Source of the DNA: Nitrospirota bacterium
GTDB taxonomy: Bacteria > Nitrospirota > Thermodesulfovibrionia > Thermodesulfovibrionales > JdFR-88
Length of the DNA: 64,000 bases
Reading direction: 5' to 3'
NCBI GenBank assembly: GCA_021789555.1
Contig: JAJYJK010000005.1
Coordinates: 1-64,000, forward strand
Made by a program: the position numbers and the translations under genes
Part shown: positions 1 to 64,000 of the stretch, piece after piece
Layout: every line of letters starts with the position of its first letter
How positions within the stretch are numbered: the stretch's first letter is position 1
Notes under the pieces: generated by a model
Seen by the model: only the letters and a program-made list of their open reading frames with translations
Databases searched by the model: none
Told to the model about the DNA's origin: nothing

Positions 1-1
1 C

Positions 2-100
2 CTGGTGAAGAAGATAGAAGGGGATTTTTTTAACGTGGTCGGCCTTCCGCTCGGCGCATTGCTCATGACACTGAAGAAATTCGGCATACGGACCTTATAA
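2..100 (+). CDS. maf: Maf-like nucleoside triphosphate pyrophosphatase, C-terminal end (5' truncated by window)
   Basis: Frame 2 reads LVKKIEGDFFNVVGLPLGALLMTLKKFGIRTL*, matching the conserved Maf C-terminal 'IEGDFxNVVGLPL' motif. Confidence 0.8.
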   Translation: MVKKIEGDFFNVVGLPLGALLMTLKKFGIRTL

Positions 101-194
101 GTCTCATCTGAATAAGTCTCATCTGAAATCCCGCTCAAGGGTCAGTTAAGCGGGCATGCCGGCGGACACCGCGGCGCGGCGGCAGGGCCTAAAA

Positions 195-914
195 TTAAAA
201 TGCCTTCATCCCGATAGAATAGGCGTCTTTGTCCACCCGGATATTCAGGGCGAGCCCCTTTAGGGAAAGCTTGTAGGCTGAGGGCAGCGGGGCCGCCTGC
301 CAGTCTACGCCTTCAAGGAGGGTTTTCAGCTCGCCCGATTCCGAGGACACTTTTACGGCCGAGAGTTTGCCGTCCGGGCCGTAGGATAAAATAACGCTGG
401 CCGCCGGCCAGTCAGGCCCGCCGCCGTCTTCCTTTTTTATCTTTCCCGCTATGAGCGTTTTTAGCGTCGCACTCAGGTTGTTTAGAAACATGGTTTCCGG
501 TGGCAACGGAAGCCAAGGGTTCGTCCTTACGTAAAGGGGCATCCACATCCGCATGGGCGGGTGCATCCGCATATTTTGAAACGGCGCGTTTTTGCCCGCC
601 GCCGCCTGGGGAGATTTAACCTGCGGGGCCTGAGTTTGCGGCTGCGCGGCCGCCCCGGCATTTGCTTGCAAAGGGGAGGGCGTTGGGGCCGTTTTTTTAT
701 GGATGACGGTTTTTTTATGGATGATGACCGTGGCCTGCGCGGCGGCAGCCGGCATTATGGCAGGGGCCGCCTGCTCCAGGTTGACAATGAGCGGCCCGGG
801 GGTAAACGCGCCGCCCTGGGGGACGGCCCTGTTGCTTGCCGCAATTATGGCGCTTATAAGGAGCAGGTGCAGGGCTATGGACCAGGGGAGGGTTTTCGCC
901 ATGGTCATTTTCAT
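195..914 (-). CDS. TonB-family energy transducer-like protein
   Basis: N-terminal TM anchor (SIALHLLLISAIIAAS), Pro/Ala/Lys-rich linker, TonB_C-like end (GPDGKLSAVKVSSESGELKTLL...APLP); SD GGAGGAG upstream. Confidence 0.55.
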   Translation of the reverse strand: MKMTMAKTLPWSIALHLLLISAIIAASNRAVPQGGAFTPGPLIVNLEQAAPAIMPAAAAQATVIIHKKTVIHKKTAPTPSPLQANAGAAAQPQTQAPQVKSPQAAAGKNAPFQNMRMHPPMRMWMPLYVRTNPWLPLPPETMFLNNLSATLKTLIAGKIKKEDGGGPDWPAASVILSYGPDGKLSAVKVSSESGELKTLLEGVDWQAAPLPSAYKLSLKGLALNIRVDKDAYSIGMKAF

Positions 915-956
915 TATCGCTCCTCCCTCTCCCTTATACGTCCTTTAATAATTTGC

Positions 957-989
957 AAAAAGGGGCATGGCTGACAGCCATGCCCCTTT
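957..989 (-). terminator. Rho-independent terminator downstream of the secreted protein gene
   Basis: Stem ggggcatggct/agccatgcccc flanked by a T-tract on the minus strand, just after the stop at 1005. Confidence 0.75.
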
Positions 990-1004
990 CGCGTTTTCAG
1001 GCGA

Positions 1005-2960
1005 TTACATTTGAGGAGGCGACATCAGCTCCATAATCGCTTTTTTCTGGTCTTTGCTTATTTTGGTGGTTCCGTCAGTCGTCCCCGAGATGTTTCCCGC
1101 TATTATGCCGTCAAGGGCGTTGTCGAAGGCCTGCTGGGCTGCCATCTGCGCGTCCTGCTGTGTCTTTATTTGAAGAGGCGTCATGCCGCCGCCCTGTTGA
1201 GGCATCGCGTCCTGCATAATGCTCTGCTCTATCCAGATGTCCTCCTGGATGGCAAACATCACCCAGTACGGGGAAGGGTTCTGCCGGCAGTTTTGCTGTT
1301 CGCCGGTCAGAGGCGACTGGCCGAAACAAGACCGCTCGGGTATCCATATCCCGCCTCCGCTGTCAGCGCTACAATCGTTTTTATTGAAATAGTTGCAGGT
1401 GTTAGAACCGGAGTCCCAATTCCCGGGAGGAGAAACGCATGTGCTTTTGGTTTGTGTAACGCCGTTGCAGAAGCCCATCCACTGGCCGGCATCGTATTGC
1501 TGGCTGTCAGGGATTGTTGCGGTGTCCCTGGTGTAGCTCATGCCGCCGCCTGCCTCTTTTATCTTCGAGGCCCAATCGGACAGGATGACCATGTTTATGG
1601 GCCAGTTGGTCTGTGTCCCGCTTGGACCATAGTATTTGAACAGGCCCCACTGGTGGTCCATGTTTGCAAGCACCGTGGTGCAAATAGTTGACGCACCCTG
1701 GTTCGTCGGATCAGGCATATTCTGGATTGTCCCGTTGCCAAGCGCCGTGCAGATGTTTTTTATCATGTTGTAAGGATCGGTAATACCGTCGTAATTCCCA
1801 TTCGTAGCAATCCCGATCCTGGCATCGCTTACCGCTATTCCGTTGGTCTGGAAGTCGTTGAAGGCGGTCTGCGTCGCGTTGTCCATATCGGCCTGCGCCG
1901 CATTCATAATGGCTGTGGATGCGGGCACTCCGTTAATGAAAGCGGTCTGGTTGAATTTTTCCATGGCGGCGTCAACCGCGTTTGCAAGCGCGGTCGCCGC
2001 GGTCTGGAACTGCTGTACGTCCGCGCTTGTACCGCCAAGGAGGCTCATGGCATTCTCATACTTCTGTATTTCCACCTGCACCCTCAGTTTATCCAGCCCG
2101 GTGCCTATGTTGGACTGGACCTCCTGTACGGTTTCGGGAGCAAGGCCGTTTGCAGGGTCCATAAGGTCCGGCAACACGATGCTGCCCATGGCGTCGATGG
2201 CCTCCATTATCCAGCCCGCGTGAATGCCGGTGTCCGTGGGGGCATGGGTCGCCTGCACCAGGTTGCCCAGTATCACGGAGGCCGCCTTGCCCATGGCTTG
2301 CTGCGCCGTGGAACTGCTTGTTGCGTCCACGGAATCCTTTATGAGCTTGGAATAGCCGGCGTTGGGATCAGCAAGATCCTTGACGATGTTTTTGCGGTAC
2401 TCGCCAAGGGTTGTGGCGTTTACGATGTTGCTGTGGTTGGTCTCCAGGAAGTCGACGAAGCCGCCCGTGCCAGTTATCCCCAGCTCGGCATATTGCGCAA
2501 CCTTGGCCAGGTCGGCGGCGCTAATGCCTGTGGTGCGCACCATCGTGAGGCCGAAGAGAGCAAGGATGGGATCGTCGGTGCCCGCGGCCTTGAAGGCGGC
2601 CTCCAGGGCGGTGGCCTGCGCGTTCGTGACGCTGGAGAGGCCAAGGGGCATCGTCGTGCCCGCGTTCGGGCACGGGACCACCGACTCCAGATCAACCGTA
2701 TTGGGATTGACCGAAGTGTTGGTGGCCTTCACGACCATGAAATTGCAGCTTGTGTTGTCCGGGACCCCGGAGAGCGAAAAGGTGATGAGGCCGGTTGAGT
2801 CGGCTGTCGCCGTTGTGGAATAGCTGGCGGCCCCCACCGTGCCGTTTGATTGGACAACACTGAAGCTCACCGTATAGTTGTCACCGGCGGTCAGCGCAAA
2901 GGCGCTGCCGCAGAAGGCAAAGACGCTTAAAATTACCGTTATCCAGACAGACTTTCTCAT
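1005..2960 (-). CDS. Secreted protein of unknown function, Cys-rich segment near C-terminus
   Basis: In-frame start MRKSVWITVILSVFAFCGSAFA (signal peptide) at 2960 preferred over the ORF-track start at 3269; no recognised domain. Confidence 0.7.
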   Translation of the reverse strand: MRKSVWITVILSVFAFCGSAFALTAGDNYTVSFSVVQSNGTVGAASYSTTATADSTGLITFSLSGVPDNTSCNFMVVKATNTSVNPNTVDLESVVPCPNAGTTMPLGLSSVTNAQATALEAAFKAAGTDDPILALFGLTMVRTTGISAADLAKVAQYAELGITGTGGFVDFLETNHSNIVNATTLGEYRKNIVKDLADPNAGYSKLIKDSVDATSSSTAQQAMGKAASVILGNLVQATHAPTDTGIHAGWIMEAIDAMGSIVLPDLMDPANGLAPETVQEVQSNIGTGLDKLRVQVEIQKYENAMSLLGGTSADVQQFQTAATALANAVDAAMEKFNQTAFINGVPASTAIMNAAQADMDNATQTAFNDFQTNGIAVSDARIGIATNGNYDGITDPYNMIKNICTALGNGTIQNMPDPTNQGASTICTTVLANMDHQWGLFKYYGPSGTQTNWPINMVILSDWASKIKEAGGGMSYTRDTATIPDSQQYDAGQWMGFCNGVTQTKSTCVSPPGNWDSGSNTCNYFNKNDCSADSGGGIWIPERSCFGQSPLTGEQQNCRQNPSPYWVMFAIQEDIWIEQSIMQDAMPQQGGGMTPLQIKTQQDAQMAAQQAFDNALDGIIAGNISGTTDGTTKISKDQKKAIMELMSPPQM

Positions 2961-2986
2961 GAAATTCGCTCCTATTGCAGTGTTCA

Positions 2987-3121
2987 TCATTTGGCGCTCC
3001 CCACAACGCCCGTGCCGGTCCCGCTGCCGCTGGGGCTGCTGCTGCCGCCGCATCCGGATACAAATGCCAGCGCCAAAATAAGCAGCGCCATGCTTACCGC
3101 CGCAACAAATTTCCTCATCAT
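2987..3121 (-). CDS. Small lipoprotein (44 aa)
   Basis: Minus-strand ORF MMRKFVAAVSMALLILALAFVSGCGGSSSPSGSGTGTGVVGSAK* with lipobox-like FVSGC; below ORF-track cutoff; immediately upstream of the secreted protein gene. Confidence 0.65.
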   Translation of the reverse strand: MMRKFVAAVSMALLILALAFVSGCGGSSSPSGSGTGTGVVGSAK

Positions 3122-3357
3122 GTCTTTTCCTCCTCCTTTTTCCCGGCCCCACGAATTTGACAATTGCGCGGAATCCAGTGCCTATTTTCCCCTTACATCG
3201 GCATCCCGAGGGAAAATCTTTAAAATGCGCCCGGAAAAAATCGTCCACCGCGGGATTTTCCACGGCCAAGGGAGGGGCAAAATTCAGGGTTGGGAGGAGG
3301 TGAATAAAGGATTGTCCGAGGATTGGTTAAGGGGTTTTTGAGAGGGTGGAACGAATT

Positions 3358-4338
3358 TCAGAACCAGGACAGGGCTTCTTTCACCATGCCCATGGTCTCT
3401 TTGGCCGAGGCGCCGGCCTTCCTTGAGCCCTCGACTGCGATCTCCCTGAGATAAGCCGGGTTTTCCATGAGCGCCCGGCGTTTTTCCCAGATGGGCCCAA
3501 GCACGGCAAGGACATTTTTTATGAGCACTTTTTTGCAGTCGATGCAGCCGATGCCCGCGCTTAGGCATCCCTTGACCACCCAGTCCTGCTCGTCAGAAGC
3601 CGAGAAGACCTTGTGCAGGTGGTAGACGGGGCAGAGCTCCGGGTTGCCGGGGTCGGTGCGGAGCTTCCGGGCCGGATCGGTCATCATCGTCCTTATCTTC
3701 TGTTGCACTTCTTGGGGGGAATCGCTTAAGTAGACGGCGTTTCCGTAGCTCTTGCTCATCTTCCTGCCGTCGACGCCCGGCACCTTCGGGTACTGGGTCA
3801 GCAGCGCCTCCGGCTCGGGCAGGACCTCGCCGTAGAAGTGGTTGAACCTGCGCGCGATCTCCCTGGTTATTTCGAGGTGCGGCAACTGGTCGGCGCCCAC
3901 CGGGACAAGGTTCGCCCTGTACAGGAGGATGTCCGCCGATTGCAGGACGGGGTATCCGAGGAAACCGTAGGTGGAGAGGTCCCTGTCGGTTATCTCCTCC
4001 TTTTTTTCCTTGTATGTGGGCACCCGCTCCAGCCATCCAAGCGGGGTTATCATCGACAGTATCAGGTGCAGCTCGGCATGTTCGGGCACCATCGACTGGA
4101 CGAAGATAGTGCATTTTTCGGGATCGAGGCCCGCGGCGAGAAAATTCACGAGCAGGTCAATAGTGCTTTGATTTATCGCGCGCGGGTTTTCGTACCCGGA
4201 GGTAAGGGCGTGCCAGTCTGCGACGAAGTAGTAGCACGAATAGGAGTCCTGCAGCCGCACCCAGTTCTGGAGCGCCCCGACGAGGTTGCCGAGATGGAGC
4301 CTGCCGCTTGCCTGCACCCCGCTTAAGATGCGTTTCAT
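3358..4338 (-). CDS. trpS: Tryptophan--tRNA ligase
   Basis: MKRILSGVQASGRLHLGNLVGAL (HIGH-like) and GRKMSKS signature. Confidence 0.95.
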   Translation of the reverse strand: MKRILSGVQASGRLHLGNLVGALQNWVRLQDSYSCYYFVADWHALTSGYENPRAINQSTIDLLVNFLAAGLDPEKCTIFVQSMVPEHAELHLILSMITPLGWLERVPTYKEKKEEITDRDLSTYGFLGYPVLQSADILLYRANLVPVGADQLPHLEITREIARRFNHFYGEVLPEPEALLTQYPKVPGVDGRKMSKSYGNAVYLSDSPQEVQQKIRTMMTDPARKLRTDPGNPELCPVYHLHKVFSASDEQDWVVKGCLSAGIGCIDCKKVLIKNVLAVLGPIWEKRRALMENPAYLREIAVEGSRKAGASAKETMGMVKEALSWF

Positions 4339-5021
4339 ATTCCGAGCCCGCCTTTCGTGAAGATGTCCACGACCGCCCTCAGGAGCGCCATCACCGGGTC
4401 GATGAAATAGGAGGCGATGCCGGTCATGATAAGGACGAGGACTATTATGAAGCCGTAGCGCTCCAGTTTTTCAAGCGCGTAGGCCTGCCTGGGGGGCAAC
4501 ACCCCGGCCAGCACCCTTCCGCCGTCCAGGGGGGGGATGGGTATCAGATTAAAGGAGGCCAGGAGGAGATTTATCCATACCCCCAGTTTCAGCATCGCCC
4601 CGATGGGCGAGAGGACCCGGAAGACGAACGCGGGATTTACCGTGCCCGCCAGGGGCACGAGCACCCAGGTGAGCAGGACCCCGCATATGATGGCCATTAG
4701 GAGGTTTACCGCCGGCCCGGCCAGCGCGCTCAGGGCCATCCCTTTCCTTGGGTTTTTGAAATTGTAAGGGTTTATCGGGACGGGTTTGGCATAGCCGAAG
4801 ACGAACTGCCCCCTGGTAAATACCAGCAGCGCAAGCGGCATGAGGACGGTGCCTATGGGGTCTATGTGGGCAATCGGGTTCAAGGTGAGACGCCCCATGG
4901 CCTTCGCCGTATTGTCGCCCTGCAGGTAGGCGGCAAACCCGTGCGCCACCTCGTGAAAGGTGACGGCTATCAGTATCGGCACAACCGATACGGCTATCTG
5001 TCTTAGTATGCTGTCCATCAT
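4335..5021 (-). CDS. Site-2 protease family (M50) membrane metalloprotease
   Basis: HEVAH zinc motif, NLIPIPPLDGGRVL motif; overlaps trpS by 4 nt. Confidence 0.9.
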   Translation of the reverse strand: MMDSILRQIAVSVVPILIAVTFHEVAHGFAAYLQGDNTAKAMGRLTLNPIAHIDPIGTVLMPLALLVFTRGQFVFGYAKPVPINPYNFKNPRKGMALSALAGPAVNLLMAIICGVLLTWVLVPLAGTVNPAFVFRVLSPIGAMLKLGVWINLLLASFNLIPIPPLDGGRVLAGVLPPRQAYALEKLERYGFIIVLVLIMTGIASYFIDPVMALLRAVVDIFTKGGLGI

Positions 5022-5136
5022 GTGAGAGACGCGGATCTAATTGTTGCTTCACAGGCCGCGAACCTAAGTTTAACATACGGATGCGCGGAAATGGTCCGCG
5101 GCGAGGCCGATCCGTCCCGAATTGGAGATGGCCTTC

Positions 5137-6801
5137 TCAGACGGGGTTCAGCACCTTGTCTATGACGGTCCTCGCCACGACGAGGGGGTCTATGAAGGAG
5201 CTGTCCATGTCCTGTTCGAGGTCCCTCTTGTTCGACAGATAGGTGATCCTGTCCTGCATCCGGTCCCGCAGGAACCCCATATAGGCCTGGTCCCTGGGCG
5301 GCTTGTATTTCTTGTCGTAGTCCGGGCCGAAGAGGTCGTTGCCGTTTTTGGGAATGGAGAGGCCGGAGAAGCGCTTCCAGTCCCGCCAGTCGATGTTGCC
5401 GCGCACAAGCTCCGTCATTATCTTCAGGGAGAGCTCCTTGGGGATGTCCACCAGGTCGCCCGGAAGCCCGAAGGCGTGGGTGTTCATGATATAGCACTCG
5501 CAGCCCGCCTTGAAGAGCTTCATGAACTGCTGGCAGTCGAGGATAAGGGGGTGCACCCGGAAGGGGTTTGCGAAGGGCTCGATGACGAGCCTGTTCAGCT
5601 CTTTGGAGTCCACGTTCTCCACCCCTTTCGCCCTCATCGTGGAGAGCGAGGCCCCCATCGAGACGGCGAGCCCGGCGGAATTCACCCGGCAGATCGGCGG
5701 GAGGCTCGTGTCCTTCTGGAGCCATATGACTTTGCCCGGCGCGGCGCAGAAATCGGCGTGGTTGAACATGTCGCGGGATTTTATGCACCTGCCGTTGTCG
5801 TTTCTTATGTCCTCGGCTATTATTTTTCTCTCGCCATCGGGCGTTTCGAGGACGGCCACGTTCTGGGCCGAATAGAAATAGCTGATAATGGGGTCGTTGA
5901 ATTTGACCGCATCGGTCTTGTCGAAGAGGGAGGGCTCCAACGCCGTCGAGAGGTTGTTTTCGAAATCTATGAGGAAGGCGTCGTCGTGGACGACCGTCAC
6001 GCGCTCATCGGCCCTTAGCGTGCCATCGTGGTCCAGGCTGTTGGTGATGGATGACTTGCCCGAGCCCGAAAGCCCGAAGACCGCGACGGGGGGGTTGTCG
6101 CCTATCGTCTTTATGCCGCCGTGGCAGGCGACCATATTGTGGCGCACCCCGACCGTCCAGGCGAGGGTGAGCGTGCCTTTTTTCCTCTCTCCGAAGTACC
6201 TCATCCCGAGGATGGCGATGCAGTTTTCGCGCTCGTCGATGAGGACCAGGCCGCTTGGATATTCCGGGTGCCGCCAGCCGGGGTCCGCCGCCACCAGTAT
6301 GTCGGGCTCATTGAGGACTTTCGATTTCCTGAACATTGTCGCCCAGGGCTCCATGAAGGGCGTAAAATTCAGGCCCCAGTCGAGCATGTTTTTGGCGTCG
6401 GTCTCGGGGCAAAGGAAGTGGGCCTTTATCATGAAGCTGGGGTGCAGTCCCACTATGCCCTCGAGCCACAGGGCGGGACGCCGGTTTAGATTGTACATCG
6501 CCTCCAGCAGGACGCCGTGCAGCTTTTCGCGCTCCTCTTTTGAAAGCTCCCGGACGAGCTTTCTGGCCTTCGCGGTCCGGCCGACGACCCCGCCGTCGTT
6601 TGAAATGAGCACCTTTGCGTCCTGCGGCAGACCGAACTGTTCGGGTTTGTACATGGGCTCGGTCGTGACGATCACCTCCGGCTGCCGGAGCGAAAGCCCG
6701 TAGAGCTCCGCCATCGTCGTCTTTCTCACTGAGTTTGCCAGAAAGGCGGACTCTATCACCGCCCTCCACGCCGCTAATGGTATCTTCTGGAAAGTTGCCA
6801 T
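5137..6801 (-). CDS. ATP-dependent phosphoenolpyruvate carboxykinase-like protein
   Basis: P-loop GLSGSGKSS, VHDDAFLID kinase-2-like segment and overall size resemble the ATP-PEPCK fold; SD GGAGG favours start MATFQ at 6801. Confidence 0.6.
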   Translation of the reverse strand: MATFQKIPLAAWRAVIESAFLANSVRKTTMAELYGLSLRQPEVIVTTEPMYKPEQFGLPQDAKVLISNDGGVVGRTAKARKLVRELSKEEREKLHGVLLEAMYNLNRRPALWLEGIVGLHPSFMIKAHFLCPETDAKNMLDWGLNFTPFMEPWATMFRKSKVLNEPDILVAADPGWRHPEYPSGLVLIDERENCIAILGMRYFGERKKGTLTLAWTVGVRHNMVACHGGIKTIGDNPPVAVFGLSGSGKSSITNSLDHDGTLRADERVTVVHDDAFLIDFENNLSTALEPSLFDKTDAVKFNDPIISYFYSAQNVAVLETPDGERKIIAEDIRNDNGRCIKSRDMFNHADFCAAPGKVIWLQKDTSLPPICRVNSAGLAVSMGASLSTMRAKGVENVDSKELNRLVIEPFANPFRVHPLILDCQQFMKLFKAGCECYIMNTHAFGLPGDLVDIPKELSLKIMTELVRGNIDWRDWKRFSGLSIPKNGNDLFGPDYDKKYKPPRDQAYMGFLRDRMQDRITYLSNKRDLEQDMDSSFIDPLVVARTVIDKVLNPV

Positions 6802-6991
6802 CTGGTCCTCCAATAGATCGATAATGTATTTTCAACAAAAAAATCAAAAATGTCAATTTTCATTCCAAAAATTTTCACTTGGAACGGTTTTTTGGGGGTC
6901 GAAAGGGCAAAAATGAAAAATTTTTTCAAAAATGGAGCTTGAAAATGAAAAAAATCGTTTATAAAGTTTTTTGTTTCTAAAGGGGATTTGA

Positions 6992-6997
6992 TATAAT
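6992..6997 (+). promoter_or_regulatory. Extended -10 (TGaTATAAT) of putative leaderless DsrE-like operon
   Basis: TGATATAAT ends 7 nt before ATG at 7005; no SD between. Confidence 0.5.
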
Positions 6998-7004
6998 CAG
7001 ACAG

Positions 7005-7298
7005 ATGAAACTGGGTGTTCTGATAACGGACCGCGTCTTCGGGGGGATGGTTGTGCCGATACTTAAGGCTGCCCTCGGGAGGGGGGACGAGGTGAGCGTG
7101 TTTCTCATGGACGACGGCTGTTTCATGGCGGCGGACGAGGAGTTCATGAAGGCCGCGGGGCGGGGGGGCATCAAGGTCAGCATGTGCGATCTGAACCGCG
7201 GCCAGAGGAACCTGGAGCTGCCGGGAGGGATACAGGCGGGAAGCCAGTACGACAACATAGCGATGGTGCGCTGGTGCGACCGTCTGCTGGTCTTTTGA
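7005..7298 (+). CDS. DsrE-like family protein
   Basis: MKLGVLITDRVFGGMVVPILKAALGRGDEVSVFLMDDGCFM resembles DsrE-fold sulfur-relay proteins. Confidence 0.6.
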   Translation: MKLGVLITDRVFGGMVVPILKAALGRGDEVSVFLMDDGCFMAADEEFMKAAGRGGIKVSMCDLNRGQRNLELPGGIQAGSQYDNIAMVRWCDRLLVF

Positions 7299-7304
7299 AC
7301 CCGC

Positions 7305-7598
7305 TTGTTTTTTAAAGATATGGGCAAAAACAAAAAAAAGATAGCGGTATTGGTGAGGCAGCGGACGGCTGAGGCCCTCAGGATGGCCCTGGGACTGACC
7401 TTATTGGACGACATGATAGACGTCTATCTGACGGGGCCGGCCCCGGGGCAAGACGAGCAGGACCGGATGAGCATCGAGATGCTCCGGGCGATGGGGGCGG
7501 GGCTCTATTGCCTCTGCGAGGCAGATGAGTTCACGCGGGTAAGCGAGGAGGCCATGCCGCAAAGACTTCTGGATTACGATGTCGTGATCGCCTACTAG
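7305..7598 (+). CDS. DsrE/DsrF-like hypothetical protein
   Basis: IAVLVRQRTAEALRMALGLTLLDDMIDVYLTG; same strand, 6-nt gap after the DsrE-like ORF; start may be the internal MGKNKKK. Confidence 0.45.
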   Translation: MFFKDMGKNKKKIAVLVRQRTAEALRMALGLTLLDDMIDVYLTGPAPGQDEQDRMSIEMLRAMGAGLYCLCEADEFTRVSEEAMPQRLLDYDVVIAY

Positions 7599-7600
7599 AG

Positions 7601-7768
7601 ATGAAGATAGTCCATGTGCTGAAGACGGAGCCCGGGGCGTTTGTGAGAAAGGTCATAGAGGCCCACATGAGGGAAAACGAGGTAAGGGTCTTCGAGCTTT
7701 ATAAAGGGTTCGACCCGTATGAGCTTTTGCGCGCCGTCGAGGGGGCGGAAAAGGTTTTTTGCTGGTAG
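7601..7768 (+). CDS. Small DsrH/TusB-like hypothetical protein (55 aa)
   Basis: MKIVHVLKTEPGAFVRKVIEAHMRENEVRVFELYKGFDPYELLRAVEGAEKVFCW*; tightly follows the preceding ORF; absent from ORF track. Confidence 0.5.
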   Translation: MKIVHVLKTEPGAFVRKVIEAHMRENEVRVFELYKGFDPYELLRAVEGAEKVFCW

Positions 7769-7772
7769 CCCC

Positions 7773-8276
7773 TTACGCCCAGGGTGTGCCGCCGTCCACG
7801 ATGCTGTGTTCCTCCCACATGAACCAGTTGCCCGAGTCGGCAAGGAACTGGTAGGTGTTTGAAAATATGGCGTAGTGCTCTTGCTCCTCTTTTACGAGCC
7901 TTTCATAGATGGTCTTTTCGCGTGCGTCTGCGGCCTGCCGCGCGGCCTTTTCGTAAAAGTCCACGCTCTCCTTCTCCATCCTCATCGCGATTTCGAGGGC
8001 CTGGGTCTCGTCCGTCGTTGCCGCCACGCGGCCCAGCATCAGCTCGCGGTTTTCCTCAAAGACCGTTTTTATATTCCTCATCGGGCTTGTATCTTCGAGG
8101 GGCTCGATATCCATGCCGGAGAAGATGCATTTAAGGATCTCCAGATGCCTTCTTTCATCCTCGATTATGGAGAGGAACATTTTTTGGCCCACCGGGTTAC
8201 TCGTCTTTTGCGCGGCCTCCGCGTAGAAATCAATGGCGTCGGTCTCGGTCTTCATCGCTAGCTCCACGACTTTCAT
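7773..8276 (-). CDS. Rubrerythrin/ferritin-like di-iron protein
   Basis: Repeated E..DFY.E......E..H.E helices; start MKVVELAMKTETD chosen. Confidence 0.8.
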   Translation of the reverse strand: MKVVELAMKTETDAIDFYAEAAQKTSNPVGQKMFLSIIEDERRHLEILKCIFSGMDIEPLEDTSPMRNIKTVFEENRELMLGRVAATTDETQALEIAMRMEKESVDFYEKAARQAADAREKTIYERLVKEEQEHYAIFSNTYQFLADSGNWFMWEEHSIVDGGTPWA

Positions 8277-8292
8277 CTCTTTCAACCTCGTC

Positions 8293-8451
8293 TTAGATTT
8301 TCGTAAACTGGTCCTTGCCCGCGCCGCAGACAGGGCAGACCCATTCATCCGGCAGCTCCTCGAAAGGGGTGCCGGGTTTTATTCCGCCCTCCGGGTCCCC
8401 GGTCTCGGGCTCATAGATGTAACCGCAAAGCTCGCATCTCCATTTTTCCAT
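8293..8451 (-). CDS. Rubredoxin
   Basis: [52 protein letters not shown]; two CxxCG knuckles; absent from ORF track. Confidence 0.95.
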
Positions 8452-8689
8452 TGAGAAGACAAGGCCTCCCGCAGATTTTTTATTTGTAAAACTTTAGGGC
8501 AAAAGGGCCGGACTGTCAAATTGGGCTCCTGCGCCTGCCCGGTTTAATCGGATGCAGGCCCGTTTTGGCCGGATGCATATCGGGGTTGGCGGGATGCCGG
8601 AACTGGAAAAGGCCCGGCTTGCCCGAATGCCGGAATGCTGATCGACTTGGGATGAAATCCGAAGAAAAATTTTAAGAAAAAAAGCCGCT

Positions 8690-9307
8690 TTAAAAGGCGG
8701 ACCAGGCGGCTGCCGCACCCTCCGCCGTGCGTCTGTCTTCGTTTTTGTTTTTGACCGGGGAGCAGGCCTCTATGATGTCCAGAAATGCCTCGACCACGAG
8801 CGGGTCAAACTGCGTGCCGGAGCATCGCCTGAGCTCGGATATGGCGTAATGCTTCCCCGGGGCCTTTCTGTACGGCCTGTCGGCTGTCATCGAATCGAAG
8901 GCGTCGGCCACGTAGAGTATCCTGGAAAGAAATGGTATCGCCTCTCCGGTGAGCCCGTCGGGGTAACCCGTGCCGTCATAGCGCTCATGATGGTGCCTTA
9001 TTACCCGGGCCACGCGCGCGAGCGTCTCTGTTTGCAGGAGGAGGTCGGCGCCGTGAACGGGGTGCAGCTTCACAAGCTCGAATTCCTTGCTCGTCAGCCC
9101 GCCGCGCTTTTCAAGCACCGAGGAACAGGTGTCAATCTTGCCGATATCGTGCAGCAGGCCGGCAAGTTTCAGGGTCTCCAGGGGCTCCCCGGAAAGCCCA
9201 AGCTCGCGGCCGGCCACCAACGCATATCTCATCACCCGGATCGAGTGGCCGTTCATCCAGGGCGACTGTCCGCCTATAGCCTTAGAAAGAGCTTGAACTC
9301 TATTCAC
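8690..9307 (-). CDS. HD-GYP domain phosphohydrolase
   Basis: LLHDIGKID, HHERYDGTGYPDGL signatures. Confidence 0.9.
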   Translation of the reverse strand: MNRVQALSKAIGGQSPWMNGHSIRVMRYALVAGRELGLSGEPLETLKLAGLLHDIGKIDTCSSVLEKRGGLTSKEFELVKLHPVHGADLLLQTETLARVARVIRHHHERYDGTGYPDGLTGEAIPFLSRILYVADAFDSMTADRPYRKAPGKHYAISELRRCSGTQFDPLVVEAFLDIIEACSPVKNKNEDRRTAEGAAAAWSAF

Positions 9308-9415
9308 TAACCGTTTCTTTTAACAGCATTTTTCAGATTTTGAAATTATTATACACTATAGGAAAAAGGCCCTCGTTGTCAATGGGAAAATATATGGGTG
9401 GCGCGTATTGCCCCC

Positions 9416-9441
9416 GCCCCGGAAAACAAGTTTTCCGGGGC
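9416..9441. repeat. Perfect 12-bp inverted repeat with 2-nt loop
   Basis: gccccggaaaac-aa-gttttccggggc in the HD-GYP/scpB intergenic region. Confidence 0.7.
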
Positions 9442-9551
9442 CCCCTGTATCGGTCTCCGGACGCGTATAAAATCTAAAATCTAAAATATAGATAGATAAA
9501 ATTTTACTTTTTGATTTTTAAAAAGATGCCCGCATCTGGTATATTTTCCTG

Positions 9552-10091
9552 ATGGAGATATCGGTTTCCACCCAGAAGGCGATGATGGAGGCCCTTCTTT
9601 TCGCCTCCTCCGGGCCATTGCGCGTCAAAGACCTGAAGGAGCTGACCGGATTGCCGGAGAACGAGATTGAAGACCTCCTGGATGACCTGAAGGAAGAATA
9701 CAGGCAGAGGGGAGGCGGGGTGCTCATAACCCAGCTTGCGGGCGGATACATGATGCACACAAACCCGGATTGCTCCGGGTGGGCAAGGAAGCTGAAGGCG
9801 TCCGAGCCGGCAAGGGCAAAGATGTCCCAGGCGTCCCTGGAGAGCCTTGCGATAATCGCCTACAAGCAGCCGATAACGAAGGCCGAGCTTGAGGCCCTGA
9901 GGGGCGTGAACTCCGACGGCGTGATGAAGGCCCTCCTGGACAGGAGGCTCATAAGGATCGTGGGCAGGAAAGAGGCCCCGGGCAAACCTCTGCTCTACGG
10001 CACGACCCAGGAGTTCCTCCTGCATTTCGGCCTGAAAGACCTGACCGGGTTGCCGACGCTGAAAGAGTTCCAGCGGGAAGATGTGGTGTAG
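9552..10091 (+). CDS. scpB: Segregation and condensation protein B
   Basis: ScpB winged-helix features: LAIIAYKQPITKAELEALRGVNSDGVMKALLDRRLIRIVGRKEAPGKPLLYGTT. Confidence 0.93.
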   Translation: MEISVSTQKAMMEALLFASSGPLRVKDLKELTGLPENEIEDLLDDLKEEYRQRGGGVLITQLAGGYMMHTNPDCSGWARKLKASEPARAKMSQASLESLAIIAYKQPITKAELEALRGVNSDGVMKALLDRRLIRIVGRKEAPGKPLLYGTTQEFLLHFGLKDLTGLPTLKEFQREDVV

Positions 10092-10118
10092 TTGTCAAAA
10101 GCCGGGATTAAATGCTAA

Positions 10119-11597
<1,479 letters not shown>

Positions 11598-11709
11598 AGA
11601 AGCGCGCCGGTGCGGCCCGTAGGCTGCGCCATGCCCGCCTTGCGACCACCTCATGACCGCTTTTTGCCCGCCCGCCTTGTGCCTGTCCCGGCGGTTCCCA
11701 GGCGGCCGG

Positions 11710-12015
11710 TCAATCGCTTAGAATCACCCCGACCCGGTAGAGTTCATCCGTGATCTTCCTGCACCACTTTATTGTCCCGCGTTTCGGCTCATCCCAGATG
11801 GCGTTGCTCGTAATGACGACCGAAACGCCCTCTTCGATCAGGCATTGGGTGTAAAAACAGATGCCGGTGTCGCTTAGGTTCAGGGTTATCCCGTTTGTGG
11901 CCTCGCCTTTTTGCGGCCCCGCCCCCTCCGGCGGGAAAGCGGTGTAGCTCATGGGCACGGTCGTGAGGTCGCGCTTGTGTCTTCGTCTTTCATGAGCAAT
12001 GCCGCCCGTTGCCAA
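11710..12015 (-). CDS. PilZ domain protein
   Basis: RRRHKR and LNLSDTGICF (RxxxR / NxSxxG) PilZ signatures. Confidence 0.75.
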   Translation of the reverse strand: MATGGIAHERRRHKRDLTTVPMSYTAFPPEGAGPQKGEATNGITLNLSDTGICFYTQCLIEEGVSVVITSNAIWDEPKRGTIKWCRKITDELYRVGVILSD

Positions 12016-12317
12016 CAGGGACCCTCCGTTTGGTAATTTTAAAGAATTTTCTTTGGGGTGAGTGCTTATAAAAAAACGCTATTATAATCCGGATTAAAAG
12101 TCAATACGGGAAATCCGCGTCTGGCCTGTGTCAGCTTTGTGGGCGGCGATTTCATGCCGTCATACGTGCCAGAATTTTATTTTACAAGAATAAAATCGGG
12201 CGGAATCCAGGGACGCACACAAACATTTTCAAGCGCAGGCCCATCCCAGCTTGGCCGTGTTTATCATATTTTGCCGTTTTGTTGTAAAATAAGGCGTTAA
12301 GGAGGTGGAACAAAAAC

Positions 12318-12527
12318 ATGTTTGAAGGGTTGTTTCAGCCGATACATCTGCTTTTGGTGGTAGTGATTGCGCTTTTGATATTCGGACCGGGCAAGCTGCC
12401 GCAGCTTGGCGAGGGGCTTGGCAAGAGCATCCGCGAGTTCAAGAAGGCCCTTGCCGGCAGCGACGAGGTGAAGCCCATTGCGGAGAAGGCCGGCGAGGAG
12501 GAGAAAAAAGAGGCGCAAGTCAAGTAA
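12318..12527 (+). CDS. tatA: Sec-independent translocase TatA/E
   Basis: HLLLVVVIALLIFGPGKLPQLGEGLGKSIREFKKA; SD ggaggt. Confidence 0.93.
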   Translation: MFEGLFQPIHLLLVVVIALLIFGPGKLPQLGEGLGKSIREFKKALAGSDEVKPIAEKAGEEEKKEAQVK

Positions 12528-12624
12528 GAGTAAAACAGGCCGGTTTTTCCCGCCCCTTTAAGGCGCCCCTTCCAAAGCGCGGTCTTCGCGCCGTGCGCGT
12601 CGGGGATTATGTTATCATTTCAAA

Positions 12625-14160
12625 ATGCTCAGGAACTATTTCCTCAACATCTCCCTGAACAAAAAGCTCGTCTTTATGATGCTTTTTCTGAGTTTCATGC
12701 TCCTCTCCATGCTCGTCTTCTTTTACCTCCATGACGAGAAGAGGTTGATAAGCGAGGTCACAAGCCGCACGGCCGACCTGTCCAGGGCCATACAGATAGG
12801 CGTTGAGGTGACGCAGACAAAGACGGCGTCGCAGACGGGCGAGGAGGCGAAGGCCGAGGAGGAGAGGAAGCTGGAGGCCTATCTTAAAAATTTAAAACCC
12901 AAAGGCATCAACGAGATATCGATAATAGGCAACGACAACCTCATCATAGCCAGCACGAACCCCAAAAAAGTCGGCGCGGCGGTCAGCCCCAAGAGAAAGC
13001 AGCTCATCATCAAGGCGCAACTGGGGGAGCCGGTCTCGAATAACGAAGGCCGCACATACAATGTCATCCTGCCGGTCGTGGCCGGCAAGACGCACTACGG
13101 CTACATTCACCTGATAATAAACGAGGAGGATTTTTCGCTCCTTCTGAGGCGCAACATGGAGAAAAAGACGATAGCCGCCCTGCTTGTGTTCCTGCTTGGC
13201 AGCGGCATAGCGGTCTTCCTCTCCTCCCGCTACACTAAGCCCATAAACGAGATATCGCTTGCCGCGGGCAAGGTGGCGGCGGGAGATTTCGTCGAGATAG
13301 AACCGACCGACAGGAAGGACGAGATAGGCACGCTCACGAACAGCTTCAATCTGATGGTGCAGCGCCTGAGGGAAAACAGGCGGCTCGAGGAAAAACTCCG
13401 CGAGGCCGAGCACCTTTCCGCCGTGGGGCAGCTTTCAAGGAGCATGGCGCATGAGATAAGAAACCCGCTTAATTTCATAAGCCTGAGCATAGATTACCTG
13501 AAGGACAACTATGCCCCGTCCCCGGAAGAAGACGGCGGGCAGAAGGCCGGAAAATTCGACTCCCTCATATCGAGCATAAAAGGGGAGGTGTTCAGGCTCG
13601 ACAAGCTCGTCCGGGACTTCCTGGACTACGGCAGGCCGCTGAAACTAAACATGAAGCGCGTGGGCGTCGTGGGCCTCTTTGGCGAGGTCTCCAGGCTCAT
13701 AAAGGCCAAGGCCGAATCGGAAAAGGTCAGGGTGATAAAGAGGTTCCACTACATGCCGGAGGTGCTCATAGACCCGGATTTCATGAAGACCTGCATCTTC
13801 AACATAGTGCTGAACGCCTTCCAGGCCATGCCCTCGGGTGGAAACCTCACCCTGGAGACCTGGAAGGAGGACGGACGCGTGGCCCTCGGCATAAGCGACA
13901 CAGGGGAGGGCGTGCCGGCCGAACATCTCCCGAAGGTCTTCGAGCCTTTCTTCACGACCAAAAGCGAGGGGCTGGGTCTTGGTCTGGCGACCACAAAACG
14001 CATAGTGGAGGAACACGGCGGGGAGATATCCTTCCAGAGCGCGCCGGGCAGGGGATCCAGCGTGGTCCTGAAGCTGCCCGTCCCCGATGAGACACCCATG
14101 CCGGGGCCCGCCCCGGGCGCCGAAAGGCCGGTTTCCATGAAGTCCGGCATCGAGACATGA
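12625..14160 (+). CDS. HAMP-containing sensor histidine kinase (NtrB/ZraS-like)
   Basis: Two TMs, HAMP, HisKA (MAHEIRNPL), HATPase (DTGEGVP, GLGLGLATTKRIVEEHGG). Confidence 0.92.
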   Translation: MLRNYFLNISLNKKLVFMMLFLSFMLLSMLVFFYLHDEKRLISEVTSRTADLSRAIQIGVEVTQTKTASQTGEEAKAEEERKLEAYLKNLKPKGINEISIIGNDNLIIASTNPKKVGAAVSPKRKQLIIKAQLGEPVSNNEGRTYNVILPVVAGKTHYGYIHLIINEEDFSLLLRRNMEKKTIAALLVFLLGSGIAVFLSSRYTKPINEISLAAGKVAAGDFVEIEPTDRKDEIGTLTNSFNLMVQRLRENRRLEEKLREAEHLSAVGQLSRSMAHEIRNPLNFISLSIDYLKDNYAPSPEEDGGQKAGKFDSLISSIKGEVFRLDKLVRDFLDYGRPLKLNMKRVGVVGLFGEVSRLIKAKAESEKVRVIKRFHYMPEVLIDPDFMKTCIFNIVLNAFQAMPSGGNLTLETWKEDGRVALGISDTGEGVPAEHLPKVFEPFFTTKSEGLGLGLATTKRIVEEHGGEISFQSAPGRGSSVVLKLPVPDETPMPGPAPGAERPVSMKSGIET

Positions 14161-14179
14161 AGGGAGACCCCCTGCACGG

Positions 14180-15571
14180 ATGGCCGTAATACTCGTGGTG
14201 GACGACGAACCGCTCCAGAGGGACATCCTCACGCGCATCCTCTCCGACGCGGGTTATGAGGCCCATGCCGCGGGTTCGGGGGAAGAGGCCCTCGAAATGG
14301 CCAGGGCCCTGGACCCCGACGTCATCCTTACCGATTTGAAGATGAAACGGATGAACGGCATAGAGCTCATGGAGCGCATGAAATCCGAAAACGAGCTTTC
14401 AATGCCGGCCATGATCATCATGACCGCCTTCGGCAGCGTATCCTCGGCGGTGGAGGCGATGAAGAAAGGCGCCTTCGATTATATCTCCAAGCCGCTGGAA
14501 AAGGAGATGGTGCTGCTGACTATAAAAAGGGCCGTCAATATGGTCGAGATCCTCAAGAAAAACCGGGAGCTTCAGAGCGTCCTTTACAACAAGTTCGGCA
14601 TCGAGGGGATCATCGGGGACTCCATGTGGGTCAAGGACGTAATAAACCTCGTAAAGAAGGTCAACGACAGCCCGGTGACGGTGCTCATCCTTGGGGAGTC
14701 CGGCACGGGCAAGGAGCTGGTGGCCAGGGCAATCCATTACAGCGGCACCAGGAGCACCAAACCCTTCACGGCGATAAACTGCGCCTCCATACCGGAGTCC
14801 CTCCTCGAGAGCGAGCTTTTCGGCTACGAGCCGGGCGCCTTTACGGGCGCCAGCTCAAGGAGGACAGGGCTGTTTGAGGCCACAAACGGCGGCACCGTCT
14901 TCCTGGATGAGATCGGGGACCTCCCGCCCGCCATACAGTCCAAGATCCTCCGCGTGCTCCAGGAAAAGGAGCTAAGAAGACTCGGGGGGCGCGAAACCAT
15001 AAAAGTGGACGTGAAGATAATCGCCGCCACCAACAAGGACCTGGAGAAGGAGATAAAAAGCGGCAGGTTCCGGGAAGACCTCTACTACAGGCTGCGCATC
15101 GTCACCATAGAGCTGCCCCCACTCAGGGAGCGCAAAGAGGACATCCCGGAGCTGGTCGGCTATTTCCTCGAAAAATACAACAAGGAGTTCGGCAGGAGGA
15201 TAAAGAAGGTAAACGAATCCGTGCTCAGGGCCTTCGCGGACTACCATTGGCCGGGCAATGTCAGACAGCTCGAGGCGGTTGTGGAGAGGGCCGTGCTCAT
15301 CTGCGACACCGATACCATAATGCCCGGCGATATCAAGGGCGAGCTCAGGAGCGCTCAGCGGGGACAGGCCGGCCTAGACATAGAGATACCGGAGGAGGGC
15401 ATCTCCTTCGATGAGCTTGAAAAGGAACTCCTGAGAAAGGCCATGGCCAAGGCGGGCGGGGTGGCCGCCAGGGCGGCCAAACTCCTCGGCATGAGCTACA
15501 AGACCTTCTGGTACAGATGGGAGAAGCTCAGTGTCCAAAATTCTTCCCCAAAAAAGGAAGAGGTTTCCTAA
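14180..15571 (+). CDS. Sigma-54-dependent response regulator (REC-AAA+-Fis HTH)
   Basis: LVVDDE.., GESGTGKELVARAIH, GAFTGA, C-terminal Fis-type HTH. Confidence 0.95.
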   Translation: MAVILVVDDEPLQRDILTRILSDAGYEAHAAGSGEEALEMARALDPDVILTDLKMKRMNGIELMERMKSENELSMPAMIIMTAFGSVSSAVEAMKKGAFDYISKPLEKEMVLLTIKRAVNMVEILKKNRELQSVLYNKFGIEGIIGDSMWVKDVINLVKKVNDSPVTVLILGESGTGKELVARAIHYSGTRSTKPFTAINCASIPESLLESELFGYEPGAFTGASSRRTGLFEATNGGTVFLDEIGDLPPAIQSKILRVLQEKELRRLGGRETIKVDVKIIAATNKDLEKEIKSGRFREDLYYRLRIVTIELPPLRERKEDIPELVGYFLEKYNKEFGRRIKKVNESVLRAFADYHWPGNVRQLEAVVERAVLICDTDTIMPGDIKGELRSAQRGQAGLDIEIPEEGISFDELEKELLRKAMAKAGGVAARAAKLLGMSYKTFWYRWEKLSVQNSSPKKEEVS

Positions 15572-15588
15572 AAAAGGAAACTTTTCTT
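15563..15588 (+). terminator. Terminator hairpin containing the response-regulator stop codon
   Basis: GTTTCC-taaaaaa-GGAAAC-TTTTCTTTT; the TAA stop (15569-15571) lies in the loop. Confidence 0.6.
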
Positions 15589-15662
15589 TTCCGCCGTTTT
15601 TGCTATTCTTTATATTAGACCGAATTACGGGGATTTTGCGGCGCCACCTCTATCGCCCAACC

Positions 15663-15678
15663 TGGCATGATACTTGCA
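15663..15678 (+). promoter_or_regulatory. Sigma-54 (-24/-12) promoter
   Basis: TGGCATGATACTTGCA matches TGGCAYR-N4-TTGCW with correct GG/GC spacing; 61 nt upstream of the next ORF. Confidence 0.8.
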
Positions 15679-15738
15679 AAGTAAAAGCCCGATATTGTAA
15701 AGGTAACCTAAAAGCGCAAAATCTCAAGAGGAAAGGAG

Positions 15739-16176
15739 GTGAATCTCATGAAGAAAGTTTTGACCTTTGTACTCGCGGTCCTCTTTGCATTCTCGCTGGC
15801 GGGGGTAGCCCTTGCCCAGGATGCGGGGACCAGCGCTGCCGCACCGGCCAAAAAGGTGACAAAGAAAAAGGTCGCCAAGAAGAAAGCCGTCAGGTACAGC
15901 GTTGTCATCGGTACGGTTTCCTCCGTCGACGCGACGGCCAATACCGTTACTGTAAAGGGCAGGAAGGGCGAAGTGACCCTCAACACCACCGCTAAGACGG
16001 TAGTGAAGAAGGGCAGGAAGAAAATAACCCTCGCCGACGTCAAGGCTGGCGACAAGGTGTACGCCAGGTACTCGAAGGAGAATGGCAAGGACGTTGCCAA
16101 ACTCATCTCGGTCCACACCGTGGTGAAGAAGGCCAAGAAAGCCAAGAAGAAAGCAGCTGCTCCTGCAGCGAAATAA
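15739..16176 (+). CDS. Secreted Lys-rich protein with small beta domain
   Basis: Signal peptide MKKVLTFVLAVLFAFSLAGVALAQ, Lys/Ala-rich flanks, GTVSSVDATANTVTVKGRKGEVTLNTTAKTVV core; SD aaaggaggtg. Start may be the later MKKV. Confidence 0.75.
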   Translation: MNLMKKVLTFVLAVLFAFSLAGVALAQDAGTSAAAPAKKVTKKKVAKKKAVRYSVVIGTVSSVDATANTVTVKGRKGEVTLNTTAKTVVKKGRKKITLADVKAGDKVYARYSKENGKDVAKLISVHTVVKKAKKAKKKAAAPAAK

Positions 16177-16195
16177 TCTGCCTGGCGGATCATGG

Positions 16196-16228
16196 AAAAG
16201 GGGCGCATGTTTGCGCCCCTTTTTTTTG
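16196..16228 (+). terminator. Rho-independent terminator
   Basis: aaaaggggcgcatgtttgcgcccctttttttt. Confidence 0.8.
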
Positions 16229-16254
16229 CGCCTTTTTTCGTCTTTTCCGGGGCC

Positions 16255-16590
16255 TCAGAACCTCTTCGCCGCCACCATCCCGAGGGCGACGATGAAATAA
16301 AAGAGGATGCCCAGTATGAGCGCCGCGGCAAATCCGAGTCTCGGCGTAAGAAATATGATCGAAAAGATGTAGATGAGCCACGGAAAGAGCATCAGCACCA
16401 GCGCCGTGGCGTAAGGCACCACGGCGGCGGGGCCGGATTCCAGGTAAATCGTCAGGAAGGTTATGGCCGTTATCGTCGGCATATTGGCGAAAAAAGCCGC
16501 CATGAGCCCCCGGGAATGGCTGGCCAGATAGGTGACCAGGCTTACGACCGTCCCGCCAAGAAGGAAATATAAAAGATATTTAAGCGTCAT
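16255..16590 (-). CDS. Small integral membrane protein, DUF3147-like
   Basis: Four predicted TM segments; short hydrophobic ORF with no strong motif. Confidence 0.5.
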   Translation of the reverse strand: MTLKYLLYFLLGGTVVSLVTYLASHSRGLMAAFFANMPTITAITFLTIYLESGPAAVVPYATALVLMLFPWLIYIFSIIFLTPRLGFAAALILGILFYFIVALGMVAAKRF

Positions 16591-16650
16591 ATGCGAAAAA
16601 GAAAAATTTCAAGCTGTTCGCGGAAATTCGCCGATATGATTAACCGCCGC

Positions 16651-18216
16651 TCAGTCGTTTTTCCTTAATGTTATATGGTCTTGCCAGCCGGCGCTCTTCC
16701 GGGGATAATCCGAGCGGAAGTGCGCCCCCACGCTGTTTTGCCTCGACAGGGCGGCATCCGTGATGAGGCCGGCCACCTGGATCATGTTTTTAAGCTCGAG
16801 CTCTCTTCTTGTGAGAAAGGACTTTTCGGTAATGTAGCCCCACTGCTCTATCTTTCTTTTTGCCTCAAGGAGCGTCTGCTCATTTCTTATGATGCCCACC
16901 TCCTGCCACATGAGCCTCCTGATATCTCCCCTTATCTCATCATGGGCCGGTATTGACTGCGGGGGAACGGGCTCGAAGGAGAGGGCCAACTGTTCTTTTG
17001 ACAGCCCGGTTGCCTCGGCGGCGGCCGTCTGCCCTGCCCGTCTGCCGTACACAAGGCCTTCCAGGAGGCTGTTGCTCGCCAGCCTGTTTGCCCCGTGCAC
17101 GCCGGTGCAGGCCGTCTCCCCGGCGGCGAAGAGCCCCCTGAGGTTCGTGCGCCCGAGGATATCGGTCTTCACACCGCCCATCATGTAATGGGCCGCGGGG
17201 CAGACCGGTATGGGTTCGCGCGTAATGTCCAGGCCGTATGTGAGGCAGGTCGAATACACGCGCGGGAAGCGCCTTTTCACGAAATCCCCGCCCATGCGCC
17301 CGAGGTCCAGATAAACGTGGTCGGAGCCCGTCCGCTCCATCTCCTTGAGTATCGCCCTTGAGACGGCGTCCCTCGGGGCAAGCTCCATCTCGCTGTGATA
17401 CCGGTCCATGAAACGCTCGCGCCTTGCATTGAGGAGCCTGCCGCCTTCGCCCCGGAGCGCCTCCGTCAGGAGGAAGTGGGGCGCCGAGGGCAAAAACAGG
17501 CTTGTCGGATGAAACTGGACGAATTCCATGTCCTCCAGCGCCGCCCCCGCCCGGTACGCAAGGGCCATGCCGTCTCCGGTGGCCACCTGCGGGTTTGTCG
17601 TAATCGAATAGACCTGGCCGGCCCCCCCGGTCGCAAGGACCGTTGCCCTCGCCAGGAGCGCGGCAGGCCTCCTTTCGCTGACCGTAAGGGCCCCCAGGCA
17701 GGCGCCGTCCCGCACGATCAGTTCCATGGCGAGCGTAAAGGGCAGCCGCCTTATGCCATGTATGGCCTTTACCTTGTTTATGAGCACCCGTTCAAGCTCC
17801 TTGCCGGTCGAATCCCCCCCCGCGTGCAGGATCCTCTTCCGAGAGTGCGCGGCCTCCAGTCCGAACGCCAGCCTGGTGCCGTCCCTGTCGAATTCCGCCC
17901 CCCAGGAGATAAGCTCCATTATGCGTTCGGGGCCTTCCTCCACGAGCACGCGCACGGCCTCTTCCCTGCAGAGCCCGTCGCCAGCCTTCAGCGTGTCCTC
18001 ATAATGTATGCCGACCTCGTCCTCATCGCTTAAGGCGACCGCGATGCCGCCCTGGGCATACTCGGTGCTGCTTTCGCTGGGCACGTCCTTGGTGATGACG
18101 GTGACCTTGCCGTGATTTGAAAGCTCGATGGCCGCCCTCAGGCCGGCGACCCCGCTTCCTATGACCAGAAAATCGGTGGTTTCCTTCTTCACATTGGGCG
18201 TCTTCACATCGGGCAT
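16651..18216 (-). CDS. nadB: L-aspartate oxidase
   Basis: FAD GSGVAGLRAAIEL, HSRKRILHAGGDSTGKE, NRLASNSLLEGLVYGRRA. Confidence 0.95.
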   Translation of the reverse strand: MPDVKTPNVKKETTDFLVIGSGVAGLRAAIELSNHGKVTVITKDVPSESSTEYAQGGIAVALSDEDEVGIHYEDTLKAGDGLCREEAVRVLVEEGPERIMELISWGAEFDRDGTRLAFGLEAAHSRKRILHAGGDSTGKELERVLINKVKAIHGIRRLPFTLAMELIVRDGACLGALTVSERRPAALLARATVLATGGAGQVYSITTNPQVATGDGMALAYRAGAALEDMEFVQFHPTSLFLPSAPHFLLTEALRGEGGRLLNARRERFMDRYHSEMELAPRDAVSRAILKEMERTGSDHVYLDLGRMGGDFVKRRFPRVYSTCLTYGLDITREPIPVCPAAHYMMGGVKTDILGRTNLRGLFAAGETACTGVHGANRLASNSLLEGLVYGRRAGQTAAAEATGLSKEQLALSFEPVPPQSIPAHDEIRGDIRRLMWQEVGIIRNEQTLLEAKRKIEQWGYITEKSFLTRRELELKNMIQVAGLITDAALSRQNSVGAHFRSDYPRKSAGWQDHITLRKND

Positions 18217-19850
18217 ATGATCTCCCCCAGCCTGTCCGTGAGCTTCAGGTTTTCATTATAATCCACGGGGCAGTCTATCACCGAGACGCCTTTGGAATTC
18301 AGCGCGCTTTTTAGTATGGAGCCCAACTCGTCTTCTTTCTCCACCCTAAAACCCTTCGCGCCGAAGGATTCCGCCAGCCGCACGAAATCCGGGTTGCCGA
18401 ATGTGGTGAAAAACTCCTCGCCATATTTCAGTCTCTGCTTCCAGCCTATGAGGCCGTAGCCGCCGTCATTCCAGATGAGCACGGTAAACGAGAGCGAGAG
18501 TCTTTGCGCGGTTTCGATGTCCGGCAATGACATCAGGAACCCCCCGTCGCCCACGGCGGCAATCACCTTGCGCTCCGGGCAGAGCAGTTTCGCCGAAATG
18601 GCCGACGGGATGGCGAACCCCATCGAGGACAGCCCGTTTGAGATGAGCACGGTGCCGGGGCTCATCGCCTCGTAGAAGCGCGCTATCCAGAACTTGTGCG
18701 CGCCCACGTCGCTTATAAGGACATCTTTTCCGCCCAGGGCCGCGCGCATCTCCCTTATGATCCTAAGCGGTTTCAGCGGATAGCCGCGGGTCTCCGGGCG
18801 GACCGCCTTTTTCTCCATCTCCTTCAGGCGCGTGAAGTAAGGGCGCTCTTTTTCAGTCTTCTCCGACCTTTTCCTGAGAAGACTCCTCAGGGTGTGTTTT
18901 ATGTCTCCGACAAGCTCGAAGCTCTGGTATGCGACATCTGTTTCCGCCGGTGTTGCGCCGATATGGATGAAGGATTTTCTCTTTCCGGGCGCAAGCGGAT
19001 TTTGCCTCCAGTAGCGGGGGGAAAACTCCACCGGATCGTAGCCGATGGTGATTATGAGGTCCGCCCGCTCCAGGCCGCACGATATATAGTCCCTCTGCTG
19101 AAGGCCGACCGTGGAGAGGTAAAACTCATTATCGGCCGGCACCGCCCCCATGGCCATGAAGGTGGTGGCGACCGGGATGCCGAACCTCCTGATGAATTTT
19201 AAAAGCTCCTTGGATGCCCCGGCCCTTATGACGCCGCCGCCGGCGATGGCAATCGGGCTGGCGGCCGTCCGGAGCATTGAAATGGCGGTCGCTATCGCCT
19301 CTTCCGGGGGCTCGGGATACGGGATCGGGGAGGGGGCCATCGGCTGCCCTTCGGCTTCAATGCCCGCCACGTCCTCCGGCAGTTCGAGGTGGGTGGGACC
19401 GGGTTTTTCGGTCTGGGCCACCCGGAAGGCCTTTCTCACGATCTCGGGTATGTTTTTGCCCCTGATGCTCGCGCCCCATTTGGTGACGGGCTTGTACATT
19501 GAAAAGATGTCCACGTACTGGTGCGCCTCCTTGAACGTCTCGGAGAGGTTTTTCTGCGCCGTGACGGCCACAAGCGGGGCGAAGTCCAGAAAGGCGTCGG
19601 CCACGCCCGGCAGCATGTTTATGGCCCCCGGCCCCAGGGTCGAAACGCAGACGCCGGGCCTCCCGGAGAGCCTTCCCCACGCGGCCGCCATGAAGGAGGC
19701 GCCGCGTTCGTCCCTCGTAAGGACGAACGCGAGTTTTCGCGATTTTTTTATCGCGTGCAGGAACTCTATGTTCTCCTCGCCCGGAAGGCCGAAGACATAG
19801 CTTGTCCCCTCGCCCTCCAGACACTCCACAAGCAGTTCGCAGACGTTCAT
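18204..19850 (-). CDS. Acetolactate synthase large-subunit-like ThDP enzyme
   Basis: FGLPGEENIEFL, GPGAINMLPGVADA, ThDP motif GDGGFLMSL...NDGGYG. Confidence 0.88.
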   Translation of the reverse strand: MNVCELLVECLEGEGTSYVFGLPGEENIEFLHAIKKSRKLAFVLTRDERGASFMAAAWGRLSGRPGVCVSTLGPGAINMLPGVADAFLDFAPLVAVTAQKNLSETFKEAHQYVDIFSMYKPVTKWGASIRGKNIPEIVRKAFRVAQTEKPGPTHLELPEDVAGIEAEGQPMAPSPIPYPEPPEEAIATAISMLRTAASPIAIAGGGVIRAGASKELLKFIRRFGIPVATTFMAMGAVPADNEFYLSTVGLQQRDYISCGLERADLIITIGYDPVEFSPRYWRQNPLAPGKRKSFIHIGATPAETDVAYQSFELVGDIKHTLRSLLRKRSEKTEKERPYFTRLKEMEKKAVRPETRGYPLKPLRIIREMRAALGGKDVLISDVGAHKFWIARFYEAMSPGTVLISNGLSSMGFAIPSAISAKLLCPERKVIAAVGDGGFLMSLPDIETAQRLSLSFTVLIWNDGGYGLIGWKQRLKYGEEFFTTFGNPDFVRLAESFGAKGFRVEKEDELGSILKSALNSKGVSVIDCPVDYNENLKLTDRLGEIICPM

Positions 19851-20530
19851 TCCAGAAACTCCCCGAAATCCCTAATCGTGGGGAAAAGACCTGAGTTTTT
19901 CTTCGCCCTCCCGGCAAGCTCCTTCGAGGCAGGTTTTTCCTTCAGGAGGAGGTATCTTATCCCGTACTCTTTCGCCGTCTTCAGGATGGCCTCCGTATCG
20001 TCGATAAACAGGGTCCTCTGTCTGCTGCCGCCAAATCCGATGAGGGAGCCGGTCTTTTCCCAGAACCTTATGTCCTCCTTGGGATGGCCGATCTCATATG
20101 AAGTCACGATATGGTCGAAATATCCCCTGATCCCCGTTTGGCTGAATTTTATCTCAATCGCCTTGTAGTGGGCGTTTGTGAGCAGACAGACCTTCTTGCC
20201 CTTTGCCCGCATGAGGGCCAGGAACTCGCGTACGTGGGGGTGCACCTCTATCATGTGTCTTATCTGCTCCTTCAGGGCCGGGATGTCCAGCCCCAGCTCG
20301 GCGGACCAGAAATCGAGGTCGGTCCAGTTCAAGGTGGCCTCGTGGAGCCTGTATCTTTCGAGAAGGTCCTCCTTCGCCCGCCCGAAGGTGATATTGTGCG
20401 CCTCGGCGTATTTTTCAGGCACCAGGTGCTCCCAGAAATAATCGTCGAAATACTTGTCCAGGAGCGTGCCGTCCAGGTCCAGGAGGACGAAATCCATATC
20501 GTCGAACGGGGGCAACGGGGGCTTTTTCAT
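19847..20530 (-). CDS. HAD-superfamily hydrolase
   Basis: LLDLDGTLLDK motif I, LLTNAHYK motif II, LFIDDTEAIL motif IV. Confidence 0.88.
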   Translation of the reverse strand: MKKPPLPPFDDMDFVLLDLDGTLLDKYFDDYFWEHLVPEKYAEAHNITFGRAKEDLLERYRLHEATLNWTDLDFWSAELGLDIPALKEQIRHMIEVHPHVREFLALMRAKGKKVCLLTNAHYKAIEIKFSQTGIRGYFDHIVTSYEIGHPKEDIRFWEKTGSLIGFGGSRQRTLFIDDTEAILKTAKEYGIRYLLLKEKPASKELAGRAKKNSGLFPTIRDFGEFLE

Positions 20531-20532
20531 TT

Positions 20533-21561
20533 TTATGGGACGAGTACTATCTTTCCGAAATGCGCGCTTTTTTCCATCTTCCCGTGCGCCCTGGCCGCCT
20601 CTTCAAGCGGCAGGACCTCATCGATGACCGGTTTTAGTTTTCCGCGGGCCACGAGATCACAGACCGTCAGAAGCTCGCGCCTCGCGCCCAGGAACGATCC
20701 CTTTATGTCTATCTGGCGGGAGAAGAGGCCCCTAAGATCGAAAGTGACCTCCGGGCCGGTCGTCGCGCCGCAGGTGACGAGCCTGCCGCCTTTCTTCAGC
20801 GAGGACAGGGAACTTGCGAAGGTGGCCGGCCCCACGTGCTCGAAGACCACCTCCACCCCCTGCCCGGCGGTAATCTCCATCACCCTCCGCCCGATGTCTT
20901 CCTTCCTGTGGTCTATGACGTGGTCCGCGCCAAGTCCGATGAGCCGGGAGGTCTTTTCGGCCCCGCCGCCGGTCGCTATGACCGTCGAGCCGAAGAGTTT
21001 CGCAATCTGCACGGCGGCCACCCCGATGCCGCTGCCCCCGGCTATTATCAGTACGGTCTCGCCGGCCTTCAGGGCCGCCCTGCTTGAAAGCATGTGCCAG
21101 GCCGTAAGAAAGGTCAGCGGAAAGGCCGCCCCTTCCTCGAAGCTCACATGCGGCAAAAGCGGGACAAGATTGTCCGCGCTCACCCTGGCGAACTCCGCAT
21201 ACCCGCCCCAGCAAGACGCGCCTATTATGCCCATCCGGCGGCAGAGATTATTGTTCCCCTCCAGGCAGTAATCGCATTTCAGGCACCTGATGCCGGGGTC
21301 CGCCACAATACGGTCGCCCGGCTTGAAATCCTTCACGTCGGGGGCGACCTCAAAGACCTCGCCGGAGAAATCGCAGCCCAGGATGTGTGGATATTTGGTG
21401 CCGTAGGCGGCAAGGCCGGACCTTATCCATAGGTCCAGGTGGTTTACGGAGACCGCCTTTACCCGGACCAGCACCTCGCCGCGGTGCGGGACGGGCCGCT
21501 CGATCTGCTCGTATCTGAGCGCCTCCGGGCCGCCCGGCCCCCTGAGGACTATCGCGTTCAT
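20533..21561 (-). CDS. Zinc-binding MDR alcohol dehydrogenase / quinone oxidoreductase family
   Basis: GCDFSGEV, structural zinc CLKCDYCLEGNNNLC, Rossmann GGSGIGVAAVQIAK. Confidence 0.9.
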   Translation of the reverse strand: MNAIVLRGPGGPEALRYEQIERPVPHRGEVLVRVKAVSVNHLDLWIRSGLAAYGTKYPHILGCDFSGEVFEVAPDVKDFKPGDRIVADPGIRCLKCDYCLEGNNNLCRRMGIIGASCWGGYAEFARVSADNLVPLLPHVSFEEGAAFPLTFLTAWHMLSSRAALKAGETVLIIAGGSGIGVAAVQIAKLFGSTVIATGGGAEKTSRLIGLGADHVIDHRKEDIGRRVMEITAGQGVEVVFEHVGPATFASSLSSLKKGGRLVTCGATTGPEVTFDLRGLFSRQIDIKGSFLGARRELLTVCDLVARGKLKPVIDEVLPLEEAARAHGKMEKSAHFGKIVLVP

Positions 21562-21589
21562 TTAAAGACGCCCTCCTTTAAAGATTCTA

Positions 21590-21684
21590 CACCCTCACCC
21601 AACCCTCTCCCTTAAAGGGAGAGGGTTTTACTAAAAGGCATTTTGTAAATCCCCTCCCAGAGGGAAGGGGATTAGGGGAGGATG
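21590..21684. repeat. Dispersed intergenic palindromic repeat (family A)
   Basis: Perfect 27-nt palindrome AACCCTCTCCCTTAAAGGGAGAGGGTT (21601-21627) followed by CCCCTCCC...GGGGAG segment. Confidence 0.7.
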
Positions 21685-21701
21685 ATTTTCTTTCTCATCC
21701 T

Positions 21702-22343
21702 CTATATCCTGCCCTTTGTGGAGGGGGGTTCTTTTTTCGCCCTGGGCTCGACAGAGACGGCATCCATCAGGGCCCTGCCGAGGGCCTTGAAGACGGCCTC
21801 AATCATGTGGTGCAGGTTTCTGCCGTAAGGCACCTGGACATGGAGCGTCACCCCCGCGTTCGCGGCAAAGGCAAGCAGAAAATCCTCGACCAGGCCCGCG
21901 TCAAAATCCTTTATTTTCCCCCTTGCCGGGTAAGAGACCTTGTAGTGCAGGTATGGCCTTCCGCTTATGTCGAGGCTCACCTGGGCGATGCTCTCGTCCA
22001 TAGGCACCGAGGCAAACCCGTACCTCCTGATGCCTTCCATCCCGCCCAGGGCCTCTTTCACCGCCTTCCCAAGCACTATGCCCACGTCCTCCACCGTGTG
22101 GTGATAGTCCACCTCCACGTCCCCTTTCGCCCTGAGTCTCATGTCCATGAGGCCGTGCCTGCACATGAGGCCCAGCATATGGTCGAAAAAAGGCATGCCG
22201 GTCTTCACCCGGTAGTCGCCCCTGCCCTCCAGGTCCAGTTCCAGGGATATCTGCGTCTCCTTTGTCTTTCTCCCGAGTGCGGCCTTTCGCATGCGGCCCG
22301 CCTTTGGCCCCTTTTTGCCTGGAACGGCGTTGTCTTTTTTCAT
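21702..22343 (-). CDS. hisB: Imidazoleglycerol-phosphate dehydratase
   Basis: GMPFFDHMLGLMCRHG, DYHHTVEDVGI, HHMIEAVFKALGRAL. Confidence 0.96.
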   Translation of the reverse strand: MKKDNAVPGKKGPKAGRMRKAALGRKTKETQISLELDLEGRGDYRVKTGMPFFDHMLGLMCRHGLMDMRLRAKGDVEVDYHHTVEDVGIVLGKAVKEALGGMEGIRRYGFASVPMDESIAQVSLDISGRPYLHYKVSYPARGKIKDFDAGLVEDFLLAFAANAGVTLHVQVPYGRNLHHMIEAVFKALGRALMDAVSVEPRAKKEPPSTKGRI

Positions 22344-22374
22344 CGGTCCAGTGCCCGGGGGGAAAATATCTTTT

Positions 22375-23484
22375 TCATCGACCCGCCATTATCTTTTTCA
22401 TAGATGCGATAAATACGCTGTTTTCCTTCCTCGTGCCTATGGTGACTCTCAGGCAGCCGTCCATCGCCGGGCTGAGATTTCTCAAAAGGACCCCGTCTTT
22501 TAACGCAAAGCTGAAAACCCTTTCGGGATCGAGTGAAACCCTGAACAATATGAAATTGGCGTCGGAGGGGTAGGGGGAAACGCCTTCCATCCTGGAGAGG
22601 GCGCCGAGAACCCTTTTTCTTTCGGAGACCACCTTCCTGATGCCGTTTTCGAGACGCCGGGGGTTTCGCAGGGCGTCGGCCGCGATGGCCTGCGAATACG
22701 AATTCACGTTGAAGGGGAGCCTCACCTTGTTTACCTCGGTTATCAGTTCCGGACGGGCGACGAGGAACCCCACCCTGAGCGCGGCAAACCCGATCTTCGA
22801 CATCGTCATGAGGACGGCCAGGTTCTCATACCTGCCCAGATGGCGCAGGAAACTTTTCTCCCTGGAAAATGGCTGATATGCCTCGTCCACAACCACTATC
22901 CGCCCTGTCTTGTCGATTATCCTCAGGATTTTTTCTTCCGAGAAACTGTTTCCGGTGGGGTTGTTGGGCCTGCTTATGAAGGCGATGCCGGCCTTTCCGG
23001 CCCTGAGTTGCCGTATCATCCGGGCGTCGTCTATGTCGAAGTCCGCGGCGAGCGGCACGCCGGTGGATTCCATCCCGAGGGCCTGGGCGATCTTGCCGTA
23101 CATGGAGAACGTGGGGGTGGGGTAGACCACCGGGCCGCCGAATGTGCATATCAGGTTATATATGAGTTCGTCGGAGCCGTTGCCGTGGAGCACCCGGTCT
23201 ATTGAACGCATCCGGGCGGGGAGCATCCATTTTGCGAATGCCCGCCTCAGATCGACGGCCAGGGGGTCGGGGTAGCGGTTGGTCTCTATCGCCCTCAGGA
23301 GCCGGGGGCCTGCGGGCCTCGCATACGGGCTTTCGTTCGCGTCGAGTTTTACCAGGCAGGGAATCTCTTTCGCGTCATAGGGCGTCAGGGCGCGGACATT
23401 GGGCCTCACGAGTCTGCCGATGGATGAGGGTCCGCCGATGGATGAGGACCCTTTTGTTCCTGCATACATCTTATTATTGCCCAC
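22375..23484 (-). CDS. hisC: Histidinol-phosphate aminotransferase
   Basis: LDANESPY, SRPNNPTGN, MSKIGFAALRVGF PLP-lysine region. Confidence 0.95.
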   Translation of the reverse strand: MGNNKMYAGTKGSSSIGGPSSIGRLVRPNVRALTPYDAKEIPCLVKLDANESPYARPAGPRLLRAIETNRYPDPLAVDLRRAFAKWMLPARMRSIDRVLHGNGSDELIYNLICTFGGPVVYPTPTFSMYGKIAQALGMESTGVPLAADFDIDDARMIRQLRAGKAGIAFISRPNNPTGNSFSEEKILRIIDKTGRIVVVDEAYQPFSREKSFLRHLGRYENLAVLMTMSKIGFAALRVGFLVARPELITEVNKVRLPFNVNSYSQAIAADALRNPRRLENGIRKVVSERKRVLGALSRMEGVSPYPSDANFILFRVSLDPERVFSFALKDGVLLRNLSPAMDGCLRVTIGTRKENSVFIASMKKIMAGR

Positions 23485-23640
23485 CGCCCGGAAGACCTCC
23501 TTGCATCAGATTCCCTGCGGGGCAAAAATAAAAACTTTTTTTTACCCGCGGGGAAGATAAAGTGAATTATAACATGAGGACGCGCTAATTTCCCTCGTGG
23601 TGAGTTGCCCGTTTTTCCGCTTTTATGCGATAATCCAAAG

Positions 23641-25371
23641 ATGAGAAGATTTTTGTTTTTGCCGCTCTGCGCTCTCCTTGTTGCAGCTTTAAGCATTCCG
23701 GCCTACGGCGCGTCCGTGAGGCCGGCAAATGATGGCCCGGCCGGCGCTGGGTCTGGTCTCAACAAGGCCCAGGCGGCCGCGGGCGCTGCGGACTACGAAT
23801 TCATTCTGGGCTATGGGGCCGAGATGGCCGGCAAGTGGGAAAGCGCCCTCGGCCATTACCGGCAGGCCCTGAAATCGGATCCGTCCTCCTCCCGGATAAG
23901 GCTCCAGATGGGCGCCATCCTCCTGAAGATGGGCAAAATGGATGAGGCCGTGAGCATTGTCAGCGAGGCCGCCAGGCTCAGGCCGGACGACCTGCAGGCC
24001 CTCCTCCTGCTGGGGGAGCTTTATAACAGCCAGGGCGAGAAGGACAAGGCCCTGGCGGTCTACGAGAAGATACTGAAGATCGATCCCGGCAACAGGGACG
24101 CCATGCTCCTTTTGGGCGTCCTTTATGCCTCGAAGGGCGATTATGAAAAGGGCAGGAAGGAGCTCGAGGGGCTCCTCGCCAAAAACAAAAACGACGTCAT
24201 GGCCAATTACTACCTTGGGCTCATATACTTCGACCAGAAGGACTATGACAAGGCGGCCGCAAGCCTTGAGCGGGTAGTCCGGCAGAAGCCGGATTCCGAA
24301 AACGCAAACTTCTACCTTGGCATAATGAGCGAGATGAAAGGGGACATCAAGGCCGCAAGCGGGTATTACCAGGCCGCCGTCCGCGCCAACCCGCATAACA
24401 TGGGGGCCAGGGAGAGGCTCGGGCAGCTCTACATCCGCAGCAGGCAGAAGGACAAGGCCATCCAGGAGTACGAAAAGGTAAAGGCGTTCGACCCCGGCAA
24501 TGCCGACGTCCACAAGAGGCTGGCGGTGCTCTATATCGAGGACGGGAAGTTCGACAAGGCCGTCGAGGAGCTGAGGATAATACTGGCGAAAAACCCGGAC
24601 GACTACCGCGCGAGGTATTATCTTGCCTACGCGCTGGAGGAGCTTAAAAGGCCCCAGGAGGCCGCAGACGAGCTTCAGAAGATACTGCGGAAGGAACCAG
24701 GCAACACCCAGGCCCTGCTTTTTATGGGCGGCGTGCTGACGGATCTCGGGCATCGCGGGCAGGCCGTCTCCATTTACGAGAAACTCCTCGCCCTGGACAA
24801 AAGCAAGCCCGACGTGTTTATCTTCCTCGGTTCCCTTTACCTGGACCTGAAGGACTATGACAAGGCCGAGACTCTGCTTGCCGACGGCGCAAACAGGTTC
24901 CCTAATGACGACGAGATGCATTTCTACCTGGCCATGGCCTGTGAGAAGGCCGGCAAGTTCGACGACATGGTGGCCCAGTTGAAGCGCGCAATCGAGATAA
25001 ACCCCTCCCACGCGGACGCCCTTAACTACCTGGGCTACAGCTACGCCGAAAAGGGCATAAAACTCGATGAGGCCCTGAAATTCATCGAAAGGGCGGTGAA
25101 ACTGAAACCCCGCAGCGGCTATATAGTCGACAGCCTCGGATGGGTCTATTACAAAATGGGCAGGTTCAACGACGCGCTTACCGAGCTTACCCGCGCCGTC
25201 GGCCTCATAAAGGACGACCCAGTCATACTCGAGCACTTGGGCGACGTCTACAAATCGCTTGACAGGCGCGAAGACGCAATCAGCGCCTGGAAGCAGTCCA
25301 TCGCGTTCGGCTCCGGGGAAAAGGGCCTCAGGGCGAGGGTGGAAAAAAAGATAAAAGATATCGAGAAATAG
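23641..25371 (+). CDS. TPR-repeat secreted/lipid-anchored protein
   Basis: Signal peptide MRRFLFLPLCALLVAALSIPAYGA then >12 TPR units; start moved to 23641. Confidence 0.85.
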   Translation: MRRFLFLPLCALLVAALSIPAYGASVRPANDGPAGAGSGLNKAQAAAGAADYEFILGYGAEMAGKWESALGHYRQALKSDPSSSRIRLQMGAILLKMGKMDEAVSIVSEAARLRPDDLQALLLLGELYNSQGEKDKALAVYEKILKIDPGNRDAMLLLGVLYASKGDYEKGRKELEGLLAKNKNDVMANYYLGLIYFDQKDYDKAAASLERVVRQKPDSENANFYLGIMSEMKGDIKAASGYYQAAVRANPHNMGARERLGQLYIRSRQKDKAIQEYEKVKAFDPGNADVHKRLAVLYIEDGKFDKAVEELRIILAKNPDDYRARYYLAYALEELKRPQEAADELQKILRKEPGNTQALLFMGGVLTDLGHRGQAVSIYEKLLALDKSKPDVFIFLGSLYLDLKDYDKAETLLADGANRFPNDDEMHFYLAMACEKAGKFDDMVAQLKRAIEINPSHADALNYLGYSYAEKGIKLDEALKFIERAVKLKPRSGYIVDSLGWVYYKMGRFNDALTELTRAVGLIKDDPVILEHLGDVYKSLDRREDAISAWKQSIAFGSGEKGLRARVEKKIKDIEK

Positions 25372-25377
25372 CGCGGG

Positions 25378-26220
25378 ATGCTGAGCCTGCTCGCCCCCGC
25401 CAAGATCAACTGGTTCATCTTCATTCCGGGCAAGCGGGACGACGGTTATCATGAAATCCGCTCCCTCATGCAGCTCGTCGACCTCTCGGACCGGCTGACC
25501 TTCGAGTCCGCAGATTCCCTCTCGCTCGATTCGGACTGCCCGATACCAGCGGCCGAAAACATCGTCTGGAAGGCCGCCCTCCTCCTGAAAGAGCACACCG
25601 GGACCGAAAAAGGGGCCAGGATAACACTTAAAAAAACCATACCCTCGGAGGCGGGACTGGGAGGGGGCAGCTCGGATGCCGCGGCGACCCTCCTGGGGCT
25701 GGACCGGCTATGGGGGCTTGGCCTCCCGAGGGAGACGCTCTTGCGGCTCGGGGCGAGGCTCGGGTCGGACGTGCCTTTTTTTCTCGGCCCGCCGTGCTCC
25801 CTCGTCTCCGGCAGGGGGGAGCAGGCCTCGCCCGTCGGGCTGAAAAAACCGCTGGACCTGCTCCTGGTGAAACCTTCCTTCGGCGTGTCGACCGGCTGGG
25901 CATACCGCTCGCTTGCGCGCTTTAGCAGGTTGACAAAAGCCGAGGAGAATATTAAACTTTTTATTCGCGCCTTGAAGGATGGGGAGTTGGACCGGCTTGA
26001 GGGCCTGGGCGAAAACGACCTTGAGGCCGGGGTGCTCTCCGCCTATCCGGAAATAAGCCGCATAAAGGCCGCGCTCAGAAAACAAGGCGCCCTGTACGCA
26101 AGGATGAGCGGCAGCGGCTCGGCCGTCTTCGGCATCTTCCCGGACGGGCGGACGGCCAGGTCCGCCGCGGCAAGCATGGGTTGGTGGTGCATGACCGCCA
26201 AGACGGTTTGCGGGGCGTGA
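25378..26220 (+). CDS. ispE: 4-diphosphocytidyl-2-C-methyl-D-erythritol kinase
   Basis: LLAPAKINWFIFIPGKRDDGYHEIRSLMQ, GLGGGSSDAAATL. Confidence 0.96.
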   Translation: MLSLLAPAKINWFIFIPGKRDDGYHEIRSLMQLVDLSDRLTFESADSLSLDSDCPIPAAENIVWKAALLLKEHTGTEKGARITLKKTIPSEAGLGGGSSDAAATLLGLDRLWGLGLPRETLLRLGARLGSDVPFFLGPPCSLVSGRGEQASPVGLKKPLDLLLVKPSFGVSTGWAYRSLARFSRLTKAEENIKLFIRALKDGELDRLEGLGENDLEAGVLSAYPEISRIKAALRKQGALYARMSGSGSAVFGIFPDGRTARSAAASMGWWCMTAKTVCGA

Positions 26221-26223
26221 AAA

Positions 26224-26298
26224 TGGGGCGTAGACAAACGGCAAGTCAGGAGATTTTGGATCTCCCATTTGGAGGTTCGAGTCCTCCCGCCCCAGCCA
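26224..26298 (+). tRNA. tRNA-Gln (anticodon TTG), CCA encoded
   Basis: tggggcg acceptor pairs with cgcccca; anticodon loop attttggat; T-arm ggttcgagtcc; terminal CCA. Confidence 0.92.
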
Positions 26299-26342
26299 TT
26301 GTATTTGACGCAAAAAGATAACGCAATCAGGGGGTCGGGCTT

Positions 26343-27284
26343 ATGCCGGTCGGCATCAGATTGGTTTCTGGCAATTCACACAAGGCGCTTTCCCGCGCCA
26401 TATCGGGGCACTTGGAGGTGCCCGAGACCAGCTCCACCATCACCCGTTTCAGCGACGGGGAGATAATGCTGCAGATAACCGAGAACGTCAGGGGTTCGGA
26501 CGTCTTTGTCATCCAGTCCACCTGCACCCCGGTGAACGAGAACCTGATGGAGCTGCTGCTGATGCTGGACGCCCTGAAACGGGCCAGCGCGGGCAGGATC
26601 ACGGCCGTCATGCCCTATTACGGCTACGCCAGGCAGGACAGGAAGGTGCAGCCCAGGGTCCCCATCTCCTCGAAGCTGGTGGCGGACCTGATCACCGTCG
26701 CGGGCGCCAGCAGGCTGCTGGCGATGGACCTGCACGCCGGCCAGATACAGGGTTTTTTCAACATACCGGTCGACCACCTCTACGGCTCCCCGGTGATCTT
26801 CGATTACATAAAGCGCTGCGAGTTCAAGGACCTTGTCATCGTCTCCCCCGACGCCGGGGGCGTGGAGAGGGCCAGGAACTTCGCCAGGAGGCTGAAGGCC
26901 ACGATAGCGATAATAGACAAGCGGCGCGAGAGCGCCAACGTCTCGCAGGTCATGAACGTGGTCGGCGACGTGGAGGGCAGGGACGCGGTGATACTCGACG
27001 ACATGATAGACACTGCCGGCACGATCACGCAGGCCGCCCAGGCGCTGAAGGACAAGGGCGCCAGGAAGGTCTGCGCGGCCTGCACGCACGCGGTCCTCTC
27101 GGGCCCCGCCGTCGAGCGGATAAACGCCTCCGCCATCGAGGAGCTGATCGTCACCAATACTATCCCCCTCGACAGCAAACAGGGGCAGTGTCCGAAGCTG
27201 AAAGTGCTTTCGGTGGCGCCCCTTTTTGCCGAGGCGATAAAGAGGATCCATGAGGAGTCCTCAATAAGTTCCCTTTTTGTTTGA
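26343..27284 (+). CDS. prs: Ribose-phosphate pyrophosphokinase
   Basis: RISDGE-like, YYGYARQDRK, AVILDDMIDTAGTI PRPP motif. Confidence 0.97.
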   Translation: MPVGIRLVSGNSHKALSRAISGHLEVPETSSTITRFSDGEIMLQITENVRGSDVFVIQSTCTPVNENLMELLLMLDALKRASAGRITAVMPYYGYARQDRKVQPRVPISSKLVADLITVAGASRLLAMDLHAGQIQGFFNIPVDHLYGSPVIFDYIKRCEFKDLVIVSPDAGGVERARNFARRLKATIAIIDKRRESANVSQVMNVVGDVEGRDAVILDDMIDTAGTITQAAQALKDKGARKVCAACTHAVLSGPAVERINASAIEELIVTNTIPLDSKQGQCPKLKVLSVAPLFAEAIKRIHEESSISSLFV

Positions 27285-27297
27285 AGGAGGTAGCAAA

Positions 27298-27963
27298 GTG
27301 GAGAGGATAAGCATAAAGGCAGAAAAAAGAGAGGCCGCCGGCAAGGGGGTTGCCAGGTCTTTAAGGAGAAAGGGCATCATACCGGCAGTCCTTTACAGGG
27401 AGGGCTCGTCCCTTCCCATACAGCTCGACAAGGCCGAACTGGGGCGCTTCCTGCACCGTTCCGGCGGAGAGCAGGTGATCGTGAGCCTGGCCTTCCCCGG
27501 CGGCGACAACCGCCTGGCCCTGGTCAAGGACTATCAGGTGGACCCCGTCAACAGAGAGCTCCTTCATACGGATTTTTTCGAGGTCTCCCTTAAGGAGATG
27601 ATAAAGGTCGTCGCGGCCATCCGCGTCATGGGCGAGCCGATCGGGGTCAAGAGGGACGGGGGCGCGCTGCAGTACGGCATCTCCCAGATCGAGGTCGAGT
27701 GCCTGCCCGACAGCATCCCCGGCCACATCGAGGTGGATGTCTCGGGGCTTGCGGCCGGCCATTCCATTCACGTGCGCGATCTCAGCCTCCCCGAGGGGAT
27801 AAAGGTGCTGACCCCCTCCGAAGAGGTGGTGGCCCTCGTGGCTGCGCCTAAGGAGGAGGAAGTGGCCCCGGCCGCGCCGGTTGAGGAGGCCGCCGAGCCC
27901 GAGGTCATAAAGAAGGGCAAGGAAAAGGAAGAGGAAGAGGCGAAGGCGAAGCCCGAGAAATAG
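27298..27963 (+). CDS. rplY: 50S ribosomal protein L25/general stress protein Ctc
   Basis: KREAAGKGVARSLRRKGIIPAVLYR; TL5 domain; GTG start at 27298 with SD gaaggaggt. Confidence 0.93.
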   Translation: MERISIKAEKREAAGKGVARSLRRKGIIPAVLYREGSSLPIQLDKAELGRFLHRSGGEQVIVSLAFPGGDNRLALVKDYQVDPVNRELLHTDFFEVSLKEMIKVVAAIRVMGEPIGVKRDGGALQYGISQIEVECLPDSIPGHIEVDVSGLAAGHSIHVRDLSLPEGIKVLTPSEEVVALVAAPKEEEVAPAAPVEEAAEPEVIKKGKEKEEEEAKAKPEK

Positions 27964-27975
27964 GCAAATAATTTT

Positions 27976-28539
27976 GTGTGGGCCGTAGCCGGTCTTGGAA
28001 ACCCCGACAGCAAGCACTTAAAGACCCGCCACAACGCGGGCTTCATGGCGGCCGATGAACTGGCGGACCGCCTCGGGGCCCGGTGGCGGCCCGGCCCCGG
28101 CGGAAATCTTTCAGTCGCCCCGGCCCAAATCGCCGGCCAGGACGTGCTTTTGGTAAAACCACTCACCTACATGAATCTAAGCGGTGTCGCCGTGGGCCGC
28201 GTCCTCCGTGAAAAAAATATCGCCCCCGAAAACCTTATCGTCGTCCATGACGATATCGACCTGGAGACCGCGCGCATCAGGATAAGAAAAAACGGCTCCG
28301 CGGGCGGCCACAAGGGCGTGGACTCCATAATCAGGCAGACCGGCACGAGAAATTTTATCAGGGTGAAAATCGGCATCGGCCGGGACCCCTCCAAGCTGGC
28401 CGAGATCTATGTTTTGGAGAAGTTCAGGAAGGACGAGGTCCCGCTAATCGCCGAGGCCGTATCCGCGGCCGCCCAGGCCGTAATGGACATAATCACCGGG
28501 GGCGTGGAGACGGCGATGAACAGGTTCAATAAGAAATAG
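27976..28539 (+). CDS. pth: Peptidyl-tRNA hydrolase
   Basis: GLGNPDSKHLKTRHNAGF, KPLTYMNLSG, VHDDIDLE, GSAGGHKGVDSI. Confidence 0.96.
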   Translation: MWAVAGLGNPDSKHLKTRHNAGFMAADELADRLGARWRPGPGGNLSVAPAQIAGQDVLLVKPLTYMNLSGVAVGRVLREKNIAPENLIVVHDDIDLETARIRIRKNGSAGGHKGVDSIIRQTGTRNFIRVKIGIGRDPSKLAEIYVLEKFRKDEVPLIAEAVSAAAQAVMDIITGGVETAMNRFNKK

Positions 28540-28544
28540 AAACA

Positions 28545-28664
28545 CCCCTCTCCCAACCCTACCTTTGCCCCAAAAAGCCTTTGGCTTTTCGCATAAAACC
28601 CTTGCGCGAACCTGTCTTTTGTGAAACCCTCTCCCTATTAAGGGAGAGGGTTGGGAGAGGGTGA
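28545..28664. repeat. Dispersed palindromic repeat (family A), composite copy
   Basis: ccctctcccaaccc ... aaccctctccctattaagggagagggttgggagaggg between convergent pth and MgtE-like gene. Confidence 0.65.
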
Positions 28665-28677
28665 ACTTAATTTTCAT

Positions 28678-29958
28678 TCAAACGAACTTGTGTTTGAGAT
28701 TCATGATGTCGCGGTAGGGGACGACGCCCAGAATTCTCTCATGCTCATCTGTAATGGGGATTGCGCGGAAGCTGTAGCGCGAGAACATCTCGGATGCCTC
28801 GAGGAGGGTGTTTTCGGGGTTTAGGCTGATGACGTTTGCCGTCATTATCTCATCGAGCTTCTCATCCGGTTTTGCCTTCAGGACCTCTTTCAGGTCGACG
28901 ACGCCCAGCAGGGTGTCTTTTTCGCCGATGACGTAGAGGTACATGATCTCGTCCATGTCCCTTGCGATCTCGCGGAACTGGAGCATGACCTCGCCGGCCT
29001 TCATGCCGGGCGGCAGTTTGATGAAATGCGAGGTCGAGAAGTTTATGATTTTTTCCTCATGTCTTTCCAGCATGTACTCTATCTTCTGGACGTTCTCCCT
29101 GTCCATGAGTTTCATTATCTCATCGGCCTCGGCCGCCGGCAGTATGGCGAGGATATCGGCCGCCTGGGCCGGGGTCATGTCGTTTATGAGTTCGACGGCC
29201 CTTTCCTTCTTTATGGACGAGATGAGTTCCCTCTGGACCCTGGGCTCGATCTCCTCCAGGGTGTCCGAGGCGTGCTCGGTCTCGAGTTCATTGAAGATGG
29301 CGAGCCGCTGCTCCTTTGTAAGCTCCTCCAGGATGTCCGCCATGTCTACGGGGTGTATCTCCGGGAGTTTTTCCTTTAGGACCTTCAGCTTGACATTGCC
29401 CCTGAACCTGCCTATGTCCTCCGGCAGCGGCTGGACGTAGGACCAGGAGAGGGTCTCTTTTTTCAGCAGCGCGGTGTCGCCGAAGAGCAGTTTCATGACG
29501 GGTTTCAGATGGAGTCTCTTGAAGAGGGCGTACCGGCTGAAATCCACGTCCGTCACGTAGAGGATGTGGTTCCGGAGGACGAGCTTTACATCGTAGACAA
29601 CGTCCACCTCGTTGTCATCCATATCTAGGACTTTCTTGTCGAGGATATGGTCGTCCAGGAGCACCTGGGAGGGGTCCGGTTCGCCTTCGTACCGCTCCAT
29701 GGATTCGAGGGTGACGACGATGCGGCGCGGGGTGACCTCCGCCACCTTCGCCCAGGGTATGAGGAGGGGCTTTTCGCCAAAAGGCCTCTTGACGATGAAA
29801 TGGGTCACCACGGGCAGCTTTTCGTCCCCCCGGATGGCGACGTCCTTCAGCTTTCCTATCTTCTTGCCGTCCCGGTTAAAGACCTTCGAGCCGATGATGT
29901 CGGAGAGGAAATATACGGCCTCGACCAGTTCCTGTTTTTTCTCCGTGATGGTGTTCAT
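28678..29958 (-). CDS. Soluble PRC-barrel + MgtE_N + CBS-pair protein (no MgtE membrane domain)
   Basis: GSKVFNRDGKKIGKLKDVAIRG (PRC-like), HPVDMADILEEL...LPAAEADEIMKLM (MgtE_N), two CBS units; no TM segments, ends NLKHKFV. Confidence 0.85.
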   Translation of the reverse strand: MNTITEKKQELVEAVYFLSDIIGSKVFNRDGKKIGKLKDVAIRGDEKLPVVTHFIVKRPFGEKPLLIPWAKVAEVTPRRIVVTLESMERYEGEPDPSQVLLDDHILDKKVLDMDDNEVDVVYDVKLVLRNHILYVTDVDFSRYALFKRLHLKPVMKLLFGDTALLKKETLSWSYVQPLPEDIGRFRGNVKLKVLKEKLPEIHPVDMADILEELTKEQRLAIFNELETEHASDTLEEIEPRVQRELISSIKKERAVELINDMTPAQAADILAILPAAEADEIMKLMDRENVQKIEYMLERHEEKIINFSTSHFIKLPPGMKAGEVMLQFREIARDMDEIMYLYVIGEKDTLLGVVDLKEVLKAKPDEKLDEIMTANVISLNPENTLLEASEMFSRYSFRAIPITDEHERILGVVPYRDIMNLKHKFV

Positions 29959-29971
29959 GCGTTTTCTCCGA

Positions 29972-30148
29972 TCACTTAAGCAGGGTCACGAATTTATAAA
30001 ACGACAGGCCGATGAGACAGATAAGATAGAGCCTCAGGGCGAAGAGCGCCAGTTTTACCCCACCGGACATCTCTATGCCGGGGGTCCTGTATTTATCGTT
30101 TATCTCGCGGACCTTCGCGTAGCTGTTGCTGAAGATGTTCCTGAGCAT
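29972..30148 (-). CDS. Small single-TM protein (58 aa)
   Basis: MLRNIFSNSYAKVREINDKYRTPGIEMSGGVKLALFALRLYLICLIGLSFYKFVTLLK*, between MgtE-like and NRAMP genes; absent from ORF track. Confidence 0.6.
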   Translation of the reverse strand: MLRNIFSNSYAKVREINDKYRTPGIEMSGGVKLALFALRLYLICLIGLSFYKFVTLLK

Positions 30149-30166
30149 TTTTGGCCCCCTTTAATA

Positions 30167-31438
30167 TTATTTAAACATATTCGGAAACAGCGTACTAATG
30201 CCGTACATCGTCGAGAGCAAAATGATTACGGCGACGATGCCTATATTAACGATGTTCTGCCAGCGCGTATTGACGCTCTCGCCCATCGTTTTTTTGTCGT
30301 TCAAAAGCAGTATCAGAAACACCAGGGCCGCGGGAAGCAGGGTGGTGGCGATAACCTGGACGAAGAGGGTGATCAACACAAGCGGCGCCCGGGGTATCAG
30401 CACGACGGTGCCGGCAAGCATCAGATCGAAGAAATAATAGGCATAGAACCAGGGGGCCTCCTTGACCTTGTTGTTCAGGGAATGCGCCCATCCGAAGATC
30501 TCCCCGAAGGCCCAGGAACTCGCCAGCGAGATGCAGATCGCCCCCAGCAGTCCGGCGTCAAAAAGGCCGATTGCTATCAATGTGCCTATTACCCGGCTTG
30601 TGGGCATGATGCTGGTGGCCGCCACCGCGGCGTCATTTACGGGCTGGCCGTAGAGCAGCTTGCCGGTGACGATTATCAGGACCATCGCCACGACAACCGT
30701 GAAGACCGAGCCGATGGCGGTGTCGATTTTTCCAAATGCGATGTCCTTCTCATGCAATCCCTTGTCCACGACCGAGCTCTGCTGGAAAAAAAGCATCCAG
30801 GGCGCTATTGTAGTGCCGATATTTGCCATCAGGAGGAAAAAGAGGTCGTTCGTGAACCCGCCGGGCGGGAAATGCGGCACCACACTGTTATAGAGGATAT
30901 CCTTGACAGCAGGATGGACCATGAAAGCCGCCGGGATATATATGAGGTTGATCCCAACGAACAGAAGCGCGATCTTCTCCCATGTCCAGTAGCGGCCGCT
31001 GAATATCATGGCCCCCATGACGAGCCATACGACCGCGATCGTCAGGAGCCGGGGGACGTGGAAGATGCTCATGGCCGCAGTCATCCCTATGAACTCGGTT
31101 ATCATGGTGAGCCAGTCGGTCAGCACAAGATCCAGCAGCGAGAACCAGCCCCAGAACCGGCCGAACGCGGAGAAAATCGCCTCGGCGTGGCCGCGCTTCG
31201 TGACCGCGCCCAGGCGGACCGTCATCTCCTGGACGTAATAGGCCACCGGGCCGAGAAGGACAAGAAACCAAAGGAGGTGCAGCCCGTATTTGGCGCCGGT
31301 TGCCGTGTAGGTGGTTATGCCGCCCGCGTCGTTGTCGGCGACCATCACGATTATGCCGGGGCCGGCCGCAAGCAGAAAGAGCCGCACGGCTTTCAGCCAC
31401 CTGCGATATATGTAATAAGTCCTTGTGAAGATATTCAT
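30167..31438 (-). CDS. NRAMP (SLC11)-family divalent metal transporter, non-canonical site motifs
   Basis: ~11 TM; GPGIIVMVADNDAGGITTYTATGAKYG (TM1), ANIGTTIAPWMLFFQQSSVVDKG (TM6); start MNIFTRTYYI at 31438. Confidence 0.9.
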   Translation of the reverse strand: MNIFTRTYYIYRRWLKAVRLFLLAAGPGIIVMVADNDAGGITTYTATGAKYGLHLLWFLVLLGPVAYYVQEMTVRLGAVTKRGHAEAIFSAFGRFWGWFSLLDLVLTDWLTMITEFIGMTAAMSIFHVPRLLTIAVVWLVMGAMIFSGRYWTWEKIALLFVGINLIYIPAAFMVHPAVKDILYNSVVPHFPPGGFTNDLFFLLMANIGTTIAPWMLFFQQSSVVDKGLHEKDIAFGKIDTAIGSVFTVVVAMVLIIVTGKLLYGQPVNDAAVAATSIMPTSRVIGTLIAIGLFDAGLLGAICISLASSWAFGEIFGWAHSLNNKVKEAPWFYAYYFFDLMLAGTVVLIPRAPLVLITLFVQVIATTLLPAALVFLILLLNDKKTMGESVNTRWQNIVNIGIVAVIILLSTMYGISTLFPNMFK

Positions 31439-31546
31439 TACACGTCGCTCCACTTCAAGAATTGCTTGATAACGCAAGGTAAAAAAGGCCGGCAAAAAAA
31501 CGGGTTTTAGCGGGGATGGGGACTGCCGTTCAGGAGACGGAGATTA

Positions 31547-31648
31547 TCAGGGGAGATTCAGTACAGAGGTGAGGAATGGACTCCGCCCCATCGTTTTTTT
31601 GCCTTTTTGCCCGCTACTATGACTACTTGGGCCGCCATCCATCCACAT
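31547..31648 (-). CDS. Putative 33-aa leader ORF upstream of NRAMP gene
   Basis: GAAGGAGGTGATG then MWMDGGPSSHSSGQKGKKTMGRSPFLTSVLNLP*; strong SD. Confidence 0.35.
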   Translation of the reverse strand: MWMDGGPSSHSSGQKGKKTMGRSPFLTSVLNLP

Positions 31649-31689
31649 CACCTCCTTCAAACACAGAAATAAAGCGCGGGTTCCGAAAA

Positions 31690-31719
31690 AGTATAAAAAC
31701 AGGGAAACGAGTATGTCAA
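31690..31719 (-). promoter_or_regulatory. Sigma-70 promoter for NRAMP/MgtE-like operon
   Basis: TTGACA-N18-TATACT on the minus strand; ~250 nt upstream of the NRAMP start. Confidence 0.7.
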
Positions 31720-31734
31720 TAAAAAAATAGCGGA

Positions 31735-31800
31735 TTTCCCGCCCACCCGCCCTTTTTATTCGGGGCTCCGCCCCAGCCCACCCTTAACCCACCCCTTTGC
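31735..31800. repeat. Dispersed GC-rich intergenic repeat (family B)
   Basis: tttcccgcccacccgcccttttt...ggggctccgcccc; similar copies near 40779 and 51997. Confidence 0.6.
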
Positions 31801-31816
31801 AAAGAGATGCCCTGTT

Positions 31817-31861
31817 TGAAACCCTCTCCCTTAAGTTAGAGGGTTTCAATGGGAGAGGGTG
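31817..31861. repeat. Family A palindromic repeat overlapping the RND permease 3' end
   Basis: gaaaccctctcccttaagttagagggtttcaatgggagagggtg; overlaps stop at 31836. Confidence 0.6.
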
Positions 31862-34800
31862 TATTTTTTTTGCTTTTCCCGGCGAGCCTGTTTTGCAGCT
31901 TGTCGAAGTAGATATAGATGACCGGCGTGATATAGAGCGTTATCATCTGCGAGAAGACCAGCCCGCCCACCACCGCGAGCCCCAGGGGGCGGCGGGAGCC
32001 GGCCCCCGCCCCAAAGCCGATGGCTATGGGCAGCGTGCCCAGCAGGGCGGCCATCGTTGTCATCATTATCGGGCGGAAACGTATCAGGCACCCCTGGTAA
32101 ATGGCCTCTGCGGGGGATTTTCCCTCGTTTCTCTCGGCGTCGAGGGCGAAGTCTATCATCATGATCGCGTTTTTCTTCACTATCCCTATGAGCATTATTA
32201 TGCCCACAAAGGCGTAGATGTTCAGGTCCATATGAAACAGATAAAGCGTCAAAAGCGCGCCGAAACCCGCCGCTGGAAGCCCCGAGAGTATCGTAAGCGG
32301 ATGGATGTAGCTCTCGTAGAGGATCCCGAGGACTATGTAGATTACGAGTATTGCGACGACAAGCAGGATGCCAAGCCCCCTGATGGAGGACTCGAACGCC
32401 TGCGCCGTCCCCTGGAAACTGGTCGTGACGGTGGGTGGTATCATTTGGGCGGCAAGTTTTTTCACCTTCGCAACCGCATCGCCCAGGGCCACACCCGGTT
32501 TCAGGTTGAACGAGATGGTCACGGCCGGTATCTGGCCTATGTGGTTTATGGTGAGGGGGCCAACATCCTGGCTGAGGCCTGCCACCGTGTTCAGGGGAAC
32601 AAGCTTCCCGGATGAGGAGCGCACGTAGAGCAGGGAGAGGGACTCGGGTTTCATCTGGTAGCCGGGCTCAAGCTCCATTATGACCTTGTATTCGTTATTG
32701 GGGGCGTAGATGGTCGATATCTGCCTGGAGCCGTAAGCGGTGTAAAGGGCGTCTTCAATATCATTTGCGCTTATCCCCAGGGAGGAGGCCTTGTCCCGGT
32801 CGATTTTCACGTTTACCTGGGGGTTTGAAATCTCCAGGTCGCTTGTGACGTCCTGCAGTCCCGGGATGTCCTTCATTTTGGCCTCGAGCTGCGGGACTAT
32901 GCTGTAGAGAAGGCCGGTGTCCGGGCTCTGGAGGGCGAACTGGTACTGGCTTTTTGTAAGCGTGCCGCCTATGCGGATCGGGGGCAGGTTCTGCATGAAG
33001 ACGTCTATCCCCGGCACCACGGCCAGCTTTGGCCGGAGCTGCTGGATTATCTGATCGGCGCCCGGGCGTTCATTACGGGGTTTCAGGCGCATGAACATGC
33101 GGCCCTGGTTCTCGGCGATGCTGATGCCGCTTGGGCCTATGGCGGACATGAACGCCTCGATATCGGGGTCCTTTTCCACTATATCCATGAGGGCATGCTG
33201 GTGTTTTTTCATCGAGTCAAAGGATATGCCCTGGGTGGCCTCCGTGAAGGCGAATATCTGGCCCGTGTCCTCGCTGGGGAGAAAACCCTTGGGCATCATC
33301 TTGAAGAAATACAGGGTCAAAACCAGCAGCGCTACCCAGAGTGCAAAGACCGTTCTTTTATGCCGCAGGACCCATTTAAGGCTCCAGTCGTAAGCGCTTA
33401 ACATCCAGGTAAATACCCGCTCCGAGGCGTTGTAGATGCGCCCGTGGCGGATTTCGGATGCGGGTTTCAGGATACGGCTCGCGAGCATGGGGGTGAGCGA
33501 GAGCGATACCAACCCGGAGATGAGGACCGCGATGCTTATCGTGACCGCGAACTCGTGAAGGAGCCTGCCCATTATGCCGCCCATGAAGAGCACCGGGATG
33601 AAGACCGCAACCAGCGCCATCGTCATCGACACTATCGTAAAGCCTATTTCCTTCGAGCCGTTAAGGGCGGCCTCCATTACGCCCTCTCCGTGCTCGCTGT
33701 GGCGCACGATGTTTTCGAGCATGACGATGGCGTCGTCCACGACGAACCCCACAGAGAGCGTCAGGGCCATGAGGGAGAGGTTGTCGAGGCTGTAGCCCAG
33801 CAGGTACATGACCACGAAGGTGCCGATTATCGACATCGGAAGCGCGAGACTGGGGATGATGGTGGCTGACACGTTCCTGAGGAAAAGGAATATGACCATC
33901 ACGACCAGGCAGAGGGCGATAAAGAGCGTGAGCTGCACGTCGTTTACAGAGTCCCTTATCGAGGCGGAGCGGTCATAGAGGACGTGCACCTCGACGGAGG
34001 CCGGTATCTGCGCCCTTAGCTGCGGCAGGAGCGCCTTTATCGAATTCACCACCTCCACCGTGTTCGTGCCGGGCTGGCGCTGGATGGCAAGCACGATGGC
34101 GCGCCGGCCGTCGTACCAGCTTGCTATCTTGTCGTTTTCGACGCTGTCGAACACGTCGCCCAGCTGTCCGAGGCGCACCGGGGAGCCGTTCCTCCAGGCC
34201 ACGATGAGCGGCCTGTATGCCTTCGCGTCCGTGAGCTGGCCGGTTGCCTGCACCGTGACCGCCTTGTGCTCGCCCCAGAGGGTCCCGGTCGGCAGGTTCA
34301 CGTTGCCGTTTGCCACCGCGGACTGCACCTCGTTTATTCCTATCCCCTCGGAGGCAAGGGAATCCGGGTCAAGCTGGACGCGGACCGCGTATTTCTGCGA
34401 GCCGAATATGGAGACCTGGGCGACCCCGCTTATCATCGAGATGCGCTCGGCCATCAGGGTCTCGGCGTATTCATCGACGGTCGAGAGGGGCAGCGTGGGG
34501 GAGAGCACGGCAAGATACAAGACGGGTTGCTCCGCCGGGTTCACCTTCTGGTAGGTGGGCGGGCTGGGCATCCCCTGCGGCAGCTGGCTGGCGGCCGCGG
34601 CTATCGAGGACTGCACGTCCTGGGCGGCGGCGTCGAGGTCCCTGCTCAGGTTGAACTGGAGGGTCACCTGCGTATTGCCGAGGGCGTTTGTGGAGGTCAT
34701 CGAATCAAGGCCGGCAATCGTGGAGAACTGCCGCTCAAGCGGGGTCGCCACGGAGGAGGCCATCGTCTCCGGGCTGGCCCCGGGCAGGCTTGCCATCACC

Positions 34801-34970
34801 TGGATAGTGGGGAAATCGACGTTTGGCAGGTCGCTCACCGGCAGCAGTTTATAGCCTATTACGCCGAAAAGCAGTATGGCCGCCATGATGAGCGTGGTCG
34901 CCACCGGCCGGCGGATGAAGACCTCGGAGACGTTCTTGCCCGTGTCGGTTACAAACCTGTTTACGCTCAT
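31836..34970 (-). CDS. RND efflux transporter permease (HAE1/MdtB-like)
   Basis: Large 12-TM RND with FIRRPVATTLIMAAILLFG, GFVVDDAIVMLENI, GLPAAGFGALL. Confidence 0.95.
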   Translation of the reverse strand: MSVNRFVTDTGKNVSEVFIRRPVATTLIMAAILLFGVIGYKLLPVSDLPNVDFPTIQVMASLPGASPETMASSVATPLERQFSTIAGLDSMTSTNALGNTQVTLQFNLSRDLDAAAQDVQSSIAAAASQLPQGMPSPPTYQKVNPAEQPVLYLAVLSPTLPLSTVDEYAETLMAERISMISGVAQVSIFGSQKYAVRVQLDPDSLASEGIGINEVQSAVANGNVNLPTGTLWGEHKAVTVQATGQLTDAKAYRPLIVAWRNGSPVRLGQLGDVFDSVENDKIASWYDGRRAIVLAIQRQPGTNTVEVVNSIKALLPQLRAQIPASVEVHVLYDRSASIRDSVNDVQLTLFIALCLVVMVIFLFLRNVSATIIPSLALPMSIIGTFVVMYLLGYSLDNLSLMALTLSVGFVVDDAIVMLENIVRHSEHGEGVMEAALNGSKEIGFTIVSMTMALVAVFIPVLFMGGIMGRLLHEFAVTISIAVLISGLVSLSLTPMLASRILKPASEIRHGRIYNASERVFTWMLSAYDWSLKWVLRHKRTVFALWVALLVLTLYFFKMMPKGFLPSEDTGQIFAFTEATQGISFDSMKKHQHALMDIVEKDPDIEAFMSAIGPSGISIAENQGRMFMRLKPRNERPGADQIIQQLRPKLAVVPGIDVFMQNLPPIRIGGTLTKSQYQFALQSPDTGLLYSIVPQLEAKMKDIPGLQDVTSDLEISNPQVNVKIDRDKASSLGISANDIEDALYTAYGSRQISTIYAPNNEYKVIMELEPGYQMKPESLSLLYVRSSSGKLVPLNTVAGLSQDVGPLTINHIGQIPAVTISFNLKPGVALGDAVAKVKKLAAQMIPPTVTTSFQGTAQAFESSIRGLGILLVVAILVIYIVLGILYESYIHPLTILSGLPAAGFGALLTLYLFHMDLNIYAFVGIIMLIGIVKKNAIMMIDFALDAERNEGKSPAEAIYQGCLIRFRPIMMTTMAALLGTLPIAIGFGAGAGSRRPLGLAVVGGLVFSQMITLYITPVIYIYFDKLQNRLAGKSKKNTPSPIETL

Positions 34971-35066
34971 CTTATCCGCGCATCGGGAGATTGCACTTTA
35001 TTATTTCCGCATTATTTCCGCTCATTTATATTCGCTCGCCCTGTCCGTCCCTCGGGCAATGCGCCA

Positions 35067-36173
35067 TTATCGGGCAACGGGGGACTTTATCGAGACCTTC
35101 CGTCCGGGGACAAGCCGCAGTTGTCCGTCCGTGACCACGCGCTCCCCGGCCGCGACCCCGTTTTTTATTATGGTGAATCTCTCATGGACGCCGTCGGTGA
35201 CAACGGGGCGGAGCGATACGGTCATGTCCGGCCGGATTATATACACGTACTGCCCCTGCTGCCCCGTCTGGACGGCCTCGGAGGGGACAAGGACCGCCCC
35301 TGGCAGAGTCGTAAGCGTGAGCGCCACGTTTACGAACTGCCCCGGCCAGAGGGAACGGTTTTGGTTCTTGAAAGTGGCCTTCAGAAGTATCGTCCCGGTG
35401 TTCGTGTCCACCTGGTTATTGATGAATGAGAGCCACCCGGTTTCGGGGGCGCCTTTGCCCTGGCCGGGGACGCTCGCCTCCACGCCGAGGCGGTCTCCCG
35501 CGCTGTATTTTTTTATGTCCGCCAGATACCGCTCCGGGACGGAAAAGCTCACGTATATGGGGTTGACCTGCTCTATGACGAGCATCGGCACGTCGTTGGC
35601 CTTCACGACGTTTCCGATCTGTATCTGTGTGCTGCCGGTGCGTCCGTCTATCGGGGAGCGGATCATGCAGTAGTCCAGTTGCACCTGTATGTTTTCTATC
35701 GCGGCCTTGTCCGCCAGCACCACCGCCGCCTGGGCGGCGGCATTCGCCCTGAGCTGGTCGTACTGCTCCCTGGGGACGTAGTCCTTGCGGACCAGGAAGG
35801 CGTACCTTTCGGCGTCCCTTTTGGCGTTTTCGGCAAGCGCCTGGTCGCGGGAGAGGTTGGCCATGGCCTGTTTCAGGGCGGCCTCGTAAGGGCGCCGGTC
35901 TATCTCGAAGAGCAGCTGGCCCTTCCTTACGAACTGCCCGTCCCTGTAATAGATTTTTACGATCTGGCCGTTCACCATCGACTTGACCTGGACGCTGTTG
36001 TATGCCTCTGCCGAGCCTATGGCGTCTATCTGGACCGGTATGGTCTTCGCCGCGGCATAGGCCGCCAGGACCGGCGCCGCCGGGCCCGGCGGCGCCGCCT
36101 TCGGCTTCGGCTGGCATGCCGCCAGGAGGACCGCCGCCGACAGTATCAGCGCGGACGCCTTCATGACCTTCAT
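35067..36173 (-). CDS. RND efflux periplasmic adaptor (lipoprotein)
   Basis: Lipobox LLAAC; GSAEAYNSVQVKSMVNGQIVKIYYRDGQFVRKGQLLFEID. Confidence 0.93.
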   Translation of the reverse strand: MKVMKASALILSAAVLLAACQPKPKAAPPGPAAPVLAAYAAAKTIPVQIDAIGSAEAYNSVQVKSMVNGQIVKIYYRDGQFVRKGQLLFEIDRRPYEAALKQAMANLSRDQALAENAKRDAERYAFLVRKDYVPREQYDQLRANAAAQAAVVLADKAAIENIQVQLDYCMIRSPIDGRTGSTQIQIGNVVKANDVPMLVIEQVNPIYVSFSVPERYLADIKKYSAGDRLGVEASVPGQGKGAPETGWLSFINNQVDTNTGTILLKATFKNQNRSLWPGQFVNVALTLTTLPGAVLVPSEAVQTGQQGQYVYIIRPDMTVSLRPVVTDGVHERFTIIKNGVAAGERVVTDGQLRLVPGRKVSIKSPVAR

Positions 36174-37603
36174 CTTCCCGCACCTCCGTAAGAGTAAAGG
36201 CCCATGGCCTTTTCGAGGCTCGCCTGGGCTGTCTTGTAATCGTAAAGGGCGGCCGTATAGGAGGTCTCCGCGCCGCTGAATGTGGTGAGCGCGTCGGTGA
36301 CGTCCAGGGGGCTGCCCACCCCGTATTTGTACATGCCGGTTGCGACGTCCAGGTTTTCCCTGGCCTGCTGTACGGTCAACTGTGCTGTTTGCACCCTGTC
36401 TTGCGCCGCCTTGAGGTTCAGATAACCGGTCTGCACTTCCAGATAGATGCCCTGTTGCAATGCCTGCTCGTTTGCCCTGGCCACATTGAGGTTTTCGCGG
36501 GCCTGTATCAACTGGTATTTTGTCTGGAAACCGCTGAAGAACGGGAAACTCAGGGTCACGCCTGCCGTCCAGTAACTGTCAAGCGGCAGCCTGTCTCCCG
36601 TATACCCGTAGCTTGCAGCGCCCGAAAGAGTAGGGTAGTAGCCGGTCTTGACGAGGTTAATGGATTCACGCGCGGAGCCCTCACGGAAGAGCAGGGATTT
36701 CAGGTCCGGGCGGTTTTTGTATGCCCTGGCGAGCGCCTCCGGAAACGTGATCTCGTATTTGCTGAAGGCGAGGCTCTCGGCGACGTTATACGCCGGGGCG
36801 CGGGGCACCCCCATCACGTTGTTCAGATTGGCCAGGGCGACGTCGGCGGCATTCCTGGCCACAATCAGGTTTAACTTGGCGTTACTTAAATTGACCTGGG
36901 CCTGGGTCACATCGAACCTCGGTTTTATCCCTGCCGTGTGAAAGGCGATTGCCTGTCTTAAATGCTGCTCGAACTGGTCCACCACCATCCCAGCCACATT
37001 TAGGTTCCTCCGGGCCCCCAGCAGGCCGTAGTATGCCTGCTTCACCTGCAGGACGACACTCTCTCTGACGTCCTGGAGGTCCTCTTCCGAGGAGCTGAAA
37101 TTGTATTTTTGCACCCTTACGTTGTCCGCGGTCTTGCCGAAATCCCAGATGTCCTGCGAGATGGAGGCCGCGGTTGTAAGCCCGCTGAGGGCGAACCTTC
37201 CCGTCTGGCCGGTTGTGGCGATATTGTGGTTTGTAATGGAGTACTGTTGCTGGGCGACGGAGAGGCTGCCCTGGGGGTAGTAGCTGGATTTCGCCTGCCC
37301 GATCAGGCTCTCGTTTGCGCGGGCCGTGCCCGTGGCGGCCTGGATGGCCGGGTTTAACTTAAGGGCTATATCCACCGCTTTTTCCAAATCCAGGGTCTCG
37401 CCGGCCTCAATCGGCTGCGGCCCGCTGAAGGCCATCGCCCCGGCGTTGCCGGCAGGCGGCTTCTCCCGCACGGGAGTCCCCCCCTGGGCGCGGTCCTTAT
37501 TGGGCGACTCCCCCCATGCGGCGACAGGCAGCGCAAGTGAGACCATGACCATAACAGATAAAAAAACAGGCAACGACAGACCGTTGACCTTCCCCAAATG
37601 CAC
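36170..37603 (-). CDS. TolC-family outer membrane efflux protein
   Basis: OEP repeats (LDLEKAVDIALKLNPAIQAA...), coiled-coil pattern; overlaps adaptor gene by 4 nt. Confidence 0.92.
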   Translation of the reverse strand: MHLGKVNGLSLPVFLSVMVMVSLALPVAAWGESPNKDRAQGGTPVREKPPAGNAGAMAFSGPQPIEAGETLDLEKAVDIALKLNPAIQAATGTARANESLIGQAKSSYYPQGSLSVAQQQYSITNHNIATTGQTGRFALSGLTTAASISQDIWDFGKTADNVRVQKYNFSSSEEDLQDVRESVVLQVKQAYYGLLGARRNLNVAGMVVDQFEQHLRQAIAFHTAGIKPRFDVTQAQVNLSNAKLNLIVARNAADVALANLNNVMGVPRAPAYNVAESLAFSKYEITFPEALARAYKNRPDLKSLLFREGSARESINLVKTGYYPTLSGAASYGYTGDRLPLDSYWTAGVTLSFPFFSGFQTKYQLIQARENLNVARANEQALQQGIYLEVQTGYLNLKAAQDRVQTAQLTVQQARENLDVATGMYKYGVGSPLDVTDALTTFSGAETSYTAALYDYKTAQASLEKAMGLYSYGGAGR

Positions 37604-37740
37604 ACTCCATCAATTGTTTATTAATATACGTTAGTGCTTACTTACTTTAACAATCCGCGCGCGCCAAAGTCAATTGGAGATGCCCCCGGCAGGGCCGCGC
37701 GGGGGGCCGCCCGCCGGTCATATGCTGTATTATAAAGAAA

Positions 37741-38727
37741 ATGCGGAAGCTGAAGAAAGTGGCGATAACGATTGGGGAGCCCGGCGGCGTCGGACCGGAG
37801 GTGGCCTTGAAGGCCGCGGCAAGCCGGCGGGTGCGCTCCATCTGCGCCCCCATCCTGATAGGAGACAGTGCCCCCATCGGGAAGGCACTGGACCTGCTCG
37901 CGCTGCCCTTTGCCCTGAAAGCCATTGCCGGCCCCGGGGAAAGCAGGCCGGCCGCGGGGGTCATCGAGTTTGTCCCGATGGGACTTATCGGGCGGAATTT
38001 CAAGAGGGGCGGGCCCACGGCGGAGGGGGGCAGGGCCTGCTACGAATACATAAAAAAGGCGGCCGGGCTTGCGCTGGACGGCGAGCTGCACGCCATCTGC
38101 ACTGCGCCCATATCAAAGGAGGCCCTGAGGATGGCGGGGGTCCCGTATCCGGGGCATACGGAGATGCTTGCGGAGCTTACGGGCGCGCGAAGATTCGCCA
38201 TGATGCTCATCGGCGGGCCGCTGAGGGTCCTGCTTGTGACCACTCACCATGCGATAAAGGATGTCCCCGGCCTCATAACGAAGAAGGCCGTCCTCGAGAA
38301 GATATCGCTTGCCGCGAAGGCCGCAGGGATGCTCGGGATAGACGGGCCGAGAATCGCCGTGTGCGGCCTCAACCCGCACGCCGGGGAGGCCGGGCTCTTC
38401 GGCATGGAGGAGGTCACGGAGATAGCCCCCGCCGTGCGTCTTGCAAGGAGAAGGGGCATCGATGTGACCGGCCCCGTTTCGGCGGACGCCCTCTTTCGCA
38501 AGGCCTTCACGGGCGAGGTGGACATCGTCGTCGCCATGTATCATGACCAGGGGCTTGTCCCCCTGAAGATGATCGCATTTGAGCGCGGCGTGAACGTGAC
38601 GGTGGGGCTGCCCATCATAAGGACCTCGCCGGACCACGGGACGGCCTACGATATCGCGTGGAGCGGCAGGGCGGACCCCGCCAGCATGATCGAGGCGGTC
38701 AGGACCGCGCTTTCCCTCAGACTGTAG
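37741..38727 (+). CDS. pdxA: 4-hydroxythreonine-4-phosphate dehydrogenase
   Basis: VAITIGEPGGVGPEVALKA, PGHTEMLAELTGA, YHDQGLVPLKMIAFERGVNVTVGLPIIRTSPDHGTAYDIA. Confidence 0.96.
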   Translation: MRKLKKVAITIGEPGGVGPEVALKAAASRRVRSICAPILIGDSAPIGKALDLLALPFALKAIAGPGESRPAAGVIEFVPMGLIGRNFKRGGPTAEGGRACYEYIKKAAGLALDGELHAICTAPISKEALRMAGVPYPGHTEMLAELTGARRFAMMLIGGPLRVLLVTTHHAIKDVPGLITKKAVLEKISLAAKAAGMLGIDGPRIAVCGLNPHAGEAGLFGMEEVTEIAPAVRLARRRGIDVTGPVSADALFRKAFTGEVDIVVAMYHDQGLVPLKMIAFERGVNVTVGLPIIRTSPDHGTAYDIAWSGRADPASMIEAVRTALSLRL

Positions 38728-40264
38728 CTTTTTTGTTTATATAGGCCTGCTGGGCTATGGAGAGCAGGTTGTTTACCAGCCAGTAGAGCACCAGGCCCGA
38801 GGCGAAGTTCATGAACATCACCGTGAAGATTATGGGCATGAACATCATGAGTTTCTGCTGGGCCGGGTTGCCCGGGGCCGTGGGAGTCATCTTCTGCTGG
38901 ACAAGCATGGTGACGCCCATTATGATGGGCAGCACGTAGTAGGGGTCCTTCTGCGAAAGGTCGGTTATCCAGAGGACAAAGGGCGCGCCCCTCAGTGCGA
39001 TGGCAACCAGCAGCACCTTGTAGAGCGCGAAGAATACCGGTATCTGCAAAAGCATCGGCAGACATCCGCCCATCGGGTTTACCTTGTGTTTCTTGTAGAG
39101 GTCCATCATCTCTTTTTGCATCCGCTGGGGGTCTTTCTTGTACTTCTGTCTTATCTCCTGCATCTGGGGCTGGAGGCCCTGGAGCTTTTTCATCGATTTC
39201 TGCCCCTTGGCCACTATGGGCAGGAAAGGGACCCTTATGAGGATGGTCAGAAGGACGATAGACCAGCCGTAATTGCCGACAGCCGAATGTATGAGTTTCA
39301 GCAGCCAGAATATCGGCCGCGAGATGATGGAGAAAAACCCGAAATCCACGATGTATTCGAGCCCCGAGCCCAGGGCCTTCAGTTTCTCCTGGCTCTTTGG
39401 GCCCGCGTAAAGTATAAACTCCTCGACCGTCGGGTTCTTTGCCGCAAAGGAGATGACCGGCCTTCCGTCTTGCAGGGATGCCCTGGCCTCCGCCATTTTG
39501 GACTTGGGGAGGAGCGCCGCACAGAAGTACTTGTCTTCCTGGGCTATCCACTTTACGTCTTCCGTGTAGGAGAGTGCGCCGCCCTTGAGCTTCTTCGGAT
39601 TCACCTCTATCCTGTCTGAGCCTGAAAGCAGGACGGGCCCCGTATGTACGCCGCGGACCCCCGGCTCATAGATGCCGAAGTCCGGACCGATGGTTATGTT
39701 GTAATTGGGGAACCCCCGGACCTCGTCCCTGATGTCCACCCAGTACTTGCCGTTTCTGAAGGTGTAGGTCCTCTTTATGGATATCGGGCCCTGGGAGTAC
39801 TCGAATACAAGACTGCCCTCGGGGTGCGAACTGTCCAGTCGGAGATTGCCGCCCGATACGCTGAAATTCAGGTGCGCGGCCTCGAAATCGGAAGAGCCGA
39901 TGGCGAGGGCGGGCGGAAAGACGGGCGCGGCGCCCGGCTTCAGTATCGCGACATTCTGGTTTTTGGTCTCCTTCGTGTCGCCCTTGTATTTTTTGAGCAC
40001 CCACTGAGTCGGCACGCCCCCGACGCTCGAAAAGGTGGCGGCATACTGGTCCGTCTCAACGCTTATCGTCTTTTCCGGGGCGGCGGGGGACGGCGACACG
40101 GGCGGGGCAATCCGCACCGGCCCCTGGGGTTGCGCGGGGAGGGTTGCCGCGGGCTTGCCGGCCGGCGCCTGCCCGACCGGAACGGGTTTGGGCGCAAGGA
40201 AATACTGATAGAGCAGCAGCACCCCGATTGAAAGCACGATTGCAAGGACAGCCTTTTTATCCAC
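38717..40264 (-). CDS. yidC: Membrane protein insertase YidC
   Basis: 60KD_IMP domain: NYGWSIVLLTILIRVPFLPI, GGCLPMLLQIPVFFALYKVL. Confidence 0.96.
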   Translation of the reverse strand: MDKKAVLAIVLSIGVLLLYQYFLAPKPVPVGQAPAGKPAATLPAQPQGPVRIAPPVSPSPAAPEKTISVETDQYAATFSSVGGVPTQWVLKKYKGDTKETKNQNVAILKPGAAPVFPPALAIGSSDFEAAHLNFSVSGGNLRLDSSHPEGSLVFEYSQGPISIKRTYTFRNGKYWVDIRDEVRGFPNYNITIGPDFGIYEPGVRGVHTGPVLLSGSDRIEVNPKKLKGGALSYTEDVKWIAQEDKYFCAALLPKSKMAEARASLQDGRPVISFAAKNPTVEEFILYAGPKSQEKLKALGSGLEYIVDFGFFSIISRPIFWLLKLIHSAVGNYGWSIVLLTILIRVPFLPIVAKGQKSMKKLQGLQPQMQEIRQKYKKDPQRMQKEMMDLYKKHKVNPMGGCLPMLLQIPVFFALYKVLLVAIALRGAPFVLWITDLSQKDPYYVLPIIMGVTMLVQQKMTPTAPGNPAQQKLMMFMPIIFTVMFMNFASGLVLYWLVNNLLSIAQQAYINKKATV

Positions 40265-40350
40265 TTCCGCCGGTTTCTCCTAGAGAACGGTCAGTTTGTA
40301 AATTGCCCTGGATTTTTATTTGGCATTTTTATTTTGGCGTTTTTATTTTT

Positions 40351-40563
40351 TTATTTAACGGGGTCATAGCCGCCGGGATTGAGGGGATGGCACCTCAGGA
40401 TGCGCCGGAATCCCAGCCAGCCGCCTTTGAGCGCGCCGTAATGCCCGACCGCCTCTTTCGCGTATTCGGAGCAGGAAGGCGTAAACCGGCAGCTTGCCGG
40501 CAGAAAAGGAGACATTGCCGCCTGATAGAACCCTATCAGAAGCAGGACGAGTTTTTTGATCAT
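40351..40563 (-). CDS. yidD: Membrane protein insertion efficiency factor YidD
   Basis: [31 protein letters not shown]...[16 protein letters not shown]. Confidence 0.95.
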
Positions 40564-40584
40564 TTGAAAGGGTTTTTGGCTTAG

Positions 40585-40728
40585 CTAGACAGTAAGTCTT
40601 TTTCTGCCCTTGGCCCTTCTTCTCTTCAAGATGCCGCGGCCGCCCCTTGTGCTCATCCTCTCGAGGAAGCCCAGGTTCCTTTTTCTCCTTCTCCTGTGAG
40701 GATGGTATGTCGTATATGTTCCGCCCAT
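40585..40728 (-). CDS. rpmH: 50S ribosomal protein L34
   Basis: [47 protein letters not shown]; canonical C-terminus; absent from ORF track. Confidence 0.92.
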
Positions 40729-40736
40729 AGTCCAAA

Positions 40737-40766
40737 AGTATAGCCTTAACACCCACGCACTGTCAA
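40737..40766 (-). promoter_or_regulatory. Consensus sigma-70 promoter of rpmH
   Basis: TTGACA-N18-TATACT, -10 ends 8 nt before the ATG; no SD. Confidence 0.8.
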
Positions 40767-40778
40767 CGGAATAATTTT

Positions 40779-40896
40779 ATTCCCGCCCACCCGCCCTTTT
40801 AATGATGGGGGCTGCCGCCCCCATTACCCCCGAACGGCAAGAAAAACGGCGCACCTGCCCCCGTCCCCTCCTGGGAGGGGGTTAAGGGGTTGGGAT
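40779..40896. repeat. Composite dispersed repeat (family B then family A-like)
   Basis: attcccgcccacccgcccttttaatgatgggggctgccgccccc ... cccctcctgggagggggttaagggg. Confidence 0.6.
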
Positions 40897-40952
40897 ATAA
40901 GAAAAATGGAATTCTTTTCAAACATGCTGGTTTTGGAGTAAAATGATTAATT

Positions 40953-42182
40953 ATGCAATCGACGATAAAGGGGCTTTTACAAAAAAACGCAAGCAAGATA
41001 GTGCTTTTCGTCATGGACGGCCTCGGGGGGCTGCCCTCCGCCGACCCGAAATCCCCGTTCAAGGGGAAGACCGAGCTTGAGGCCGCTTTCACTCCGAACC
41101 TGGACAAGCTGGCCAAAAGCTCCGCCTGCGGGCTCCACGTGCCGGTGGGTTTCGGGATAACTCCCGGCAGCGGTCCCGGCCACCTGGGGCTCTTTGGATA
41201 CGACCCCCTTGAATGGGAGATAGGAAGGGGCATACTGGAGGCGCTGGGGCTCGGGCTCGAGGTGAAGAGGACGGACGTGGCCATAAGGTGCAATTACGCC
41301 ACCGTCGAAGATCATGTCGTCACCGACAGGAGGGCCGGCAGGCCGCCGACCGAAAAGATGCGCAAGGTGACTGAGCGGCTACAGAAGCAGATCCCCGGCA
41401 TCGACGGCGTGCGGCTCATCTTCGGGGCTGGTATGGAGCACCGTTTCGCCGTCATAATGAGGTTCCCCGAGGCGCTGCCGCCCGAGGCCGCGATGATCAA
41501 CGATTCCGACCCGCAGGCCGAGGGCCGGGCCCCGCTGCCCCTCATACCCAGGCACCCGAAGGCGGAGAAGGTGGCGGAGATCGCCCAGAAATTCATAGAC
41601 AAGGCAGTGGCCGCCCTGAAAGACGAACACCCGCAGAACTTCGTGCTCGTACGGGGTTTTTCTACGCACCCGAGGATGCCGTCTTTTTCCGAGGCATACG
41701 GACTCCGGGGGCTTGCCATAGCCTCTTATCCGATGTACAGGGGGCTTGCGCGCCTCATGGGGATGAACGCGCCGGATTTCTCCGGGGACATAGCCGGCCA
41801 GATCGAATACATGAAGGACAACTGGAACGATTACGATTTCTTCTTCGTCCATTTCAAGAAGACCGACTCCTTCGGGGAAGACGGCAATTTTGCCGGCAAG
41901 GTAAGCAGGATCGAGGAGGCCGACAGGGCGCTGCCGGCAATACGCGCGCTAAAGCCCGACGTGCTCATAATAACCGGGGACCACAGTACGCCCGCCGTGA
42001 TGAAATCCCACAGCTGGCACCCTGTGCCGGTGATGCTGTCGGCGCCTTACGTGCTTGGCGCAATTACCGAAAAATTTTCAGAAAGAGAATGCGTAAGGGG
42101 AGAGCTAGGCATAATTCCCTCCGTCTCGCTCATGCCCCTGGCGCTTGCAAACGCCGGGAGGCTGAAGAAGTTCGGCTCCTGA
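40953..42182 (+). CDS. apgM: Cofactor-independent phosphoglycerate mutase (archaeal-type)
   Basis: IVLFVMDGLGGLP, GSGPGHLGLFGYDP, TGDHSTPAVMKSHSWHPVPVM. Confidence 0.92.
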   Translation: MQSTIKGLLQKNASKIVLFVMDGLGGLPSADPKSPFKGKTELEAAFTPNLDKLAKSSACGLHVPVGFGITPGSGPGHLGLFGYDPLEWEIGRGILEALGLGLEVKRTDVAIRCNYATVEDHVVTDRRAGRPPTEKMRKVTERLQKQIPGIDGVRLIFGAGMEHRFAVIMRFPEALPPEAAMINDSDPQAEGRAPLPLIPRHPKAEKVAEIAQKFIDKAVAALKDEHPQNFVLVRGFSTHPRMPSFSEAYGLRGLAIASYPMYRGLARLMGMNAPDFSGDIAGQIEYMKDNWNDYDFFFVHFKKTDSFGEDGNFAGKVSRIEEADRALPAIRALKPDVLIITGDHSTPAVMKSHSWHPVPVMLSAPYVLGAITEKFSERECVRGELGIIPSVSLMPLALANAGRLKKFGS

Positions 42183-42217
42183 TGCTTTAATTTTTAAAGA
42201 AGGCGCAGATTTTCTTT

Positions 42218-43654
42218 ATGATAGAAAAACCCCTTGCATCCCGCCCGCTGCCTGTCGATGTCGCCCCCTCTGCGGACACGCCCCGCCTTGTGGACACCCA
42301 TTGCCATCTGGAGGATGCCCGGTTCGACGCGGACAGAGATGAGGTGATAAAGCGGGCGCAGGCGTCTTGCCCCGGAGTGGGGCATATGATAACGGTAGGC
42401 ACCGATATCGCAAGCTCCGAGGCCGCCCTGCGGATTGCCCATGCCTATCCGTTCATATATGCCGCCGTAGGGGTCCATCCGCATGAGGCAAAGGGTTTCG
42501 ATGAGAACGTCTTTAAGCGCCTCCTTGCCCTGGCCGAGAATGAAAAGACGGTCGCCATCGGGGAAACCGGGCTCGATTACCACTATATGCACTCTCCCAG
42601 GGAGGCGCAGGTCCATGCCTTCAGGATGCAGGTGGAGATAGCGAGGCAGACCGGGCTGCCGGTCATAGTGCATTCGCGCGAGGCGGACGATGAGACGCTT
42701 GAAATCCTCGGGCAGTCGGGCCGTGTGAAGGGCGTGCTCCATTGTTTTTCGGGGGATGCGGAAATGGCCGGGGCCGCCATGGCCATGGGTTTTTACATCT
42801 CCATCGCGGGGCCGGTGACCTTCCGGAAGGCCGAGGCCATCAGGCGGGTGGCCGCGGAGGTTCCCGACGATTATCTGCTTATCGAGACCGACGCGCCGTA
42901 TCTGGCCCCGGGGCCCCTCCGGGGCCAGAGGAACGAGCCCGCGTATCTGGCTGAGACCGCGAGGGCGATAGCCGCCATCAGGGGGATTTCCCCGGAGGAC
43001 CTGGCAAGGATCACCTCCCTGAACGCCTCAAGGCTTTTCGGCATAGGGGAGGTCCCCGGCGCGGGGAGGTTCACCTACCGCATAAGGGACAGCCTTTATC
43101 TGAACCTGACAAACAGGTGCACCAACAGCTGTTCGTTCTGCGTGAGGTTTTACAGCGATTTCGTAAAGGGGCACAAGCTGCGGCTCACGCGCGAGCCGGA
43201 CGCCGGGGAGCTTATAAGCGAGATCGGGGAGCCGGGCGCATACAAGGAGATCGTCTTTTGCGGCTACGGGGAGCCGCTGATGAGGCTGGATGTCGTAAAG
43301 GAAGTGGCTGCCTGGGTGAAGGCCGGGGGCGGAAAGGTAAGGATAAACACCAACGGGCATGGCAGCCTCATAAACGGAAGGAATATCCTGCCGGAGTTGA
43401 AGGGGCTTGTGGACGGCCTCTCGATAAGCCTGGACGCCCAGGATGAAAAGACTTACGCCGGGCTCTGCAAGCCGGTCTTTCCCGGCGCCTTCGCCGCGCT
43501 CCTGGATTTCATAAGGGAGTCCGTGAAATATGTCCCGGAGGTCCGGGTGACGGTCGTTCGGACCGATGGCGTGGACGTGGAGGCCTGCCGGTCGCTCGCC
43601 CTGTCCCTGGGTGTGAAGGATTTCAGGGTGAGGGAACTCGATGCGGTGGGCTAG
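42218..43654 (+). CDS. TatD-family DNase fused to radical SAM domain
   Basis: TatD: LVDTHCHLED, IGETGLDYHY, VIVHSREADDET, LIETDAPYLAP; radical SAM: CTNSCSFC (CxxxCxxC), CGYGEPL, INTNGHGSLI. Confidence 0.93.
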   Translation: MIEKPLASRPLPVDVAPSADTPRLVDTHCHLEDARFDADRDEVIKRAQASCPGVGHMITVGTDIASSEAALRIAHAYPFIYAAVGVHPHEAKGFDENVFKRLLALAENEKTVAIGETGLDYHYMHSPREAQVHAFRMQVEIARQTGLPVIVHSREADDETLEILGQSGRVKGVLHCFSGDAEMAGAAMAMGFYISIAGPVTFRKAEAIRRVAAEVPDDYLLIETDAPYLAPGPLRGQRNEPAYLAETARAIAAIRGISPEDLARITSLNASRLFGIGEVPGAGRFTYRIRDSLYLNLTNRCTNSCSFCVRFYSDFVKGHKLRLTREPDAGELISEIGEPGAYKEIVFCGYGEPLMRLDVVKEVAAWVKAGGGKVRINTNGHGSLINGRNILPELKGLVDGLSISLDAQDEKTYAGLCKPVFPGAFAALLDFIRESVKYVPEVRVTVVRTDGVDVEACRSLALSLGVKDFRVRELDAVG

Positions 43655-44034
43655 GCCGGCCGGTCTTCGCCGGCCCCCAGTATCTCGATGACGTTTTCAA
43701 GCAGGGCCTTGGGGCTGAAGGGCTTTACTATGTAGCGGTCGACGCCGCATTTCAGGCCAAGCCTCTCGTCGTCCTCCTGCCCCCTGGCCGTCAGCATCAC
43801 GACCGGGATTTTCGCCAGTTCGGCGTCGGACTTTATTTCGCGGCAGATCTCGATGCCGCTTACACCCGGCATTATCCAGTCCAGGATGACCAGGTTGGGC
43901 CGCTCCTGCCTTATCCGCTCGGCCGCGGTGGAGCTGTCGCGCTGGGTTATCACCTGGAAGCCGGCCCTTTTCAGCTTGTCCTCTATCATCATTAGGATGA
44001 AGGGCTCGTCGTCAATCACCATTATTTTGCTCAC
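43651..44034 (-). CDS. Single-domain response regulator (REC)
   Basis: MVIDDEP, LVILDWIMPGVSG, MLTARG, KPFSPKAL; overlaps kinase gene 3' end. Confidence 0.92.
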   Translation of the reverse strand: MSKIMVIDDEPFILMMIEDKLKRAGFQVITQRDSSTAAERIRQERPNLVILDWIMPGVSGIEICREIKSDAELAKIPVVMLTARGQEDDERLGLKCGVDRYIVKPFSPKALLENVIEILGAGEDRPA

Positions 44035-47000
44035 CTGGTTGCCTCCTCAATGGGAGACGGAGCCTTATGGTGGTGCCCTCTCCCGCGATTGAATCTATAT
44101 TTATCGTGCCGCCGTGCATTTGTACGATCTGTTTTGAAAGTGAGAGCCCCAGCCCGGTGCCCTTTGTGTCCCCCGAGAGGCTGCCCCGGTAGAATTTTTC
44201 GCCCATATGCGGCCTGTCGGCCTCGGGTATGCCCCATCCGGTGTCTTTCACCGTAAGGGCTATCGCGTCTGCGTCCATTGCCGCCTCTATCCTCACGCTT
44301 CCGTTTTCGCCCGAATACGTGATGGCATTTTCCAGGAGGTTTCTCAGTATGTATTTCAGTTTTGCGGCGTCCCCCTCAACCGGCCGGAGACCGCCTTTTA
44401 TTTCGAGCCCGATGCCGATGCCCCTCCTGGCGGCCGCGGGGCCGAACTCGCGCACCACGTCCGCGATGAGCTTCCCCATGTCCAGTGGGCTGAGGCGGAG
44501 CCTTTCCGGCCCGCCATCTATCTCGGCGAGGTTCAGGTAATCGGTCATTATCCTTTCGATCTGCCGCCCCTCGGAGAGGATCGCCTTTAAGTAAAGGGCC
44601 TCTTTTCCCGCCGGCAGCTCGCCGTCCATGAGCATCTCCGACATTCCGAGGATGGCGGAGACCGGGTCCTTGAACTCCTGGGACACGGCCCTCACAAACT
44701 CGTTTTTTAGCCTTGTGATCTCCTGGTTCCTGGTGAGGTCCCTGAGCGCAAAGACGACGCCGGCCACGCCGCCTCCCTCGCTCCCCTCATCCAGCACCGG
44801 ATAGCTGGTAAGCACGATGGGCAGCAGCATCCCGTTTGCCGTCATCATGGCCAGTTCCCGGTATTGGTGCCTGCCCTTGAGGGATTCGGTCAGCCCCTCT
44901 ATCAGTAGGAGGTTTAGCCTCGCGTTTTCCGCATTGTCCTTGAACAGGCCCGTGAAGACGCGGCCCATCGCCTCCGCGCCGGTCGTCCCGGCCATCACGG
45001 CGGCCGTCCTGTTTATGGCGGTCACGCTGCCGTGCGGGTCCACCGCGATGATGCCGTCCTCGATGCTGTCGAGGATGGTGCCGGCCATGCTTTTCCCGAG
45101 GCTGGCCTCCTTGTGGAGGCGCGCCTTTTCTAGGGCCATATGGAGTATGTCGGCCATCATCCGCAGGAAAGAGAGGTCTTCGGGGCCGGGCTGCCTGAAG
45201 CGCCGGAAGTACAGGCCTATCGCCCATTTGGGCGGCTGCCCGCCGCCTTCGCCGACCGGCACCGGTATGGCGCAAGCCGCCTTGTATCTGCCGGCCTCGA
45301 GACACGGGGGGACAGTGAAGGCGGCTTCGGCGTTCTCGCCGATGGCCGTGAGGATGCCGCCTTTTTCGAGCGCGTCCGCCTCAAGGCCGCGGACGTCTTT
45401 TCCATACGGCGCGAGGCCCCTGGATATCCCGCCGCCGGGTGCGCTCCTCACGACCAGCCCCTTGGTTTCGTCCCGTTCCAGCAGCCAGATGAAATCGGAC
45501 TGCATAAGGTCCTGAAGGATGACGAGCAGGCTGTCCAGCATCCGGTCCGGATCGGATATCCCGGCCACGGCCGCGGCCACCTGCGCGACTTTTTTCCTCT
45601 CCTCGTCCCTTCGCCACTTCAGATGGGTGAACAACTGGCGCATCTTTTCATAGCGCCTGATGTTCTCAAGGGCCATGCCCGCCGCCTGGCCCGCGCCGCC
45701 GATGAGGTCTTCATCCATCTCCGTCCACTCGCGCCCGGCGAAACTGAAGAGCATGATGACCCCGTTTACCTTCTCGTTGCCCTGCATGGGCGTCGCGAGG
45801 CAGGCCTTCATGCCCGTATGCCTGAAGGCGGACGCCTCCGTCCTCGTGTCGGCCGTGAGATCGGCCGTCGTGAAGATGCGGCCCGTCGAGGCGACCTTGC
45901 CGGGTATGTCCTGCCCCGTCGTGAAGGTCTTGTTTTCTTCAAGGAAGCCCGCCGAGAGCCCTTTGGAGTACTTCAATGAAAGTTCGGGCCCCATCTCGTC
46001 CAGGAGAAAGACGCACCCGCCGTCCATGCCCATGAGCGCCAGGAGTTTTTCAATGACCGGAGCAAAGACCTCCTCGCTCTTCAGCGACTGGTTGAGGGTC
46101 TTTGAGATATCAAGCAGCGAGCCCAGTTCCGTGTTTTTCTTTTTTATCTCCGCCTCGAAACGCCTCTTTTCCGTAATGTCCCTGAAGACGACAACGACAT
46201 GCCTTACGGCGCCCTGGACGTTTTCGACCGGATAGGCGATGACTTCATGGTGAACCTGCTGCCCGCCTGCGATGCGGCCGATGATCTCGCTTTGCGGCCC
46301 GCCGGTGCTTAAGACCTTTTTCACGGGGCAGTCGGCCGCCGTGCAGTCTTCATATCCGTAGGCCCAATGGCACTGTTTGCCGGTCAGCCCGCCGGGGGCC
46401 GCGTCAGAGGCGGCTTTATTGGCCATCACGATCCTGAGGTCCTGATCGAGCACGATGAGCTTCTCGGGCATGCTGTCCATGATCGCGCGCTGGTAGTCCA
46501 GGGCCTCTTTGAGCGCGCTCCTAAGCTCGGTCTCCTTCATGAAATCCCTCAGTATGCCGAGGCACTCCGTCACCTCCCCCTCCTCGCCGAAAATGGGGGA
46601 CCAGGATATCGTTACGGGTTTCAGGCTGCCCGGCTTGCTGATGAGCCGCAGCTCGCATGAGGAGCTGTGGCCCTGGGCGCAGCCGAGCAAGTGCTTCCTC
46701 AATATCTTTTCGCCTTCCTCGTCCACGAACTCGAAGACGCGGTAGTTAAGGACGTCCTCGGGCTCATAGCCCAGCAGCCTCGTGAAGGCGGGGTTTATTT
46801 CGACCACCAGGTTTTCGTCGTTTATGACCCAGAGGGCGTCCACCATCATCCCCATGTAGTGGTTCTTCCGCTGGAGCTCGGCGTCCTTTTGCCCGAGGGC
46901 CAGCATGAGGCTGTTAAAGGCGCGGGCGATGTCCCTCAGCTCGCCGTCGGAGGGCAGGGGCACGGCCGCAGCGGGCTTCCCGCCGTTTACGGCGTCGGCC

Positions 47001-47287
47001 GCGGTTTGAAGGTCCTTTATCGCCTTGAGGATTTTGCTCCCCAGAAAAAGAGAGGCCAGGAAGGCGATGAGGAAGATGTAAAATCCCACCGCGATGAAGC
47101 GCTCCTCGCTGGAGCCCAGGAGATTGAAATATATGAACTTCTGCTCCGGCAGGAGGGGCGCCAGCTTCTCCATCCGGTCCATTGCCGTGCGCCCCGTGTA
47201 TTCGGTCATGAATACCAGCGGGGCGATTATGGCCGCCGTGAACGTCAGCAGGAAGATAAAAAAACCGGTGATGAGGCTTTTTTTCAT
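44012..47287 (-). CDS. Large membrane sensor kinase (HAMP-PAS-GAF-PAS-HATPase) with substituted H-box
   Basis: Start MKKSLITGFF at 47287; HAMP/PAS/GAF segments; HATPase DTGWGIP and GTGLGLSLSKQI; H-box reads AVSQEFKDPVSAI. Confidence 0.88.
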   Translation of the reverse strand: MKKSLITGFFIFLLTFTAAIIAPLVFMTEYTGRTAMDRMEKLAPLLPEQKFIYFNLLGSSEERFIAVGFYIFLIAFLASLFLGSKILKAIKDLQTAADAVNGGKPAAAVPLPSDGELRDIARAFNSLMLALGQKDAELQRKNHYMGMMVDALWVINDENLVVEINPAFTRLLGYEPEDVLNYRVFEFVDEEGEKILRKHLLGCAQGHSSSCELRLISKPGSLKPVTISWSPIFGEEGEVTECLGILRDFMKETELRSALKEALDYQRAIMDSMPEKLIVLDQDLRIVMANKAASDAAPGGLTGKQCHWAYGYEDCTAADCPVKKVLSTGGPQSEIIGRIAGGQQVHHEVIAYPVENVQGAVRHVVVVFRDITEKRRFEAEIKKKNTELGSLLDISKTLNQSLKSEEVFAPVIEKLLALMGMDGGCVFLLDEMGPELSLKYSKGLSAGFLEENKTFTTGQDIPGKVASTGRIFTTADLTADTRTEASAFRHTGMKACLATPMQGNEKVNGVIMLFSFAGREWTEMDEDLIGGAGQAAGMALENIRRYEKMRQLFTHLKWRRDEERKKVAQVAAAVAGISDPDRMLDSLLVILQDLMQSDFIWLLERDETKGLVVRSAPGGGISRGLAPYGKDVRGLEADALEKGGILTAIGENAEAAFTVPPCLEAGRYKAACAIPVPVGEGGGQPPKWAIGLYFRRFRQPGPEDLSFLRMMADILHMALEKARLHKEASLGKSMAGTILDSIEDGIIAVDPHGSVTAINRTAAVMAGTTGAEAMGRVFTGLFKDNAENARLNLLLIEGLTESLKGRHQYRELAMMTANGMLLPIVLTSYPVLDEGSEGGGVAGVVFALRDLTRNQEITRLKNEFVRAVSQEFKDPVSAILGMSEMLMDGELPAGKEALYLKAILSEGRQIERIMTDYLNLAEIDGGPERLRLSPLDMGKLIADVVREFGPAAARRGIGIGLEIKGGLRPVEGDAAKLKYILRNLLENAITYSGENGSVRIEAAMDADAIALTVKDTGWGIPEADRPHMGEKFYRGSLSGDTKGTGLGLSLSKQIVQMHGGTINIDSIAGEGTTIRLRLPLRRQPGEQNNGD

Positions 47288-48240
47288 CAAAGCGTCCTCA
47301 TGACCAGATAAATGAAAAGCACCGAGATGCCCCAGGCAAACAGGGACGTGGCAAACGGCATCATGCCCCTCCTGGGGGCCGAGTCCAGCTCCACGCCCAA
47401 TCCCACCGCGGCAAGCCCGACCGAGGTGACGAACTGGCTTGACGGGGCGAGGGCGGCGCTGAGCCGGCTGCCGCCGCCAAGCAGGTTCACGGCCAGGACG
47501 AGGACGGCAAAGGGTATCATGAACCAGGGGAACCGCCGGCAGCGCGGCGCGCTTTTGCTCTTGAAAGAAATCACCAGAAGGAGAATTCCAAGGAGGACGA
47601 CCCTGAGGAGCTTGAAACTCGCGGCAAGCCGGATGGCGCCGGGGTCCAGGGGGGCCCCGAAGGACGTCACCATGCCGAGGGAGGGCAGGGTGGCCCCCAT
47701 AATAAAGGCGAGCTTCCCTGGCGCAATCCCAAGCCCCTGCGGATAGAAGCCAAAAACCAGCATGCCCGCAAGTCCCACGGTGATTACCGAGATTATCGAG
47801 GCCGAGGTGTCCTGGGCTTCCGTCCCCAACACGCCGGAGACCATGGCTATGGCGCAAGCGCCCGCGGTTGAAAGACCGGCTGAAAGCAGCAGCGTCATTT
47901 CGTCTTCCAGACCGAACCCCCTGGCGACGAGAAAAGTTATGGCGAATATCAGCAGGCCGGCACCAAGGACATAGGGCCAGAACGGGCCGACGCCGGAGAG
48001 CAACAACTGGGAGCCGTAAAGCCCCACCCCCGCGGGAAGGACGAAGCTGACGCAGAAACGGACCCCGGCCTCCAGGGCGGAGCCCTTCTCGAGGAAATTC
48101 GCCGCGAACATACCCAGCACGAGTGAAATGAGGAGGGCGTCAAGAGATGGATACAACGCCGAGACGCCCAAAGCGGCAAATGCCAGGGCCACGGACAGGC
48201 CCGCGCCGGGGATTACGGATGGGATTTCACTTTTATCCAC
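47287..48240 (-). CDS. YeiH/UPF0324-family putative sulfate exporter
   Basis: Ten-TM hydrophobic protein: LLSAGLSTAGACAIAMVSGVLG... typical of UPF0324; GTG start at 48240 suggested by adjacent TATAAT. Confidence 0.8.
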   Translation of the reverse strand: MDKSEIPSVIPGAGLSVALAFAALGVSALYPSLDALLISLVLGMFAANFLEKGSALEAGVRFCVSFVLPAGVGLYGSQLLLSGVGPFWPYVLGAGLLIFAITFLVARGFGLEDEMTLLLSAGLSTAGACAIAMVSGVLGTEAQDTSASIISVITVGLAGMLVFGFYPQGLGIAPGKLAFIMGATLPSLGMVTSFGAPLDPGAIRLAASFKLLRVVLLGILLLVISFKSKSAPRCRRFPWFMIPFAVLVLAVNLLGGGSRLSAALAPSSQFVTSVGLAAVGLGVELDSAPRRGMMPFATSLFAWGISVLFIYLVMRTL

Positions 48241-48257
48241 CAGCAATTATATCTCTT

Positions 48258-49505
48258 TTATATGAAGAGTTTAAAGATTTCCCCCGCCGCGGTTTCACCC
48301 GATTCGCCGTTTTTCAGGTTTTTCCATTTGAAGCTGCCGGATTTCAGCTCATCCCCGCCGATGATCACCACGTGCCCCGCACCCATTTTATCGGCCCTTC
48401 TCAACTGGCTCTTTAGCGAGCCCTCCCAGCCTACCTCCACCCTTTTGCCGCCGGCCCTCAATGCAGAGGCCGTCTTCAGGGCGGCCGCGGCGGCCTCCCC
48501 GCCGACAGAGGCTATGAAGACCTCCGGCCCGGCCTGGCCGGAGGCCGTCGCCGAGAGGATGATGTCCGAAAGCCTCTCCATGCCGGCCGCAAAACCCAGC
48601 GCGGGTGTTTCCGGGCCGCCGAACTCCGAGACGAGGAGGTCGTATCTTCCCCCGGCGGCCACCGCGTTCTGGGCGCCGAGTTGCCCGCTTGTGACCTCGA
48701 AGACGGTCCGCGTATAGTAGTCCAGCCCCCTGACCATCTGCGGGTTCAGGGTATAGGGGGTCTCCATCGCGTCAAGGAGGCCAAGGAGCGTGCCGAAATG
48801 CATCCTGCAATCCTCGCAGAGGCTCTCCGATATGAGCGGGGCGCCTGCCCTGACCGCGCTGCAGCGCTCCACCTTGCAGTCCAGTATCCGGAGCGGGTTT
48901 TGTTCGTAGCGGCGCTGGCAGTCGGGGCACAGAACGTCCAGATGGGGGCCGAAAAATTCTTTCAGCCGCTGCTTGAAAGCGGGCCGGCATTGCCGGCACC
49001 CTATGGAGTTCAGCTCAAGTGAGAACCCCCGCAGGCCGGCCTTCTCCAGAAAGGCCATGAGCATCACTATCAGCTCGGCGTCCATGCCCGGATGCGCGGT
49101 CCCGAAACACTCCGCCCCTATCTGATAGAATTGCCTCTGCCTGCCCTTCTGCGGCCTCTCGTAACGGAACATGGGGCCGCGGTAGAAGAATTTTTGCGGG
49201 GCCGGCCGCAGAGACAGATTATGCTCCACATAGGCGCGCACGACGCCGGCCGTGCCCTCGGGGCGCAGGCTTATGCTCCTGTCCGCCTTGTCGGTGAAGC
49301 TGTACATCTCTTTCGCCACGATGTCCGAGGAAGACCCTATGCTCCTCAGGAAAAGCTCGGCGGGCTCCAGTATGGGGGTCTTGATCTCGTCGTATCCGTA
49401 TGCGCAGAAAACCTCGCAGGCGGCGTTTTCTATCTTGCTCCAGAGGTGTGTCTCAGGCGGCAGGACATCGGGGGCGCCCTTCAAGGCGGTGAAACGGGCC
49501 TTCAC
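48258..49505 (-). CDS. hisS: Histidine--tRNA ligase
   Basis: KGAPDVLPPETHLW, SLRPEGTAGVVRAYVEH, GLDYYTRTVFEV, AAGGRYDLL. Confidence 0.96.
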   Translation of the reverse strand: MKARFTALKGAPDVLPPETHLWSKIENAACEVFCAYGYDEIKTPILEPAELFLRSIGSSSDIVAKEMYSFTDKADRSISLRPEGTAGVVRAYVEHNLSLRPAPQKFFYRGPMFRYERPQKGRQRQFYQIGAECFGTAHPGMDAELIVMLMAFLEKAGLRGFSLELNSIGCRQCRPAFKQRLKEFFGPHLDVLCPDCQRRYEQNPLRILDCKVERCSAVRAGAPLISESLCEDCRMHFGTLLGLLDAMETPYTLNPQMVRGLDYYTRTVFEVTSGQLGAQNAVAAGGRYDLLVSEFGGPETPALGFAAGMERLSDIILSATASGQAGPEVFIASVGGEAAAAALKTASALRAGGKRVEVGWEGSLKSQLRRADKMGAGHVVIIGGDELKSGSFKWKNLKNGESGETAAGEIFKLFI

Positions 49506-50026
49506 AAGTCATCAGCCTCGTTTTCGGCTTCGTTTCTGATGAAATCGCTGCCGCCCCGGGCCGCCTCGTCTTCGCCTTCCCTTTCCCTGTCGAACTCTAT
49601 CAGTTGCAGATGGTTCTGGATGAGGCGCTTCAGCTCTTCCTTGAAGTGTCTCCTTATGCCCTTCAGATCGACGATGTCCTCATGTATCTTCACCACGCGC
49701 TCCTGGGCGTCGCGGAGCATCTCCTCGGCCTTTATCTCGGACTCCCTGAGGACGAGCTCGGCTTCCTTCCTGGCGTTTGCCTTGTAATCGTCCACCATCT
49801 GCTGGGCGGTCATGAGGGTGTCTTTCAGGGAGGTCTCCATGTTCTTGTAGTCCTTGAGCTGGTTGTCGAGCCTGGAGACGGTCTCCTTCAGGGAAGAGTT
49901 CTCCCTCATCAGCTCCTCCATCTCCTCCCTGACAAGCTCCAGAAACGCGTAGACCTCGTCCATCTCGAATCCCCGGAATTTTACCGGGAACTGTTTCTGC
50001 TGAATGTCCAGGGGTGTTATCCTCAT
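49502..50026 (-). CDS. DivIVA domain protein
   Basis: MRITPLDIQQKQFPVKFRGFEMDEVYAFLELV and coiled coil. Confidence 0.9.
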   Translation of the reverse strand: MRITPLDIQQKQFPVKFRGFEMDEVYAFLELVREEMEELMRENSSLKETVSRLDNQLKDYKNMETSLKDTLMTAQQMVDDYKANARKEAELVLRESEIKAEEMLRDAQERVVKIHEDIVDLKGIRRHFKEELKRLIQNHLQLIEFDREREGEDEAARGGSDFIRNEAENEADDL

Positions 50027-50053
50027 GCCACAAAAACCTCCTTTTCCGTCTAT

Positions 50054-50344
50054 CTAAAAAGCAAGCTGTCTTAAAGACATTACGATAAAACGTCTTAGAA
50101 AGTAGATAATAAAAAGTACAATCAGAGGGGAGATGTCTATCCCCCCGAGGGTGCCGATGACTCGCCTGATAGGACGGAAGACCGGGTCGGTTGCCCTGTA
50201 GAGGAACCTCACAATCGGGTTATAGGGGTCCGGGCTGACCCAGCTCACGAGCGCGGCGATTATTACAATCCACTGGTATATTGTGAGAACCCAGTCCAAT
50301 ATTCCGGCAACGGCCGAGATGAAATTGCCGACGAATATGTGCAC
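50054..50344 (-). CDS. YggT family membrane protein
   Basis: SWVSPDPYNPIVRFLYRATDPVFRPIRRVIG. Confidence 0.93.
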   Translation of the reverse strand: MHIFVGNFISAVAGILDWVLTIYQWIVIIAALVSWVSPDPYNPIVRFLYRATDPVFRPIRRVIGTLGGIDISPLIVLFIIYFLRRFIVMSLRQLAF

Positions 50345-50355
50345 CTTGCCCTTTT

Positions 50356-51168
50356 CTAATCCTTTCCCAGTTGTTTTGCCCGCCCGGCGGCGGCCTTTAT
50401 TGTATCATAAAGGATTGCCTTAAATCCCTTGCTTTCGAGCACCTCGAGCCCTGCCTGGGTGGTGCCGCCGGGGGATGTGACCATCTTTATCAGCCGGTCC
50501 GTGCCGAGCCCCTCTTCGAGCATCCTTATCGTCCCGGTGGCGGTCTGTAGCGCAAGCTCCCTGGCGGTCTGCTCCGAAAGGCCCTCCCTCACCGCCCCCT
50601 CGATGAGGCCCTCCAGAAAGAGGGCGAAGAAGGCGGGGCCGCTGCCCGAGAGCGCCGTGACCGCATCCATGTATTTTTCAGGCAGCACCATCACCTTGCC
50701 CACGGACATGAAGATGTCCTTCACGCCGGCGAAACCGGCCTCGGGGATGCACTCGCATAGGGCCAGCACCGTCATCCCCTCGCCGGCGAGGGCGGGCGTG
50801 TTGGGCATCGCGCGCACGACGTTTGGCGTGCCGAGCCTCTCCGTAAGATATGAAAGCCTCACGCCGGCCGCTATCGAGACGACCAGTTTTTTCCCGTCCC
50901 CCCGCCCTTTTTTATTTTCCCCGGATAACACGTCCGCTATGTCCGAGAGCACCGAATCGATGACCTGCGGCTTTACGGCGATGACCACGATTTCCGCCTG
51001 CCCGGCGGCCTCCCGGTTGGAGTCCGTCGCCCGCACGCCGTAGGTTTCCTCCAGGTATCTTCTGCGCGCGGGAAGGGGCTCGGAGACCGTGATGCCCACT
51101 GCCCCCTTTGCCCGTATGCCCTTTATCAGCGCCTCCGCCATGTTGCCGCCGCCTATGAAACCTATCAT
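50356..51168 (-). CDS. proC: Pyrroline-5-carboxylate reductase
   Basis: IGFIGGGNMAEALIKG, VRAMPNTPALAGEGMT, VTSPGGTTQAGLEVLE. Confidence 0.95.
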   Translation of the reverse strand: MIGFIGGGNMAEALIKGIRAKGAVGITVSEPLPARRRYLEETYGVRATDSNREAAGQAEIVVIAVKPQVIDSVLSDIADVLSGENKKGRGDGKKLVVSIAAGVRLSYLTERLGTPNVVRAMPNTPALAGEGMTVLALCECIPEAGFAGVKDIFMSVGKVMVLPEKYMDAVTALSGSGPAFFALFLEGLIEGAVREGLSEQTARELALQTATGTIRMLEEGLGTDRLIKMVTSPGGTTQAGLEVLESKGFKAILYDTIKAAAGRAKQLGKD

Positions 51169-51198
51169 GCCGCTATGCCCGCCTTTCCACGGATTTTT

Positions 51199-51238
51199 CA
51201 CCCTCCCCTAATCCCCTCCTTTCTAAGGAGGGGATTTC
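51199..51238. repeat. Family A-like palindromic repeat at the yggS/proC junction
   Basis: caccctcccctaatcccctcctttctaaggaggggattt. Confidence 0.55.
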
Positions 51239-51977
51239 AGATACTACGGTCCGGCGCGTACGTTCCCGCCCTGCCGCCGAATATCGCTGTGCCTATCCTC
51301 ACCAGGGTGGCCCCTTCCTCTATCGCTATCTCGAAGTCATGGGACATGCCCATCGAAAGGTGGGGCAGATGAAAACCTTCATCTGCCGCCTTTTGCCTGA
51401 GTGCCCGGAGCCGCGCGAAATAGGGCCTCGCCTTCCGGGCGCCGGTGAAATAAGGCGGCATCCCCATGAGCCCCTCTATCTTGATATGTCCCATCTTCCG
51501 CGAGGCGCGGAGCAGCTCGTAAAACCCCTCTTCGGATTGGACGCCGTGCTTCGACGGCTCTTCGGAGAGTTTCACCTCTACAAGCGCGCGCTGGGATTTG
51601 CCGGCCTTTTCCGCCTGTTCTTCAAGAATATTCAGGAGCTTTACCGAGTCTATCGTATGGATGAGCTCAAAACCCAGCTCGATGGCCGCCCTGGCCTTGT
51701 TTGTCTGCAGATGGCCGATGAAATGCCATTTTATGTCCGCCGCTCCACCGCTTTCCGCCGGCCCCGACAGGGCCCTCATCTTGGCCGCCGCCTCCTGCAC
51801 GCGGTTTTCGCCGAAATCCGAAAGGCCGGCCTCATGGGCCGCTTTTATCAACGCCGGCGGGACCGTCTTTGAAACGGCAACCAGCGTAATTTCTTTTGGC
51901 CGCCTGCCGGCCCGCAGCGCCGCCTCCGCTATCCTGCGCCTGACATTTTCAATATTTTCAGCCAGCGGGTTTTTCAC
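51237..51977 (-). CDS. YggS-family PLP-binding protein
   Basis: ITLVAVSKTVPP, FGENRVQE, WHFIGHLQTNKA, LSMGMSHDFEIAIEEGATLVRIGTAIFG; GTG start at 51977 suggested. Confidence 0.93.
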   Translation of the reverse strand: MKNPLAENIENVRRRIAEAALRAGRRPKEITLVAVSKTVPPALIKAAHEAGLSDFGENRVQEAAAKMRALSGPAESGGAADIKWHFIGHLQTNKARAAIELGFELIHTIDSVKLLNILEEQAEKAGKSQRALVEVKLSEEPSKHGVQSEEGFYELLRASRKMGHIKIEGLMGMPPYFTGARKARPYFARLRALRQKAADEGFHLPHLSMGMSHDFEIAIEEGATLVRIGTAIFGGRAGTYAPDRSI

Positions 51978-51996
51978 TTCGATATATTTTACATAA

Positions 51997-52062
51997 AAGC
52001 CCGACCGACCGCCCTTTAAGGTCGGGGGCTGCGCCCCCGCGCCCCTGCAATGGCAAACAGCC
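51997..52062. repeat. Dispersed GC-rich intergenic repeat (family B), divergent copy
   Basis: gcccgaccgaccgccctttaaggtcgggggctgcgcccccg. Confidence 0.5.
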
Positions 52063-52233
52063 AAGGCCGATATCTGCCCGCCCCTTGAGTGAGGGAGCAA
52101 GCGGACGGATACGCATCGCCGCATCCTGACAACCTTTTGCCCCTCGCCCTGAAGTCCGGAACCGCACGACCGAACGAAAGGCCGGGCAGATACCCGGCAT
52201 GCTGAATTCTTACGCCAAGAGTAAAATATCGGT

Positions 52234-52806
52234 ATGAAAATCCTGCTCCACGTCTGTTGCGCCAACTGCGCGGTCTATCCCATGCGAAAACTGGGCGAAA
52301 GTGGGGTTGAGGTGAAGGCCCTCTGGTATAACCCGAACATCCACCCCGCCCAGGAGTATCTAAAGAGGCTCGAGGCCGTAAGGGAGCTTGAAAGACTCTG
52401 GAAGGTGGAGATCGCCTACCAAGACCATTACGGGCTTGTGGATTTTCTGGCCCTGACCGCCGGCGAGGGTGAAAGGGCGGAGGGTGCCCGCTGCCGGCGC
52501 TGTTACCGCATGAGGCTTTATGAGACGGCGGAGACCGCGAAGAAGATGAAGGCCGACGCCTTTACGACGACGCTGCTTTTCAGCCCGTACCAGAAGTTTG
52601 ATATAATAACGGCCGAAGCGGCGGCGGCCGAATCGCTTTTTAAGATCCCCTTCCATCTTGAGGACTGGAGAGAGGGTTTCAGGGAAGGGCAGAGGCTTTC
52701 AAGGGAGCTCGGGTTTTACAGGCAGAGGTACTGCGGCTGCATCTTTTCGGAGATGGAGCGCTTCATAAAAAAGGGCGGTCCGTCCAAAGAGCCCCGGGCA
52801 CTGTAG
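52234..52806 (+). CDS. queH: Epoxyqueuosine reductase QueH
   Basis: LLHVCCANCAVYP, ARCRRCYRMRL, TTTLLFSPYQ, YRQRYCGCIFS. Confidence 0.93.
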   Translation: MKILLHVCCANCAVYPMRKLGESGVEVKALWYNPNIHPAQEYLKRLEAVRELERLWKVEIAYQDHYGLVDFLALTAGEGERAEGARCRRCYRMRLYETAETAKKMKADAFTTTLLFSPYQKFDIITAEAAAAESLFKIPFHLEDWREGFREGQRLSRELGFYRQRYCGCIFSEMERFIKKGGPSKEPRAL

Positions 52807-52829
52807 AGTCTTGCTTTTCAGAGAGGGTA

Positions 52830-53075
52830 ATGGACGGCCTTCAGCAGATAGGGAAATTTCTGGTCTGCCTCGGGGTGTTTCTGGCCCTGGTCGGGGCCTT
52901 CCTGCTGCTTGCGGGCAGGCTGCCCTATCTTAAATGGCCCTTTAAATTGATTGGCAGGCTGCCGGGGGACATCCTGATAAAGAGGAGGAATTTCACTTTT
53001 TATTTTCCCCTTGCCACAAGCATATTAATAAGCATCATCCTTACGCTTATATTGATAATTCTGAGGAGGAAGTGA
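52830..53075 (+). CDS. DUF2905 family membrane protein
   Basis: GRLPGDILIKRRNFTFYFPLATSILISIILT. Confidence 0.88.
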   Translation: MDGLQQIGKFLVCLGVFLALVGAFLLLAGRLPYLKWPFKLIGRLPGDILIKRRNFTFYFPLATSILISIILTLILIILRRK

Positions 53076-54094
53076 CTGTGAGGTCCATTTCGAGGTGCGG
53101 CGCGGTCTTTTTATTTTCATTTTGCCTTTTTATTCTCCTTTTTTCATTTTCGCGCGCTGCCCTGGCGCAGGACATAAGGGTGCTGATACTGGACGGGGAG
53201 TTCGACCAGATACCGGCCGCGGGGGAGAAGATATCGCTTCTGGACACGACGGCGGGCAAGCTCCTGCTTGCGGACAAGCCCTACAGCGGGCAGATAGAGG
53301 TCTGGAGGGGCAAAGAGGGGCTCTACCTGATAAACAAGGTCGATTTGGAAGACTACGTGAAAAGCGTCGTGAAGTTTGAGACCGGAAAGGACTGGGACCT
53401 GGAGGCCCTGAAGGCCCAGGCCGTAATCTCCCGCACCTATGCGGTAAACAGGCTGATGCATTCCGCGCAGATGAAATACGACCTTACTTCTTCCGTGCTG
53501 GACCAGGCCTACGGGGGAGACGTCCAGGACAAGGAAGCCGGCGAGGCGGTGGATGAGACCAGGGGACAGATACTGGTCTATAACGGGCAGCCGATAGAGG
53601 CTTTTTTCCATTCCACCTCCTGCGGAGAGACGGAAGACCCCTACGCGGTCTTCGGCAGGCATATCCCCTATCTGAAACCGGTCAAGGTCGATTGCGGGCT
53701 TTCCCCGTATTCGGCATGGGCGCGGCGGTTTTCAGCCGGGCGGATTGAGGCGGCGCTGAAATCCGGAGGCATCGATACCGGCGACATAAAAGACATCAAG
53801 ATAAAATCTCTCACCTGCACGGGCAGGGTGGGGGAGATGGAGATAGACGGCGCCAGGGGCGTCTTTGACGTGAAGGCCGCGGACGCAAGGAGGCTTCTCG
53901 GGTGGAAGGCGCTTCCCAGCACCGAATTCAGCGTACAGTTCAGCGACGGCTCATGGGAATTCGAAGGCAAGGGCTACGGCCACGGTGTGGGGCTCTGCCA
54001 GTGGTCGGCCCTCGAGATGGCCCGGCAGGGAGAGAGCTATCAGCAGATACTCGCCTATTTTTATCCCGGCACCAAGCTTGTAGTATGGAAGTAA
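53072..54094 (+). CDS. SpoIID/LytB domain protein
   Basis: LEDYVKSVVKFETGKDWDLEALKAQAVISRTYAV, GYGHGVGLCQWSALEMA. Confidence 0.93.
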   Translation: MTVRSISRCGAVFLFSFCLFILLFSFSRAALAQDIRVLILDGEFDQIPAAGEKISLLDTTAGKLLLADKPYSGQIEVWRGKEGLYLINKVDLEDYVKSVVKFETGKDWDLEALKAQAVISRTYAVNRLMHSAQMKYDLTSSVLDQAYGGDVQDKEAGEAVDETRGQILVYNGQPIEAFFHSTSCGETEDPYAVFGRHIPYLKPVKVDCGLSPYSAWARRFSAGRIEAALKSGGIDTGDIKDIKIKSLTCTGRVGEMEIDGARGVFDVKAADARRLLGWKALPSTEFSVQFSDGSWEFEGKGYGHGVGLCQWSALEMARQGESYQQILAYFYPGTKLVVWK

Positions 54095-55284
54095 ATCCGG
54101 CCTTAACCCACCACTCAATCCCCCCCCAGGAGGGGACCGGGGCGGGTATAGATGATTTCTCTTTTGACCTGCCGGAAGGTCTGATCGCCCTGAGGCCCGC
54201 GCCCCGCAGGGACGGCTCCAGGCTCCTTGCGCTTGCCGGAGGCCAACCGGAGCACGGGCGCTTTCATGACCTTCCGAATTACCTGCGGAAGGGCGACCTC
54301 CTGCTTGTAAACGATTCCCGGGTGCTGCCGGTGCGCCTGATGGGCAGGAAAAAGACCGGCGGCAGGCTCGAGGTGCTCCTGGTAAGAAAAATCACAGGGG
54401 AAACCGGAGACGGCAGCGGAGAGCCGTCGGCCGGCGAACTCTGGGAGGCCCTTTACAGGGGCCGATATGCCGGGCGAATAAAGGTCAGTGACGAACTTGA
54501 GCTTGAGTTGGGTGATTCATCGGCGGAGGCTGAAAGCGGCTGCAGGACGGCCAGGCTCTTTTTCAACGGGGATTTGTTTGACATCCTGTCAAGGTGCGGG
54601 GCCATGCCGCTGCCGCCCTATATAAAAAGGAGGCCCGACGAATCGGACAGGGCGCGTTACCAGACCGTTTATTGCAGGGAAACGAACGAGAAGTATTTTG
54701 CGGCGCATTGCCATGGGATCTTCGGCTCCATAGCCGCGCCTACCGCGGGGCTCCATTTCACCCCTGAGCTTCTGGATGCAATCCGGGCCAGGGGCGTGCA
54801 CATAAGAAATCTTACGCTCCATGTGGGCAGGGGCACGTTCATGCCGGTAAAGTGCCGGGAGGTCCGCGAGCACCGCATGGAGCGGGAGTACTTCGAGTTC
54901 GACCGCCGGCTCATAGACGAGATAAATGAAATCCGGGGGTCAGGCGGAAGGCTCTGCGCCGTCGGCACGACGACAACGAGGGCGATAGAGGGGTATTTTT
55001 CCGGCAGATGCGAGCTTGCCCCCGTTTCAAGGGAAGATGGGAACGAAAACGAGAGGGTCCGGGGGGCGACGGACATCTTCATACATCCGGGATACCGCTT
55101 CAGGGCGGTGGACATGCTCATCACGAATTTCCATCTGCCCCGCTCGACCCCCCTTATGCTGGCCGCCGCCATGGCCGGCCGCGAGGCCCTGCTTTCCGCC
55201 TATGAAGAGGCCATTTCGGCGGGTTATAGATTTTTTTCCTACGGGGATGCTATGCTTATAGTAGATGGCGAGAAATGCTTTTAA
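54085..55284 (+). CDS. queA: S-adenosylmethionine:tRNA ribosyltransferase-isomerase
   Basis: FSFDLPEGLIALRPAPRRDGSRLL, AAPTAGLHFTPELL, THVGRGTF-like, TNFHLPRSTPLML; start MEVNPAL at 54085. Confidence 0.94.
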   Translation: MEVNPALTHHSIPPQEGTGAGIDDFSFDLPEGLIALRPAPRRDGSRLLALAGGQPEHGRFHDLPNYLRKGDLLLVNDSRVLPVRLMGRKKTGGRLEVLLVRKITGETGDGSGEPSAGELWEALYRGRYAGRIKVSDELELELGDSSAEAESGCRTARLFFNGDLFDILSRCGAMPLPPYIKRRPDESDRARYQTVYCRETNEKYFAAHCHGIFGSIAAPTAGLHFTPELLDAIRARGVHIRNLTLHVGRGTFMPVKCREVREHRMEREYFEFDRRLIDEINEIRGSGGRLCAVGTTTTRAIEGYFSGRCELAPVSREDGNENERVRGATDIFIHPGYRFRAVDMLITNFHLPRSTPLMLAAAMAGREALLSAYEEAISAGYRFFSYGDAMLIVDGEKCF

Positions 55285-55326
55285 TTCTCTGGGGAAGATG
55301 AGAAGGCATTTGCGCGCAGCAACCCA

Positions 55327-56319
55327 TTGGAAACAGTAACCGCCCGCATAACAATCGACATAGATAAAGAACTGGGCCTGGTGACGGAGGGACTTCAGCC
55401 GGCCTTCAAGCTCATCGAGGAAGGCCTGGGCGTAGTCATAGGCTTCCGCGGAGACCAGATCCTCATCCAGGGCGACAGCGCTTCCGTCCAGAAGGCCAGA
55501 GGGCTTATAGAGGAGCTGAGGCTCGTAAACAGGCAGGGTTACGTCCTCAGGGCCGAGGACATAAGGGCGGCTGTGAACGCCCGCTCCGCGGCAGGCGAGC
55601 AAAAGGGCCAGACCGCGGTGAGCCCGCTCAGTGAACTCTTCACCGGCAATATAGAAGTCCCATCGAGGAAAAAGCTTGTAATCCCCAGGACGGAGATCCA
55701 GAGGGCCTATATCGAGGCCATAAGGGAGTTTGATATGGTCTTCGGCATAGGGCCTGCCGGCACCGGGAAGACATATCTCGCCATGGCCGCGGCGGTAAAC
55801 GCGCTCTTGAGGAAAGAGGTCAACAGGATCGTCCTTGCAAGGCCCGCCGTGGAGGCCGGCGAGAGGCTCGGCTTCCTGCCGGGCGACATCTTCGAGAAGG
55901 TCAATCCGTATCTGAGGCCCCTCTACGACGCGCTGTTTGACATGATGGAGGCCGAAAAGGCGATGCGCCTGATAGAAAAAGGCGTCATAGAGGTGGCCCC
56001 TCTGGCCTTTATGCGCGGCCGCACCCTCAATGATTCCTTCGTCATCCTGGACGAGGCGCAGAACACGACCTCGGAACAGATGAAGATGTTTCTCACCCGG
56101 CTTGGCTTCAATTCTAAGACGGTCATTACCGGCGATGTCACCCAGACAGACCTCCCTTACGGCAAGACCTCCGGGCTCATCGAGGCCGAAAGGATACTTA
56201 AGGGCGTCGACGGGATAAAAGTGATATACTTTACCGAAAAAGACGTCGTGAGGCACAGGCTGGTGCAGGAGATACTGAAGGCGTATGAAAGACACGATAA
56301 ACGGAAAGCAAAAGCTTAG
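55327..56319 (+). CDS. PhoH family protein
   Basis: GIGPAGTGKTYLAMA, LARPAVEAGERLGFLPGD, ITGDVTQTDLP; TTG start. Confidence 0.94.
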   Translation: METVTARITIDIDKELGLVTEGLQPAFKLIEEGLGVVIGFRGDQILIQGDSASVQKARGLIEELRLVNRQGYVLRAEDIRAAVNARSAAGEQKGQTAVSPLSELFTGNIEVPSRKKLVIPRTEIQRAYIEAIREFDMVFGIGPAGTGKTYLAMAAAVNALLRKEVNRIVLARPAVEAGERLGFLPGDIFEKVNPYLRPLYDALFDMMEAEKAMRLIEKGVIEVAPLAFMRGRTLNDSFVILDEAQNTTSEQMKMFLTRLGFNSKTVITGDVTQTDLPYGKTSGLIEAERILKGVDGIKVIYFTEKDVVRHRLVQEILKAYERHDKRKAKA

Positions 56320-57832
56320 GACGCCGGCCCCGGCGCCTGCCGCCTCCCGCATATACCTTCACATCGCCCTGTTGAGCCTGGCGGCGTCTCTTGCCATCGA
56401 TACCAGTTTCAGGCCCCAGGAACTCATAGGCTCCTTCCTTGTGACCTTTCTGCTGATGGCCGTCTTTTACCGGGACATAGCCAGGTACAAGCCGAAATTC
56501 CTCTCGGTCGGCAAGAACCTGCTTCTGCTGGGGCTGCTGGTAGTGGGCACGCTGGCCCTTTCTAGGCTTTCGCGTTTCATGCTCCTGGGGATGTCGAAGG
56601 GTTACGGGCTGCCGGGCGCAAGCGTGGTGTACGCCATACCCATTGCCTCCGGGGCGATGCTGGCGATGCTGCTTTTCGACTCCCACACCTCGATAATGTT
56701 CTCATTCGTCATCAGCCTGCTGACGGGGCTCTGGCTGAGGGACGCGGCCTATCCGGTCTTCGCCTTCATCGGAAGCCTGACGGCGGCCTTCAGCGTGATC
56801 CGCTGCAAAAAAAGGACGGAGATACTGAAGGGCGGCGCGGCGCTGCTGGTGGTGAATGTGATTACGGTGCTGTTTCTCATGCTTTTGAGCGGGAGGTTTT
56901 TTACCCTGAAGACCGGCTATTCGGTGATCTTTGCCGCGGTCGGCGCGGTGGCGGTGGCGGCGGTGGTCTCGCTCGCCCTGCCGGTCCTGGAATACCTCTT
57001 CGGCGTCAATACGGACATAAGCCTGCTTGAGCTTCTGAACCTTGAGCACCCGCTGATGAAGACGATGATGATAGCCGCCCCCGGCACCTATCACCACAGC
57101 ATAATCGTCGGCAACCTGGTGGAGGCCGCGGCCGAGGACGTCGGAGTGAACCCCCTGCTGGCAAGGGTGAGCGCCTATTATCACGACATAGGCAAGATAA
57201 AGATGCCGGAATATTTCGTCGAGAACCAGGCGGGCGGCGTGAGCAAGCACGAGCGCCTCACCCCGCATATGAGCAGCATGATACTCATATCCCACGTCAA
57301 GGAGGGCACGGAGCTTGCCAGGCAGTACAAGCTGCCCGAGACGGTCGTCGATATCATTCAGCAGCACCACGGGAACTCTCTCATAAATTACTTCTACCAG
57401 AAGGCGAAGGAGAAGACCGAAGACCTGAACGAGGAGGAATACAAGTACCCGGGGCCTCCGCCCCAGAGCAAGGTCGCGGCCCTGGTGATGATGGCCGACG
57501 CCGTGGAGGCGTCCTCGCGGGTGCTGTCGGACCCGAACCCGGCCCGGATATCCAACCTCGTAAACCGGATAATAAACCACATATTCCTCGAGGGACAGCT
57601 CGACAACTGCGAGCTGACGCTCAAGGACATCCAGAAGGTCAAACAGAGGTTCATCTACATCCTGACCGGGATACTGCACAAGAGGATCGACTACCCGGGG
57701 TTCGATTTCGACAGGGAGGGGGGAGTTGCCGGTCCAGATAACCAATTGCCTAAGACGGATGCCGCCGGCAGGCAGGCGGATAAGGAAAGAATCGCTTCGG
57801 CTGCTCGGCTTCTGCGGTTTCCAAAGAGCTGA
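56285..57832 (+). CDS. 7TM-HD (PgpH-like) phosphohydrolase
   Basis: Multiple TM then LMIAAPGTYHHSIIVGNLVEAA, ARVSAYYHDIGKIKMPEYF. Confidence 0.92.
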   Translation: MKDTINGKQKLRTPAPAPAASRIYLHIALLSLAASLAIDTSFRPQELIGSFLVTFLLMAVFYRDIARYKPKFLSVGKNLLLLGLLVVGTLALSRLSRFMLLGMSKGYGLPGASVVYAIPIASGAMLAMLLFDSHTSIMFSFVISLLTGLWLRDAAYPVFAFIGSLTAAFSVIRCKKRTEILKGGAALLVVNVITVLFLMLLSGRFFTLKTGYSVIFAAVGAVAVAAVVSLALPVLEYLFGVNTDISLLELLNLEHPLMKTMMIAAPGTYHHSIIVGNLVEAAAEDVGVNPLLARVSAYYHDIGKIKMPEYFVENQAGGVSKHERLTPHMSSMILISHVKEGTELARQYKLPETVVDIIQQHHGNSLINYFYQKAKEKTEDLNEEEYKYPGPPPQSKVAALVMMADAVEASSRVLSDPNPARISNLVNRIINHIFLEGQLDNCELTLKDIQKVKQRFIYILTGILHKRIDYPGFDFDREGGVAGPDNQLPKTDAAGRQADKERIASAARLLRFPKS

Positions 57833-58208
57833 GCTGGACGTAATGCTGGCCGGAAGCCGCCGCATCCGCCGCCTGAACCGCGAGTTCAGGGGCGTGGACA
57901 AGCCGACGGACGTCCTGTCGTTTCCTTTCCACGAGAAGGAGGAATTTTTGAGAGGGGGCGCGCTGTCCCCGCGTGAAAGGGGCCGGCTTGCGGGGCGTCA
58001 TCCCTTCATCCTTGGGGAGATAGTCATATGTCCGGAGGTCGCCGCGAAAAACGCCCGCGGGGCCGGCCTGCCGCTTGCGGAGGAGATGCGCCGGCTCCTG
58101 GTGCACGGGTTCCTGCACCTGCTCGGCTATGACCACGAAACCGGCGCGGCCGAGGCGCGCCGCATGCGGAGGAAGGAGAGGGAGCTTTTAAGTGTCCTCC
58201 TTGGATGA
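57726..58208 (+). CDS. ybeY: Endoribonuclease YbeY
   Basis: NREFRGVDKPTDVLSFPF, LLVHGFLHLLGYDHE (HGxLHLxGYDH). Confidence 0.93.
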   Translation: MPVQITNCLRRMPPAGRRIRKESLRLLGFCGFQRAELDVMLAGSRRIRRLNREFRGVDKPTDVLSFPFHEKEEFLRGGALSPRERGRLAGRHPFILGEIVICPEVAAKNARGAGLPLAEEMRRLLVHGFLHLLGYDHETGAAEARRMRRKERELLSVLLG

Positions 58209-58893
58209 CTGGCTGAAGAGCGCGGGCTTCGCAATCGAGGGCATCCTCCACGCGGCGAAGACCCAGAGGCACCTGCGCTATCATTTCTACGCCGCTTTTT
58301 TTGTCCTTTTCCTGAGCTTCGTTGTCGGCGTCGCAAGGACCGAGTTCCTGGTGATATCGGCCTCCGTGATACTGGTGCTCCTGGCCGAGATGCTCAATAC
58401 GGCGATCGAGGCCACGGTCGACATTATCTGCCCTGGGCCCAATGAAAAGGCCCGCATAGCCAAGGACATCGCGGCAGGGGCGGTCCTCGTGACATCTTTC
58501 GGGGTCGCGGTCCTCGGGATAATCATCCTTTATCCGTACATGGGGGAGCTGTTTGAGAGCGGTTTCCGGATCGCCAAACACTCCAGGCAGGACATCGCCA
58601 TCCTGGCGGTCGTCTTCGTCCTCATCGCCGTGGTGCTGCTGAAGGCGAGGTTCGGCAGGGGGCGCCCGCTGGCCGGCGGGATGCCCAGCGGCCACGCCGC
58701 CCTGGCCTTTTCCGTATGGGTCTCCATCACGTACCTGACCGGCAATTTCCTGGCCTCGGCCCTCGCCTTCGTCCTGGCGTTCGCCGTGGCGAGGGGCCGC
58801 GTAAAAAAGAAGATACACGAGCCCTTCGAGGTCATCGCCGGAGGGGCGCTGGGCTCCGCCCTTACGTTCATCTTTTTCAAGCTCTTTTCCTGA
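58192..58893 (+). CDS. Diacylglycerol kinase (DgkA) - PAP2 phosphatase fusion
   Basis: DgkA EMLNTAIEATVDII...AKDIAAGAVL; PAP2 KARFGRGRP, PSGHAA, ARGRVKKKIHEPFEV. Confidence 0.9.
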   Translation: MSSLDDWLKSAGFAIEGILHAAKTQRHLRYHFYAAFFVLFLSFVVGVARTEFLVISASVILVLLAEMLNTAIEATVDIICPGPNEKARIAKDIAAGAVLVTSFGVAVLGIIILYPYMGELFESGFRIAKHSRQDIAILAVVFVLIAVVLLKARFGRGRPLAGGMPSGHAALAFSVWVSITYLTGNFLASALAFVLAFAVARGRVKKKIHEPFEVIAGGALGSALTFIFFKLFS

Positions 58894-58902
58894 GATATTA
58901 TT

Positions 58903-58993
58903 ACCCACCCCCAGCCCCTAAAGGGGCCGACCCCTCCCAAGAGGGGATGATTTGGAAGTCCCCTCCGTGGAGGGGATTTAGGGGTGGGTTGTC
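58903..58993. repeat. Family A-like composite palindromic repeat
   Basis: acccacccccagcccctaaaggggccgacccctcccaagaggggatgatttggaagtcccctccgtggaggggatttaggggtgggtt. Confidence 0.65.
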
Positions 58994-59099
58994 ATTGCGA
59001 GCCCAGTATTCAATACGGGGTAAACTCCGGAAGCAATCTCGCCGTTTCGTTATGTATAATCTATTCCGAGGATAAGAATTATCCGGGAGGTTTTGTTTT

Positions 59100-60062
59100 T
59101 TGGAAGGAAAAAGCGGGGCGCTCATAGAGGAATTTCTGAAACACCTGGAGCTTGAGAAAGGCGCCTCGGAGCATACGCTGCGGGCCTACAGGGCGGACCT
59201 CGAACTCTTCTTCGGCCAGTGGAGCATGGAACCGGGGGGCGTGGAGCTTTCGGACATCAGGGCGCATACGGCCCTCCTCGTAAACAAGGGGCTCAAAAAA
59301 AGCTCGGTGGGAAGGGCCCTCTCCACGCTCCGGTCGTTTTTCAGGTTCCTTAACCGGGAGGGCCGCCTGGACTCGAACCCGGCCAGACTGCTGAAATCCC
59401 CGAAACTTGAAAAAAAGCTCCCCCGTTTCCTCACGGTCGATGAGGCGTTTAACCTTATGGAGGCCCCGGCAAAGGCGGGCTTCAATGCCCTGAGGGACCG
59501 GGCCGTCCTCGAGCTTCTCTATTCAAGCGGTCTTCGCGTGGGCGAGCTGGCCGCCCTGGACCTGGACGATCTTAACCTCAATGAAGGGATGGTCAAGGTC
59601 AAGGGGAAAGGCAAGAAGGAAAGGCTCGTCCCGGTGGGCAGCAAGGCCGTCTCCGCCCTGAGGGCGTATATCCTGGAGCGTTTTCTGCTTGTGAGGAACC
59701 TCAAGGCAAAAAGACACGGCCGCTTTGCCGCAAGACCGGCGGGCGCAAAACCGGCCGGGGGCGGCGGCGAAAGTGAGAATGCGCTTTTTATCAACCGCTC
59801 CGGCGGCAGGCTCACCGAGAGGTCCGTGAGGCGCGCGGTGGTGGGGTGTGTTGCGCGCGCGCTGCCCGGCAAGAAGGCAACACCCCATACGCTCAGGCAC
59901 ACGTTTGCCTCGCACCTTCTGCAGGCGGGGGCCGACCTGAGGGTGATACAGGAGCTGCTGGGGCACGCGAGCCTCTCCACCACCCAGAAATACACCCACC
60001 TGGACATCACCCACCTCATGGACGTCTATGACAAGGCCCACCCCCTGGCGGGCGACGAATAA
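59100..60062 (+). CDS. xerC: Tyrosine recombinase XerC/XerD
   Basis: LELLYSSGLRVGELAALDLDDL, TPHTLRHTFASHLLQAGADLRVIQELLGHASLSTTQKYTH. Confidence 0.92.
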   Translation: MEGKSGALIEEFLKHLELEKGASEHTLRAYRADLELFFGQWSMEPGGVELSDIRAHTALLVNKGLKKSSVGRALSTLRSFFRFLNREGRLDSNPARLLKSPKLEKKLPRFLTVDEAFNLMEAPAKAGFNALRDRAVLELLYSSGLRVGELAALDLDDLNLNEGMVKVKGKGKKERLVPVGSKAVSALRAYILERFLLVRNLKAKRHGRFAARPAGAKPAGGGGESENALFINRSGGRLTERSVRRAVVGCVARALPGKKATPHTLRHTFASHLLQAGADLRVIQELLGHASLSTTQKYTHLDITHLMDVYDKAHPLAGDE

Positions 60063-60231
60063 GCGGGCCGGTTGGCGCGAACAATCAATTCAGACACGGG
60101 GCCGGTCCGGGGCAAATGGGGTCCGGTTCCGGCGGTCCTGATGGACATTCGGCAGCATAAGCATGAATTCCGGATTCTTGTTACAAAGGATAAGGATATG
60201 GAATGCAAAATTGATGAAGTGTTGAGAAAAC

Positions 60232-60265
60232 ATGGACACATTAGATAAATGGACACATTAGATAA
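60232..60265. repeat. Perfect 17-bp tandem duplication
   Basis: ATGGACACATTAGATAA x2. Confidence 0.85.
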
Positions 60266-60449
60266 TATGCCCGAGTCAAGAGTTGTGTTGACAGGTAGGA
60301 GCTCGAATAAATAGATGAGCAAGGTCCTTTCTCCTGAAATTCCCGTCCCTTGATGGCGCAAAGTCCAGCAAGAAGTTTTGACCCGGACCTCAACGACCGC
60401 AGGGGCAAGGGGATTGTAATGAAGCAGGATTCGCGGCAGGGAGTTTTGG

Positions 60450-61244
60450 CTAAAGGGGGGGACGGAGCCCCAGCGCCAGCAGGCACCAGTAGAGGACGGG
60501 GGCGGAGACGAGCGGCCCGTCCAGTTTATCCAGCATCCCGCCGTGCCCCGGAAACAGGCTGCTTGAATCCTTTACTGCCGCGTCCCTCTTGAACATGGAT
60601 TCGATGAGGTCGCCTATTATGGCGGTCGCGCCCATGAGGGCCCCAAGCAGGGCGGCGGTCCTGATGGATACGCCCAAATGAAATACCGCGCCCGCGCAAA
60701 ACCCCGCCGCCGCGCCGCCTATGACGGAGCCCGCGGCCCCCTCGACCGTCTTGTTGGGGCTTACCTCCGGGTAGAGCTTCCTTCTGCCAATCGACCGGCC
60801 CACATAGAGGGCGAAGCTGTCGCCGATCCATACCGTGCCGTAAAGGAATATTATCCACATGGCCCCGGCGCCCCTCAAAGACATCTGGTAGAGCAGAAGC
60901 CCCGGTATGTACAGTAACGCCACGACGGGGACCGATATCTCCGCGAGGGCCTTTTGGGGCCCCCTCGCAAAGAGCCTGAGGGCAGCCAATGCAATGAGGA
61001 GCAACGCAAACACACCCGGGAAGGGCCGTCCGGTCATGGCCGCGGGCGCAAGCAGGAGAAGGCAAAAAAACATCCCGGCCAATTTCATTTCCAGGGGCGT
61101 GCGGTAGAAGCTCAGGAACTCCCATAGGGCCAGAAGCCCCATCGCCATGACGAGTCCGTCAAACCAGACGGCGGAGAGTTTCGTTATGTAGAGGTAGAAA
61201 ACCGGGACGAGGACGGCGGCGGTGGCAAGCCGTTTTAAATGCAT
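60450..61244 (-). CDS. cdsA: Phosphatidate cytidylyltransferase
   Basis: DSFALYVGRSIGRRKLYPEVSPNKTVEGAAGSVIGG, GDLIESMFKRDAAVKDSSSLFPGHGGMLDKLDG. Confidence 0.95.
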   Translation of the reverse strand: MHLKRLATAAVLVPVFYLYITKLSAVWFDGLVMAMGLLALWEFLSFYRTPLEMKLAGMFFCLLLLAPAAMTGRPFPGVFALLLIALAALRLFARGPQKALAEISVPVVALLYIPGLLLYQMSLRGAGAMWIIFLYGTVWIGDSFALYVGRSIGRRKLYPEVSPNKTVEGAAGSVIGGAAAGFCAGAVFHLGVSIRTAALLGALMGATAIIGDLIESMFKRDAAVKDSSSLFPGHGGMLDKLDGPLVSAPVLYWCLLALGLRPPL

Positions 61245-61297
61245 CAGCTATGGGCGCGCCGCGGGGGCGGCGCTTGGGGGGGCGGTCGCCGTAATAA

Positions 61298-62008
61298 TCA
61301 TATCTTCACGGCCCCGAACCTCCTGTCGCGCGCCTGATAATCCCTGAGCGCCTGGAGGAGCTGCTCTCTGCCGAACTCGGGCCATGCCATGTCAGTGAAA
61401 TAAAACTCCGAATATGCCGACTGCCACAGCAGGAAGTTGCTTATTCTTTTTTCGCCGGATGTCCTTATGATGAGGTCCGGCTCCGGCAGCCCGGAGGTAT
61501 CCAGAAGGCCGGAGAATACGCCTTCGTCCATCTCTTCCGGTCTGAGGCCCGAGGCGAGGGCCTTCCTCACCGCCCTGACTATCTCGTCCCTGCCGCTGTA
61601 GCTTATGGCGGCCGTGAGGACCATCTCCCCGCAGCCGGCCGTGAGCTCTTCGGTCTGCGCGATCAGCCTGCGGACGTTTCCGGGGAGCCTGCCCAAGTCC
61701 CCGATCGCCCGGAAGGCGATGTCCTGTTTCTTGAACTCGTACATCTCCTTGCGGAGGTAGATCTCAAGGAGTTTCATCAGGAGCGCAATCTCCGCCGGCG
61801 GCCTTTGCCAGTTCTCAAGAGAGAAGGTATAGAGCGTGAGGGCCTTTATGCCGAAATCCCTGGCCGCCTGTATGATCTCCTTTGCGCGTTCGGCCCCGCG
61901 TCTGTGCCCCTCCACCCGCGGCAGCCCCCGCAGCTCGGCCCACCGGCCGTTTCCGTCCATTATGATGCCTATATGGCGCGGCAGTTTGCCGGGCAGGGAG
62001 GGTGTCAT
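61298..62008 (-). CDS. uppS: Isoprenyl transferase (undecaprenyl diphosphate synthase)
   Basis: HIGIIMDGNGRWAELRGLPRVEGHRRG, TLYTFSLENWQRP, DLIIRTSGEKRISNFLLWQSAYSE; start 62008. Confidence 0.96.
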   Translation of the reverse strand: MTPSLPGKLPRHIGIIMDGNGRWAELRGLPRVEGHRRGAERAKEIIQAARDFGIKALTLYTFSLENWQRPPAEIALLMKLLEIYLRKEMYEFKKQDIAFRAIGDLGRLPGNVRRLIAQTEELTAGCGEMVLTAAISYSGRDEIVRAVRKALASGLRPEEMDEGVFSGLLDTSGLPEPDLIIRTSGEKRISNFLLWQSAYSEFYFTDMAWPEFGREQLLQALRDYQARDRRFGAVKI

Positions 62009-63888
62009 TTGTCCCCCAGCGGGTACATGTAGAGGCGGGTGGTAAAGGGAGAATCGCCCTGCAGGATCCTGCCGAGCTGCACGCCGAAGACCGGGCTTTC
62101 GAGTATCACGAGGCGGTCCTTCGAGGCGGCGAAATCGGAGATCGTGCCGGGCAGCTTGTCGCCCAGCACAAGCTGCTTCATCGAAGCGCCGTCCCACCTT
62201 AGCACCCCGATGCGGGAGCTCTTGTACCCGAGCCCCCTGGCCATTTTCAAAAGGGGCTGTCTTTCTATGAGCAGGGCGTCATGGCCCGTCACCACTATCT
62301 TGTCCTTGATGTACCAGCGGGAACCCTGCGCGGGCTCGTAGCCCTCCCTCTCGTAGCTTTGGCCGGTTTCCTGCGTGGGGTTGTAGCCTTCTTTCTTGAA
62401 GCCTATCGGGAAACCGCCGAAACTCCCGGCAGACCTCCACAGCAGGGCGCCAGTCCCGTCGTCATACACATTTATGAAGCCGCGGTCGTCGTAGGCGATT
62501 ATGAGCGTCTTTCCGTCGTAGTCCATCAGCGCGAAATCGAAGATGTTTATCCCCTTGGGGAAGGCCGGTTTCGCATTATCCAGGACCACGCGTTTTTCCG
62601 TCCCGTCCCATTTGGCCGGGTGGATTTGTCCCTCAAAACCGCTTGCCACGCTAACCCTCTGGGCATAGAGCCGCCCGTCAATCCACCGCAGAAACAGCCC
62701 TTTTGCCTCCCAGAGCTTGGTAAACTTCCCGTTTTCGAAGGCATAGATATACGAGAATATCTCGCCATGGCCTTTCGCCCCTATGATTATCTCGTCCCTG
62801 CCGCCGCCGCCGATATCCGCGGGCTGGACCCTCAGGAAATCCTCCCAGGAACGGCCCTTTATCTCGGAGCCGTCCAGGGCGGGCGACAGCAGCGAGGAGC
62901 TTATGCTGTAGAAAGAGATATCGTTTCTCGTGGCGAGCAGCAGGAGTTGCCGGTCCGGAAGGACATTTGCGATCGAGACGAGGTGGGCGCCAAAGGGGAC
63001 CCTGAACATTATTAGCGAATTGTTTTTAGGAGCGAAGAGTTTGTCTCCGAGGGTAAGCTGCTTTAATTGCCCGGATTTTATCACCGAGCCGCTCTCCAGG
63101 GCCTGCACCGAGTCCGACGTCCAGATAAGTTTCTGGCTGAGGACGGTCGAACCGCCCCCCCCGGACGTTTTTTCCGGCGGCAGGGTCTCCTGTGATATGA
63201 TGAGAACGGCATCGGCTTTTAGCCGCCTGCCTTCGGCCAAGGCGTCTTTTTCGTTGTCCAGGGGGCTCGCCAGCAGGTCGAACCTGCCGGTTTTTTTCAG
63301 TAGCTCGTAATATTCCTCGGAAAGCCCCCAGCTTACGTCCCTGAGCTGATAGAAAAGGAGCCTCACCCTTGCCCCCGATATCCTCACGATATTGCCGGGC
63401 CCGGCCTGGCCGTCCAGAAGCTTCAACTGCGCGCGGCCCCCGGCGGATGTCCCATTTACGACCTGGGCGTCCCCTACGGGCTGCTCGATCCTCCCAAGGG
63501 GCTCTCCGGTCACCGGATGAAAGAACTCCGCGCCTTTTTTGAGGACTTTCATGCGCATGCCCGCCTTCACGGAGGCCGAATTGCTGATGGCCACCGTCAG
63601 CAGGCCGTCCTTTACGGCAAGCACATCGCCCTCCATCGGATTGAAAAATGTGACGACGGCATCCTTCAGGAGGCCGAGCGGGTTCGGGTTTTCACTTTTG
63701 GCCGGCGCAAACCGCGCCGTGGCTCCCCCCGCGCCGGATGATGCCCCTCCGGCGGGCAGCGGGCTTGCATCCGCGCCTGCGGCCGTCAATAGACAGAGGG
63801 ACAATAACGCAAAAAAAATGAGGCAGGTTGTTTTTCTTGATTTTTTAAATGGATAGCGAGCGTATTGCCCGTGGGCAAAAATTGCCAC
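62005..63888 (-). CDS. Secreted protein with FlgT_C-like segment and VCBS/FG-GAP-like repeats
   Basis: Signal-like TTCLIFFALLSLCLLTAAGADA; DGLLTVAISNSASVKAGMRMKVLKKG; repeated YDxDG/DDRG-like propeller segments; start uncertain (GTG 63888 or ATG 63990). Confidence 0.6.
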   Translation of the reverse strand: MAIFAHGQYARYPFKKSRKTTCLIFFALLSLCLLTAAGADASPLPAGGASSGAGGATARFAPAKSENPNPLGLLKDAVVTFFNPMEGDVLAVKDGLLTVAISNSASVKAGMRMKVLKKGAEFFHPVTGEPLGRIEQPVGDAQVVNGTSAGGRAQLKLLDGQAGPGNIVRISGARVRLLFYQLRDVSWGLSEEYYELLKKTGRFDLLASPLDNEKDALAEGRRLKADAVLIISQETLPPEKTSGGGGSTVLSQKLIWTSDSVQALESGSVIKSGQLKQLTLGDKLFAPKNNSLIMFRVPFGAHLVSIANVLPDRQLLLLATRNDISFYSISSSLLSPALDGSEIKGRSWEDFLRVQPADIGGGGRDEIIIGAKGHGEIFSYIYAFENGKFTKLWEAKGLFLRWIDGRLYAQRVSVASGFEGQIHPAKWDGTEKRVVLDNAKPAFPKGINIFDFALMDYDGKTLIIAYDDRGFINVYDDGTGALLWRSAGSFGGFPIGFKKEGYNPTQETGQSYEREGYEPAQGSRWYIKDKIVVTGHDALLIERQPLLKMARGLGYKSSRIGVLRWDGASMKQLVLGDKLPGTISDFAASKDRLVILESPVFGVQLGRILQGDSPFTTRLYMYPLGDK

Positions 63889-64000
63889 GGGGTCAAGCGA
63901 GCGAATATGATGAAGAAAATTCCTTGCATTAGATTCCCCGCGGCTTGCTGCGGGGAAGATCAATTTAATTTTCCCGGTTAAAAAAGACATTCGAAAAAGC

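Follow-up and report, generated by a model that had tools for sequence, protein, structure and literature searches.

The operon described here encodes what is probably a magnesium importer of the NRAMP-related kind, together with a separate sensor-like protein and a membrane protein of 58 residues. It lies on the minus strand at 28678-31438 of the window, by which we mean the whole stretch of 64,000 nucleotides of a Nitrospirota contig that was analysed, and it reads from the transporter gene (NRMT) through the 58-aa gene to a PRC/MgtE_N/CBS gene, with intergenic gaps of 18 and 13 bases. The pairing of such a transporter with an MgtE-like gene was already published in 2014 and the headline is thus not new. 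According to the main text of that paper, most NrmT genes adjoin a homologue of the MgtE cytosolic domain, and feedback control was speculated there (Shin et al., 2014; PMC4072509), so that the main inference of the earlier note on this DNA, in which a cytosolic Mg2+ sensor acts in trans on an NRAMP transporter, restates a published hypothesis. The three ORFs which that note had read on one strand are all present and in this order. What is new here, beside a distinct branch with its own gene order, is that a conserved membrane protein joins the pair as a third component, that the regulator is altered and that a leader without an Rfam match precedes the operon. What the MgtE-like gene does next to NrmT has been a question since 2014, and loci of the kind found in the window, which we call type II (NRMT, small gene, MgtE-like gene, in this order), offer a compact natural system to address it.

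The transporter and its substrate

The transporter gene occupies 30167-31438 (minus strand) and encodes 423 residues from an ATG at 31438. The start is corrected to this ATG from the TTG at 31495, where a longer ORF begins, since relatives are homologous only from the ATG onward and do not keep the extension from the TTG. Pfam identifies the product as Nramp (PF01566, 2.4e-70, over residues 60-410 in the numbering of the longer ORF), and its best solved relative is EleNRMT of Eggerthella lenta (7qia, E 6.5e-63), with MntH proteins next at about 1e-12. The motifs DNDAGG in TM1 and TIAPW in TM6 were found as had been described. Asp55, Gly58, Thr224, Ala227 and a Trp that replaces the TM6 histidine are the residues reported to distinguish EleNRMT from Mn/Fe carriers (PMC8806188). 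In the alignment, D55, G58, T224, A227 and W229 are all identical in the window transporter, which therefore has the pattern of Asp (a1), Gly for Asn, Thr for Ala and Ala for Met (a6), whereas G58, T224, A227 and W229 correspond in MntH to N, A, M (A in a mutant chain) and H. Both proton-pathway histidines of TM6 are lost, W and Q taking the places of W and N in EleNRMT. In a 33-protein tree the window transporter joins EleNRMT as its next branch (89/97) with MntH outside, a join that is less sure because of the long branches in this tree. With the NRMT-type identity upheld by both the search scores and the metal-site residues, the transporter almost certainly belongs to the NRMT family. It differs from EleNRMT in forming a separate branch that has a small TM partner; the part of the EleNRMT paper drawn on here is silent on partners (PMC8806188).

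Activity of NRMT proteins on Mg2+ is described in both papers (PMC4072509, PMC8806188), and in the main text of Shin et al. the C. acetobutylicum NrmTs rescued Mg2+ defects and not Mn2+ defects (PMC4072509). This is the single Nramp homologue of the host genome (2.85 Mb, 98.8% complete), and searches of that genome returned neither CorA nor the MgtE pore domain; MgtA was not found either, the best model match lying below the cut-off and scoring higher as other P-type ATPase subfamilies. By elimination, the lack of CorA, MgtE pore and MgtA favours Mg2+ as the substrate, and NRMT could be this genome's sole Mg2+ importer from any known family. The lack of the known importer families nevertheless leaves room for a Mg2+ importer of an unknown one. 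CorA is present in one of the 12 type II genomes. A wider exclusion of CorA and NRMT across Nitrospirota was considered and given up, for CorA is found in 69 of 158 genomes with NRMT and in 137 of 238 without it, a mild negative link only (Fisher p 0.008, uncorrected for kinship); the argument is used just for the type II genomes.

It could also be supposed that the transporter imports mainly Mn2+, or divalent cations broadly, and that Mn2+ or the energy state is what the CBS protein responds to. Such a reading would agree with the A. capsulatum NrmT, which has an adjacent MgtE-like partner and rescued Mn uptake, the partner giving no improvement (Shin et al., 2014, main text; PMC4072509), and with the absence of the Mg4 and Mg5 ligands from the type II sensor that is described below. 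It would agree as well with the surroundings of the operon in some relatives, where a GDT1 cation/proton antiporter and a CDF exporter (L068) or a CDF exporter (L100) adjoin it. The metal site, however, equals that of EleNRMT and lacks the soft methionine that serves Mn/Fe carriers as a ligand, the C. acetobutylicum NrmTs behaved in the opposite manner, and the host is without any other known family of Mg2+ importer. We regard a mainly Mn2+ or broad importer as unlikely though worth keeping in mind, and Mg2+ is probably the main substrate. The GDT1 and CDF neighbours, taken by themselves, point toward other metals.

Types of loci and the small membrane protein

Ten loci were located independently through the MgtE-like protein, in Nitrospirae, Desulfobacteraceae, another deltaproteobacterium and Magnetococcales, and in all ten the three genes recur in the type II order; the three-gene arrangement is therefore not a product of chance. 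In the common form, type I, the MgtE-like gene comes first and directly before NRMT in 20 of 20 loci, usually with a 4-base overlap of the two genes, and these loci are without the small protein. Adjacency of MgtE-like homologues to NRAMP genes in other genomes, which the earlier note had put forward as a matter to be searched, has thus turned out to be a strict genomic link in both types. The window resembles the NrmT pairs described in the main text of Shin et al. (2014; PMC4072509) in that NRMT adjoins a gene for a pore-less MgtE cytosolic domain, and it differs from them in its order, with NRMT first, the MgtE-like gene last and the small TM gene between.

Type II forms a distinct branch that spans phyla and has its own gene order. 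A search with the transporter alignment found type II NRMT in 12 of 396 Nitrospirota genomes, all at 795 bits or more, with the next score at 332. A profile of the small protein matched in exactly those 12 of the 396 genomes and in none other, and the match was adjacent to NRMT each time (12/12). The small protein is also present in 4 of 247 genomes of a second phylum. This patchy distribution, together with an NRMT identity of about 69% across phyla, suggests horizontal spread. In two genomes of the phylum of L007 (L094 and L095), the order is changed to NRMT, MgtE-like gene and small gene, and the small protein is only 36-41 aa long with its transmembrane half kept. Patchiness and this identity would also suit genes that are linked without functional coupling, either as chance neighbours or as a mobile metal-resistance cassette, but this is very improbable in the light of the unbroken adjacency in the 12 genomes, the purifying selection on the small gene given below, the retention of the genes in L094 and L095 despite their rearranged order, and the adjacent MgtE-like gene in the 20 type I loci, where the order is the opposite one.

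The small gene lies at 29972-30148 (minus strand). It is under purifying selection (dN 0.07 and dS 0.72 between the window and its closest relative, L001) and is conserved across phyla, hence the 58-aa ORF is a real gene. Its product has an N-terminal helix (2-19), a linker P-x-[IV]-E-M-S and a TM helix (29-57), as judged from the alignment and from an AF2 model with a pLDDT of 79.5. MgtS and KdpF are small single-TM regulators of transporters, and the window protein is likewise a very small membrane protein encoded with a transporter; it has no Pfam family, and searches of Pfam, NCBIfam and PDB found no sequence related to it. The thought that it is a left-over of the MgtE plug helix and TM1 was dropped, as a PDB profile search gave no match to MgtE. 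Shin et al. (2014) make no mention of the small TM gene in their main text.

In three genomes with a third arrangement (type III), the NRMT is 552-553 aa long, no MgtE-like gene is nearby, and the C-terminal tail of the transporter looks like the TM half of the small protein (hhalign against the small-protein profile 79.7%, P 1.5e-5). One of the three tails scores above all 3000 shuffles and two do not, and the tail is a suggestive candidate for a fused copy of the small protein. In the 33-protein tree type III is the sister of types II and IIb together (support 100/100), so that the free and the fused-like forms fall in one clade. The proposal that the small TM protein is an accessory subunit has gained strength from its strict co-occurrence, from its survival of a change in gene order and from this putative fusion. 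It travels with one importer branch and is probably a detached subunit, and we lean toward the transporter as the protein of which it is a subunit. The value of type II lies in its being a strict three-gene unit, while among natural loci the small protein is absent, rearranged or apparently fused.

The soluble partner and its possible action

The third gene (28678-29958, minus strand) encodes a soluble regulator-like protein of 426 residues, in which Pfam detects MgtE_N (6e-22), CBS (4.6e-18) and PRC (4.3e-11) and does not find the MgtE pore domain (PF01769). The domains are PRC at 15-83, a second PRC-like barrel at about 104-171 that is seen only in the AF2 model, MgtE_N at 201-298 and two CBS domains at about 301-421. 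In the model two PRC-like barrels are followed by the helical repeat of MgtE_N and by the paired CBS domains, and its best Foldseek match is the MgtE cytosolic domain (2yvy, E 2e-19); with a mean pLDDT of 71.5 and a low pTM the arrangement of the domains in it is unreliable. The earlier description of a soluble PRC-MgtE_N-CBS protein without the pore thus holds for these domains and for the missing pore, and is amended from one PRC-like barrel to two. MgtE_N and CBS align with the MgtE cytosolic domain (2yvy, 2zy9; PMC5882242, PMC5529423) over about 230 residues, and the window protein differs from MgtE in being separate, in having neither pore nor plug helix and in its two extra barrels.

TtMgtE closes when Mg2+ fills the sites Mg4 (D91/D247), Mg5 (D226/D250), Mg6 (D95) and Mg7 (E59), and the plug-helix sites Mg2 and Mg3 (E258, D259) are also filled on closing (PMC5882242). 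The window protein keeps the Mg6 and Mg7 ligands as D268 and D232, whereas the Mg4 pair is replaced by A264/D417 and the Mg5 pair by S396/N420. Among 13 type II proteins the equivalent of D91 is Ala in all 13, that of D226 is Ser or Asn and that of D250 is Asn, Gly or Lys, while, apart from single exceptions, the equivalents of D95, E59 and D247 are retained. A plug helix with E258 and D259 is absent, since homology stops at CBS2 (TtMgtE residue 251) and five residues are left. On the contrary, type I partners keep the Mg4 and Mg5 ligands wholly or in part: D91, D95 and D247 are present in 10 of 10, D250 is retained in 9 of 10, and D226 is replaced by Asn. The two kinds of partner therefore offer a clear contrast in Mg2+ ligands. 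As a possible ATP site, Y170, R187, D188 and F227 of TtMgtE correspond to Y340, K357, E358 and F397, two of them identical and two conservatively changed, and an ATP-site-like set in the CBS pair and the equivalents of D95 and E59 are kept across all types.

With the Mg4 and Mg5 ligands and the plug helix lost in type II, sensing in the style of MgtE cannot be assumed. The earlier idea of a Mg2+ sensor working in trans by the MgtE mechanism keeps its footing in the Mg6 and Mg7 ligands and the ATP-site-like set, and loses it at Mg4, Mg5 and the plug helix; judged from the ligand residues, an MgtE-type Mg2+ gate in trans seems less likely in type II when compared with type I. A nucleotide signal, with Mg2+ keeping a residual role, would be at least as likely for type II as such a gate.

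The CBS protein and the small protein may, instead of sensing anything, stabilise, insert or assemble the transporter, with the small protein as an assembly factor and PRC as a dock on the membrane surface. The loss of most MgtE gating sites would be in line with this, as would the main text of Shin et al. (2014; PMC4072509), where NrmTs, Clostridium NrmTs among them, needed no MgtE-like partner to work in B. subtilis and the A. capsulatum transporter was not improved by it. However, the residues kept in the CBS pair of all types, and the co-inheritance of the full domain architecture in types I and II, argue for more than a chaperone, and we hold a purely assembling role to be rather unlikely. 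Regulation of the transporter by the CBS protein is the reading we favour, with some reserve.

From the observed family, gene linkage, conservation and loss of specific Mg2+ ligands a model can be drawn, of which the substrate, the physical complex, the direction of regulation and the signal are what we infer. NRMT would import Mg2+, probably independently of protons and with much of the hydration shell retained, as in EleNRMT. The small protein would pack on the transporter as an extra, detachable TM helix with its charged N-terminal helix toward the cytosol, and the soluble PRC-PRC-MgtE_N-CBS-CBS protein would dock on the complex of the two. Once docked, it would lower import or adjust it to a signal from the cytosol, for which the most likely candidate is an adenine nucleotide acting with Mg2+ at the two MgtE-like sites that are left, while the conserved 5' leader would set the expression of the operon. 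The chances are about even that this model, with Mg2+ import by NRMT and a detachable TM subunit coupling it to a cytosolic CBS regulator in trans, is right as a whole. A more specific version can be put forward only tentatively: a modular Mg2+ complex in which a separately encoded TM-helix subunit, fused in a related branch, links NRMT to a CBS regulator that uses a signal other than that of MgtE, under an undescribed leader RNA or peptide found only before this operon. Points that weigh against the model are the loss of Mg4, Mg5 and the plug helix, the GDT1 and CDF neighbours, the Mn rescue by A. capsulatum NrmT, and the two type III tails that fall within shuffles.

The leader upstream of the operon

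A sigma-70-like promoter, TTGACA-18-TATACT, is predicted on the minus strand at 31690-31719 from its match to the consensus (11 of 12 positions), and a similar sequence precedes the leader in the closest relatives. Just downstream, at 31655-31537, is a conserved 5' leader element which was defined by a 13-copy alignment and a covariance model (R1). The model matches in 8 of 316 Nitrospirota genomes, all eight of type II, and every match is in this operon. The arms GGAGGUG..AUGGAY and GUCCAU..CACCUC are able to pair around a loop with GGCGGCCCAAGUAGUCAU, and a possible leader ORF (MDGGPSSHSSGQKGKKTMGRSPFLTSVLNLP) with a strong Shine-Dalgarno sequence (AAGGAGGTGAT) lies inside the element at 31547-31642, also on the minus strand.

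According to the main text of Shin et al. (2014; PMC4072509), an M-box stands upstream of some members of the NrmT pairs; the window differs in this respect, for no M-box was found at the gathering threshold in the window or in 27 further loci. Neither the M-box nor any other Rfam family matched the leader even at E 10, and a known RNA of this kind before the operon was rejected on these searches. The arms are pairable in 86.7% of cells of the alignment vs 37-55% when slid, while covariation in the 13 copies is not significant and stays within shuffles, and single-sequence folding energies are mostly no better than those of shuffles. An RNA structure is thus plausible, not proven. On first reading the leader had been taken for a conserved peptide, a view weakened by later copies, in which the length and codon positions of the ORF vary while the arms stay pairable. 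As the length of the ORF is not conserved, the functions of RNA and peptide are not distinguishable here; from its sequence the leader is plausibly a structured RNA and may be a leader peptide. Either way, a leader without an Rfam match is a possible new form of metal-responsive control.

One further match to the leader with a single mismatch (G156) lies inside an ORF of a genome without type II NRMT and is attributed to chance. In relatives the copies either immediately precede NRMT or stand in front of a gene for an outer-membrane barrel that comes before it; this intervening gene is OprB in L068 and in L072, a barrel of the Phenol_MetA_deg type in L069 and an unnamed gene in L004. In one genome, L093, two leader copies are followed by an HMA_2 gene and the beginning of an OprB-like gene, and on a different contig of this genome the NRMT, small and MgtE-like genes come after the end of an OprB-like gene.

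Leader element of the type II operon

The type II operon, in which genes for the NRAMP-related Mg2+ transporter (NRMT), a small single-TM protein and a pore-less MgtE-like protein follow one another, is preceded by a conserved leader element (window 31537-31655, minus strand) that turned up only in genomes carrying this operon. Single copies lie on the plus strand in loci L086 (at 1501), L097 (8161), L098 (8169), L099 (348), L090 (1501), L068 (900) and L072 (1790) and on the minus strand in L101 (9360), and two minus-strand copies each occur in L093 (1013 and 390) and L069 (3608 and 2421). The element has no match in Rfam; it may be an RNA hairpin and/or a leader ORF beginning MDGGPSSH.

Transport genes within and beside the operon

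Between leader and NRMT lie outer-membrane barrel genes, of OprB type in L068 (1499-2902) and L072 (2016-3446) and of Phenol_MetA_deg type in L069 (2456-3367), a placement which hints at outer-membrane passage for the same ion. Genome G686 likely has a longer operon split by a contig break (L093 390-1013 and L119 4504-8055), with the probable order leader, HMA_2, leader, OprB-like porin, NRMT, small protein and MgtE-like protein; an MgtC-family gene lies nearby on the opposite strand. In some genomes the type II operon has genes for CDF exporters and for a cation antiporter of GDT1 type as neighbours (L068 178-744 and 5951-6601; L100 11631-12524).

Type III transporters

Type III NRMTs (L036, L037 and L038; 552-553 aa) have an additional C-terminal TM similar to the small protein, and the MgtE-like neighbour is missing beside them.

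Cobalt genes and repeats

In the sister species a cobalamin riboswitch and CbiM-type cobalt uptake cassette (L001 7682-7876; L097 11864-14618) separate the NRMT operon from pth; the window lacks both. The window cassette is bracketed by copies of GGGAGAGGGTTTCA (28622-28635 and 31817-31830) belonging to REP-like palindromes, with seven near-matches observed in the window against 0.85 expected.
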